Part shown: in pieces, positions 1-64,000 of the stretch
How positions within the stretch are numbered: the stretch's first letter is position 1
Layout of the letters: every line of letters begins with the position of its first letter
Source: Coprinopsis marcescibilis
Taxonomy: Eukaryota > Basidiomycota > Agaricomycetes > Agaricales > Psathyrellaceae
DNA length: 64,000 nt
Direction: 5' to 3'
NCBI GenBank assembly: GCA_004369085.1
Contig: ML210169.1
Location: 181,505 to 245,504, forward strand
Program-made: the position numbers and the translations under genes
Notes under the pieces: generated by a model
The model's database searches: none
Told to the model about the DNA's origin: nothing
Seen by the model: the letters and a program-made list of their open reading frames with translations, nothing else

Positions 1-320
1 CGCGTCTGGTGCTGCGCCTCCGTGTGCTTCGCAAATGCTTTCGAGAGCCTCTGTGCTGGACGTTGCAGTGTCGAGTGAGTGTGAGCGTGCTTGAATAACC
101 TGAGCAGGGGTTTGCCTGTATTTCTGAGTCAACTCTGTCAGAAATTGAGATCGCGCTTCACCGCAACATGTGCACGGCGCACCTCGAGAGTTTTCAGGGC
201 TTCGTCCAATCTCGCCTGATTTCTAGCGACAATTGATACGTGCGCACCCTTCTGGACCAGAATTTGTGCCAACGAGAGGCCGAGACCCATGCTTCCTCCA
301 GTAACGTAGACATGCTTCAT
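1..320 (-). CDS. TSC10: 3-ketodihydrosphingosine reductase, 5' part (partial)
   Basis: Short-chain dehydrogenase that reduces 3-ketosphinganine to dihydrosphingosine with NADPH at the ER membrane, the second step of sphingolipid synthesis. Exon 1 (320..183) opens with MKHVYVTGGSMGLGLSLAQI, carrying the Rossmann TGxxxGxG cofactor motif, then a beta-alpha unit with VSIVARNQARLDEALKTLE. A GT-AG intron (182..100, 83 nt) leads in phase 0 to exon 2 (99 to the window edge), which reads VIQARSHSLDTATSSTEALE. The SYSLDT-like segment is what I recall of fungal KDSR proteins and separates it from generic SDRs. Only about 80 residues of the usual 330 or so lie inside the window, so the catalytic Tyr-x-x-x-Lys is not visible. 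The start is the first ATG before the Rossmann motif. Confidence 0.8.
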
Positions 321-980
321 ACGATAATTGGCGCGTCATCATGATGTTGAGGAGAGGGAGGAAAACTTGTCAGCGACCTTTTTGAAATCCTGCGAGGACA
401 CAACTTCTAACCTTGCCATCGGGGTTCCATTTTTCTTTGAAAAGACCGAAAACCATTATTTGATTCTCTCTGGCTTTTAGAGCTATCAGTGTTTTAAGGA
501 AACGACCAGATGATGGAACGAGCGAATAATGTCGCGTCACGTCAAACGGCGCTGTCGCGCACTTTTGAAGCGCCGATTCGGATGTTAAATAAGTGGCAGT
601 GCCGGCGCTTGCAACTTGAGACACTCAAGTAGGCTCGCGACCAACCACATCGCAGAGGGAATGAGTTACAAATCTGTATACAGTCTGGAACGAGTATTCC
701 GGTTCAGGGTGGAAATGCTCTGGATGAGAGCACTCAGCTGTTTGACCAAATTTCAACTATTAAGTTTTACAGTAAAAACAATGTATGTACTATGGTCGAT
801 GTGTTACCTAACCTGCGCTATATTACATTGTACAAACTCCTGTGTCATATGCACTAGCCTTTGAGTGAGACGAGTCATCGCTGGCACCGGACGTCTCCAG
901 GCACTATTGTTGATAATACGAGTAAGTAAAAGAGAGTATGGGCTGCCTCATTCCTAACCCGCAACTCGAGGTGGAACTGG
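321..980. other. intergenic, no gene seen
   Basis: Promoter side of the sphingolipid reductase gene and downstream flank of the DUF6533 gene. The short open frames show no recognisable domain and no spliced continuation. Nothing else was seen. Confidence 0.5.
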
Positions 981-2618
981 TCAATCAGCCCTAAGTTGCC
1001 TGAGTCGATCGAGGCGAACTGCCTCCTGTGGAGCAGCCATGAAAGACCGGTCGTCCAAGTGTTCTTGGTGATCTACATCCGCCGTTTTACGCATATGGAG
1101 AACGAGTCTGACGGACAGGATAGCATGGAACACTCCTTGGAGTCTGGATAAACGAGATATTTGATAGTTAGTTGAAGCACAAACTAAAAATGAGGTGGGG
1201 TACTGACTCTCCAAGCATGAGGTTGAAGGCTTGCTAAATAAGATGGAAGCAGGATCAGCTCTGTGCGGTAGTGGGGTCCTGATTTCCAAAATATACTACT
1301 TACCGCTGTGGGAGATCTTGACGCTATTGAGTTAACTACAACGTTGGCGACAGCAATCGCTAGAGAGTAAAGTGTGTCAGCGAGCTCGAGGGATATCAAC
1401 CTCATACCCACTTGCTAAACAGAAGAAATAATAGATTCCATCCCGGAAGAATATTGTGACCAGCGTACTTCCATTGTCGCGGAACCTTTTGTATCCGATG
1501 CAGCACATAATGGAGGCCAACACTGGGAAAGAATCGGACACAGGCCACAGTAAGCGCTTTTAGAAGCGTACCTGTCATGCTAAGAACAAATAAGGAAAAG
1601 ATCGCAGAGAGGAGACGTCCAGCATTTGGAGAAGATACAGGAGAGCAGCCGATGAGCTTGGGTAATGGAGATTCCTGAACTAAGTAGGTTCTAGCAATGA
1701 GGTCCCTGACTTTAAGAGAACACGGAGTAAGCTTACATTTCAAATCCACGAGGAAAGTGGTCATCAGCGCGAATTGTGTACCGTGGATTGCCTAAGCCAG
1801 TGATTTAGGGCGACTAGACGGACACAGCGGTGAGCACTGAGCACTAGAAACTTACGATAAACTGAAGAACTAGGTAGAGAAGTATAGTCCTACTCCGCTC
1901 CGAGATTGCATATACCCTGGCGAACAGTATTCCTAACATCATGTCAGGAGCTGCCGCCCAAATACGGAGTTATAGCATGTCCGACCTTCCGCAAGAGCAA
2001 CTGTCCCTAAAGTGAACACTGTCAAGAACGTCAATCCTGGAACTTAGATCGACGAATGAAGACAGCAGACTTACAACATCCCATCCCAATGAACATATGG
2101 CATGCCTGTGTCATCGTCGGAGCTATGATTAGCCGAATCCATTCGACGGCGGCCTTGACTTACAGCGGGCGTTAAGTCGGCTGCAAAGCAGTCTAGTTGG
2201 GGAAACTGTCAGAGTCCCAATAGTAGCGCCCGCAACGGTGAACACACCCACATCGCAAAACAAAAGATACATTTAAAAACACGGTGTATCTGGCCAAGAA
2301 GAAGAGGACCTTTATCGCGCCCCAAGGCGCTGGCCACATATACTGAATCTTTGATCATGTCAGGGAATATTTCTTCTCGGCATAATTGTACCACATTCGC
2401 TCACCTCTTGCGGCAAAGTTTGCAGATGGTCAGCGACCTTATGTCCCACGGCGGGCGTAGGTGAGCGTGTTACTATCGCAGCACAGTCAACTTACAGCGA
2501 GTGTAGTAATTGCAACTATTGGTCGAGCCCTGTTAGCCTTTTTGTCCATAGACTAGGTTATACAAATGTACTTACCCTGAATGTACTGGGCTCGCCGAGT
2601 CGCCGTTGTCAATGCCAT
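981..2618 (-). CDS. DUF6533-type multi-pass membrane protein (copy 1)
   Basis: Agaricomycete orphan membrane protein with about seven TM segments and a short cytosolic tail; function unknown. The proposed start at 2618 gives MALTTATRRAQYIQ, followed by small exons encoding VAITTLA and DHLQTLPQE. The core exon (about 2360-2245) reads IQYMWPAPWGAIKVLFFLAR and then YTVFLNVSFVL, the W-x3-K-x-LF-x-L-x-RY pattern of DUF6533. The last exon (about 1160-981) carries the family ending QGVFHAILSVRLVLHMRK and an acidic, basic-spaced tail. The middle exons between about 1200 and 2200 were not fully resolved, so an interrupted copy cannot be ruled out. It is one of six relatives in this window. Confidence 0.6.
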
Positions 2619-3509
2619 ACAATCCAGAATATAAATACACTCACATATGCAGTCTGCTTTCGTGTGGCCAGGACGATCATGCCTTGGATGTCCGTGGCAG
2701 CCTGAAGGGAGTCGGCCATCTAACTAAGAGGCATGGGTGTGTTGAGCTGCTGAATCTACCTGTAACGCGCGTGAGCCTGCAGTCTTTATATATTTGTACA
2801 CGACGTAACATGGCTATCAGCTTCCTCAGAAACTGATCGCACCGGGCCACTTCTCGAGCGCTGAATGCGCATGGTGAGGCCCTCCAGTGATAGATGCAGC
2901 ACATAGAAGCAAATGGAATGATTATGAATGCCGTAAAATCGGCCGTATGCCACCTTTTTCGTTCCAGCCGGGAACCTTCACCGAGAAGGATAAGGTGTTC
3001 AATAGCTTATGTCGTCGTTTCCGATGACATCCCGGCTGCGAGAAGCCGTAGCCTACGCGACCGTAGAGCGTTAAAGGACGCCCTAGCAATTTATACATTA
3101 TGTGGAGGCAATGCTGGTACCGGATGGCTTGTTGATGGAATTTGTTCTAATATCTTGGCGTGTTAGCTTGTTTAGGGGCGAGAGGTTATGCCATAGCTAG
3201 AGTCTAATAACGCATAAAAGGGGGTAGTTCAACTATTCGCACCTCCCCAATCTTCGTCCACCTGCGAGTTTTCAGAGCGTCTCTTACCCATAGAGCGCAA
3301 CGAGTAACCGAGTCCGAAAGAGCTCGCTGTCTGTACCGTTATTCAACATTGTCAGAACGCGGAACGTATTGAATTGGTGTTGGCCACGACAAGGTATAGT
3401 ACTGTGGAGTGTTAATACAGGGGTGCCGAGCATGCAGACAGGAATAAAATAGTACGATCCATCAGAATCGCACATACATGGTTTGCTGCAAGTCATTGGG
3501 GAGTCGAGA
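2619..3509. other. intergenic, no gene seen
   Basis: Lies between the start of the DUF6533 gene and the 3' end of the MAPKK gene, both transcribed leftward. Open frames of up to about 90 codons here have no domain or splice support. It probably holds the promoter of the DUF6533 gene and the MAPKK 3' UTR. Confidence 0.4.
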
Positions 3510-5025
3510 TTAAAAGGAGCTTGCCCAAGCCCGAATATCAAAGTCGGACTCGCGAACCAACGTGATCCAAGAATGGTCCTGCAATACCGATGGATCAGGA
3601 TAAAACATTTGAAGGATAAATGAGCAAAGCGTACGAGTAACGACTTGGGTGTTTGGCGTTGCTCTGGGTCCTTGAAGAGACATATGTCGACCAGATCAAC
3701 TGCTTCCTGAGGGAATCGTTCTGGCATTCGAGGGGACGGTTCCTGAACAATTTGATGAATGAGCTCGAAAATACTCATGGTCGAAAGTTGGCCATCAGGG
3801 TTAAAGGCAAGTTTGCTTTTCCTCCTGCTCTGCCTCTTCGCTGTCTTCTGTGTGAGGATAAAGGAGTCTCTGTGTGTGGGGGTTCGTGTCGCGTCGGGGC
3901 TGTCTTCCAAGTCCGAAAGGTCGTCATCATCATCAGGAGGATCTGTGAAGGGGAAGGAGCCCAGGGCGAGTTCGACCAACGAGATGCCCAACGACCATAC
4001 GTCGGACTTGACGGAGTAACCGGAGCCCGAACCTTGAATTCTTTCCGGCTACACAATAGATATATCAAGACGGGAGACGAGAGAAAGAGATGTGGAACCT
4101 ACACTCATATACACTGATGTGCCTACAAAAGTGTTAGCGACGGAGTTTATGAGCTCCCCAGAGACACCAAAGTCGCAGAGTTTGATTTGCCCCTCTGAGT
4201 TGAACAGGATGTTTGAAGGCTTGATGTCTGTTACGCAACAGGATCAGCAAAACAAGCGGTGTTAGAGGCGCGGACACCTACCTCGGTGCATAATACGGTG
4301 CTCGTCATACAAGTATGTCAGTCCCTCTAGCACCGATAACGCAACAAGGCCCACAACTTCCGCGTCCAAAGGACCTACTTGCTTGTAGATTCCGTCGAAG
4401 GACCCTTTGTCCATAAATTCCATGCAGATACAGATGTTGGGCTCCGCGAGGAATGAGCCGAAGCAGGAAATGATAAAATCAGACTGGCATTCGTGCATGA
4501 TATCCAGCTCTCGAAGGATCTGCTTCCTGACAGCCGACTTCGCGTCGATCAACACGCTCTGTCAACGTCATGTAAGTACAGAGCAGACAGTAAACACATC
4601 ACGGACGACATATCCACGCTACACACCTTCTTTGCCATTATCGTCCCCGTCGGTAGATGCTCGACCTTCTCCACACTTCCGCCATTTCCTTGTCCTAAAT
4701 CCGCAAGCTTCTTCAGATCGGCGTTCTTCAAATCCTTGATACGCTTTTTGAGCTCCAACCTGGCCAGTTTCTCAGACAATGTCGCCTGCATTGCGCTGTG
4801 GCGTCCAGTTGCGGGACTCTCGGCGGGTAGATCGAAGGGCATGGGTGGAGGGCCACCGCCGTCCATGCCTCCTAGCATTGGTGGTCGCTTCTTCCCAGCT
4901 GGAGGGCCACTCGGTGCTGGCGTGCTCGCAGGAGCATCATCGCTAAGCTGGAGGCCTTTGAAGTTCCTTTTCGTCCGCAGCGGGGTGGAGGAAGGTACAT
5001 AGAGAGGTCCGGGTGCCATCGACAT
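3510..5025 (-). CDS. STE7: MAP kinase kinase, STE7/Fuz7 type
   Basis: Dual-specificity kinase that phosphorylates the Fus3/Kss1-type MAPK in pheromone and filamentation signalling. Exons: 5025..4627, 4558..4282, 4227..4103, 4048..3635, 3578..3510; introns are 68, 54, 54 and 56 nt and the product is 427 aa. Visible elements: glycine loop [12 protein letters not shown], AxK lysine in MAKK, catalytic loop HRDIKPSN (split by intron 2), DFG in LCDFGVSGE, activation segment [18 protein letters not shown] with the MAPKK S-x-A-x-T phosphosite pattern, and [16 protein letters not shown]. Residues 17-27 ([11 protein letters not shown]) fit a MAPK docking D-site. An Asp/Ser-rich insert of about 50 residues ([14 protein letters not shown] onward) precedes [14 protein letters not shown]. 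It ends SSF, with the stop at 3510. The start is the first ATG after an upstream frame lacking conservation; a second ATG at 5019 is possible. Confidence 0.9.
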
Positions 5026-5735
5026 ATTGATTGTCTCGTTAAAGGGTCTTCTCAAGAAATTGGGTTCTTGTACTCGTAGATGGCGGCGACAGTTGTAAAG
5101 CGAGAGGTCCAGAGGTGTCCTTGTCAGGTCGAAACGAAGGACAAGAATCTGATTCCACCGTGACCAGCAGTGCCATGCCAAATCAGTTTGATTGCTAGCA
5201 AATGGGGATGGATGAAACGGAGGCTTTGGCAATTTCCAATTGACCTCGGCTGTGTACTTAATAGTCAGACGTTGACGGCCCCTCTGCTTGACATTCGACA
5301 TAAACACCAGATGCTTTGAGAAATGAAGTGTATCGTTAGCTCTGTATCATGCGGCCCCGCAGGTGGAACTGTCGCGCTAAAGTGAGATGTATGGCTCAAC
5401 AAAAAAGATGAAACTGATTGCTGGTGGTGCTACAGTTTTGTAACCATGGAATCGTCTCCGCAAACCAGTAAGGATCTACATCACAAATTAACTTACAACA
5501 GCACAAATCTCGGGTGCGGATAAGTACCAGGAATGCCTTTGCCTAGAGTTCGAACGAAAGCAAGAAGAAATGGATATTCTGTAGCTTGTTGTTATCAGAA
5601 GCCGACGCCATTCGAAATAAACAGATCAAACAGCGGAGCACGGCCAGGCATGGATTCACTGCTTGCATCGTGTATCCTCCGACATTCCGTTCGATATCAA
5701 ATCTCGCCGTGGAGAGGGACGTACAGCAACTACCG
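5026..5735. promoter_or_regulatory. shared divergent promoter region, MAPKK and WD40 gene
   Basis: A 710-bp head-to-head interval between the MAPKK start (minus) and the WD40 protein start (plus). The MAPKK frame stays open upstream to 5307 but is unlike kinase N-termini, so I read it as 5' UTR. No specific factor site could be assigned. Confidence 0.4.
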
Positions 5736-7203
5736 ATGGCCTCAGACAAAGACCAGATTCTGCCAATAGTAACTGCACAGCCATCCCTCGGCGAAGTTCT
5801 CCAGGAGGTTCAGAACGGTGGCATCCCATACGACAAATTCTGGGTTTCTTGTTACAAGGAATCGGAACCGTCTGTTCATGGCAAAATACACGTAGAACTC
5901 GATGAACAAGATCGTGATCTCTTGAAGCTATCATCCGAGAACGAATCCATTCATATCGATTTCATCGGAAATGGGAAGCATGGTTATGTGCGATGATCAC
6001 CATCTTTCATGGCTGTTCCATCACGGTATTAACAAGGTCAGGACAGGAGTATAACGTTTCTTGTCCATCGCTCGGAGTCTCGAAAACTCGCCTCCTTCTT
6101 CCCTCACAGGAGTATAGTGACCCTCAACGCAGTGCACCCGGCAAGGTGAGCCTCCTCAATGTTCCTGCTCGATTTATTGCTCCTGACCGACTTTCCATGT
6201 GTAGCCGCAGCGGATTACGGCGTTTGATATTTCTCCAGATAGCTCAAGATTTGCAACGGGGTTCACAGATGGAAGCGTGTATATCCATCCAACGTCGTCC
6301 GCACCCCGACCCCCATCATTCCTACCAAGGAAAACAGATTTGTCGGGGAAAATCTACTCTCGCCCACAACTGAGCGAGGTTTCAACATTGAAGTTTTTCC
6401 CTTCAAACCGCGTCATTCTTGCCTCTGGCCTCGACTTCACTTTGTCCATTGTATCTGCCGACCTCCCGGAAATATCACCTTCCGCCCCTACAAAGGTCGA
6501 GCCTGTTCGAACCCTGCGTAGTCATACGCGACCGGTAACGGCGACGGAGATATTGGGTGTAGGGCGCAACGTCGTATCAGCCTCTCTCGATGCAACCGTC
6601 AAGAAATGGGATGTAGCATCAGGGTCTGTCATCGCTACCCTGGCCACGTCTGCAGCATCCCTCTCCATGACATTGGGCAAGAAACCCGGCGACCAACCAC
6701 ACAGTCTTGACGAGCCACAGTCCATAGGGATGGAAACGTCGGTCGTATGCTGCGGGTTGCAGGATGGGACTTTCGAACTGCTCGATCTTTCATCCAACTC
6801 ATCCATATACAAATCGACCATCTTGACCCAGTCACCTCTGCTGTCCATCGCTGCGGAGGGCAACTTTCTTGCCACTGGGTCTGCATCTGGCTTGATTTCT
6901 GTCTTCGATATCCGATCCATCGATACGCCCTTGACTTCTGTAATCAGAAATCAGGCGAGCATTACAGACATCGAGTTCCTACCTCCCTCCTCTGGGTCAG
7001 ACGACCTGGTATTTATCGTATCCTCGGGCGATGGCCTTCCCTTCGCGGCGAACTTAGGCCCGGATGGGCTCATATCAGTAACAGAGTTGATTGGGGCTGA
7101 CTGCGATCCAGTACGAACCGTGTGTGCTCGTCGAAGCGGGGCGAGAGACGAGATTTGGCTTTCGAGCGATGATGGCATTGTCAGGCGGTATGATTACAAC
7201 TAG
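5736..7203 (+). CDS. WD40 protein resembling proteasome chaperone Rpn14/PAAF1
   Basis: Three exons (5736..5982, 6042..6145, 6205..7203), both introns 59 nt, 449 aa. Exon 1 gives MASDKDQILPIVTAQPSLG and DKFWVSCYKESEPSVHGKI. Exon 3 contains WD repeats, among them TAFDISPDSSRFATGFTDGS, VRTLRSHTRPVTATEILGVG and VVSASLDATVKKWDVASGS. In the family, Rpn14/PAAF1 binds a 19S ATPase (Rpt6) and acts in base assembly. The VRTLRxHTRPVT repeat and overall length (PAAF1 392, Rpn14 417 aa, from memory) favour this, but other WD40 families remain possible. The frame appears to break near 5990; the break disappears if the weak donor GTTATG at 5983 is spliced to the CAG at 6039-6041, which has TTAAC as branch site and gives KHG joined to QEYNVSCPSLG. 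Confidence 0.6.
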
Positions 7204-10200
7204 AAAATCAACTTCTATACTCAATCATTACCCACCACCCTCGATTCCATATCCCCTGATGGTACATCATGAAATTGTTTGCACTTGTTCTCTAAATCTG
7301 CTTAGATTGTGCCGCCAAGTTTGTACTACGCAACCCATGTGTGGGAGGCTTAGCCGTGTTTAGGGCTTCGAACATCTGTCTAAATTGGCGCTGGCTGATG
7401 GGAACTGGGGCGACTACCGTTGATATCGCCCCCTGTCTTCCGAGCTCTCTTGCAATGAAGTACTGCGGATTGAGATTTGGAAAGCCGGAAGTTCGGGAAT
7501 TGTGCTTCTGAGTTCTATATGTTTATGGTCAAGCACACACAAGAGATTTCGGGAACGAGGTATTTTGACGGACCCCTTGTAGTTGGCAGACATCTAGGGG
7601 TGATGAGTTGTGGATCTCAAACGGTGCGCGCTACAGGGTCAACGTGTATATATATAGTGTGCTAAGTATGACTGTCATGATAGGAACCGGACTGCAAAGT
7701 GATGTTCGCTCAAGGCGGTGCGCGCCACTGAATCCTGACTTCCTAACCTTTCCCTTTGGGGGACAATATATCATATCAAAGCTTCTGTCGCTTCCTTTTC
7801 CTTTCGTATTGATGGTTTTGGATTTGACACGAGCTTTATATGTATTCACCGAGGAAGATTTGAGTCCATGTCAGCTGTAAAGTGAAACATGCCGTTGAGT
7901 GTGGGTTTCATTGTATCAGGTTATAACAGGTTGTCGATTGATTGTCAATTCAAAGGAACGTGTACCGACGGCGTCATGATGCACATACCTTAAGCGCCGG
8001 ATGAACGTCATGTGCATATCCGATATGGGCATCCTCGGCTACTAAGCGCTATGCACGTCAGGGCAGCCATGTAACAGTGGGCCATAAGCGTCCGAGGAGC
8101 CTGTTACTTGTCGAGTTCGTCATTCACTGCTGGGGACAGCTCCGAGCGACAGCAAATTTGTCGGCGCCGCTACAACTTACTTTGCTCTTCCAATCTTCCA
8201 TCTATCCACTGGTGTAATTGACAGTCCTGATCCCACCCCAAGGAATAGGCGGATACTACAATTGTTTGGGATAAATCATAAAACTTCATTATGTCGCCAC
8301 GATACTCCGCCTTACTTTTCTTTCTAGCGGCTTATGTACATACCATGATGCTGATACTGCCTTTTGGGACCTCAGAGGGGATCCAGAAAGTCAGACCATA
8401 TAGATTTTGTAAGTACTCAGAGCACACACCGAGCGTGCCACATCGGATGGATTACATATTCCATGTGCTTAGCTTAGGTACGGCACGGCGTGTGCCCAGA
8501 TATTCGCTCCTTGCCATGTCAATGGGGTCCGGACTAAAAGCCTTGATCCTTAGGTACTGCGCAGATTCAGAAGTTAAAAAAGTGGAGCGCCAGAGTATGC
8601 TGCAGCTGGGATGTATAGAGCCATGGATATATCTGCCCCGAGATCTTCGTTGACCAGGAAAGTCGCCAGGCTCAGGGAGGGTCGATCGGAAGGATCGTAT
8701 GTGGGCATCCTTCAAAAAAATCGAGGAAAGTCAAACCCTCGATAGAAGCACGACCCCGACGGCCTCGCCTGAGGTATGTATCTCAGTGGAGAAGTGCAGG
8801 CGGAACTCTCAATCTGATCCGGGTTGGCATATGTACCCACCAGACGTCGCATGGAGCACCACACTGTTGATCTCATGTCGAAGTGCTTATGCACGTATAC
8901 GTATAGGTATGGATATAAATGCTGACCGAGCTGTCGCGTCGGCGTCTCATTTCATTACGCGTGTGTGTGGAGGCGAGAACTGGGGAAGGACTGGGACTGA
9001 GTTCTTCTTGATAACTAAGTAGGCGTCCAGACTCCAAAGGCCTCCAACCGGTATATGTACACTAGCCTCCACGTGGCGACGTTAAAGGGCCAGTCTCTGA
9101 GAATATCAATCCTGTACCCAGTTACCCGTCCCATTCACGTCATGATTTGTACACTCTTAAATCAACGATTTCTGTTTGTGGTGCTCATATATGCAACCAC
9201 GAACCTTGAAAGTGCTGCCGAAGCAGATCTCTATGCCAATAGTCGCGGTTCGATGAGCTTTGGTGAGCTCATGCCTGAGTGAGTAATATAGGGCCTACTA
9301 TTTTGAACGCTGAACAGCCCTTGACATGCTGCGCACAGGGAAGGAATCTCATAAGTAAATCTGTCGTATCTGTAGACACGGAACGGGGAACTGCACCGGG
9401 TCCCAAGCCGTACTCATGATGGCGAGTGTAAAATTAGGGTATGTAGTGCGACCATCCTCAGCGCTTATCCTTCGGTCGGTTACTTATAGCACAGCCCTAA
9501 TCCCTACCGGAGCAACACGCATTGCGTTGCGTTGCAAGCAAACGCCCGGCCAGCCCTCCCTGCATTTTCTTGGTACGATAGCGCGTCCGAATGGCGTACT
9601 GTGAGCCCTCCCTCGATACGGCCGGGTGCCGAGGAATGATGAACGACGTGATGGGCCCGACTCGTTCCAAAGTTCTGGTTGCTTTTGGAATCACAACCTC
9701 ATGGATACAGGCTCCTTGGACGTTGGTGAGTCACGCCGCGGTAGTATCTCTATTCTGCAGAACAGTTTAATCGCTTCGAAGCTGCTATACATTGGCTAAA
9801 CATACCGGGAAGCTGTGTCGGAAGTAGGGATGCGAGCCCGGTTTGGTGTAGTCCCAGAGGGAGCTTTGAGGTGTACATATCTGTACATACTAATTTCAAT
9901 ACTGAGGAGGCCAGAGTTTTTGCTGTAGTCGTCCCCATGTCTACAGGTCTGATGTCGCCACATGCACATATTGGTGTTCCTGAATTCTGACATTCATTCG
10001 CTACGCTGCGGGCGTTGATGGGTGTGGTCTGGTCTGGTGCATGTGATGCTATGCATTAGGTAAATACCGCCCGAGCTCAATTATGGGTAGAGCGGGCGGG
10101 TGGAGATAATGATGCGCTATTCCCACAGGCTATGTACACCCAACTTGCAAGCCAACCGCCAGACGTCGAGGGAGCATGCGTCCATGGACAACATCATTGC

Positions 10201-11834
10201 TTCGGAGATGCTGAGAGAGCTAGTAGCGGCTGGTCCTCTGAGGATGGGAAGCTGCCAAAATTGGGTCGAAGAAACACCCTCGTTCGCATTGATCACCAGT
10301 GTGGGCATTTCCAGGAATGATAAGTATACACTCTTCGTTTCTCAAGCCTGCATACGGACGGCGGTGATGGGAATGTGACTGAGAAAATCACTGTGTGCTG
10401 ACATAGGCTGATCTCCACCGAAATGCATCACCGCCGTACTCTCGCAGATGGTCCGCCCAGGACCGCAATTCTATCAACTTTCAAGAGTTTGCCACCGGAT
10501 GCTGCCGCGTGGACCATGTTCCTTCGAGATGAACCTCTCTTACAGAGTCCAAACAAGGGATAAGGCGTTAGCTCATTCGTTGAGCAAATAGGTCGCCACC
10601 AGCAGGGCTGTCCCCAGTCAATATCTCAGCCCTATCTCACCCCAAGACTTGTGGGCCTCTCCAAATTTGGAGGACCCTTCAAGCTCTCGGGCTGTGCGGC
10701 CTGGTTAAGTTATCTCAATTCAGAAGTAGCCCATAATTTCATTCTCACCAACCTCTGACGCTCGGCTTATGCCGTCTGTTTAATCCCGCAATATGTAATT
10801 TTCACGGCTCCTAAACCGCCCGTTGGGCATCCAATGACGGTCTCCGGCAATTCATCTGGTATCTTGGAGGATGAGACAGAACGGCCCACCGAAAACAAGA
10901 GCTTTGCATCGCATCAAGCCATCATCAGCATCAAGAGCCAAGTGACCATCAAGATCGGGGGGACTCTTTCACTGCCTCATTTATGAGTCCGAACAAATCG
11001 AACTAAATGGTTCAACTCCCCTCCGGCTCGCGACCCAGCCACCCACCGTATTTGAATTACGATTTCAGTTTTCACTCTTCTGCTTCTGTCCCCGCCCTTT
11101 CCCTCTGGCTCCGTCCTCGATACACTCTTTCGTCAGACGAGTTAGTCCTGTCTCTTGTTCTAGTCAGGCCTCCGTCTCCAGAGTCTCCCATTCACCTACG
11201 ACCGCCACTTGGTGCAAGAATATCGAACCTCTACTCCCGACACCAGGTCCACTGCCCCGCCTAGAACTCCTCTTGACTTCGCGCGTTGATCGAAATAACC
11301 TTGTAACTTCAAGTCCCGCACACCGACGACACCGGCACTCGTCTCCTCCTTCGTCGAGGCTGTTGAGCAGTTCTTCCTGATACCGTTTTGTTCGGAAGGT
11401 CTCATAGAAGTCGATCATAGGACGTGCATCTCGGTGAGCAACGTCTACTCCTGATTTCAAGGCCATCTCTCACTCGAACGCACCCCACAGTTGGTCTACA
11501 CCGTTGAGCTTGGAGTCCCTCATCACGAACGCACCACCGGTTCCAAATAGGGCCCCTGCCATCACCTCGGCAAATTACGCAAGACACTTACATAAAACTC
11601 GTATCGATATCCTGGCAGACAAGCTCGTATCCACCCAGTTCTTGTAAAGGAGGGCACCAACTTGCCCCAGAATAGTCATCAGCTGGTACGTACCTTTTAC
11701 GTTCATTCTAACTCTGGAATGGGCATGGAGCATTTCTTCTTTGATTGATTGATAAAGAGCCGAAACCCGATTCACTCGTTGCTCTTATTCTTCGTGTGTG
11801 GCAACCAACTAACGGAACGCTACTTATTCTAGCG
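7204..11834. other. 4.6 kb without a supportable gene; includes STE12 leader
   Basis: Longest gene-free interval in the window. Open frames stay at or below about 120 codons. The frame at 8291-8653 has a hydrophobic start but no family resemblance or splice continuation. The last 800 bases (about 11000-11834) are C/T-rich like a basidiomycete 5' leader. A CTTATTCTAG acceptor lies four bases before the STE12 ATG, suggesting a 5' UTR intron. No transposon ends, repeats or RNA genes were seen. Confidence 0.45.
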
Positions 11835-14800
11835 ATGGACCCGTACTCAACAGCAGCCAACATGCATGCCTCGACCTCGTATAGTGGTCAGCACTTTGGT
11901 CCCCTGAGCAACATCTCCAATCCACCCTCTACTCATTCATCGCCCCATTCGTTCAGCCAAGATCTCCCCCCATCAACAGCGTACCAACACCACATCTCTC
12001 ATTCGCAAACCTATCCAATTCCAGGGGGCACACCTTGGCCTTCTGAGATGCAGCACCAATCTCAGCAACGTCGATCCCTTACGTTCAACCCCCGTAGGGC
12101 GTCTTACAATATGGATTATCTTCCTCAACCTCCCACCACACCGCTCCTCCAACTCGACACCACCCATGGCACTGAACATGATCCAAACGAGCGCACCGCA
12201 CGACCAGGAAATGCCTTCAACCACACCCAATTCCACTTATCGCTTCCATTACCAACAGTGCCAGATTCGGGGAACAGCTTAGTCACACCGACAGCAACGT
12301 CCGGGTCGTCCTCGATGTCAAGCATGAGCTCGGCAGGGTTAAGCTCTGCTGGCAATGTGAGTTCAGCGACAAGCATAGGGTCCAACTTCATCGATGCTCA
12401 GCAAGAACACATACAGAAGACCCAAGAGCAAAGACAAGCGGCTCTTGACAGCGGCTCGGAATATATTGCGGGAACGCCGGGGCTTTCGCAAGGCCTCAGT
12501 CGACCTCTCACTCAGCACGAAAAGGAACGCTTGGCCTACCTTGATCGTCTCAAGTATTTCCTCGCGACGGCGCCGTCTCGCTGGAACAACGCTGACGGCG
12601 AAAACGGGAACGGAGGTGGAACGTCGGCGTCATTCTCGTACCCCGGAATGAGCGTCGACGGAAGCTTCAGCAACCAAACTGGCCAGAATGCACCTGGACA
12701 CCCACAGCTTAACCGCTTCATGCTGCCCACCCAGGAGTTTGTGACTTGCGTGCTTTGGAAAGGGCTGTACCACATCACGGGCACAGACATCGTGCGAGCA
12801 CTGGTTTTCCGCTTCGAGGTGAGCTTTTGTTAGCCTTTGGAATCCATTCTTTTATCTTCCGCGGTGCTGCGTTGAGAGGTGCGATCCGAGGTACGATCCT
12901 CGTGTGGTGAATGCATCCCGATCGCGTGGCAGGCCTGATGGCATTGGCGGATGATCGGCGTTGTCACTTTGGACGTGTCTCCAACCTTCTTTCACTTTAC
13001 ACTCCAATTGAGAAGCTCATATGCTGAAATGATCGCCCGTCAGGCATTTGGTCGCCCTGTGCGCAATATGAAGAAGTTTGAGGAGGGTGTCTTCAGTGAC
13101 CTTCGCAATCTGAGGCCAGGTGTGGACGCGTGTCTAGAGGAACCAAAGGTATGTTGTCCGTGATTGATGTCATCGTCGATCATACTGATTGTTTTTTTTT
13201 TTTGCCTCCAGAGTGGGTTCTTGGATCTACTCTTCAAGTATCAATGCATTCGCACACAGAAGAAGCAGAAGGTGTTCTACTGGTAAGGACGATATTCCGA
13301 AATCATGTGCCAAATGGTGTGCTAACTCATATTAAATTAGGTTCTCTGTTCCTCACGACCGGCTTTTCCTCGATGCGCTGGACCGTGACTTGAAGAGGGA
13401 GAAGATGGGCCAAGAGCCAACTACTGTCGTTGCTGGTGAACCCGCCCTTTCCTTCACTTACGACCCAAAGCGCCCCTTGTACGAGCAGTTCAGCAAGATG
13501 TTGGGTGCGCGGGACGGAGAGAGCGAGTATGACAGGAACCTCCGACACGCGGTCAATAACCGTCGAAACAGCAGCGTGACAGATGGCGAGGACAGCAGCA
13601 TGGACGGTCACTATACCGCCGACGAAAGCGACAGCCAAAGTGACCTTGAGGGAGACTCTCGCAGGAGGAAGCAACTCTTTGGTTACCCGCTTTTCCCAGG
13701 GAGCTCTACTTACAAGGAGCGACGAAGGAATGCCGCCAACGCCAAGAGAGCTCATCGTCAGGATAGCGAAGGTCCGGGGGACGAGCATCGCGGCAGGAGC
13801 GAAGGTCCTGGCCAATCGGGGTCCCGACATGGCAGTGCTAGTGCATCTCGAGAACGCCCTCGGAATCCCAACCCCCGCTATGATAGCATGATGGACGAAT
13901 TTGGCCCGGGTTCAATGGACGAGAGGCAGCAAAGCGAGCCCGTCCTCAGTGCCGCTGACTTCTTCCTCAAGCAAGCCAAGGGCCAGTTACTTCCTCCTAA
14001 CGGAATCGCCAGGAAAGCGAAGGTTCACCAACCCATCGGAGAAGTCGACGTGTATTACAGCGAAGGTGCCCCACCACCGCCAGCCAGCGATTCCTCGAGT
14101 TCTTCGGCGGATCATTCGACACACCCCATGGATGTATTCCAACATTCAAGGAGTATGAGCGTCGACGGGACCACTGCTCCGTCACACCATCATCGTCGCT
14201 CGTACCACGGCAACCCCAGCGCATCCTTCCCGGATGACTTCGGTTTCGGTGCCTCCGCCTCGCAATCCAACCCTATCGCAGCACCAGTGCCTTCGCAACC
14301 AAGATCCAACATTCCTCAGCAAGCACCAGTTTCAAGCACCGCTATGTACGAGCAACACGGCCCAGACGGGAAAATCAAGGCTTTCGTGTGCCCTCTGTTC
14401 TCTTGTGGACGTCTTTTCAAGAGGATGGAGCATCTCAAGCGCCATCTCAGGACGCATACCATGGAGCGGCCGTTTGCGTGCAATAAGTGCAACAAGAAGT
14501 TTTCGAGAAGCGACAACCTCAATCAGCATCTGCGTACGCATGAGCGAACCACAGGGGGAGCAGTCCCTTCCTCTCCTAATCCCGATGGATCGGCTGGTGA
14601 AGGGTCTGGGGGTGGTGGAGCGGGAGAGTATACGATGGATGATGAGTCAGAACAAGAGGACGATAGGGCGTTTGGGAACAACAACGGAGGTCATGGTAGT
14701 GGCGGGGAAAGCGACGACGAGCTGCTTGCTCGCTACGGCGGCTCGGATGGACAGGTCTATGGCGATGGAAGCATGAACCTCAGTAATTTGGATCTTTCGA

Positions 14801-15861
14801 ATTTCGCACCTCCTGGTACCTATTCGACCGAAATTCCAATGCGGGAGATAGAAGCCAGGGATGTTCAAGAGGTGCAGGGAGATGAAGAAGGACTACTTGC
14901 GATCGCGAATGCAGGATACGCTGGTCAACCTCAAGACAACTACTATACTCATTCTTCAACCTTGTTCCAGTCGAACTCTGGAGGCGCCGCCGCCGATCCT
15001 CAGTGGTCGAGGTTGTCAGGCTCTGGATTCAACTCGTTCGGCAACCTTTCCAACCCCAACCCTCTCCAAACTCGCGGTAATCGAAGCTCGATGGGGTCTA
15101 TTCCGGGTCATTACATGCAGACTATGGGCCATACTTCAAACCCTTCCATAACCTCCCTCCACAGTGAAGACCTCTCCACATCATCTCTTTCTGCTCCGTC
15201 GAGCAAGGCGGTTTTCGACCATCACACCATGTACGGAGCGAATGTCATCCTCGATGATGTAACCAGCACAGCGGGGGGACCTATCAGACGACACCGAAGC
15301 ATGACACCATCATTTACGCGCAGCGGTGAACCCATTCGGAGGCCGCCCACTTCTAACGGCGGTGACTTCAACTCATCCCTGCCTGGTGGTGCTCCCAGCA
15401 GCGTTGGATCCAACTCCGGAGCTTCTGGTCACCGTGGATACCATCCATATGCGTCTGGATATGCATCGTCATCGAGATCCAATTCGACTCACTCCAGCCC
15501 TGCGCTACATAACAACATGCCCCTTGGAGGAGAGTACACCCAGATGCGATCGCGAAATTCGAGCTTCAGTCTTGGAGCAGCGCCGAATATGGTAGGATCT
15601 GACGTCGCAATGGCGCCCCCAGAAGCTGCTTCTGCGGCCTTTGGGGATGCAATGTATCGCACAGATTCGCCTGCTTTCCTTGCACAAACGGAATCCCCCG
15701 CACCCTACACAATCGACCTTCCCAATCACTACTTGGCACCCGGTTATCATTTCACCAACCAAGCTCAAGGACAATCAAGCTCGCTTCCTACGCAGTTCTC
15801 GACGGAGCAGCAGTCACATGGAGGCGAAGCCTATTATCCTCAGCACGTCCCTACTATTTAA
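11835..15861 (+). CDS. STE12: STE12-family transcription factor (homeodomain plus C2H2 fingers)
   Basis: Nuclear transcription factor acting downstream of the STE7-type MAPK cascade in mating, filamentation and host interaction in other fungi. Exons 11835..12818, 13044..13148, 13212..13282 and 13341..15861 give 1226 aa. The STE12 homeodomain-like DNA-binding region spans residues 290-415 across all three introns ([60 protein letters not shown]). Two C2H2 fingers lie near residues 735-790 ([19 protein letters not shown], then [21 protein letters not shown]). The rest is Ser/Asn/Gly/Pro-rich and looks disordered. Intron 1 is 225 nt, much longer than neighbours. A 290-residue extension before the homeodomain and the total length exceed yeast Ste12 (688 aa) but suit filamentous-fungal forms with C-terminal fingers. 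The start is supported by an upstream acceptor and loss of conservation. Confidence 0.9.
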
Positions 15862-16738
15862 AGGTCCGGCGACTTTTCAACGTTACAACTTGCTAATTTT
15901 GCCTTATTTATCTTAAAATCGCTTGTATGTTGCAACTTTCAAGACCTGACTTGGGATGGCTTTCCACTTGCATTACCTATTTATATTCACGCATTTACGA
16001 CCACACAAAGATTTTATTTATTTATTATATACTTCTAGGTTTATTGTAGGAAGTTCAAGGAAGGAAAACAAAAGGAATTTGTACACTTTAACTCGTTTGA
16101 GGAGGGTGCTGTCATGGCCAGTGATAAGCAAGAGGTTGGACGAACACGATCGAGGTGAGCTAGTATTTTGTCCAGTCCCCGATCGCCGATGGTAGCCGTT
16201 TATAGCACGAGCAGCTGTCGCGATACTTTCGGATTCTCGCCGCACTGGCCACACAGCCTAAGCATCCCAAATGTGAAGGGTTGCGGAGACCACGCTTCTT
16301 CTGACTTTACTGCCCAACTGGCTTTCCAGTTGCTTTCATGAGTTTCCTTGACATCCATCACGGTTTTTCAATGTCGATCATTTTAGATGTATTTTCAAGG
16401 GATTCCACCGCTCAGTGGGATATATCACTCTCTAGATGTCTACATATTAGCTCAAATTTCTCGAGTAGACAAGTTGTTCTGGCCTCCCCCTGCCTCCCCC
16501 CGTCCTCCGCACGGCGCAACCAGTCACCGTGGGGGCTTTGCCAAGTCTTGTGATGTCAACATCGGAGTTTATTTCCGGGGCGATGGCTGTGCATCACATG
16601 GGCTGGGCAAGGAAGATGATGTATGTTTCAATGTGACATCGCAGGACATCGTCGCAGACCGCCACCTGCTTGCATCGGGTTATTCTCCTTTCTTTTACCT
16701 TTGCTCAATAGTTTGCGCCATCTTTTGTGTGATGCGAT
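15862..16738. other. intergenic between STE12 and a single-pass membrane protein gene
   Basis: Begins with an AT-rich STE12 3' UTR (TTATTTA runs near 15905 and 16015). The second half (about 16380-16740) carries an open frame containing FAKSCDVNIGVYFRGDGC; it could hold unrecognised 5' exons of the next gene, but I found no convincing join. Confidence 0.35.
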
Positions 16739-18291
16739 ATGCGTCTGCACTTACCGAGGCAAACTGAATTCCCTCCTGATCCAACACTGGTCAGTCCGCG
16801 CAAAATATGTTTGCAGTCTTTTCGCTTCAAACTGACCTTTTGCCGTTGAGAATAGTCCGTGGACCCGACGCTCTCTTTCACGGACATTTTTCCGCCTCCT
16901 ACACCTTCGGAATCCTCTTCCGATTCTGAACCAGAACCATCAACCTCCGCGGACCCTCCATTACCACCAAGCTCAGAGTTAGTCGCTCTGTTCATTTCGG
17001 TCGAATGTACTGTTAAATAATATCTGCCAGTCCCTCATTGCCTCCCAGTGTGAGCGAGAGCTCAAGCTCGTCAGATTCCTCCATCTTCGGACCTCCTGGT
17101 CTATCATCCTCTGAACTTCCACCCCGACCTGGGCCGTCAGGTTCGGCCCCTCCAGACAACAGTCGGGCAGCTGAACCCAGTCCATCAAACTTACTGTCAG
17201 ACACCTCCAGCTCGTCTTCTTCAAGTTCCTCGGAGTTGCTCACGACGATAACAGCGACAATCGATGGCGAAGTCCGAACATTCACGTCCGCGATCACTGC
17301 TTTAGCGACGCCTGGGAGTAACAGAGACCTCGCGCAGGAGCAACGAACGGCCTTAATCGCCGGTCTCACGACGGGTTTAGTTCTCCTGTTGCTCGCAGTC
17401 CTAGGCGGACTCTTTGCGTATCGGAGATACGTTCGCAGAAGAAAGTCGGAAGTCCTCGCAGAAGAAAAGAAAAGGAAGGAAAGCAAAAACCTGTTGGAGG
17501 GAGAAGGCTTTTATGACGACGACGACCCTTTTGCTGCTGGTCCTTATGGAAGGTCTGGCCCCTTGTCTGGAGCAACTGGCGCCCGCTCACCCTCTCCAAC
17601 GCCCTCCTTGATTCGCTCGCGGGCTTCGGAGGCTGGTTCCATCTTTCACGAAGCAGTCTGGCCACCGCCTCAAGACCCAATGATGGATCCAATCCAACGA
17701 GGAAGCAGCCAAGTCGACCTCAATACAATTGTCGACACCGTGATGGGGCCTTCCAGCAATCACTCCCATGGCCGACAAGCGACAGAAGGCAGTATGAATA
17801 GCGCGACCTATCTCATTAACCACGACCGCCATCCCTCTGACTCTGACTCGTACTACGCCAGCTCCTCGAACTCGCACTATGTTGATCCGGCCGCGCCATA
17901 CCAATCTTCAAGTCATTCCCAGCAGTTTGGCATGCTACCTTCTGGATCAAGAACCTCCTTGGGTGGAGCCAGCCACTACTCCTCTGAACCAACGCCGGCA
18001 ATGAGATCCGTATCAACCTTCCCAGCTTCATTGCACCGTGCAACTTCCCCACCTCATTCATCTGCACAGGACGCATACCCGCCCCAGATTTCCTCCAGTT
18101 CGTCAGCGCCATTCCAAAGTACGACTGCCACGACCACTCAAAGGTCATTATCTCCGACCTCGAACTCAAACCGCCTCAGCACTCAGCCCAAAAAGTCAAG
18201 CCCTTTGGCTCGGGTTCTGTCTTATGACGCAAAACTGTGGTTGGGCAGGTCTCCTCACTCCACTGCTCCCAAGAACAATCATGGTTCATAA
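16739..18291 (+). CDS. Ser/Pro-rich single-pass membrane protein
   Basis: Not a named family. Modelled exons: 16739..16789, 16856..16977, 17031..18291 (477 aa with the ATG at 16739). The intron joins are in phase and give TEFPPDPTL, SVDPTLSFTDIFPPP and then PSLPPSVSESSSS. The N-terminal 150 or so residues are a Ser/Pro/Glu stalk likely to be O-mannosylated. One TM follows (about 17332-17412: ALIAGLTTGLVLLLLAVLGG) with a basic stop-transfer YRRYVRRRK, so the Ser/Thr-rich C-terminal tail of about 290 residues should be cytosolic. There is no signal peptide at this start; true 5' exons further upstream are possible. The layout (stalk, one TM, Ser-rich tail) resembles paralogues A-C downstream, but there is no clear sequence homology and no PPxY motif. 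It may be a wall- or stress-sensing receptor by architecture only. Confidence 0.55.
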
Positions 18292-18585
18292 TGTATACCC
18301 ATCGGACTTTCGTTCAGATATGTTATTCTTCGATATTCCCGCTAGGCCAGAGTATTTCGCCGTTGTATGCCTATAATCGACATGGACAAAGATTGCGAGT
18401 GTAATGTGTATTATTGTAATCTGGACCTTCGGCTTTGCATAGACTTTATTCGTTGTACATTCTTTCCTTTACTCATGCTGTAACGCTGTACATACGATAC
18501 TAACGCCCAACCATATGCATGTAAAACCGGAATCATACATAAAAGTTGAACGTTGAAGCCTTATTATAAAGATGGTGGCGTAGCG

Positions 18586-20553
18586 TTAAGGGACGGGCAT
18601 AGCTGTCCGTGGATTATTATTGGGAACTTCAATATCCCCGAGTACGGTATCTCCAGCTCCCTCCCTCGTGCTCGTCGTTCGTCTCAGCTCATCTAGTTCG
18701 TAAACAGCCTCGCGGTCCACCTCTTCAACGCCTCTGATGCTCAAAGCATCGCCTGCACTGCCCACAACGCTCCTTGCACCCCGGCTCCCACTGTGCGTAG
18801 TTGTTGTCGTGCGGCCACCACTCCTAGAGTCCCTGAAGGAAAGGCCTGTGCTGGTATTTTTTGTGCGTGGTAAGTTGAGCTCGCGGTTGGCTGTGTTGCG
18901 GACGTTGAGCATTACGCGGGCGGCTAAAATGCTGTGCATCACCCGCTGAAAACTGGTTGGAAAGGAGCCGGTTAGGCGTCTATTTATAGCTAGTCAGAGA
19001 AGCAGAAACGTAGCTCACGTCGTGAGTAGATCGGCGTATTCTGGCTGTTAGATTAAGTTCAGGACATGGAAGGGAATTACCAAGCCAAAGAAGTTGAGAG
19101 TTGTCAGCAACCGTCAGGCTTCTATCTTTGTAACACTTACTGGACCAGCGAGAATTATGATAACTTCGCCCAAGGAAACAGCTGGGTGGGAGCCTTTATG
19201 TGAGTGGAAGTAATGTAGTTAAGGCTGGAGTGATCACGTACCGAACAAAAAAACATAGTAGAAGGTGCCATCACGGTACAGAACTGCAACCAATGTGCTG
19301 TTTGAGCGTCTGTATCGGGATACTCCAACACCGAGAGCGAGTATCATGAAGACTGTTGATCACGGAATATTGAGAACACTAGATGGGCCGGGAGAATTCG
19401 AAGGCGTACCTAGCTCGTTCAAAGCAAGCAAGATGAACCCAATTCCTGCGAAGAGGTACTTTCCTTCCACGACGTAACATCCAGTTGGAACTGGTAGCAC
19501 GGGTGGTCCAACTAGCAAGGTATGTTCAGGCTGTATTCATGTTTTTGACGCGTTCCAGACGAACTTACAGCGTAGAGAGTTTAAAAGGATTGCCCACAGA
19601 GCTATGCCAACGATCGAGAAGGCCTGGGTATCAGAATCAGAAGTGAGCATTTCGATAAGGTTCAGAACTGAGGAAGACCCACTATCATCTCAATTACCAA
19701 CCCCCATTTGATGAGTTGGTTTCTATGGGTGAGGGCATAAATCATTTTGGCCAGGATAGCTGAGGGTTTTCGTCAGTCGTGGTTTTACCAAGGTACCGAA
19801 AAGAAGACCAAGTTGAACTTGCGGAATATCTCACCTTCGGTAGCAAGTATTCCAAAGACGGTGCACCCTATAGAATTGCCGATATCAGGCGTTGGTAGCG
19901 GAGCTCACTAGCAGGATGCTTACACGTCTCCACCTTGTATAGCACATCGCATACCTAGTGGTAAATGTCAAACTAAAAGTCAGTAGGACATTTGTGAGCC
20001 TAGGACGTGAACGTACATGATTAGGAAGTGTCGGAACCTTGGGGTAAAGCCGGTCTAAAGGGAGACTCATTAGAATCAAGTTATGAGGGCGGCAGCCTTA
20101 ACCCACAGAATATGACCAAAGGAACATCAAAAAAGGGAAGCAAGCGCGCAAAGATGTATATCGCGTTGCCGAACCCCCATTCCGCCTTCCAGACCAACTT
20201 GATCTAACACACATTGCATAAATATGACCGGGGGGCCAGATATCCACCTACCTCGAGTTCCAGCTGGTGAAAGTATTCGCATATCTTCACGTTCTGATTA
20301 AGCCCTGCAGATTTCGAGAACTATTGCAGTCACTGAGCGACTCACGTAAAGCGATAGACAGACCACTTAAGAGCTGGAGGTCAGAGGTTCGAGTCTGATC
20401 CCGCCAGCTGTACTACACTTACGGTTCATATACTGGGCGAGGACTCGGGTAAGCTCTGTCTGCTAATCCAGCGATGCGGAAGCGCTCCCTCACCTTCACA
20501 TGTTGGTAGAGCGTATATGACTGGATAGCTTCGCTCAGAGCGTCATTGTCCAT
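18586..20553 (-). CDS. DUF6533-type multi-pass membrane protein (copy 2)
   Basis: Proposed exon 1 (20553..20494) gives MDNDALSEAIQSYTLYQHVK. The DUF6533 core follows as ICEYFHQLELE, an intron, then LVWKAEWGFGNAIYIFARLL and PFFDVPLVIF (about 20200-20115). Several short hydrophobic exons between 20100 and 19000 make up the other TM segments. Near the end, an exon finishing DLLTT joins RLTGSFPTSFQRVMHSILAA and RVMLNVRNTANREL, the family ending. The tail is Ser/Thr/Arg-rich (SRSGGRTTTTTHSGSRG) and acidic, likely cytosolic. Stop at 18586. All introns are small, but not every join was resolved. Function is unknown; a seven-TM, receptor-like topology is inferred. Confidence 0.65.
20372..20409. repeat. 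hairpin-forming inverted repeat with B-box-like loop
   Basis: AGCTGG (20372-20377) pairs with CCAGCT (20404-20409), and inside it TCAGA (20381-20385) pairs with TCTGA (20394-20398) around the loop GGTTCGAG. The loop resembles a tRNA B box, but stem lengths and the missing acceptor partner exclude a tRNA. It lies between the first exons of the DUF6533 gene, so within an intron. Confidence 0.5.
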
Positions 20554-21179
20554 CAAGCCGAGAGCCTCTGTTTGCACTTGAAAGGACTTGAAAGACAAAC
20601 GGAGACGTGAGGAAGGAAACGACGGCAATGCGCGCTTCGCAAAGTTGGATTTGAGCTATTAAGCATGGTAATAGATCATAGATGCAAAAAATCGAAGCCA
20701 ATGTAACAGCTTCCCTGATAGCGATCATGACTATACACCTTGCGAGTCGGTTGCCATATGCAGTCACTGTTAACAAAATCGGCGTAAAATTGCGGCAGAA
20801 GCCCCGTCACAGCGTGGCGGAGGGAAAGCAGAACGCAAACATAATTATAGACGTAGGACTTTTGAGCCAAACAGTCTGTACGATGAAGATCACTAGTAAA
20901 TGATTGTCCTATCTAGAAAGATCCATTAAACTTCGCAATGTGCCAAGGCCGAGGCGCCGTAGTTATGATGCACAGCATCATGCACGTTCCGTAGAAGTTG
21001 AGAGGATCTGGCGCCCTTTTTTCGTTGGGGATAGGGCAGAGGTGACAAAAGGAGTGGATAAGCTCCAGGCGAGCCTTCTTGTCGACGGCCAGGACCAGAT
21101 AGAGAGGTGTATTTTGTCCCCCCGCGCCGTTTAGCCTTCGGCCATATGAGCGTCGATGGGTGTTCGTCGGAGGATGGCG
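20554..21179. other. intergenic, no gene seen
   Basis: Upstream region of the DUF6533 gene (copy 2) and downstream flank of the small membrane-protein gene, both on the minus strand. Short open frames only, with no domain recognised. Confidence 0.4.
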
Positions 21180-21769
21180 CTATGAGTAATTGCGTTGCTG
21201 CGAAAATGAATCGGAATGCCTCGGTGTATTCTTGCTCCTTGCCAGCCCCCTTCGTAGTTCTGCAATCCGTGTATGGTCGCTGGGCGTCAAGGGACCCGCT
21301 TGTCCCGTTGTCAAACGATGCAGCTCCAACATCATCCCCTGAACTTCGCGCATGTCGGAAACGAGTTCTGCGTCGTCTGATTTGACTTCTGGAAGGATTG
21401 ATTCTATCTCTTCGTGCAGACTCCTTTGTTCAGAGTCGGCGCCCGAGTTCGCATACGAAGGGGTACGCAAAAGGGCCTGTGCGTCTGGGTCTGTGGCGTG
21501 TTTCGACAACCTCGTAAGTTTCGTCGTGCTTGGCTCGGGCTCCCTGTAACCGAGCCCCCCATCACGTCCAGGGTGCGGGCGGTCTAGTTTTAAGAATTGA
21601 TATGTTAGAGAAAGATTATGTGCTTCGAATCGTGAAACAGTGCAATGATTCCGGGCTTACTTGGCTTTCGTGTGCGCCATATAATGACGAGCAAGCATGT
21701 GCCCAGTACAAATCCTCCAAAGCCGATGAGACCAAAGACAACAATGGCTTGAGTCATAGACCAGCCCAT
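21180..21769 (-). CDS. small signal-anchor membrane protein
   Basis: Two exons (21769..21661, 21583..21180) joined in phase 1 across a 77-nt intron give 170 aa. The start sits in a strong context, CCACCATGG, and reads MGWSMTQAIVVFGLIGFGG followed by FVLGTCLLVIIWRTRK, a single TM segment near the N-terminus with basic residues on the inner side. The cytosolic part (TDPDAQALLRTPSYANSG, then EEIESILPEVKSDDAELV and MREVQGMMLELHRLT) is charged, with a likely helix or coiled coil, and ends QRNYS. No family is recognised. Upstream exons encoding an ectodomain are conceivable (frames up to 22271) but lack support. Confidence 0.55.
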
Positions 21770-22684
21770 GGTGGATTCTGGAATGATTTCCTCCCTAGAC
21801 GCAATGAGGAATCAAGCTGTGGACTGAGTAGCAGTTAAGGTGCACAAGCAGGCGAGGCTGTTGACGGCGACGATTGCAACACCGTTGGCATCTGATACCG
21901 ACTAATTATTGCCGGAATATTGGATGACATGGGTCCGTCGGCTTCCGGTGGTAATCGTAGATAGATTTCGTCGCGAACGCGCCCACGTCGTGACTGCAGC
22001 ATAAATCGGACAAAGAGTGGGAGAGGGTGGGGGACACCGGCCGCTCGCTGTCGCTCAGAAAACCCAATAATTTAACATAGGACTTCGGCCGGAGGTATTG
22101 CGAAGTTGTGTCATGCAAATTATCAGTCCGAGGCTCATCGGCACTGATCCGCTCGGGGCGGTACGTTGCTCCATAACGGGATGCCAAGGAGAGTAAATCC
22201 ATGATAACCGCGACGAGCGCGCGTGCGTCGAATGCCGCCCACAAACTGTCAAGCCATCGAGTGAAAACCAATGAAATGTTCCCAGTGTTCGTATGTAAAA
22301 TGTCCTACCTGGAACCCTCTACCACAGTAAACATTAATTTATACCGCTAGAAAGGAAACCTGCCCCGGAGCAAACAAACCGAAAAAGACCTAGACCGTTG
22401 GGCGCCCTTTCACTTCCGAATAAGTAATAATTCGTCGTACTAAGTACGAGTAAAGGGTCGGTTGCCTCCTCTGATGGTTAGCTTATTCACAAGGCGACAG
22501 ATGCCATCTTTCGCGCCCGATGTATACGGTAGTCATTCTCGACTCTCGACATGTGCGCCGAAGCTTGAATAACAAACACCCCGGGTTGTTTGTCCTTTTT
22601 CTTTTCCTTACTCCCCCTGCGCTCCGGGAATCCCGCCCTCAACACTCCTTTACAATCCACACACACACAGCATAGGCAGCAGGA
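21770..22684. other. intergenic, promoter of paralogue A
   Basis: Divergent interval between the small membrane protein (minus) and paralogue A (plus). It holds the shared element at 22496 described separately. A minus-strand frame of 121 codons (22271-21906) was seen but not supported. Confidence 0.4.
22496..22511 (+). promoter_or_regulatory. shared upstream element of paralogue A
   Basis: GACAGATGCCATCTTT, 189 bp before the start codon of paralogue A. The core AGATG-C-CATCT is an inverted repeat. The identical 16-mer lies upstream of paralogue B, and a near match lies upstream of C. Confidence 0.55.
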
Positions 22685-24042
22685 ATGCCTAGAATCGATG
22701 ATACCTCATCAGAGATCGTCTATTCAACCGGCCAATGGCAAACAAGTCAAGGCGATTCTCGTCAATATCAAGGCACTTCACATTTCACAACCGTAGTGAA
22801 CGCAGAAGCGACAATCGATTTCAGAGGTCAGTCACTCGTTGGAACTTTCTTTGCGGACTTTAACATGCACCTTTCGGCGACCAGGAACTAGGATACGGGT
22901 GTATGGAACCAATCCAGGGTCTGGAGGTACAATCGAAGCATTCTTTACACTCGACAATGTCGAGATCCTTTGGAGGAAAACCAGCGACGGCCGGGCTCAA
23001 GATATGTTTTGGGAATCTCCAACTTTGACCAACTCACCACACACCTTGATTGTCCGAAACTCTGGAGGATCTCAAGTTCCTTTCCATCTCGATTTCTTTG
23101 ACATCGAAGTCCCCGGGTCACCGGCTACCGAACCACCTAATACACCTGATACACCTAATACACCTAATGAACCGACACCTCCTTTGCCACTAAACTCGCC
23201 GGTGTCAACCCCCAGAGCTGACCCTTCAAGAACGGATTTGCCGACAGTAAACCCTCCGTGCGTCCACATTCTGCTGTTGCTTGGAGACTAATCTTACGCG
23301 ACTTCCTCCAGTGCCCAAACACCTTCAACGGGACAAGACTCACCTGACCTGCCCATCATCTCTCAGGCACCGACCAACGACCGCGACTCTTCGAATAACT
23401 CTAACGGCGGAAGCATCACGGTGACAGAAGTTTCGACTCAGGTCAAACCCGTCCCTATCTTCGAAACAAACGAAAGCTCCAAAGGGAACATCTCTGGTAC
23501 CAAAGGGGGGCTCGAAACTGGCGCTATCGTTGGAATCACCATTGGAGCACTTGCTTTAATTCTACTACTGGGGATCTTCGTGCTCCTGCTCAAGCGTCGA
23601 CGAAAGAGGCTGGACAAGGAGGCACGCGGTAGTAGTGACCTAGTATACCAAGCGGGGCCAGGTACGTCGTTGGTTTAATTTGCCTGTGATTGAATGTTCT
23701 CATTATTCTTGCCGTCCTACAGAACCCTTCGATGTCGGTATACCACAAGCCGGAGGGCTTGTGCATGAGCGCAAAACTTTGATTATGGCTCAAGCTTCCG
23801 CCGGGGTTGGCGCTCCTGTTCGCAACAGCGTTTTGTCCGGAAATACTGGTAGCACCAACTCGGATGTTAACGTTGGCCGTCTGTATACAAGCGAGAAGTC
23901 AAGTGGTCTCACAACAAATGGCTTGCACTCTCGGATGTCAAGTGAACAATTATCCTATGTGACGGACGCACCTCCAGCATACACTCCGAGCCGCGATGAC
24001 ACTATCATCGAGTCTCGTGAAGGAGACGTCACCCGACCCTGA
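22685..24042 (+). CDS. leaderless beta-sandwich single-pass protein, paralogue A
   Basis: Member of an Agaricomycete family whose proteins open with a short M-x-x-(V/I)-DD sequence. Exons 22685..22826, 22885..23257, 23312..23661, 23723..24042; 394 aa. The ectodomain (residues 1-140) reads MPRIDDTSSEIVYSTGQW, IDFRGTRIRVYGTNPGSGG and LIVRNSGGSQVPFHLDFFDI, probably a galactose-binding-like fold. A Pro/Thr stalk with TPDTPNTPNEP follows, then TM LETGAIVGITIGALALILLL, stop-transfer KRRRKR and a cytosolic tail ending SYVTDAPPAYTPSR with a PPAY motif. There is no signal peptide, and an in-frame TAG lies at 22673, so the N-terminus must be exported by the TM signal-anchor unless a 5' exon exists. First gene of a tandem trio with B and C, sharing all three intron positions. 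Confidence 0.8.
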
Positions 24043-24775
24043 TTGGCAGCTGATTGGCCTTCAGCGTTGAGCTGCGGACGTAATATGCCTCCGCCCTTAC
24101 ACCGACCACCCCGATCCCTCCCCCAAGCCATAGAGCAGATAACTGTATACTGTAACTATTACTCTACACTCATTTCCATCGCTTACTATTTGATAATCTG
24201 TAGTCCTGATCTGATGTCCGGGTCAAGATTCCCAAAAATACATTGCATGTATTCTGAACAGATCTTCAGGCTTTATCCGGTCGCCTACCTGCATATGCGG
24301 TACCATCTCTGGATTGCGCAATCATATATCTCTGGTATCATCTGGGGCCGACTCGCTATGGCTCGATATACTCTGATAAGCAATGCACCCGTTAACGGAC
24401 CCGGAACCATAAAAGCGGCGCGACGACTATCCCATGTACTAAAGCATGTTACAATGTGTAGTCGCAAGCCGACATGTCGTACGGACTACCATCCGTGGCA
24501 CCCGTATGCGTATGTATCGTTTGGTTCTTGATGGATTATACAGTTGAACTGACAGATGCCATCTTTGGAAAGATGTGGGCAAACCATCTACTGGCTGGAC
24601 CTAATGATGGTATAGGGCACGACGGACTTTCTTGGAATTGACGATGTGGGCGGCTGCGGCGCGCTTTCTCTTTTCTCATCCCTTCCACAACATTTGGCTA
24701 CTCTCAGCGTTTTCGGAAAGTTTCTTTCCTAGTCACTCTTTTATTTAAGTATCTGCGTCTACGCAGGCAAGTCAA
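24043..24775. other. intergenic between paralogues A and B
   Basis: Contains the A 3' flank and the B promoter with the shared element at 24551. The in-frame extension at 24043-24531 has no coding features. No other gene was seen. Confidence 0.5.
24551..24566 (+). promoter_or_regulatory. shared upstream element of paralogue B
   Basis: GACAGATGCCATCTTT, 225 bp before the B start, identical over 16 bases to the element of A. The preceding bases AACT also match the C copy. Confidence 0.55.
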
Positions 24776-26353
24776 ATGCCTATAGTAGACGATGTCGACT
24801 CCCGAATCATTTATTCCTCGGGTTGGCAAACCTCCAGCGGTATTAGTGGGCAACGTGAAGGAACCTCTCATTTCTCTAACACGCCAGATGCCACAATCAC
24901 GGTCAATTTCAGAGGTGAGGACCGAACCCTGGAGGTCATCGAATGATTATTTCCTTGCTGACAATGCCACTCTCCATGTTACCTAGGGACTGGCATCCGA
25001 GTGCGTGGGACCAATCCTGGAACACACTCAGGACAAAGGCTTTCAGCCCGAATTCTCTTGAATGGTGCAGAGGTCCGAACTATAGACCTGAGGGGCCACT
25101 CTTCAGCATTTTACGACGAACACTTTTACGACTCCCCGCGACTTGAAACTACCAGAGACCACCAGCTCGTCATTATAAATACCAGCTCTGGGGTACCTTT
25201 CCATCTCGACTATCTTGACGTCGATGGTGAAATCATTGGATCCCAACCTGCCACGTCTCGTCCACCCACTCCTACACCCAACCGACCCTCATCACCTCCG
25301 GCGCCCACCAGTCCTAATCCTCCGTGAGTGTGCTCAGAGCACCTACTGCGTACACATGCTTACTTCAGGGCAATCAATAGGGAGGTCAGCACGCATATCG
25401 TTACGAGAGTTGTGACCGCTGTTGACACACAACGGCCGTCAGAGTCCTCAGACAGCCCGCCAGAAGCATCAGTTACTGTTGGTCCTGTGCGCTCGGTCGC
25501 TGGTTCCTTGGAGGAAAGCGGAAGTCTTTCGAGCTTTATTTCACTCCCTTTGGCCAGGCCTACGGATAACAGCGCAGTTACTATAACTTCAATCGAAGTT
25601 AGAACCAGTATATCCGTTCTGGTCCCTGGTGATACTGGGATCACAGGCGGCATCGGAACTAACGCAGCCGGTACACGCAAGAGGCTTGATGTTGGTGCGA
25701 TTGCGGGCATAATTATTGGCTCCATTGCTTTACTTGTGTTGGTAGGTGCTCTGTTGGCACTTTACTACAGGCGTCGCCGCCGACAACGGGAGGGGAAAGG
25801 GAAAGACGCAGAGAAGGTATCCATGTATCAGGCTGGTGGCGGCCTGAACACGTCAGGTACGTTAAGCCGCTATTTAAACTCATCCGAGCGCTCACAGCCC
25901 ACAGACCCGTTTTTCAAGGTTACTCCTTTCGATGCTGGGAGCGTACTGCCAGTGGTCGACCGTAAAGCTGCTATACTCCCCAAAGGTCCCTCCTCAAATG
26001 AACGGCCATTCCACCGCCTCGACGATGGAGAGATGTCGGAAGTCTCAAGCCCGCCCGTCCCGTCCGCTAGCACTACCTTTTTCACCGCTGCCCCAACATT
26101 AACGCTCGACTTCCCGAACGAGAAATCGACAGGATTGATGGATTCTATGCAGTCCCCGTTTGCTGACCCTGGCGGCTCTGGAAGCCAGGCAGAAGAACAG
26201 GCGACCTTGGTTTCGCCTACTCGTATCACCATGGCATCGCGCTACTCGACCGGGGTCTACTCGTACGTAACTATGGATGCACCACCTGCCTACACACCTG
26301 GTCGAGACTCTGCCTTCATCGCGGCTGGAGACACTACTCTGGCACGGGCTTGA
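24776..26353 (+). CDS. leaderless beta-sandwich single-pass protein, paralogue B
   Basis: Exons 24776..24914, 24987..25323, 25369..25856, 25905..26353; 470 aa. The ectodomain starts MPIVDDVDSRIIYSSGWQTS and continues TVNFRGTGIRVRGTNPG and VPFHLDYLDVDGEII. The stalk is Pro-rich (PTPTPNRPSSPPAPT), followed by a Ser/Thr-rich segment. TM is LDVGAIAGIIIGSIALLVLV, with basic RRRRRQR inside. The tail contains KAAILPKGPSSNERPF and ends YVTMDAPPAYTPGRDS, keeping the PPAY motif. Intron 3 is only 48 nt and free of stops, so retention would insert 16 residues without breaking the frame. An in-frame TAA at 24746 limits any N-terminal extension. Upstream it shares the GACAGATGCCATCTTT element with A. Glycan or surface-ligand sensing is a guess from architecture. 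Confidence 0.8.
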
Positions 26354-27882
26354 TTACAGTCCACTCACGACCGTCCACTCGTTTAATCCATGAAATTAAT
26401 CTCTGCCCTTCTTCCCAACCCTGGTCCCCGCTGTGACCATAACGCTTGACACGTACTTGTTGTAACTGTTGGAATGCACAGACCTTGCTACTTAGGAGGC
26501 TTAATCTGTTTGATGTACATACTTACGGCAATATGTACAGCGTACATACTTATCATGACCTGCCAGGCGCGGGGGCTACTACAAAGATGTATTTCTTGTA
26601 AGGTGCATATTATGCCTGGCTACTTGGGAACTGCTGCGCATTTTCTTGGGCTATCAGCGTATTGCAATACACTTTTTATCACTACAACAGATTTTGAGGC
26701 GCGAAAGCGCTGGGTTGACAAGGACTGACATATGATTCGCGGATAAATTAGATCAAACTTCTCTGTCAGTGGTCAGGTAATAGTCATGTCCGTTGCGTGC
26801 GCGTCTTCAGCGTCTAATTTGTATTGCACAGGTTGAACATCAACCATACAATCACGCAGATCATTCCGTTGACTATCATTTCAGGGGCTGGATCCCGGCT
26901 CATGGAGAACTGCGAAAGCACTAGTAATGGTGTTTACTCACATATTGGGCAAATACTTAAGTATCTGTTTGAAGTGAGTCGCAAGATTGTGGCGTTTTTG
27001 GTTCCGTTGAGAACGGCTCAGACTCTAAATCGGTCGAGTAAAGCGACTACGCGGCCTGTTCACGCCGCCGTGGCAAAAAGACCTTGAAACCGTGAAACAT
27101 TTCCAGGCACAAAACATAAAATGGGTGGCACTGACGATCTCTTGAAGCTCTTTTGCTCACTCTGGGACAGTGAAGCTTGCTAAACTAGATGAGCCTGTGT
27201 TGTCAATGAATGAACCACGGAGACCTGTGGGATACCGGTCAGACCTCAGCGATGAGTCACCGAAGTACTTAGCATGCAATCGGTTCCATTGGTTCCGTCC
27301 ATGGATGCAGAAATGTTTGCCGGGCTTGAGACTCGAAACCTCGACTCGGAGGATCAGCCAGAATTGAATCTCCGCGTCTCTCCGCTTGAATATTGCGATT
27401 TCTTCTTTCTTAATCGTTGACCAGTCGTCCTTTCCAGTTTCATTGGAACGCTGCTCGGGCCCCAATACTTATTGAACTGCATAGATTCAAGACGCATTGA
27501 CTTGTATCGCAGACTAGTCGCCAGAAACCTGAGCACATATGCTGCTTTTGCAGTGGTAATGCCGATTCAGTGCCCACGTAATGATGATCTCGGACAACTG
27601 TGTATGTTTCATGACAACGGGCGCTGGCTTTCAGGGGATTCACGTCGTCGAATATCGTGAGTAGAAGACCGCATAAGATGCACTTCTTGGCTGATTCACA
27701 ACAAGGTCCTAGCTAACTGACAGATGGCATCGGCTCCATGGGTGCTGCGGCCAACTACGAAACCCCACAGAGAGAACCTTCCTCACCTTCCTTCTTTCCA
27801 CCGTGCTACCACCCTCACCACAACACATTCTTTATTTACAGTCATTCATTTACATTAACTCCACTTATAGTGGGCAATATAT
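26354..27882. other. intergenic between paralogues B and C
   Basis: A 1.5 kb spacer. Short frames on both strands (up to about 100 codons) show no domains or paralogue remnants. The right end holds the C promoter with the shared element at 27719. Confidence 0.45.
27719..27733 (+). promoter_or_regulatory. shared upstream element of paralogue C
   Basis: GACAGATGGCATCGG, 164 bp before the C start. It matches the A/B element except at the central base and the end, and is preceded by AACT as in B, giving AACTGACAGATGSCATC in common with B. Confidence 0.5.
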
Positions 27883-29476
27883 ATGCCTACCATCGATGAC
27901 AACTCGAACCAAATTGCCTACTCGTCGGGGTGGCGAACGACAAGTGGCGTGTCAGGCCAACACCAGGGAACGTCCCACTACTCCATCACTCCGGGTGCTA
28001 CTATAACGATCACGTTCAGAGGTAACTACTCTCACAGTGGCTCTTAGGCGGGGAACCACCCCTGACACTTTTCCTGTATAGCGATCGGTATTCGGGTTTT
28101 TGGCACCAACCCTGCGACGGACAACCATGGGGTAATTGAAGTGGACTACGTTCTAAACGGGAGATCACAGCGGTGGACAAAACAGGCCTGGGATACTGCA
28201 CATTACCACGAAAGGTTCTGGGACTCCGGAAACTTACAAGAGGGCCCAACGCACACGTTAATGATTCGCAACGTCGGGACCCAGGCCCCTTTTCACCTAG
28301 ATTATTTCGAGGTTGATGGGACTGTTATCGCTCCGGCAGTACAGACTCCCGCTCCTACTCCTACTCCTACTCCTACTCGCACCCCGACACCTACGCCCAC
28401 TCCTACTCCTACTCCTACTCCTACTCCGCGGCCAACGCAGCGACCTCAACCAGAGCAGCCAGAACAGCCAGAACAGCCAGATGATGATACCCCTTCAAAT
28501 GGAGGCGACGCTCCCACAAGGAACATGTTCGTGTAGTATCCTTTCTGCAGTCCCTCTTAGCTGATCGCCCATATTCCCAGAGTAACACAGACTGTAACCG
28601 ACACGGCAACAGAAAGTGTCACTGAGTCGGTTTCTGGGCGGGGTGGATCCGCCGGATCGCGTCCGTCGATGTCTGCGTCAGTCGTAACCTCGGAAGTCGT
28701 CACAACCGATGCAAGGGGACTGACCGTCACCCAAGTCCAAATCCGCACGACTTCTGTCGCCATTGTGACCCCGAACGAAACCATCATTAATCCTGCGGGT
28801 TCACTTGCCAATCAAGGTATAAGTGCTGGGGCTATTGCCGGGATTGTTCTTGGTACACTCGCATTCTTAGCGCTCGTCGGTGTTGTTATTGCGTTTTTTA
28901 TCAGGCGTCGCCGAATAGTTAAGTCCCGCAAGCGACTCTCCAACTATCTGAACAACCAGTCGAGAGGTGAGGCTCAGGCAGGTGGAGCGAGTAATGTACG
29001 CAACCATGGACTTGGTACGTTCTCGGCAGCTCTGTTCCACGAGGATATTTCTGAATTCATTGAATCAAATAGACCCCTTTGTTTCGACCCCAACGTCCGC
29101 CGAGTCTGGGCTTCTTCCGCCAGTGCCAAATGAGAAATCTGCCATTCTCACACGAGGGTTAACAAGCAATGACCATGCATTCCGTCAACTATCAGAAGCT
29201 GAGAGATCAAACGAAGGCTTAATAACAACTGCCCCATCGGTCATTTCTAGCAGTAACAACAACGCCCATGCAACAATGTCCTCACTCACCTCATCGGGGT
29301 CCAACTACTCAACCAACCAGAAATCACTGTACTCGCCGGATCCATTCGTCAGTGGCAATCTACGAAGTTCGACTGGGGGCCTTTCTTACGCGCTAAGCGA
29401 GGCACCGCCTGCGTATACAAGTGTTCGGAACTCTGGTGCTGCTCAGGAGGGCAGTGGGTCAGCACCTCGACTGTAA
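27883..29476 (+). CDS. leaderless beta-sandwich single-pass protein, paralogue C
   Basis: Exons 27883..28021, 28082..28526, 28581..29014, 29073..29476; 473 aa. The ectodomain reads MPTIDDNSNQIAYSSGWRTT, TITFRAIGIRVFGTNPATDN and APFHLDYFEVDGTVI. The stalk is a Pro-Thr tract from a hexanucleotide repeat, then a Gln/Pro/Glu repeat and VTQTVTDTATESVTESV. TM is ISAGAIAGIVLGTLAFLALV, with RRRRIVK inside. The tail carries KSAILTRGLTSNDHAF and ends ALSEAPPAYTSVRNS. Intron positions and phases match A and B; the third donor was chosen as GTACGT at 29015, as in both paralogues, over an earlier GTGAGG. An in-frame TAG at 27868 rules out a longer unspliced N-terminus. Last of the trio; about 0.8 kb separates it from the MARVEL-like gene. 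Confidence 0.8.
28351..28428 (+). repeat. CCTACT hexanucleotide tract coding Pro-Thr repeat
   Basis: About 13 imperfect Pro-Thr units (CCTACT with CCGACA and CCCACT variants) inside exon 2 of paralogue C. A second short repeat of Gln-Pro-Glu units follows at about 28450-28480. The tract keeps the frame and forms the extracellular stalk, so its length may vary between strains. Confidence 0.9.
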
Positions 29477-30286
29477 CTACCACACAATCATTGACAATGC
29501 CAGACGTCGAACCATGAGCATCTATGAGGTCTGTTGCATCTGGTTGCTGTTCTTCCTACATATTTATGGGTCTTCTGGACCACTGGATTGGTCCCTGGAT
29601 ATAGCGAGGCCACCCCATTCGTGATACATTGTATGTGTTCATGTGTAGGGCGGTAAATAAATGTCAAGCTCGGTCGACTCTGATAACAAGTCCACGTGGT
29701 GCACGTGATACTAACTGATTGTGTCGCGTCGTCCTGATTTGGAAGGCATTTGACGTTTGAAAGAGGTCACCTTGAAGCTGAACGAAATTTCAACCGGGGA
29801 CAATCTTTTGGTATAGTTTCCCTCTCTTTATGGATCACTTGCATTACAAGGTCTCTAAACACTGTAACGCCTCTTTTTTTACTCTATAGCTCCTCAAACC
29901 CACTGTCAACCCGGAGCAAATGTTAGAAGCTCCCCATCAGAATCGGGCCAGACCTATTTCCACGGGCAACAAAATTGAGGTGGGAATTGCACTTTCCGCG
30001 CAGTCAATTTACCACGCTGCTATTAGGTTCTCCATGTTCCAGTCTGTCGTCATTTTAAGACAGGTCACTCAGCAGTATCTTCTCCTGGCGATGTTTCATT
30101 CCATGGACCAGCTGCAAGCCAAATTGAAAACATTGTCAAACCTTTCTGAACACATATATAACTGCTCTTAGAACCACATCACAAGGGGCTAACCTTTCGT
30201 TCCTCCCACTTCTTTTCCACCAAGCCACTCTACTCATCCCCCTCCGCTGATCAAACCCTTTCTCTCTTTCTAACACACTACCAGTC
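29477..30286. other. intergenic, promoter of MARVEL-like gene
   Basis: No coding evidence. The last 100 bases are C/T-rich, as in the leader of many fungal genes, just before the ATG at 30287. Confidence 0.45.
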
Positions 30287-31185
30287 ATGGTGCGGATGTG
30301 GCCTGTCCGTGCGGGTTTGCACGGTCTTTTGGTGCGTTAATGACCTCTCTTCACTTTCTCAATCGGCTTACGCTGATGCTTTCTTTCCAGTGGTGCTGTG
30401 CGGTCGTCCTCCTTGGCCTAACAGCCTATCGTGTTCGCTATACGAAGCATCGGAGAGAACCAGACGTTCTAACGGACCGAACGCGCTACTATGGTAATCA
30501 CCGACCACTTGCACCCTCACCAGAGTCTTAACTGTTTTACAGACCCAATCATCGTCGAGCTGCTAGTAACGTCCGCCCTGGCAATTATCGGGTCACTGTT
30601 TTTGTGCGTTCAGCCTTCCTAGATCTATTGTTGATGGTCTAATGTCAATCCACAGCCTCATCACATTGGCCGGTCGAAAGCGTGCAGGCGGTCTCTCAAG
30701 CTTTGCTGGAGAGCAGGTCTACTTGTTCATCATCATGGTCATGTTCCTCGTAGGGGCAGCCATCACCACTGTAAGTGGCTCGACAACCCTGCGAGGAGCC
30801 CTGTTTAACATAGTCTCTCTTGGTCTAGCACAAATGGCTGCACCTGAAATGGTGCCGAAGCCACTACCGCGTCTGCTCAGTCCTCGAAACTGTCAAAGCC
30901 TTCAGTTTTATTTGCTTCGGCCTTGCCTGCCTCCTCATACTGTTCGGAATCATCGACCTCATTTTGACCAGGTCGTCTCCCGGAGACTCCGCAGCTGGAA
31001 CCAAGAAGAAGACTGCCATGTACCCTGCAACAAACACCGCTGGGTATCCTGAAACCCGGACTGCCGCCGCCGCTCCCACCGTTCCGCCCGCAGCTCAACC
31101 AGCTACCCGAACTACAGAAACAACCTACACCGAGGTTAGAGCCGCTGACGGGACTACTGGAACTACTGGAACTCATCCAGTATAA
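30287..31185 (+). CDS. four-TM MARVEL-like membrane protein
   Basis: Exons 30287..30331, 30391..30493, 30543..30603, 30656..30770, 30829..31185; all joins are in phase and give 226 aa. Four TM segments: WCCAVVLLGLTAY after a short basic N-terminus, VELLVTSALAIIGSLFFLIT, VYLFIIMVMFLVGAAITT, and AFSFICFGLACLLILFGIID. A Thr/Ala/Pro-rich C-terminal tail of about 65 residues follows (TTETTYTEVRAAD). Spacing and the short cytosolic ends suit the MARVEL superfamily, whose members sit in plasma-membrane or vesicle microdomains. The assignment rests on topology, not a diagnostic motif. Convergent with the P450 gene, ends 338 bp apart. Confidence 0.65.
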
Positions 31186-31523
31186 ACCCGGTTTTATTTG
31201 TCATGTTACTCTGTTTCAAGTTTTCCATCGCGGATCGGAAGCATACATGCTACGACGTATTTATGCTTGGAGACTCGGAGGGTACTGTGACTCATGTTAT
31301 ACTGCGCTCATGTAAATCTGTCAATACAATAAATACTTTTCCCTTCTTTTCAGATGTTAGCGTATGCAAGTATGCGCCAGTGTGAAGTTCACTTTGTCAT
31401 TGAATAGTAAGATGTATAACGTAGGGAAAGGAAAATACAACGTTGAAAAGACGCTAGCGTAATACTAATACAATAATTTGGTATATTTAAATGAGATAAA
31501 GTCGCAACGTTGTTGTCGCTTGC
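31186..31523. other. convergent 3' interval
   Basis: AT-rich downstream flanks of the MARVEL-like gene (plus) and the P450 gene (minus). AATAAA occurs near 31328. Nothing else was seen. Confidence 0.5.
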
Positions 31524-33965
31524 TTATGACTCTGAGCTTTCGGCCTCGTCGAGCCTGAGCCACAGTCCGCCCTGTCAAAGTTTGAAATTAAATTCTGTTC
31601 GAGAGAGATTTCAATCGAAATGGATACTTACGCCAGCATACATAGTGAGGTGGAGTTTCGGGAATACGTTCTCAATTGATTTACGCCCAGGAGCGCTCTT
31701 CCATGCTCGGGGTACATGACCTTCAGGTGGTACTGAATCCTGGTGGAATGATGCACCGGAGAAGTTCTGCATCAGCCTGATCATCATGAATGACATCTCA
31801 TTGTAGGCGTACTAGAGAAGTGAGCATGGTTCAAGATCGAGCTATCTGTGTTGTGTGAATGAACTTACTTGTTGCCCGAGACAAATACGGGGACCGGCGT
31901 TGAAGGGAAGGAAGATGAAGGAGTTCTTCACCAAGTATTTCTTGACTCGTTCATCGAGGAAACGGTCTGGGTCGAATTCCTCGGCTGTTGTGACAGAGAT
32001 GAGCGAAAGGTTTCTAAACGCGGGAGCTGGGACACCGCTAACCGTCTGGGCCCCAAAGTTCTTTGCGGCGGTGCATCATAAAGACAGAGTATCCAGTTCT
32101 GGGGATTATTGTCAGTGAAATGTCATGGCTTTGCTGGATCTTTGTTGCTTACTTGGTTCCTGCGGGAATATAGAGGGGCTTCTGGTTGGGATCGGGAGAC
32201 ACCCATGTTGTCTCGTTAATGCTTTCTCGGATGTTGAAAGGGCTATGCAATTTGTTGTAAGTGGGAGCTAAGGGCGTGTAAGTTTGGGACAAATGACGTA
32301 CACAATAGGGAAAAGCCGAAGGGTTTCTATGAAATATCGTAACAATGATTAGCGCGCGATTTCTGAAGCAATGTCGAGTCAACTTACCATTCAGAACAGC
32401 TCGGAGATACTTGAGATCCTTGAGGTCCTCAAAGGTGGGGCGGCGATTAGGTCCGACACGATCGAGAATTTCCTTCCGCAATCTTTCGTATACGTGGGGA
32501 TGTTGAGAAAGTAGATACATGCAGAATGTGAGGGTCGAGGCGGTGGTATCACGTCCGGCTAAAATGAGTTCGTTTAGACTGAACTTCAAAGCGTCCTATA
32601 AACAATCGAGTAACTCACCAAGCATGATGTTCAAACTGACAGGACCGTCAAAAATTTAGTCTCGGGGCAGAATGAAGGCTAGGGAAAGGCTTACGTCTCA
32701 TCTCGAAGAACTACAGGGTCGGTAGTGAGGTCAATTAAATGATCTATCAAGCTCTGTCCCTTGACCGCCTCCTCTTTCTCCTTGTCATCAAGTGGTGGTG
32801 CATTCTGCTTCCTTAGGATAGCCTCTTTGACGATGGGCTCAATGTACGCATTGACAATCTTCATGGGCTCCTCCGTGGGGTCCTTCCGGATTTCGAAGAG
32901 AGGGCTGATCCAGCCGATACGTTCCCGATTGCTGATAGCTTCTTGAGCAGCCATGAATGCCTCTGCAAAGGCATTAGCAGCGCGACCAGTGGGCCCATCT
33001 TGGATATTCCGGAGGTGTTCTGGTGCAAAATGGGGGTAAGGAAGGTTTGCCTCCAGACTGTTTACGCAGTGACCGAAGAGAAACTGAGTCGCAGTGTCGA
33101 GTGTAAACCGAAGCATGACGTCCTGAAAGTCAACTGCGTAGCCTTGACGAAGACGTTCCTTGAGCTTCCCAATGACAATCTCTGCGTGGTGGTCGAACAT
33201 GTCGAAATCTGCGATACGGTCCTTGGTGAAGATTGGACGAGTGATTCCACGATGGAACTTCCACATTTCCCCTATGTAGTATGAGTGATGAGTAATAGAG
33301 GGTTGCTCGAGGGATGGGAAGGACTAACCATCAGAGTTGAAGACGCCAGTTCCAAGGACTGATCCCATGTTGGCGATGAACCGTTCTCCTGTAAGAATAC
33401 GGTTATACGGTTAGTTGATTAGCGAAGCTAAGCTCGGCTATGGATTGCGCACCTTTCACATAGTTCTGGAAATCGGTAGCCAAGATGGTTTTGATGTGAT
33501 CTGGACAGACAGAAATGATGCTATCAGACCAGAGCACCCATAAGTTAATCACAGGCCCTTTCGCTTCCAAGATTGCATCCAATCCATCACCTAGTATCCA
33601 ACCGGTCAGACGAGACTGGTGCCATCAATGGCAACAACTGTGGACTCACCGGGATATCCGACCTTCATATTCTTCAGAGCGTCCTCTAGGACGTCTAAAT
33701 TACCGAACTTCTTTCCGTTCGCCTTCGGAACGACTCGAGCACCCAACTGAGCAGCTCTACGCTTCTTCTTTAACTCTCCTGCGGTGATGTATAGCCCGAC
33801 AAAGGCTGGTCCGGCAAATACTGCACCAGCGAGAGCCATCCATAGTGGAACGAAGATGCCCTTGCTGTGCGCTACACGCGTCGCACCAATGACGCCTCCG
33901 AATAATATCGATGCGTAGGCGAGGCCACGACTAAGAAACCTGACTCCTGGGGTTAATAGGGTCAT
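31524..33965 (-). CDS. cytochrome P450, CYP63-like
   Basis: ER-membrane monooxygenase of the fungal CYP52/CYP63 clan, whose members hydroxylate alkanes, fatty acids and aromatic compounds. Twelve exons; the first (33965..33650) encodes [20 protein letters not shown] with two hydrophobic N-terminal segments. Later landmarks: [37 protein letters not shown] (C-helix WxxxR), I-helix LAGRDTTAS (about 32558), ETLRLFP for the ExxR motif, EEFDPDRF for the PERF-like region, and the heme-binding loop [12 protein letters not shown] with its Cys ligand near 31890. The last exon gives [15 protein letters not shown] with the stop at 31524. A 17-nt exon (32635..32619) encodes TLNIML before the I-helix. All motifs are intact, so the enzyme should be functional. 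The substrate cannot be inferred from the neighbours. Confidence 0.88.
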
Positions 33966-34299
33966 GGTTGGTGATGTTTGAGGCGTCGACCGAGCAATTC
34001 GGGAAAATGGCACTTGGAGAGAAGAGCGGATAAGAAAAGTTGAAGAGGACGGTATGAAGGTTGCCAATAAGGCCAGCTTAGTTATATATGAGACCCAACC
34101 TTGATTCGAGCCGAGAGTACCCCGCAACCGCTACGGCAGCCGTCCACAGCCGTCCACTCGATCGTCTTCTTAAAACGGCTGCCCGGAATGGAGTGAGCAG
34201 AATTTGTCTTGTGAGTCCTCGTTATTTGATCGAGATAGATCAAGAGTTTGCATGGTTTAAACTCAACATTTCAACACCTGGACGCTATTGAGAGCCTGG
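33966..34299. promoter_or_regulatory. P450 promoter side
   Basis: Upstream of the P450 start; the P450 frame stays open to 34127 but lacks conservation before the ATG at 33965. The interval up to the TFC4 start is then occupied by the duplicated segment described separately. Confidence 0.35.
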
Positions 34300-34715
34300 A
34301 CAGGGACTATGATTGCATTATTGACCTCGAAAGTAGGTCGAATACTGGACTTTCCCAAAACTAGAGAACTTTCAGACGATTAGTGCATTCGAAGATCTCC
34401 AACGGTGTTCAAACTCACTGTGTCATCGTCTGTTGAAAGTACTTCCGTGTTACCGGGAAAATATATATAATCCAAATGAATGTCCGAGGTCACCGGATTT
34501 TCAAGATCCGCGAGATGCCGAGGTGGGATCCCCACGGTCATTACCGCAATAATTTGCAACATCGCGTTGGTCAGTGGTTTGCCTTTTACCACCCTTGCTA
34601 TGCTCCGTCTGACCCCACTACTATTGACAAATACAGCGAAGAGGTGGAAGCTTTGAGTATAAGAATAAAGATATCAAACAGGGTGCATGAAATGAAATCA
34701 ACGGAGATTTGGTAC
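34300..34715 (+). pseudogene. decayed duplicate of TFC4 promoter and first exon
   Basis: This segment aligns collinearly with about 34863-35313. Matched landmarks: ACTATGATTGCATTATTGAC with ACTATGGGCGCATTGCCAAC; CTTCCGTGTTACCGGG with CTTTCCGTGTCACGGAG; AATCCAAATGAATG with TTCCAAATGCTAATG; and GAAATGAAATCAACGGAGATTT with the equivalent in exon 1 of TFC4. The copied start codon (34600) survives, but an indel directly after ATGCTCCG shifts the frame and the acidic stretch is lost. It is therefore a non-coding relic lying between the P450 promoter and the working TFC4 start. Confidence 0.75.
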
Positions 34716-34862
34716 CCCTGGTGGACGACCTCTAATTCACTTCGCGCGTCGTGTACAAAGTCGCCAAAGCTTTTGAACCCTTGTCGTACCAAGAGGCTCC
34801 AGGGTCTTTGATTCGTAACGCAATCTTTTTACACCAGAACGCTAGGACTTTCATTTACAATC

Positions 34863-35188
34863 AGAGGGACGGGTACTATGGGCGCATTGCCAACCTTGAA
34901 AGGTTGAAAATGAGCTCTCTTGTAAACCGGAGAGTTCTTAGATGGTCAGTGCCTACGAGGATGGCTACAAGTCTCCAGTAGTGTGTTCGAATTCACTTCC
35001 TATCGCCTTTTCAAGAAGCTTTCCGTGTCACGGAGCCAAAATATATTCCAAATGCTAATGGCCGAGATCGCCGGTTTTCTTACAGACGCCGAATTCTCAC
35101 GGCAATGGTCCTCTCAGCAACCTCAGCTTGGCAAGCACAAACTTGAGATCTACGCCTTAACCACCACATTATCCAGCGGCCAGTTAAA
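34863..35188 (+). repeat. intact-side copy of the duplicated TFC4 upstream segment
   Basis: The upstream half of the duplication unit whose decayed partner is at 34300-34600. It ends at the TFC4 start codon and so includes the present promoter and leader. The copies are offset by roughly 560-600 bp. Confidence 0.7.
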
Positions 35189-38100
35189 ATGCTCCGGTTC
35201 GACCCTACCACTAGTGACGAATCTAGCGAGGAGGAAGATCTATCATCAAATTCTGAGGATGAGATTGAGGATATCGAACAGGGAACAAAAAATGAAATTG
35301 ACGGAGATTTCGAGTAAGCGCGTTTCTGTATCGCAGTCAGGACTTTATATCTCAGTAATCAGTCAGATTATTCAAGGAATACGGTCAAAGGATGGACCCA
35401 ATCTCGCAAAGGACTGGGATCTGAACTTTGCAGCTGAAAAGGAGGCGGAATTCCGGGATGACCTGCGCGAAGCGTCTGGGGTAGGTAGAAAGCGAAGGAA
35501 GGTGTGTATCTTGTCTGTTCGAGCTCATATTTGGACTAATGAACGTACAGAAAGGTCGCACAGCAGGCCCTGTCCTCTCACAACAAGTAAAGGCCTTGAT
35601 AGGTGACGGAAATCAGGCTTACATCGACAACAACATCCCTGAGGCCATCCGCCAAATGAGCGAGGTCATTCGCATCGAACCACGCGCAGCGTCAGCATGG
35701 TCAGTCTTAGCACAATGCTACGAGGACTTGGGCGAGATGCAGACAGCGCTGAAGTTACGCGTTATGGCTGCACACTTGCGCCACGATGCAGACGAATGGG
35801 ATCGTCTTGCACGCCAATCAAGAGACCTGGGTTTCAACCAGCAGGCCTTGTACTGCTATCGCAAAGTCAACAACCTCGATCCCGAGAATTTGGATGCATA
35901 TTGGGATCGTGCAGCACTAGCAAAGGAGACGGGCGACGTGAAAACCGCAAAGAATGCATTCTTGGCAATTTTGAAGCGGTTCCCCCACGATATGACCGTT
36001 CTGCGCGAGCTGCACCCGATTTTGGTGGAATTGAACGATTTGCCGATGTGTGCACAACTGCTGCAGCATGCATTCGATTTCCATCAGCGAAATGGAGCTG
36101 CTTTGGCTGGAACGTTCTCGAATCTCGATGTGTTGCTGTTGGCGGATTTGCACAATGCGTTGGGCGAGTACGATAGGGCGGTTGATGTGATCAGGAAAGG
36201 GATTCGGTGGTTACAGGGCAGGGAAGAGCAACGGTATTGGGATCTGTGCGAGGATGATAGGGAGTACGACATTCCGAATATTTCTCCGCGGGAGGGTGGT
36301 GCAGTAGACCCGGGCTACTTTGATCTAGATACCAACGCTAGGCATCGGTTGGCAGTGGCAAGAATCAAAATGGGCGATATCGAAGAGGGAAAGGTAAGTT
36401 GCAGGCTTACACTTTTGGAAGCATCTCACACGTTTTCCAGCGCCACGCCAACATTGTACTTGCTGAGGACGTGCTTGACTATGCTGTACTATTCTCGGAA
36501 ATTGCCGATGCGTATTTCGACCGGGAACTGTGGGCAGAGGCCAAACCAATTTACGAGCTGCTCGGTGGTGACCCAGCTGTGAGTGTTCTCCGATTGTCAT
36601 ATGTCGCAACTAACACTTTGATTTAGACGAGCAGCATCTATATCTTGCTACAGACCGCGGCATGCATGAGGAACATGGAGCAACTGAAGGAAGCTGCAGA
36701 GGTCTACGAACACAGTACGTCTCGCTATCGCTGGGTCGGGCAGACACTGACATTTTTCGCAGTCCGCCTTGCCGATCCCAGCCACAACGACGCCAGGATG
36801 AAGCTGGCGGAAATCTACGAAATTCTAGGCGAAACCAGACGTGCCTTGGATTTGGTTTACGAAGGTGCGTTTATAACCCGTTTCCATTCAGATCTGGACT
36901 CATTTCTATGCAGTCATTGATTCGCGAAAGAAGCGTAAAGGCGGTACGAACCAACCATCGACACAATCTGGAAACGCTGAAGCTGGACCGTCGACTATCA
37001 CGACTTCGTTATTCGCAGAAGAGAGAGCGACTGGGAAGACGAAGGGCAGTGTCAACAAGCCGCAGAATCGTCTTACCCATGCCCAGTTGCGAGACCTCGA
37101 ATCCGAGAAGGAGAGGGAGGTTATCAGAGGGTTCAAGAAGCTCAAAGATCTGTGGCAGTTCCTCAGTGGACCCACCTTCAACCAAACGGGAGCGGGCAAT
37201 GTCGGAGAGCAGGAGAGGTTGTGGATGCTTGAAGCTGAGAAGTTGGTTGATATGTTCCGGGAGACGAGGAATCTGTTTCTGACCAGCCGAGTAAGGACAT
37301 CATAGTCTCCACTGGAAAGTCGCTGATTTGGTGTTTAGAACAATCCATTCAGGGGGATGTTTCCCAGGAATAAGAAGAGACAGCAATCAGAGGCGGAGGC
37401 TGATGAAGATCGCATGGCGTCGAGGTTGCAGTTGGACCTTGGTGGGTGGTTTCTCTTGGCTCCCCTAACTAGTCTGATATAGGATGTATTTCAGAACGGG
37501 ATAGCCTTGCGAAGAGCGGAAAGTCAAAGCAGGGTCAAGATAAAAGTGGTGTGGACGTGTTCAGAGGCGTATCTTTCGGAGACTGGTTGAAGATGATCAT
37601 CCAGGTAAGCTGTTTCTTCACATTCACCTGTACCGATGCTCATTGTTCGACTTTAGTATTGCTTCATTTTAACACAGAGGGGGCACTACGACCTCGCTGA
37701 TGAAATTCTCAGACATGTCCTTGTGTCGAATGCCTACCAGGCGCAGGAGAGGCAGGATGCCATTCGTGTTGCGATTATAAGTACGTTCCAACCGATATGG
37801 ACTAGTCTGTGTTGCTCATTTTTTGTTCAGCTTGCGCTATTCATGCACAAAACTTTGCTTCCGTCGTGGACCAATGTCGCAAGTTCATCACCCGACATCA
37901 ATTCAATAATGAGCCTCTTCGGCTGCTCCTAGCATGCCTTGCGAGTGGTCTGAGGCCGACTGACGCGTTCATTACGAGCACGTTGCAGAAGCACTTGTTT
38001 AGAGAGATGAAGCTGGCCGACATGGCTGTCAAGAGCCCTGAATCGCTCAGATGGAATTCTCTGAATAAAAGATGGGCTGGGAACATCGTTAGCAAAGGTG

Positions 38101-39011
38101 AAGGGAAGAAGGGTGCTGGGGGGGATGAGGATGTGGACGGAGAAGAGGATGCAGAGGGCGAGGAAGAGGATGGGGATGAGGGTGCTGGGGAAACTGTCAC
38201 TGTAATTTCAGGCTCAGGCAGTGAACCAGCCCAGGCGTCTTCGGCCCATGTCGAGAAAGCCAGTGGTGCTGCTGGAACAGAGCTGCATGTGGAGGGTCGG
38301 TCGAAACTGCCGACAAAGCACAATCCAGTGCTTGTGACGATTTATGGTCAGATATGCATTGCCGCGAAGAGTTATCAGAGTGCGATATGTGAGGTTTCTT
38401 TTGTGTTCTCAGGGATTTATTGAGATATTGATGTGAGTCGTGGTCGACAGTCTATCTGCTGCATGCGTATGATTATTCGCCGAATGACCCGATGATTTGC
38501 CTGTGTCTGGCGATTGCGTCTGTTGGACGGGCTATGCAGAGGCAGTCGGATAATAGGCATCATTTGATTGCTCAGGTACGATTTTGGCTACCTTTCCCTG
38601 TTCACTGGGGTACTGATGCTGGCGTAGGGGATGGCTTTCCTTTCTCAGTATCGGAATCTGAGAGGGAAAGATCCCAGAACACTGCGAGAAGTGGAGTACA
38701 ACTTTGGGAGGATATTCCATCAACTAGGTGCGCACTTTCGTTTGTTGATGAGAGAGCTCCAGTTGAACTCAATGTCTGGTAGGTTTGTATTCGTACGCCG
38801 TGAAACATTATGAACGGGTTTTGGAGATGGCAGAACAACAAAATGTGAGTTTCACATTATATCCTTCCTTGGTTACCGACCGCTCAACTCTTGGATACCC
38901 CAGGAACCTACGTATGCCAAGGAAGCTGCCTACAACCTATCGTTGATTTTTGTTTTCACTGGTGCTACACCACTTGCTGAGAATCTGTATCGGAAATGGT
39001 TGTCTCTGTGA
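35189..39011 (+). CDS. TFC4: TFIIIC subunit with TPR repeats (Tfc4/Sfc4/GTF3C3)
   Basis: Subunit of RNA polymerase III factor TFIIIC that bridges A-box DNA binding and TFIIIB recruitment. Exon 1 (35189..35313) encodes MLRFDPTTSDESSEEEDLSS, an acidic N-terminus. Exon 2 (35363..35501) gives QIIQGIRSKDGPNLAKDWD and FRDDLREASGVGRKRRK. Exon 3 (35551..36393) starts the TPR array: VKALIGDGNQAYIDNNIPEA, AWSVLAQCYEDLGEMQTALK, AYWDRAALAKETGDVKTAKN. Further TPRs follow (KLAEIYEILGETRRALDLVY near 36800; EAAYNLSLIFVFTGATPLAE near 38920). A Glu/Asp/Gly-rich insert of about 35 residues lies at 38100-38200. It ends YRKWLSL, stop at 39009-39011. A dozen or so short introns; the middle joins were followed in outline. 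Domain order matches the family. Confidence 0.88.
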
Positions 39012-39283
39012 ACCAGCAATTGCATTTCATTTCATTCTTTTGTCTACATGTTAATCACCGAAGGCTACATAAATGATACAAATACCTACTTACTGAGAGA
39101 AGAACGCCAAGAGGCCAAAAAATCGGTGACTGCCCTGGAAGATTGTAAATCCGCAACTCAGATTGGCTGAGCCCAAATTTACCCGCGCGGCAACCAACCA
39201 TTTCCAACTTAACAAAAACCTCCGTGGTCACAGTCTTCTGGTCTGTGCGGCACGACGTCAGCAAACTTCATTCGCTGTCCACG

Positions 39284-46296
<7,013 letters not shown>

Positions 46297-47068
46297 TCTA
46301 GTATTGCTACGTTTACTCGATCTACCTGCTACCTTAAGTAATTTAATGTTATCGACTTGTTACCATCTTTTGTCATTTGGCCCTGCTAACATGAGACCAC
46401 CGTGGCAGAACTGTTTCAAGGGGCTCCTTTGTCTCGAAAGATGACTGGGTGCTTGAAATTGCTCTTTGTGAATTGATCCTTGTGTTCTAGTACGTACCAC
46501 GCCACTGCTGCTGTTGTTCCTGTGTCTGAGCATGGCACCTCTTCTGTCGTGCAGCATGTCAACAAAGTTACTACACTGTTTGGAACAGTTTGTGTTCCGG
46601 CTACTGGAAACGTATGTCAGGGCTCAACATGAAATTTAGCGTGCATCCCAGCTTCCAGATACGTTTTTGATTCGCTCGCTCAGGACTATCGACTGGTACG
46701 CATCTTTCAATATCTGGATTGATCGCCCGAAATTCCTTTGTTACGCATTCGAAATGGTAATCACGGAGTGCACAGTTATTTCTATATGAGAATAGTACGT
46801 ATCCGCATCCCATTCTCACTTCGTAATTCCTCAATTCACGAACCCACAGTCCGCCGACACAAAGCAGGGATGCCGGCGTTACACCTGAGAATGACCTCCT
46901 GAGTCGTTGCATCAGTGTCAATATAATCATTCCTTCACGCAACGAACGCCCACAGGGCGGGTGTCCATATTTCTTCGTAACCTTGTCAGCGTCTAGATGT
47001 CCTGCATCCCGTTTTCAACTTCGTTAAGGGGACACATACCGCAACACTTTCCCTAGTCTACCTAGATT
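46297..47068. other. intergenic, no gene seen
   Basis: ABC transporter 3' flank and upstream region of the first of three tandem DUF6533 genes. A minus-strand frame at 46942-46601 has no domain support. Confidence 0.45.
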
Positions 47069-48702
47069 ATGGATCCATCCATCGGAGTTCTCGTTGAAAA
47101 GGAAATCGGAAGGCAGGTCCTTTATGTGAGTGCACCACTATATACCTTATGTGGTAACACTGACTGTGGGCATCCTTGAGTACATCCAAGGTCCGTATCG
47201 ATATCTAGTTGCAGAGTTCACCTTTTTGCTCAAGCTCTTTCAGTGTCTGTGATTGTGTTTCTTGTGCGTACGCGGCCCCTCTCACCGTTGAGTTGACAAG
47301 CGCCAACTTGAATGACCACATCCATTATAGGTTAGCGACTATATTTCAACTTTTTCTCTCGAGGTGACTTTTCTAATTGTTCAAATATCCGAACCCTATT
47401 AAAATCATCGTATTATTCATTATCTGCGACTCGCAGTAGGTCTTGTATTTTTGGCCTTCACCGTGGACAACTGCCAAGATCCTTTTGGCCCGTTATTCCG
47501 TGATATCCCCCAGCGCACTTGGACTGTTATGTATGTCATTTGGTCTCTTCGACATCCCATAACCCCTTGAACGGTCTCCGGGCTGTACCTCGCCTTATTA
47601 CTTATTCCAGATGGCTTTTTCACGAATCTGCCTCCGCAGGTACCACTTTTTAAATCTTCGTCTCTCCGCTGCTGTTGAAATTGATTATTTGAGGAATGCC
47701 ATCGCTATTTTGCCTTGACCAGTGGTAAGTGCACAGCTATATTGAATCTCTCAAACTGCTATTGGCTTCCCTGAAAACACCAGTGGCGTCGCTTATCTCC
47801 GTCTCGCTCTGTGAAGGCACAATCTGGATTAAATGGGAACCCAAGACTAAGCTGACCATCTGAACTTGAAGGAATCCTGTTCATGCTGGTGTACGCAATC
47901 TCAGGCTCATCTAGTGGCAAAAGAACCGTGGTATTATTACTAACTCAGTTCTTGGTAAGTTACCGCCCTTGCGACAATTCTCAAGGAAGTTGGCTGACAG
48001 TGTTCCCACTAGGGGATGACTGCCGGACAGTTCGCTTTGCTGGCTAAATTCGCGTCAAGCGTTTCGTGTAAGTGTGACAATGTTAGCCCGATATCAAAAT
48101 TAATCTCCAGTCAGTTCCTGAGGCAACACCTATGACTTCTGGTTGTGTTCCCTCCGGGGACCAGCACACATCCCTCTGGTTTGCAGGAATCCACGTTCTA
48201 TTTGTGCTCAGTGGCGGAAGTGAGCTACCCTTTTACGTTTCTGCCCGTATGCTGAACGAAAACGGATAGTTCTTTTCCTTATCATGTGCCTTGTCGCAAA
48301 TCGCGAGTTCAGGGAGGTCAAATCTCGTTACTGTCCATCTTCTTTCGCGATGGGCTTGTGTATTTTGTCGTCCTTACTGGTAAGAGGCTCTGAAATACTC
48401 AGAGTTGTTGAACCGCATAGTTATACAAACTGTTTAAACCGGGCTAGCATTCTCCACAGTCAATATTTTCGTCGCTATCAACGTATCAGTAAGTTGCTTC
48501 TCATCGCCAGCAATTGTGCCCGGAACTCACGGTGAATAATAGATCTCCCATAATCTGCTATTGGGCCAGTACGTCCATCAGTAAATTACATCTTGTCACG
48601 ATCGAAGCTTACTGTATTTTGTTCAGTTCTCAAGCCGTGGTTCACGGTATTTTAGCGCCCCGAATGGTACTTCATCTTCGCGAGGCGGCCGAAATGGGAT
48701 AG
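47069..48702 (+). CDS. DUF6533-type multi-pass membrane protein (copy 3)
   Basis: The start gives MDPSIGVLVEKEIGRQVLY before the first donor. The DUF6533 core exon (about 47440-47530) reads VLYFWPSPWTTAKILLARYS, then VISPSALGLL. Further small exons carry hydrophobic segments. The ending VVHGILAPRMVLHLREAAEMG (48640-48700) is the family signature, but the cytosolic tail after it is only a few residues, shorter than in the other copies. First of a tandem trio on this strand, about 0.75 kb before copy 4. Several middle exon joins were not resolved, and a degraded copy is possible. Confidence 0.55.
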
Positions 48703-49454
48703 CCCAGTGTCAATGAGAGACTGGGGGCTCGCTCCATTCAAGCGTTTTCAGGCCCACTTGCACCGTGAAATACAATCTACAAAGGGCTTAACACTCATAT
48801 AGTATATTTCATGCCGTGATTTATCGCTTCTCTGATATCGATATCCCAGAAGATTCTGAGAAGGTAGAACACGCAGATGTTTACCTCACGGCTATCTCCC
48901 GCAGGCTTGTGGTCAAGGGCATACTTCAATTTATCAATGATGGTGATCCGTCTGTGATTCAGAATTGAGGTGGTGACGACTGTTGACTAGAAAAGCTTCG
49001 GCTCATTAGAATGTCGATTGGTAGGGTCCAACCCTTGCATAGAAGGGAATAGGTCCACTACGGGTCGAAGCTTGGCAGTAATAAGTGGGAATCCACTGTC
49101 AAACAGAGGCATCTATCGCTTAACTTGAATTGGGTGGGAATATTTCAGGCAAGGAATGAGAACATCAAATTCGAATGGAGATGGAGGCTCCGAGTAGTTT
49201 CACCGGTCTCGCCAAGCAGCGACTTCGATAGTGATCCCCAGACCTTTATTTATCGGTGGAAGATAACCTAAGGCCTAGATTTATGTAGTGCCGGTGTAAA
49301 GTCACCGACTTGCTAGCGCCTTTCAATCTTTCTAGCTTACAACCGATGATTAACAACCCGGTAGGTCATTTATCTCTCTTAAAGGAACATGAAAGCCAAG
49401 TGCTCATCCTACCATGCTTATCTCTTGCCCTTACCCTTCCACTGCTTAAACCGA
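48703..49454. other. intergenic between DUF6533 copies 3 and 4
   Basis: No coding signal recognised; it contains the promoter of copy 4. Confidence 0.4.
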
Positions 49455-51192
49455 ATGTCCAACCTCGACGACACCTTCCCTTCAACGGGGCTTGGCATGC
49501 GCTATGTAGGTCCTTCTCTGCTCCTCGTAGGGTCACTCATGGCACCTGAGCACTTACAGTTCGCCCACGGTAAGTGCAATCGACTTCAATCGAGCTTCAA
49601 ATCCTTGAGACTGAATACCATCGCTGTCTAGTGGCCGTAGCCACGCTGCTTGTGCGTGATCTCCATACACCACGCAAGATTCTGTGGAGCTCATTTTAAG
49701 CGCCCGATAGATCAGCGACTACTTTGAGACGCTCCCTTCCGAGGTATAGCCTCTGTCTTCTCGCTCTCTCGTAATGTTACTCTAATTCCATTCCATAGAT
49801 TCGTTACATATGGCAGTCGCGTTGGAGCATCATCAAAATCTTATTCATTTTGACACGGTACTCCGCATTGGTGGACACCGTTTTGGCTTTCAATTGTGAG
49901 TTTCTCATGTACATTCACACTCCTGTGAAGGTCAATATCCAACGTGCCTTCCAGATGGCTTTTTTTCAGCGGGCTTGTCCCCTCAAGTTGAGCAGAGGAG
50001 TCCTTGCCGTCCGTCTATTAAACTCATCACCCGTCTCACAGAAGTGCCATCTATTTCTGAGCATAAGCTGTGGTGGGCTTTATGGCGCATGTTACGAAAC
50101 CCCTACTCAAACACTTCTTCGTTGATATAGTGACATCTGTGGCAATGCTTGCATTTTCCGAAGGTATAGTCTACTCACCATGACTGAGACGAAAACAAGC
50201 TTCAAAATCACGCCAGGGATTCTGTTCATCCGAGTTTGCGCAATCACCAGTGGTAGCCGCCTGCTGGTGTGGGCACTCTTTTCGCAATATATCGCAAGTT
50301 TGGTACCAGCTCAATAATTCATCTACCTGATGGGGGTTAATTATAGACAGTACACGTCGTGCAGTTCGTTCTCGTGACAAGATTCATCGAAAATGTCTCT
50401 TGTAAGTGCCTCCTTGAATTATATCTGAATAATCTTTAACCTCTATTCCAGTCCTCGAGGCACCGATAACACGCCAAAGTGGTTGTATCCCACTTGCTGC
50501 TCCACATGCGCTTCGTTTCCTCTTGGTGCTGTTCGTCATCTTTGTGGTAAGTGCTGGGTGTAAGTTCTTCGGGCACTGAGCGAGTGGAAATCCCATACTC
50601 ATAATACCGTTTTATAAACAGTACTTGTGTTAATCATGTGTGCGATAGGAATACACCACTTCAAGTCAGGAAGAAGCAGTCTCTTCACCATATTCTTCCG
50701 TGACGGCCTTGCTTACTTTGCAATTCTTGCCGGCACGTATACGCTTGTCACTCCCTGATTTCAGGACACTCCTTGACCACTCCAAATATCATAGGCGTTT
50801 CAATCGGGAATATCATTTTCAGCACAGGGGAATCGGTGAGGAACCTCCCTCCAAACATCTGACCAGCAGAGAGCATTGTGATACAGTGTGGCTAATTTTG
50901 ATTTTGATACAACCAGGTTGCGGACAATCTGATAGGCGGTCAGTAAGTACCCTCGGCATTTGCAAGATGATTGGAACTAAGTATCACCGACAACCTCGAA
51001 CTTTGTAGCATTCAAGGGGTAATTCACGCCATAATAGCACCACGGATGATTCTTCACCTACGCCGCGCCGCCGACGCGAGTGTCAGAGAGGACAACATTA
51101 TGAAACACTGGAGATACCCCTCATTGACGTTGTCTGCAGCTCAAATTGCAACGGCGGAGGAGATGTTCCCTTCGATTCCAAGGGAGGATTAG
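49455..51192 (+). CDS. DUF6533-type multi-pass membrane protein (copy 4)
   Basis: Starts MSNLDDTFPSTGLGMRY, followed by small exons coding FAH, VAVATLLVRD and DYFETLPSE. The core exon (about 49799-49888) reads IRYIWQSRWSIIKILFILTR and YSALVDTVLAFN, a clear DUF6533 pattern. Several hydrophobic exons follow, and the last gives LCSIQGVIHAIIAPRMILHL, then RRAADASVREDNIMKHW, with a cytosolic tail of about 45 residues ending SIPRED. The exon boundary after TLPSE is at the same place as in copies 1, 5 and 6. Function is unknown; seven TM segments are inferred. Confidence 0.65.
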
Positions 51193-51809
51193 GAATACCA
51201 TAACGGGGCCATCCATAGACTTCTAGATATGTAACTCAATGGCATTTGATATCCGTGAAACTCTGCCTCTCACCACTGAACGGTTGTGTCTTGGACTTTC
51301 CCTGCGCGGCAATGAACCGAAGTTTGTTTGGCCTACGTAGGGGGACAGTATGGGTCCCCACTTTCTGCTCCAGTAGCTGCTGGGCCGGCACTACCTGGTC
51401 GTAGCTGGTTGTGCGACGCCGGTTCAGTGTTGAGTCTTGGACCGTCTTTGGCGGGCCAAAGTTTACAGCACCCGGGAACGATATAGGCCCGGGCGCAGGC
51501 GGGCGCTAACTTGACCCGCCGGTGTCCTTTCGCCTTGCCCCATTTGAAGCACCATGAGGCTGCCTGAAGGCCGGTTCGAACGGCGATGCTACTCATTCAA
51601 TTGAATTTTGCTGGAACCATGAGAATGGTAACTGCCGCATGAAACAGTTCTCACCAGGACCTGTTCCTTTCGCCAGCAGTCAATTTACTACGGAATGGAA
51701 CGTGCCCCCTTGCGCATGTTCCACAACTTGTCCATGAGGGAGAACTCGTCCTCTAGTCACTCGGTCTACTACATAACTGGGCTCCTTTCCTCATTAACCA
51801 GAAGTCACG
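51193..51809. other. intergenic between DUF6533 copies 4 and 5
   Basis: GC-richer than its surroundings at about 51330-51560, where a minus-strand frame of 87 codons exists without domain support. It includes the promoter of copy 5. Confidence 0.4.
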
Positions 51810-53545
51810 ATGGAGAGAGAGTATTGGGAGCTAGTCGAGTCTAAGCGGTTGCAGCATGTACGTTTCCTCGTTAATCAATGAATATTTAATCGACCTGACG
51901 TGGCGCCTCTCCTTGCTCCTTTCTTCTCGCAGTCCTTACAGGGTTTGTGCATTACATCTTTATCATGTTTTCAATCTCAACGATCATGAAGCCGGCCTTA
52001 TGACTTTCCTGGTACACAACTTTTCATCGGTGCAGTTACCAGTCAGCCATGTGGTACTTTAACTGGGATGCTGTCACAGGTGGCCGACTACCTTGAAACA
52101 TTGCCTTGGGAGGTAAGGATCGTCTCCATCGCAGCACTAAAGCCTGACCCTAAACTTTAACAGGTCGAATATGTGTGGAAATCCAAGTGGAATCTTGTGA
52201 AGGTTCTGTTCCTTCTCGCTCGGTACTCCATTTTCTTGGAGGTCATCCTCTTTGTTCCTTGTACGTGGCATTCTAAAATGTTCTACTGCAATGTTCTCTA
52301 AAACAGCGATTTGTGTTGCAGATCAGATAACTCGAAGCCCGGAGTTCACCAGACAAGTAGGCGTCCGTACGAGAGACAATTTGGCGGGCACTGATTTAGC
52401 TCGATAACCTGCTATAGGAATGTCAGGCCTTTTACATTATCTGTGGGAGTAAGAGCTTTCTTTCGTATTTGTATTCCTGAATTCTGACTTACACGTATGC
52501 TGATCCTCGTGGTAGTGGGTGTCATTTTAACAATAACGTTCACACAAGGTGTCTCCCGCTCTGGACTTTAGCAAAGTCGACAATGGTTAACAACCATGAA
52601 TTCTAGCGATATTCTTCATTCGGGTCTGGGCGCTTTCTGGACGGAGCAAGGGGATGCAGTACTACCTTTATGCTCAATTTTTCGTGAGTCAGCATTGAGA
52701 TATTGGGGATAGCACGCATTGTTTAATGGTGCGGATGAATCTAACAGGTCATGCACGGAACGCAGTTGATTCTGGGCTGTCTGGTATCAGCATGGACCTC
52801 AGGTAAGCTACTCGAGCAAAGGTTCAAACGTTTACGGCTAAATCCATCTCCTACAGTGTTAACAGGGACCGGCCTTCCCATAACTCAGCATACCGGCTGT
52901 CTGTTCCTTCCTCGACCCGAACTTGGGCCGATCATCAGCTTTCTTTTCGGGCTGTTTGTCATCAGCAGTACGAGTAAGGCCTCATTCTTACTGTAGACCT
53001 GGTGGGCGCTGAACTTGGCGTTGACAGTTCTCGTCTGCATAATGTGTTGGTTTGGATTCCGGCTATACCGCAGTCACCCTACGAATCTCATTACGATCAT
53101 ATTCAGTGACGGACTCCTGTATTATTTTACCTTGGCAGGTACCTGCTCGTTATCCGGGATGTAGTAGAGTCCGGTGCTCACGCTATCTTCCCTCCACAGC
53201 ACTATCTACCACGAATACCGTGCTCAACAAGCGTATAGATCAATCGGTGCGTCTTAACATTTATTCTTACTTGGGTTCAATCTTGTTTCTAAACCGCCAT
53301 CTCCTACAGCCCGAAATACTCTTAATTCTAATCGAGTGAGTAAAAGTGTTTCACAAGTCCCAACATTCTCGAGTCCTTACACCTGTTGCCTTGCCAGAGG
53401 TGAAGCGGTCCTTCACTCCGTCCTCGCCTGTCGGCTTCTTCTCCATGTGAGAGAGTTAGCACGTACAACTTCTCCGGCGGCATGGGATTGTTCGCTGCAT
53501 CTTGCTACGCATTTAGGTCAGGAGCACGCACCTACCTCTTCATGA
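51810..53545 (+). CDS. DUF6533-type multi-pass membrane protein (copy 5)
   Basis: Starts MEREYWELVESKRLQH at 51810. An exon ending DYLETLPWE precedes the core VEYVWKSKWNLVKVLFLLAR, then YSIFLEVILFVP (about 52164-52259). TM-coding exons follow near 52500-53110. The C-terminal exon reads ARGEAVLHSVLACRLLLHVR, then ELARTTSPAAWDCSL, the family ending with a Ser/His-containing tail; stop at 53545. It shares the TLPxE exon boundary with copies 1, 4 and 6 and is the last of the tandem trio. Not all intron joins were traced. Confidence 0.62.
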
Positions 53546-56179
53546 GTCGTTTTTCGGTTTAAACGTTAGAGCTATGCATGTGACGATATGTTTTCCGGAC
53601 TTTATGATTAGTTAGTTAGAAGTTATTAAATGCCTGTGAAGGCTGTAGACTGTAATTATTCAACACTAGTACGCAGGTAATTGCATCCTCTCGTAGTAGG
53701 ACTGAGTCAATAGCCATCATTTGTAGGAGCTATAAATAGTATAACTAAAGTTCACTCTGACAGTGGTTCCGATCTCCGGTTTAATTCGGACGTCTTCACC
53801 AATGGTCCGTGCACTCACATCGACTTTTGCTCCTGACCACATCGCACACTATTGTATAGTCCTCGCGGACTGGATGTCCGCCCCAACAAAGCGTTCGAAG
53901 CATATCTGAAGCTGCTGCGCATTCCTCTTCAGGAATCAGAACGCCCTGATTGAGAAATTCAATTGTCCTTTTGTCGTATCACCTCTTCACAATGTCACCG
54001 TCACTCGACATTGGTGGTGACGGTTCTGTTGCAACGGCTCGGATCTTGGTATCTGCACCCTTCGGGGCGACTTTGCGACGACCATTCTGGGGATGGAAGG
54101 CAGAAGAGGCTGTGAGCAGGGGCACCACCGTGACTGTAGCCACCTTCCAACCACATGGTCGTTTTCCAGAATCTCTAAGGGCTCAGTTTAAGCTCGCCGT
54201 GGTCAGGATTCGATGTATTGCGAGGCTATCTTGGTACGTCGTTACAAAATGTTCTGGAAGCTCTGATTGAGTTGGAACTGAGGTTAAGCTCTTTCTGTTG
54301 CTCTTCTGATGGTCACAGGATCCCAAGGCTCGAGGCGACTTCTGGGATACGACATGAACTTATCGAACGCCAAGCTGAACTTCTATTACCGGAATTCTAT
54401 CGTCATGCTTCAAGTCATGCGCAGTTTGTCGTTGTCTGGCCCTTGTGACGTTCGCGAGGACTTGTTGCTGTCAGTTGTCTCAGGGTACCTGTAAGGGTTT
54501 GCTGTATAATCGCCGGTGAGTATTTTCACCTATCCAATAAATCCGAATTATGCACCACTTGGACATTATGCCGTCCGTCAGGTTGTTGCGTCGTACGCCG
54601 GAACTGGACGCGTTAGCAGTACCCCAACTGTGACAAGAACTGCGGGGTGCCTGATCAAACTCGAGGTAAAGTTTCCCGTTCATGGGACGCTTTAGTCACT
54701 GCTGAGCTTCGGGTATCACAGATCATAGTTTCTTTGTTCGATCATCACATTGTTTGTTGGGCGTTCAAAACGCTCGAGAACTGCACTACGGTGAACGGAT
54801 GTCCTTTCATGGCGTTTGGTTACGCGATTTTTGGTCTCGAGCTTCTGTCCGAAACCCGAACCCGATAGCAAGCGCGTTCGTTTGACAGGCTTGGGGATTT
54901 TTTGGAGGATGTCGGAACGGAGGAAGCACTTCTGATCTCGCAGCCTAGGTCTTTGGACCTTTTGGCAAAGCCTTTGTACCACCCTTGGATCCCTGTATTC
55001 GAAATCCGTGTCGAACGTTCGATTCGGCTCCTCCTTGCATATTCCGAAGGGTCGAAAAGTGGGATGTGATGGATATAGCGCCAATACAGCGCATCCAAGA
55101 AAGAGAATTCTTTCGCGAACGGAAGTAAAAATTTCTGACACATTTATTCTTGTCCTTTTGTCTTCTTTCATCTCTTCCCTAGCGATAGCCCTAGGGCGCC
55201 GGTGAAATGACAACATCTTGTAACACGCCATTCAGCATGGATTTCGAGAATTCAGGAAACAACAGTTTTCTTCCGTTCCCCGAAGCTGGATTTACTTCCA
55301 TCGATCAGACAGGGCGGACTGAAATGGTAGCATTGGGCCAAGGGAGATGTTGCGATGTTTCGAAGGGTGAGTGCATATGGCAGGTCCGCTCCCTTCGTCG
55401 GCTACCTGTGTGCAACCCTGTGCAACCTCGGAACAAATGTAATGCGCACTTGTTGGGATGTTGGAACGACTTCACAAGAATGTATGTTTATGGTAAACCC
55501 GTTCCTGGACGCGCTCGGGGGTTGTGATAATTTGGGATTTAGCTTATCGCGAATCGTATCAAGGTATTGGGTTTAGCTCGATTTTGGTAAAGGTGAAACT
55601 CAGGAGTGGTAACATAACGCCGATATGCTGGCGAATTTGTGCTTCTTGGGTGCGGTTGGAGGAAACCGGGTGTGTCGTGGTTATCTATCTTCTTATTCAT
55701 TTGCTCAGGCAGTATTCCGAACACAAAACGCGTGTCTAACAGTAAAGTAAGACCATATGAAGGACAACAAGTACGAGAAATAGTAGAACATTCAAGAGAT
55801 GCAGCGCAAGGGCGGGAAGATAGGAGGGAAATCCAATTGGGGAAGCCTAGGCTCAGGTGACGTCAAGGGCGAAAAGTACGCGAAATCCGAGCGACCGAAG
55901 GGGCGTTTCGTACACAATTCCTCCTTGCGGATTTGATAAGATTATGGACAATAAAAGTACTTTAAAAGTGATCGATTGATCATATGTTGTGAATTCGCAA
56001 TTTGTGACATAGTATTAGAAGGGCGTCCAGTTCTTTCCGTCTTCACCCATTACCTCGTTCTTCCTCTCTCTTTTCTACCCTTCTCTCATTGTGAGTAGGT
56101 TTCTCCTCATCGTTGAATCCCTGTGTTGACGACGAGCAGAGCGACGACGAAGACGCGCCGTGATCGAAAATAGTGAACC
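53546..56179. other. 2.6 kb without a recognised gene
   Basis: Holds two frames of note. One on the plus strand opens at about 53992 with MSPSLDIGGDGSVATARILV. A minus-strand frame at 55231-54716 has 171 codons, rich in Arg/Lys (DILQKIPKPVKRTRLL). Neither shows a known domain, a spliced partner or start context strong enough to call. The last 150 bases are C/T-rich leader for glycogen phosphorylase. Confidence 0.4.
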
Positions 56180-59100
56180 ATGACCTCGACGATCGATCCC
56201 AAGACGATTGGGCGACCTATTCGTCCTCGTCGCCACGTTAGGACTCTCACAGGTGCGCGCATATCTACCTCATGCTCGTCGAATTTCTCAACCATTTCTA
56301 CTTTTACGCAGGCTACCTCCCCGAGACTGACGCTGCGGGCAAGGAGCAATGGCCCAGGGGCGAAGAGGAAGTTTGGCGCGCCGGTATTCGGGGCCTTGAT
56401 AAGAGTGCGTCCGATGTTGTTTGGTAGGCTGAACAGCGAGCTGAGATTGAATTGTGCTCTTTCTCGCTGCCACCACCATCTAGCCGTTGACGATATCACT
56501 AAATCTGTGGTCAACCATGTCCAGACCTCGTTGGCCAGGCAGGCTTATAACATTGGTACGTATGCAGTGTGCTTGTTCATTCGCTGTTGTTGATAGTCGT
56601 CGTCCAGATGACCTGGGTGCATACCAGGCCGCCGCCTTGTCTGTCAGGGACAACCTCCTAGTCAATTGGAACGAGACCCAGCTCAATTATACGAAAAAGA
56701 ACCCCAAGCGTGCTTATTACCTCTCTCTGGAGTTCTTGATGGGTCGTACTCTCGACAATGCTGTATGTTCATGCATCTGACATTACTTTCGAACGCATAT
56801 ACTCAACCTTTTCTCGCCTTTGCAGCTTCTTAACTTGGGCCTCAAGGATGAATACAAAGATGGTGTCCAAAAGCTCGGCTTCAGCATCGAAGACATTCTC
56901 GACAAGGAGCGAGACGCGGCTCTTGGAAACGGTGGTCTTGGACGATTGGCTGCTTGTTACCTTGATTCTGGATCATCGACCGAGCTCCCGCTTTGGGGCT
57001 ATGGTCTCAGGTACAAGTACGGTATCTTCCAGCAGCTCATCTCGCCCGAGGGTAACCAGCTCGAGGTGAGCGATATTCACAATCGTTAGTTGTTATTTCT
57101 GGTCTAACGGCGTTATAGGCTCCCGATCCATGGTTGGACAACCAGAACCCCTGGGAGGTAAGATTCCCTTCGTTTCTTTCTCTCCATTTTGTCGTGTCCT
57201 TCACAATACCCTGTTCTATTCGTGCGCATATATGACCTAACTAACAGAATTCGCGTCTTTTCCGTCATACTTTTCACCCCTATATTTTCACACTCGTCAT
57301 CTCCCTGTTATCTGCGTCATACTCGTTATATCTCCCATTTATCCGCGTCATTCATGATCTCATCTTAATTCTTATGCCCTCACTCTGACTCTCAACCCTC
57401 ACAGTTACCCCGTCTAGACGTGACCTACGAGATCCGTTTCTACGGCAGGTCTGAGCGATCGCACGACGGTAGCGGACGCGCCGTGTGGGCTGGTGGACAG
57501 GAAGTCGTGGCTGTCGCGTACGATGTTATGATCCCTGGATATGGTACCAAGACTACAAACAACTTGCGACTTTGGGAGAGTAGGAGTAAGCGAGGATTCG
57601 ATCTGAACTCCTTCAATGGTAAGTGCTTCTCTGTTCTGAAAATTGTGGTTCTAATCATTTTCATTTAGCTGGAAACTATGAGGGGGCCGTGGAATCATCC
57701 AACTCGGCCGATGCTATCACCTCTGTGCTTTACCCTAACGATCATACGTATGTGGATTATCACCCATTTGCTCGTCTTTTCACTAAATCTGACACATTTG
57801 TCTCTTTTAGCTCCTGTGCGTGCGAATAATCTAAGAGATTTGTACTTTTTGCTTACTCCTCCCTCACAACAGTCGGAAAGGAGCTTCGTTTGAAGCAACA
57901 ATAGTGAGCATTATATGCCAGTAGGGGCCATTTTATCTGAGGCTAATGTCCTATTGCTTAGCTTCTGGACCGCAGCTAGCTTGGCTGACATCATGCGTCG
58001 TTTCAAGAACCAGAACAAGCCTTTGGCTCAGTTCCCTGACTGTGAGTCGCCATTCAAAATACCTGGACTACCCGGACATCGACTGACAATTCATTTCCTT
58101 ATTGTTTAGTCGTTGCCATTCAATTGAACGATGTAAGACTTCATATGCACTCTGTAGAGGTCTCCTGATCTGATGTTCCCCGCTTAGACCCACCCAACGC
58201 TCGCCATCCCTGAGCTTATGCGTATCCTTATCGACGAAGAGGACCTCACCTGGGACCAAGCCTGGACCATCGTCACCAACACCTTCTTCTACACCAACCA
58301 CACCGTCTTGCCCGTAAGTCTTGTGTATCCATCTACAGGTCTCTCAGGTTAATTTGTCGAGATAGGAAGCACTCGAGAAGTGGCCCGTCCCCCTCCTTGA
58401 ACACGTCCTGCCCAGGCACCTGCAGATCATTTACGATATCGTGAGTACTCGAGTCCTTTTAATGCCACGAGATAACGTCGCTGACCACTTTCGTTGTAGA
58501 ATCTGTATGTTGTCCGTTAACCTCAAAGGTAGCCAGAACTCACCTGCTTTTCATTCCAGATTCTTTTTGCAAGCTGTCGAGAAGAAGTATCCAGGAGACA
58601 GAGAACGCTTAGCCAGGATGTCGCTGATTGAAGGTGAGCAGCTAATTTATTATGTGGTAGTGCCCTCAAGGCTGACATACGCGATAGAGGGACAACCTAA
58701 GCAGGTGCGAATGGCCCATCTGGCTGCCATTGGAAGCCGCAAGGTCAACGGTGTCGCCGAGCTCCACAGTGACCTCGTCAGGACGACCATTCTGAAGGAT
58801 TTCGTCGAATTTGAGGGATTAAGCAAGTACTCCAACGTCACCAATGGTATTACTCCTCGTCGCTGGCTGGACCAATGCAACCCAGAGCTCAGCGCTTTGA
58901 TCACCAAGACTCTGGCTGTTGACAAGAACGTGTGGCTCAAGGACCTGAAACTCCTCAAGGGCCTTATTCCACATGCAGAAGATGCAGACTTTAGGAAGGC
59001 GTGGGCTGCCATCAAGCAGAGGAACAAGGAGAGGCTTGCTGCGCACGTGCAAAGCACGCTCGGATTGACAGTGAGGACGGATGCCATGTTTGATGTCCAG

Positions 59101-60380
59101 ATTAAGGTGGGTTTTGTCTAATATTGTATCAATGCGTGCTGATGCTTTTTTTTTTTTTGACTTGCTAGCGTATCCATGAGTACAAGGTACGGGTTTCGGT
59201 TTGGTGAGCATGAATGTGTCGCTGATTGCCTCTTAGCGTCAAACTTTAAACATTCTCGGTGTTATCCACGTGAGTTTCTCTGTCTTTGTTTAATTGACTG
59301 ATTATAACTTGGATTGTAGCGTTATCTCACTCTCAAGGTTATGACCCCCGAAGAGAAGGCGAAGGTCAACCCTCGCGTCGTGTTCTTCGCTGGCAAGGCC
59401 GCCCCTGCGTGTATGTTTCCAGAATCTTCTTTGACGATTCGTGCTGATTAGAGCTCTTCCAGACTATATTGCCAAATTGGTATGAATCATGCCCATAGAC
59501 GTCACATCGTTCCTAACCCTTTCACCAGACCATCCGCCTCATTGTCAATGTCGCCAAGGTCATCAATGGGGATCCCGATACCAAGGACTACCTCCAACTC
59601 TACTTCTTGCCCGACTACTCTGTCTCTCTCGCAGAAGTCTTGATCCCCGCTAGCGATATCAGCCAGCATATCTCGACTGCTGGTACTGAGGCTAGTGGAA
59701 CGAGTAACATGAAGTTCTGCTTGAACGGAGGGTTGTTGTTGGGTACCGTTGACGGTGCCAACATTGAGATTGCCGAGGAGGTTGGCGAGAGCAACGTCTG
59801 TGAGTGACTTTCCGCCAATGTGAGCGACGCAATACTGAAGATTGGTATCTGTAGTCTTCTTTGGACACTTGACTCCGTAAGTTGATTTAACGTGTTTCCT
59901 GGTTCCGTGGCTGATGGTCATCTAGCGCGGTCGAGGATCTGAGGTATCAACATTTGTACCACCCTGTGCCGATTGAGGAGAAGTGCCCCGCTCTTGCGAA
60001 CGTGCTGAACCAGATCTCGTCTGGCTTGTTTGGCAATGATGATATCTATGAGCCGTATGTGTTCCCTTGTCCGGTTGACCAGAGTACTGATTATGGACCA
60101 GGCTCTTGAACACAATCCGCCAAAACGACTACTACCTGCTGAGCGACGATTTCGATTCGTACATTGCTGCGCTCGCGATGGTTGATGAGGCGTATCAAGA
60201 TAAGGAGGAGTGGATCAAGAAGTCGATCAACACCACCGCCAATGTGGGTTCATTGCTACTTTTATTGGGGTGTGTTGCTGACCATATTGCGTGCTGTAGA
60301 TGGGCAAGTTCAGCTCGGATCGTGCGATTTTGGAGTACGCAGAGTCGTTCTGGAATATCGAGCCAACTCCGTTCAAGTAG
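56180..60380 (+). CDS. GPH1: glycogen phosphorylase
   Basis: Cytosolic enzyme releasing glucose-1-phosphate from glycogen with pyridoxal phosphate. I traced 26 exons summing to 2607 nt (868 aa), all in phase. Motifs: [110 protein letters not shown], and the PLP-lysine site [15 protein letters not shown] (canonical form ASGTGNMKF; here Ser replaces the second Gly). The protein ends [11 protein letters not shown], near the family length. Very small exons: 57811..57815 and 58500..58504 (5 nt each), 59463..59479 (17 nt), 59169..59186 (18 nt). The intron at 57158..57404 (247 nt) is unusually long. The N-terminal [20 protein letters not shown] may hold the regulatory phosphosite, by analogy with yeast. 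No broken motif. Confidence 0.95.
57811..57815 (+). other. predicted 5-nt microexon of GPH1
   Basis: CTCCT, flanked by TCTCTTTTAG and GTGCGTGCG. With flanking introns of 63 nt (57748..57810) and 57 nt (57816..57872), it joins NDHT to GKELRLKQQ as NDHTSFGKELR and restores the frame. Skipping it leaves the frame out of register. Confidence 0.75.
58500..58504 (+). other. second predicted 5-nt microexon of GPH1
   Basis: AATCT, between TTCGTTGTAG and GTATGTTG. Flanking introns are 58441..58499 and 58505..58559. The join gives [20 protein letters not shown], the expected conserved sequence; no alternative join in the interval keeps both the frame and the NLFFL segment. Confidence 0.75.
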
Positions 60381-61384
60381 GCTGAAGACTCGGCGACGGG
60401 TGTGCGTGATATAGACGATGTGCAGGTGTTGAACATGATTTTACTCTCCTTGCTCCTTGTTTCTGATTCTAAAATTGGGATACCCCTTTGTACCATAAAC
60501 GATTTAGACATGGCTGTTGTGAATACGATCCCGGACTTTTCTCTCGATACGACAAGGAATTATGCATCAACTATGTGTGGTCAGGCGGAAGCAAATGAGT
60601 CTGTCAGAGTCCGCGAATGCTTATTAGAGACTATGTCACGTCCTGGGTCGCGGTCTAACAATGTGTCAAGACGCGAGGAGCCATTCCACGAAAATGAGGA
60701 TTGTGTTCCCACTTGCCGCGCATGGAGGAGTAGTCTACATGCAAGGATAGAGTGAACTCCACCTTGGTCCAGAACTTCCTGTGTGCACGTCTGAGAAAGG
60801 GAAAAGAAAAGGAGTTCGGCTTACACTGCGATTTCCGTATAAAAGTACCGCATCGCCTAGGGACCGTTCTATTTAATGTATCTTCCGCACCTGAGTCAGG
60901 TCGGCAGAGTGAGAGTACACATGGACTGGGATAAATACCTCAGGTGGTATCGCCAGTGAATTGAAAGGTACTCACGTATACACGCCACTCAATTCGTCGG
61001 ATGGATATGCATATGTGCTGCAGATGCAACCAATTACACCGAGGATATTGTGCCAATCAAGACTTTCACTTGACCACTCGTGGTTGCGAATCTGATTCCC
61101 GATCATATTTGTTTATCATCGATTTTTGTTGAGCAACTTCGTCAGGCCTCCGGCATCCCCACATGTACTTGATACATGCTTTTAGAGGCCCCGAAAGGAC
61201 GGAAATGTGGGTTCTACTGACACTGGATCCTTTACCGGCCGAGAGAATTGCTCCGGCATGTGCAGAAGCACGACTCCAAATAGCCGAATAGCCCGAATTA
61301 AGCGCCCGCGAGTGCTAACTCGACCATTTTGTCAATAAAACGCGATCGTAAGCCATGACGGTGATACATGTCTACCTAGTTAAT
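60381..61384. other. convergent interval, no gene seen
   Basis: Between the 3' ends of glycogen phosphorylase (plus) and DUF6533 copy 6 (minus). A plus-strand frame at 60402-60755 continues past the phosphorylase stop but has no features of a protein family. Confidence 0.45.
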
Positions 61385-63213
61385 CTACCAATCTATTCCA
61401 ACCTCCTGTGCCCCCTGTACTGTTAAAGAGGTATTTGATGCAAATCGTATTGGCTCCATGCCGTAACTCATTAGCTGAGTTTGAGCGATATAGTGGTCTG
61501 CGACGACATCTCTTCTGGAGACTTTGCGCGTATGCAAGAGCAGTCTGCATGCAAGTATTGCATGAGCTACACCTTGAGATCTGTGAGTGCGCATTGTAAA
61601 TCAAGTACACACGTCGATTTACAAGTGGGACATACTCCGCGAAGACAAGTTGGATGGGTCGCTGTCCATATGGCATAAACGTCAAATCACCAATCTCGAT
61701 TTCAGATAGACTATCAACCCACATTTCAAGAATGTAGACAGCGACTATGTTGATAACTGCAATAGCTATAAAGGACATTGAAGCTGCGACCAAGCTTAGG
61801 AAGCTGAGATCTACTCACTGGCTAAGGATACGAAATACAGGAGGCCATCTCGAAACACCATGGATTGAAAACTTCCACGGGAGCCCCCACGAAATCTTCT
61901 GAGGCTGATCCAGCTCGTGATGATGAGGAGGACTTTGGCGGTGACATTGTCAACGTCAGATTATGTCTATCTAAAAGCTGAGCCTGGTGGTGTACTCACT
62001 CACGCCACTGATAACGTAAAGCACAAAAATCATCGAAATTAAGAGGTTATCTGTTGACTTCTCCCGCAGGGATGTCGATGACGCGAAACAACCCGTGTAG
62101 ATTGAATATTCGGGGGGAATAGTGACTGCAGAGGAAAGTAAGCTTGAAGAACCCAGAGGTCGTTGATACTTATAGCAATAGAATTCTAGTAGATACTCAC
62201 ATTCTGTAGTTCTCAAGAGTGCCACTACAATGGCAACCTGAGTTCCATGGATAACCTTCAGATTGGCAGGTGAGCAGGACAGTCAACCTCAGGGTCTGTC
62301 AATTGCTTGGTACTTACTACAAACTGTAGAATGAGATATATCAATGCTATCCGCTGGCGCCCGGCGATTGCATAAACCCGAATGAAGAATATGGCTTTGA
62401 GATGTGGTCGTGAAACAGAGCTGGGCAACAATAATACAAGGCTCCCACCTTCGGCAAAGAAGATGGATACCACTGTCATCACTATATGCAGTAGACATAG
62501 TCAGAGCCGGATGCGAGTGAGAGGATGCTTTTAACGCTCACAACAGCTCAAAGAGAAAAAAACGTGGCAGGTCTGAATAAGAATAAATGTTTGTTGAATG
62601 TTATGTCAGGATAAATGAAACTGGTCGCACCTGAGGCGTCAATGGTGGATCTTGCACTGTGATGACTGCGAGACGATACTGTGTCAGATACCCTTAATTG
62701 CGTATGATGCTAGAAAATTGGACAGACATAGAGAAAAGAATATGGGGCTGATAAATGCAGAATAACGAGTCATAAGGAATAGTGCTTTGACAAGACTCCA
62801 TTTCGACCGCCAGATGTAATTTATCTAGAAAGTTGGTGACTGAGTCGGACCGTTCCCCACAAAGGCCAAAGAAAGATAAACTGCCGGAAGCTGACCTCGA
62901 CAGATAGAGTCTGAATGTAGTCCACCAACTAGCAAGACATCAGTTCACTGACTTGACCTTGCAAAGAACAAGCCATTGCTATCGGGCCTCGGCTTACCAG
63001 AATTGTCCCAAGCACAACTATATCCAAGGTTAACAACGGTGAGGAGAAAAATTCCTTGACAGACTCACTTTGCATAGTCTAGACCCGCGGAAGCGTATGG
63101 AACCAGTGAGAGGGTCACTCCATTGACGTATGACTCACCTGCTCGTCCCTCTTTTCCGTGATAAGCTGAGCAACCGAAACACCTAAGAGTTGCGCTGCCT
63201 CCTCCAGAGCCAT
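61385..63213 (-). CDS. DUF6533-type multi-pass membrane protein (copy 6)
   Basis: Starts MALEEAAQLLGVSVAQLITE at 63213, first donor after KRDEQ. An exon ending DYIQTLSVE precedes the core INYIWRSKWSLVKALFLMTR, then YSAFISPIFFSL (about 62822-62727). Hydrophobic exons follow near 62500-62350 (FFAEGGSLVLLLPSSV), 62200-61980 and 61800-61700. The last exon reads RSQGVAHAILACRLLLHTRK and ends QGAQEVGIDW at 61385. It is on the opposite strand to copies 3-5, separated from them by GPH1. Middle joins were not all traced. Function is unknown. Confidence 0.62.
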
Positions 63214-64000
63214 CGATCAAGCAGTAAAAGGCTGTCAGTTAAAGAGACTAGTCATCAATGGGGAGAGTGCTCAGTTGGGGTGGGGGCACAGTGGAATCTT
63301 CCTGTTACTTAGACAAAGACTTCGCCATCACATTGAAGCCAGGATCCGCAGTGATCAAAATCGCAGCAATTATTTCGACGTCTTAATACACTGGAGTAGG
63401 CTGACATCGGAGTTTGACGATAAACATCGCCATTGAGACACAGATGTATGAATAAGCCCTGAAACCCGAAAGGGTCAGTCGTTATGTAAAACGTATTGAG
63501 CTTCTCAAGTTCCAAGTTGTCAGTTATCAAGGCGGCTGAGTTTTAGCCGGGATGGAGACTGGAGTATCATATAGGATCATCATGATTAGCTATACTACTT
63601 ACCCACCCACTGGTCTCGAAGTTAACAAGGTTCCCGACTAAGCAAATACAAAGGGCGGTGACACGAGTCGACCCCATTTCGCAGCTGCATCAAGTTTAAC
63701 AAGATTTGTAACAATGCAGTGTGCACATCAAAGTATTTTGCGGCTGCGACGCTGCGCTGCGTACACATCGGCTAATCAGTCTATTGTACATATAATACAA
63801 CTTTCAAGTGTTCATTCCATATGCCTAGCCAGGGTAATAAGTCCGCGATTTCCCATTTCCAAGCTCTTGAAGCGCAAACTCCTGCACCGCCGGTGCGAAA
63901 ATAACAGGTTCAAGTGTCGTAGGGGTTTCGTGATAATGAACCGGGCGTGGCCTGTTTTCAGACTCGATCAGACTTTTATTCCCAGTTTCGCGCAAATGGA
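63214..64000. other. right edge, no gene seen
   Basis: Promoter region of DUF6533 copy 6. A minus-strand frame at 63530-63309 shows no domain. Any gene starting near the edge is not recognisable from what is present. Confidence 0.4.

Follow-up and report, generated by a model that had tools for sequence, protein, structure and literature searches.

Tandem Membrane Proteins with a Predicted Jelly Roll and PPxY Tails in Coprinopsis marcescibilis Belong to a Large Family with a Leaderless Start

Three tandem paralogues on the forward strand of the window (the whole 64,000-nucleotide stretch of DNA analyzed here), which we call g1, g2, and g3, share one layout, in which a predicted N-terminal β jelly roll is followed by a stalk rich in P, S, and T, one transmembrane (TM) segment with a basic inner flank, and a tail that carries a PPAY motif. 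This is a real, well-defined architecture made of ordinary parts (jelly roll, stalk, TM, and PY motif). The unusual point is that a leader is absent throughout the whole large family to which the trio belongs. The likeness of the three proteins is beyond chance, given that they form one clade and that their leaderless start recurs in the family. The first-pass annotation had suggested a local family, a view that did not survive a search of the genome, where relatives occur genome-wide and the trio makes up one small branch. We found no description of this family among the titles and abstracts listed by literature searches of open-licence PubMed Central text and, judged from those, it is apparently unstudied.

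Gene Structure and Domain Architecture of the Trio

The first gene, g1 (394 aa, 22685–24042), is built from exons 22685–22826, 22885–23257, 23312–23661, and 23723–24042, which give an open spliced frame with GT..AG introns. Spliced frames are likewise obtained for g2 (470 aa, 24776–26353; exons 24776–24914, 24987–25323, 25369–25856, and 25905–26353) and for g3 (475 aa, 27883–29476; exons 27883–28021, 28082–28532, 28581–29014, and 29073–29476). Each gene has three introns, whose positions and phases (1, 2, 1) are common to all three. Some of the intron 2 and 3 splice sites of g2 and g3 have in-frame alternatives: an alternative acceptor is available for g2 intron 2, and several donor/acceptor choices keep the frame in g3 introns 2 and 3. 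The spliced models contain no cysteine. The shared start sequence, the shared intron positions, the single TM with its basic inner flank, and the PPAY tails, all described from the first reading of this DNA, are present in the sequence.

The jelly-roll domain is encoded by two exons in each gene (22685–23113 in g1, 24776–25228 in g2, and 27883–28321 in g3), its extent in g1 and g2 coming from alignment with the other trio members and the family, and pairwise identity within the trio is 45–49%. A comparison with galactose-binding and carbohydrate-binding folds had been proposed, and it bears out a fold of that type: two predicted models match the jelly rolls of CBM35 and of the CE2 N-terminal domain (CE2-N), and it is in such models that the β jelly roll characteristic of CBM35/CBM6 is seen. 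The g3 model was made with intron 1 unspliced and carries it as a 20-residue loop. Identity to the CBM35/CBM6 and CE2 N-terminal fold matches is 5–22% among the matches listed, and the fold matches also take in Eph receptor and Cry-protein domains. At the level of sequence, no Pfam family exceeds its cutoff in the trio, Pfam gives no match to CBM35/CBM6 at E values up to 1 or to the CE2 N-terminal domain (PF17996), and no solved relative was found by sequence. The trio differs from CBM35/CBM6 and PF17996 in this lack of a Pfam match and in that its domain is not part of an enzyme. Weak Pfam matches (podoplanin, TM_ErbB1, Giardia VSP, and others) were rejected, as they fall on the stalk, the TM, or the tail. 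It is the predicted fold that suggests that the trio may bind glycans or the cell wall; a sensor role, above all in self/non-self recognition, would be speculative.

The stalks contain 43–46% P+S+T and include a 6-bp tandem repeat of 12.7 copies in g3 (28352–28427, encoding PT repeats) and shorter 9-bp repeats in g1 (23134–23168) and g3 (28450–28481). Strong divergence of the stalks had been pointed out, and it is real, with pairwise identities of 28–32% in the stalk against 45–49% in the domain. It is not a special property of the stalk, however, because the tail has diverged equally (26–37%), and we therefore dropped the idea of rapid stalk evolution.

A Large Family with a Leaderless Start

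We searched the 36.3-Mb genome assembly (448 contigs) with six domain queries. The family is large, its proteins have one or two domains, and its genes often lie in tandem clusters; the trio forms one clade in a 44-sequence domain tree, with a local support of 0.987. The census is a lower bound, with 52 of the 88 cut-out loci analyzed (the remaining 36 either fall inside the window or duplicate places already covered), with 30 matches cut out from each of two domain queries that had 73 and 37, and with the matches of two further queries listed without cutting out. The 52 loci yield 42 distinct exon-1 segments of first domains outside the window, a count that leaves out HMM matches above E 0.5 and exon-1 matches starting after profile position 9 and from which the first exons of L051, L072, L073, L082, L085, and L087 are absent.

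An in-frame ATG lies 3–18 codons before the DD motif in 41 of these 42 first domains, the sole exception being L019, an oxidase with a signal-peptide-like start. Genome queries that start at Met introduce a mild bias, which is addressed by a control of internal second domains, which need no start: only 2 of 12 have such an ATG. With the trio included, the start is leaderless in 44 of the 45 first domains examined in this one genome, so that the absence of a signal peptide first noticed in the trio now has support across the family. In 37 of 41 cases the Met is followed by S, A, T, G, or P, and the hydropathy peak of the first 35 residues is at most 1.02 in the 31 members scored, compared with 2.44 in L051 and 1.82 in L019. 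Counting the trio, 44 genes have such an ATG: an upstream stop is found within 10 codons in 22 of them, no YAG is found from the stop to the ATG in 16, and none is found up to the DD motif in 8. In L052 and in L055, a gene that further encodes a TM and a PPSY tail, the stop abuts the ATG and AG is absent altogether. As far as canonical acceptors go, the sequence excludes a coding leader exon for the 8 genes, a set to which the trio does not belong.

The in-frame stops reported 5′ of the trio genes were confirmed at 22673–22675 (g1), 24746–24748 (g2), and 27868–27870 (g3). The stops of g1 and g3 are TAG codons that themselves end in a possible acceptor, and an acceptor-like CGCAG ends at 24766 upstream of g2. 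Such stops alone are insufficient against a 5′ exon, because each gene has possible acceptor YAGs in the stretch from the stop, itself included, to the ATG (three in g1 and one each in g2 and g3). A leader-exon scan covered 700 nt upstream of each gene, donor-like GT sites, and introns of 40–150 nt. It gave three possible joins for g1, of which one would begin moderately hydrophobic (peak 1.37; 123-nt intron with donor GTGCGC), and no possible join for g2 or g3 within these bounds. The CGCAG at 24766, the best hint of a hidden g2 exon, was rejected, there being no fitting coding exon within 700 nt.

Searches of a 5.8-billion protein set gave no homologue among 91 candidates for g2 residues 1–134 and three homologues, one of them from the same species, for an alignment of five proteins. 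P0004 (328 aa), from Coprinopsis marcescibilis (Agaricales, Psathyrellaceae), equals the frame of L078, a paralogue in this assembly, minus two stretches, except for one residue at the second junction, which places the window in this species or one nearly identical to it. P0004 starts at the leaderless Met that we had chosen for L078, and its first junction falls at the trio intron position. NCBIfam assigns no family to P0004. Its UniRef name begins "receptor protein-tyrosi", which fits no feature found in it and was probably transferred, because no kinase feature was found. Two distant proteins from other sources, P0005 and P0006, carry the domain, in one case behind an N-terminal membrane anchor and in the other close to the C-terminal end, in a protein that matches PD40; P0005 scores 20.6 bits against PF17996, below the cutoff of 27.9.

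Several members of the genome depart from the trio type. L019 (C2:971517–971882) has the domain at its N-terminus, where one continuous open frame takes the place of the usual intron-split one, and continues into a glyoxal-oxidase-like enzyme (PF07250); it differs from the trio in its signal-peptide-like start, its enzyme domain, and the lack of a detected TM. L051 (C83:121980–122252) has a clear signal peptide, domain cysteines, a TM, and a PPGY tail, and is a natural control for the leaderless members. Many family matches crowd into about 30 kb at C2:1043533–1073973, mostly of the two-domain type where read. A divergent subfamily occupies C81:50729–59433 and C138:54511–58717 (L072, L073, L079, L009, and L081); in its three detected starts, ED(S/T) replaces DD a few residues after the M; a TM is present in 5/5, and PPxY is present in all but L009 (4/5).

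Transmembrane Segment and Topology

Hydropathy places the TM core of g1 at 23535–23591 (ITIGALALILLLGIFVLLL), that of g2 at 25700–25756 (IAGIIIGSIALLVLVGALL), and that of g3 at 28843–28899 (IVLGTLAFLALVGVVIAFF). Each core is followed by a basic stretch (KRRRKR, RRRRRQR, and RRRRIVKSRKR, respectively), and each trio member has 8 K/R in the 17 residues past the TM. A hydrophobic segment past the last domain is found in 45 of 47 family genes (it is missing in the oxidase L019 and in L056), and at least 3 K/R lie within 17 residues past the TM in 42 of these 45; of the three genes with fewer, the wrong TM was picked in L047 and L018, and the proper one is flanked by basic residues. A Cys pair occurs in 13 of 63 exon-2 domain segments, always in a two-domain member and there in its first domain, and a disulfide between the two, if formed, would fit an oxidizing lumen. 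The basic flank past the TM, in the trio as in 42/45 family genes, supports the N-out orientation that had been read from charge, and together the basic flanks, the signal-peptide relatives L051 and L019, and the Cys pairs favor an N-out topology for the family.

The residues ahead of the TM core number 246, 269, and 284 in the trio, about 174 in P0004, and roughly 320 in one two-domain member (an estimate with intron residues subtracted). Two hallmarks of a reverse signal anchor, the lack of a cleavable signal peptide and basic residues past the TM, are found in the trio. The third, an N-tail that is unfolded and no longer than some 40 residues, is typical rather than absolute, and the N-tails of the trio are far longer and have a predicted fold.

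PPxY Tails and Candidate Ligases

The tails had been called short, which they are not: 129–182 residues lie past the TM core in the trio. The PPAY motif sits 19 residues before the end of each protein (23971–23982 in g1, 26282–26293 in g2, and 29405–29416 in g3). Across the family, a PPxY at most 45 codons from the stop and downstream of the TM is present in 32 of 47 genes, compared with 4 of 47 when the antisense strand of these stretches is read. The count covers three frames and at most 1300 nt, two places with less than 700 nt downstream having been dropped before the 47, and some sense matches may come from a wrong frame or a neighboring gene (e.g., L057). No PPxY was found by this count in 15 of the 47 genes, the oxidase included; wider stretches reveal one in L047 and in L051. 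An (E/D/Q)PF tripeptide past the TM, perhaps an endocytic motif, recurs in the five aligned tails (the trio, L018, and L078) and was given no weight, being too short.

Two loci of the genome encode three WW domains and a HECT domain, the Nedd4/Rsp5 type (C30:146330–149025, L089; and C14:243603–245401). L018 (C30:144956–145906, with a PPTY tail and a frame end at 145,906) is convergent with L089 and less than 1 kb from it, an adjacency noticed post hoc that proves nothing alone. SKG6/AXL2 (PF08693) proteins are fungal single-pass membrane proteins; the PF08693 profile has no Pfam match in the trio, and a genome-wide SKG6 search gave no matches, its controls being silent as well. The PPxY of the trio lies past its one TM, on a side that is cytosolic as judged from charge, which is the placement expected of a PY adaptor. 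Rcr1/Rcr2, Commissureless, and PRRG are described as single-TM proteins whose cytosolic L/PPxY motifs bind Nedd4/Rsp5 (PMC5578492). Their ectodomains differ from those of the trio, and the likeness is one of layout only.

Proposed Mechanism and Alternatives

We give a probability of roughly 0.55 to the reading that the trio are surface proteins that are inserted by a reverse signal anchor, bind glycans, and dock Nedd4/Rsp5, where we infer the ligand, the ligase binding, the exposure, and the sensing. They would cross the membrane once and lack a cleavable signal peptide, with the TM serving as targeting signal and anchor in one; it would place the P/S/T-rich stalk and, ahead of it, the jelly roll outside the cell (N-out, C-in). 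The head, a jelly roll of the type seen in CBM35 and CE2-N, would bind a glycan, either from the fungal wall or from the environment, and the PPxY near the C-terminus would dock the WW domains of a Nedd4/Rsp5-type ubiquitin ligase, such that occupancy or clustering outside would lead to ubiquitylation, endocytosis, or signaling inside. Of these elements, the analysis demonstrates the gene structure, the family-wide leaderless ATG, the predicted fold, the TM with its basic inner flank, the recurrent PPxY, and the ligase genes in the genome.

Against it, the translocated part would be 246–284 residues long, which conflicts with the customary limit of about 40. The absence of a Pfam family over its cutoff and of a solved relative by sequence, the 15 of 47 genes in which no PPxY was found, and the fold matches to Eph receptor and Cry-protein domains also weigh against it. 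Neuregulin precursors (proNRG) are animal proteins with EGF, Ig, and kringle-like modules and, to our knowledge, without a jelly roll of the trio kind. Their hydrophobic segment serves as TM and as signal at once, and they are a precedent and an exception to the short-N-tail rule (PMC6026874). The rule itself is stated in a paper on the EMC, according to which the translocated part of human N-out signal anchors is nearly always shorter than about 40 residues and an N-terminal domain that has folded is said to block its translocation (PMC6269167). Either the trio proteins are kept unfolded and inserted by a route that accommodates long tails, or some assumption about them is wrong.

The N-terminal domain might instead be cytosolic and the tail outside, in agreement with the rule that folded N-domains are not translocated (PMC6269167). 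We consider this very improbable, in view of the basic flank past the TM in 42/45 genes, the uselessness of a PPxY outside the cell, the signal peptides on relatives with the same domain, and the Cys pair in two-domain members. It is also quite improbable that a 5′ exon with a signal peptide is spliced in the trio to a YAG before the ATG. All three genes do have YAGs there, and g1 has one weak candidate join within 700 nt; yet g2 and g3 have none in the same scan of 40–150-nt introns, the ATG lies at most 18 codons from DD in 41/42 first domains versus 2/12 controls, a leader joined at a canonical acceptor is ruled out in 8/44 family genes (none of the trio), and P0004 begins at the leaderless Met.

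Other explanations accept the topology and differ in function. The jelly roll might simply hold the membrane to the wall or a substrate, as a tether or adhesin whose stalk is a spacer and whose PPxY sets turnover only. The CBM-like fold and the P/S/T-rich stalk (43–46%), with its repeats in g1 and g3, would suit such a role, but a tether alone needs no tail of 129–182 residues, and we regard this role as rather unlikely. Nor do we think it likely, and would rate it lower, that the trio are PY-motif cargo adaptors that recruit Nedd4/Rsp5 to other membrane proteins, perhaps endosomal, with the jelly roll picking cargo by its glycans. One TM with a PPxY near the end, the layout of Commissureless, Rcr, and PRRG, and ligase genes in the genome speak for this role; on the other hand, Commissureless and PRRG, as far as we know, lack such a jelly roll, and no PPxY was found in 15/47 family genes.

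Implications

Extended beyond the trio, the reverse-signal-anchor reading would have this mushroom, and probably its relatives, move a large lumenal part across the ER membrane without a signal peptide in dozens of genes (one jelly roll and stalk of about 174–284 residues in four cases, and two jelly rolls of roughly 320 in one). We advance this tentatively and at somewhat less than even odds. If it is true, the domain must stay unfolded until the TM emerges, the insertion route must tolerate long N-tails, and signal-less translocation would be the standard route in a receptor-like family whose members sense glycans and connect to Nedd4/Rsp5. The accepted picture of short unfolded N-out tails (PMC6269167) would then face a leaderless family with a predicted fold and 170 or more residues ahead of the TM where measured, and the question becomes testable as to which insertase and which holding factor are used. 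Mushroom-forming fungi would gain a large set of candidate surface proteins that bind glycans and carry their own ubiquitin switch. The genus Coprinopsis offers good laboratory species, and the trio is a good test of how signal-less proteins cross the membrane.
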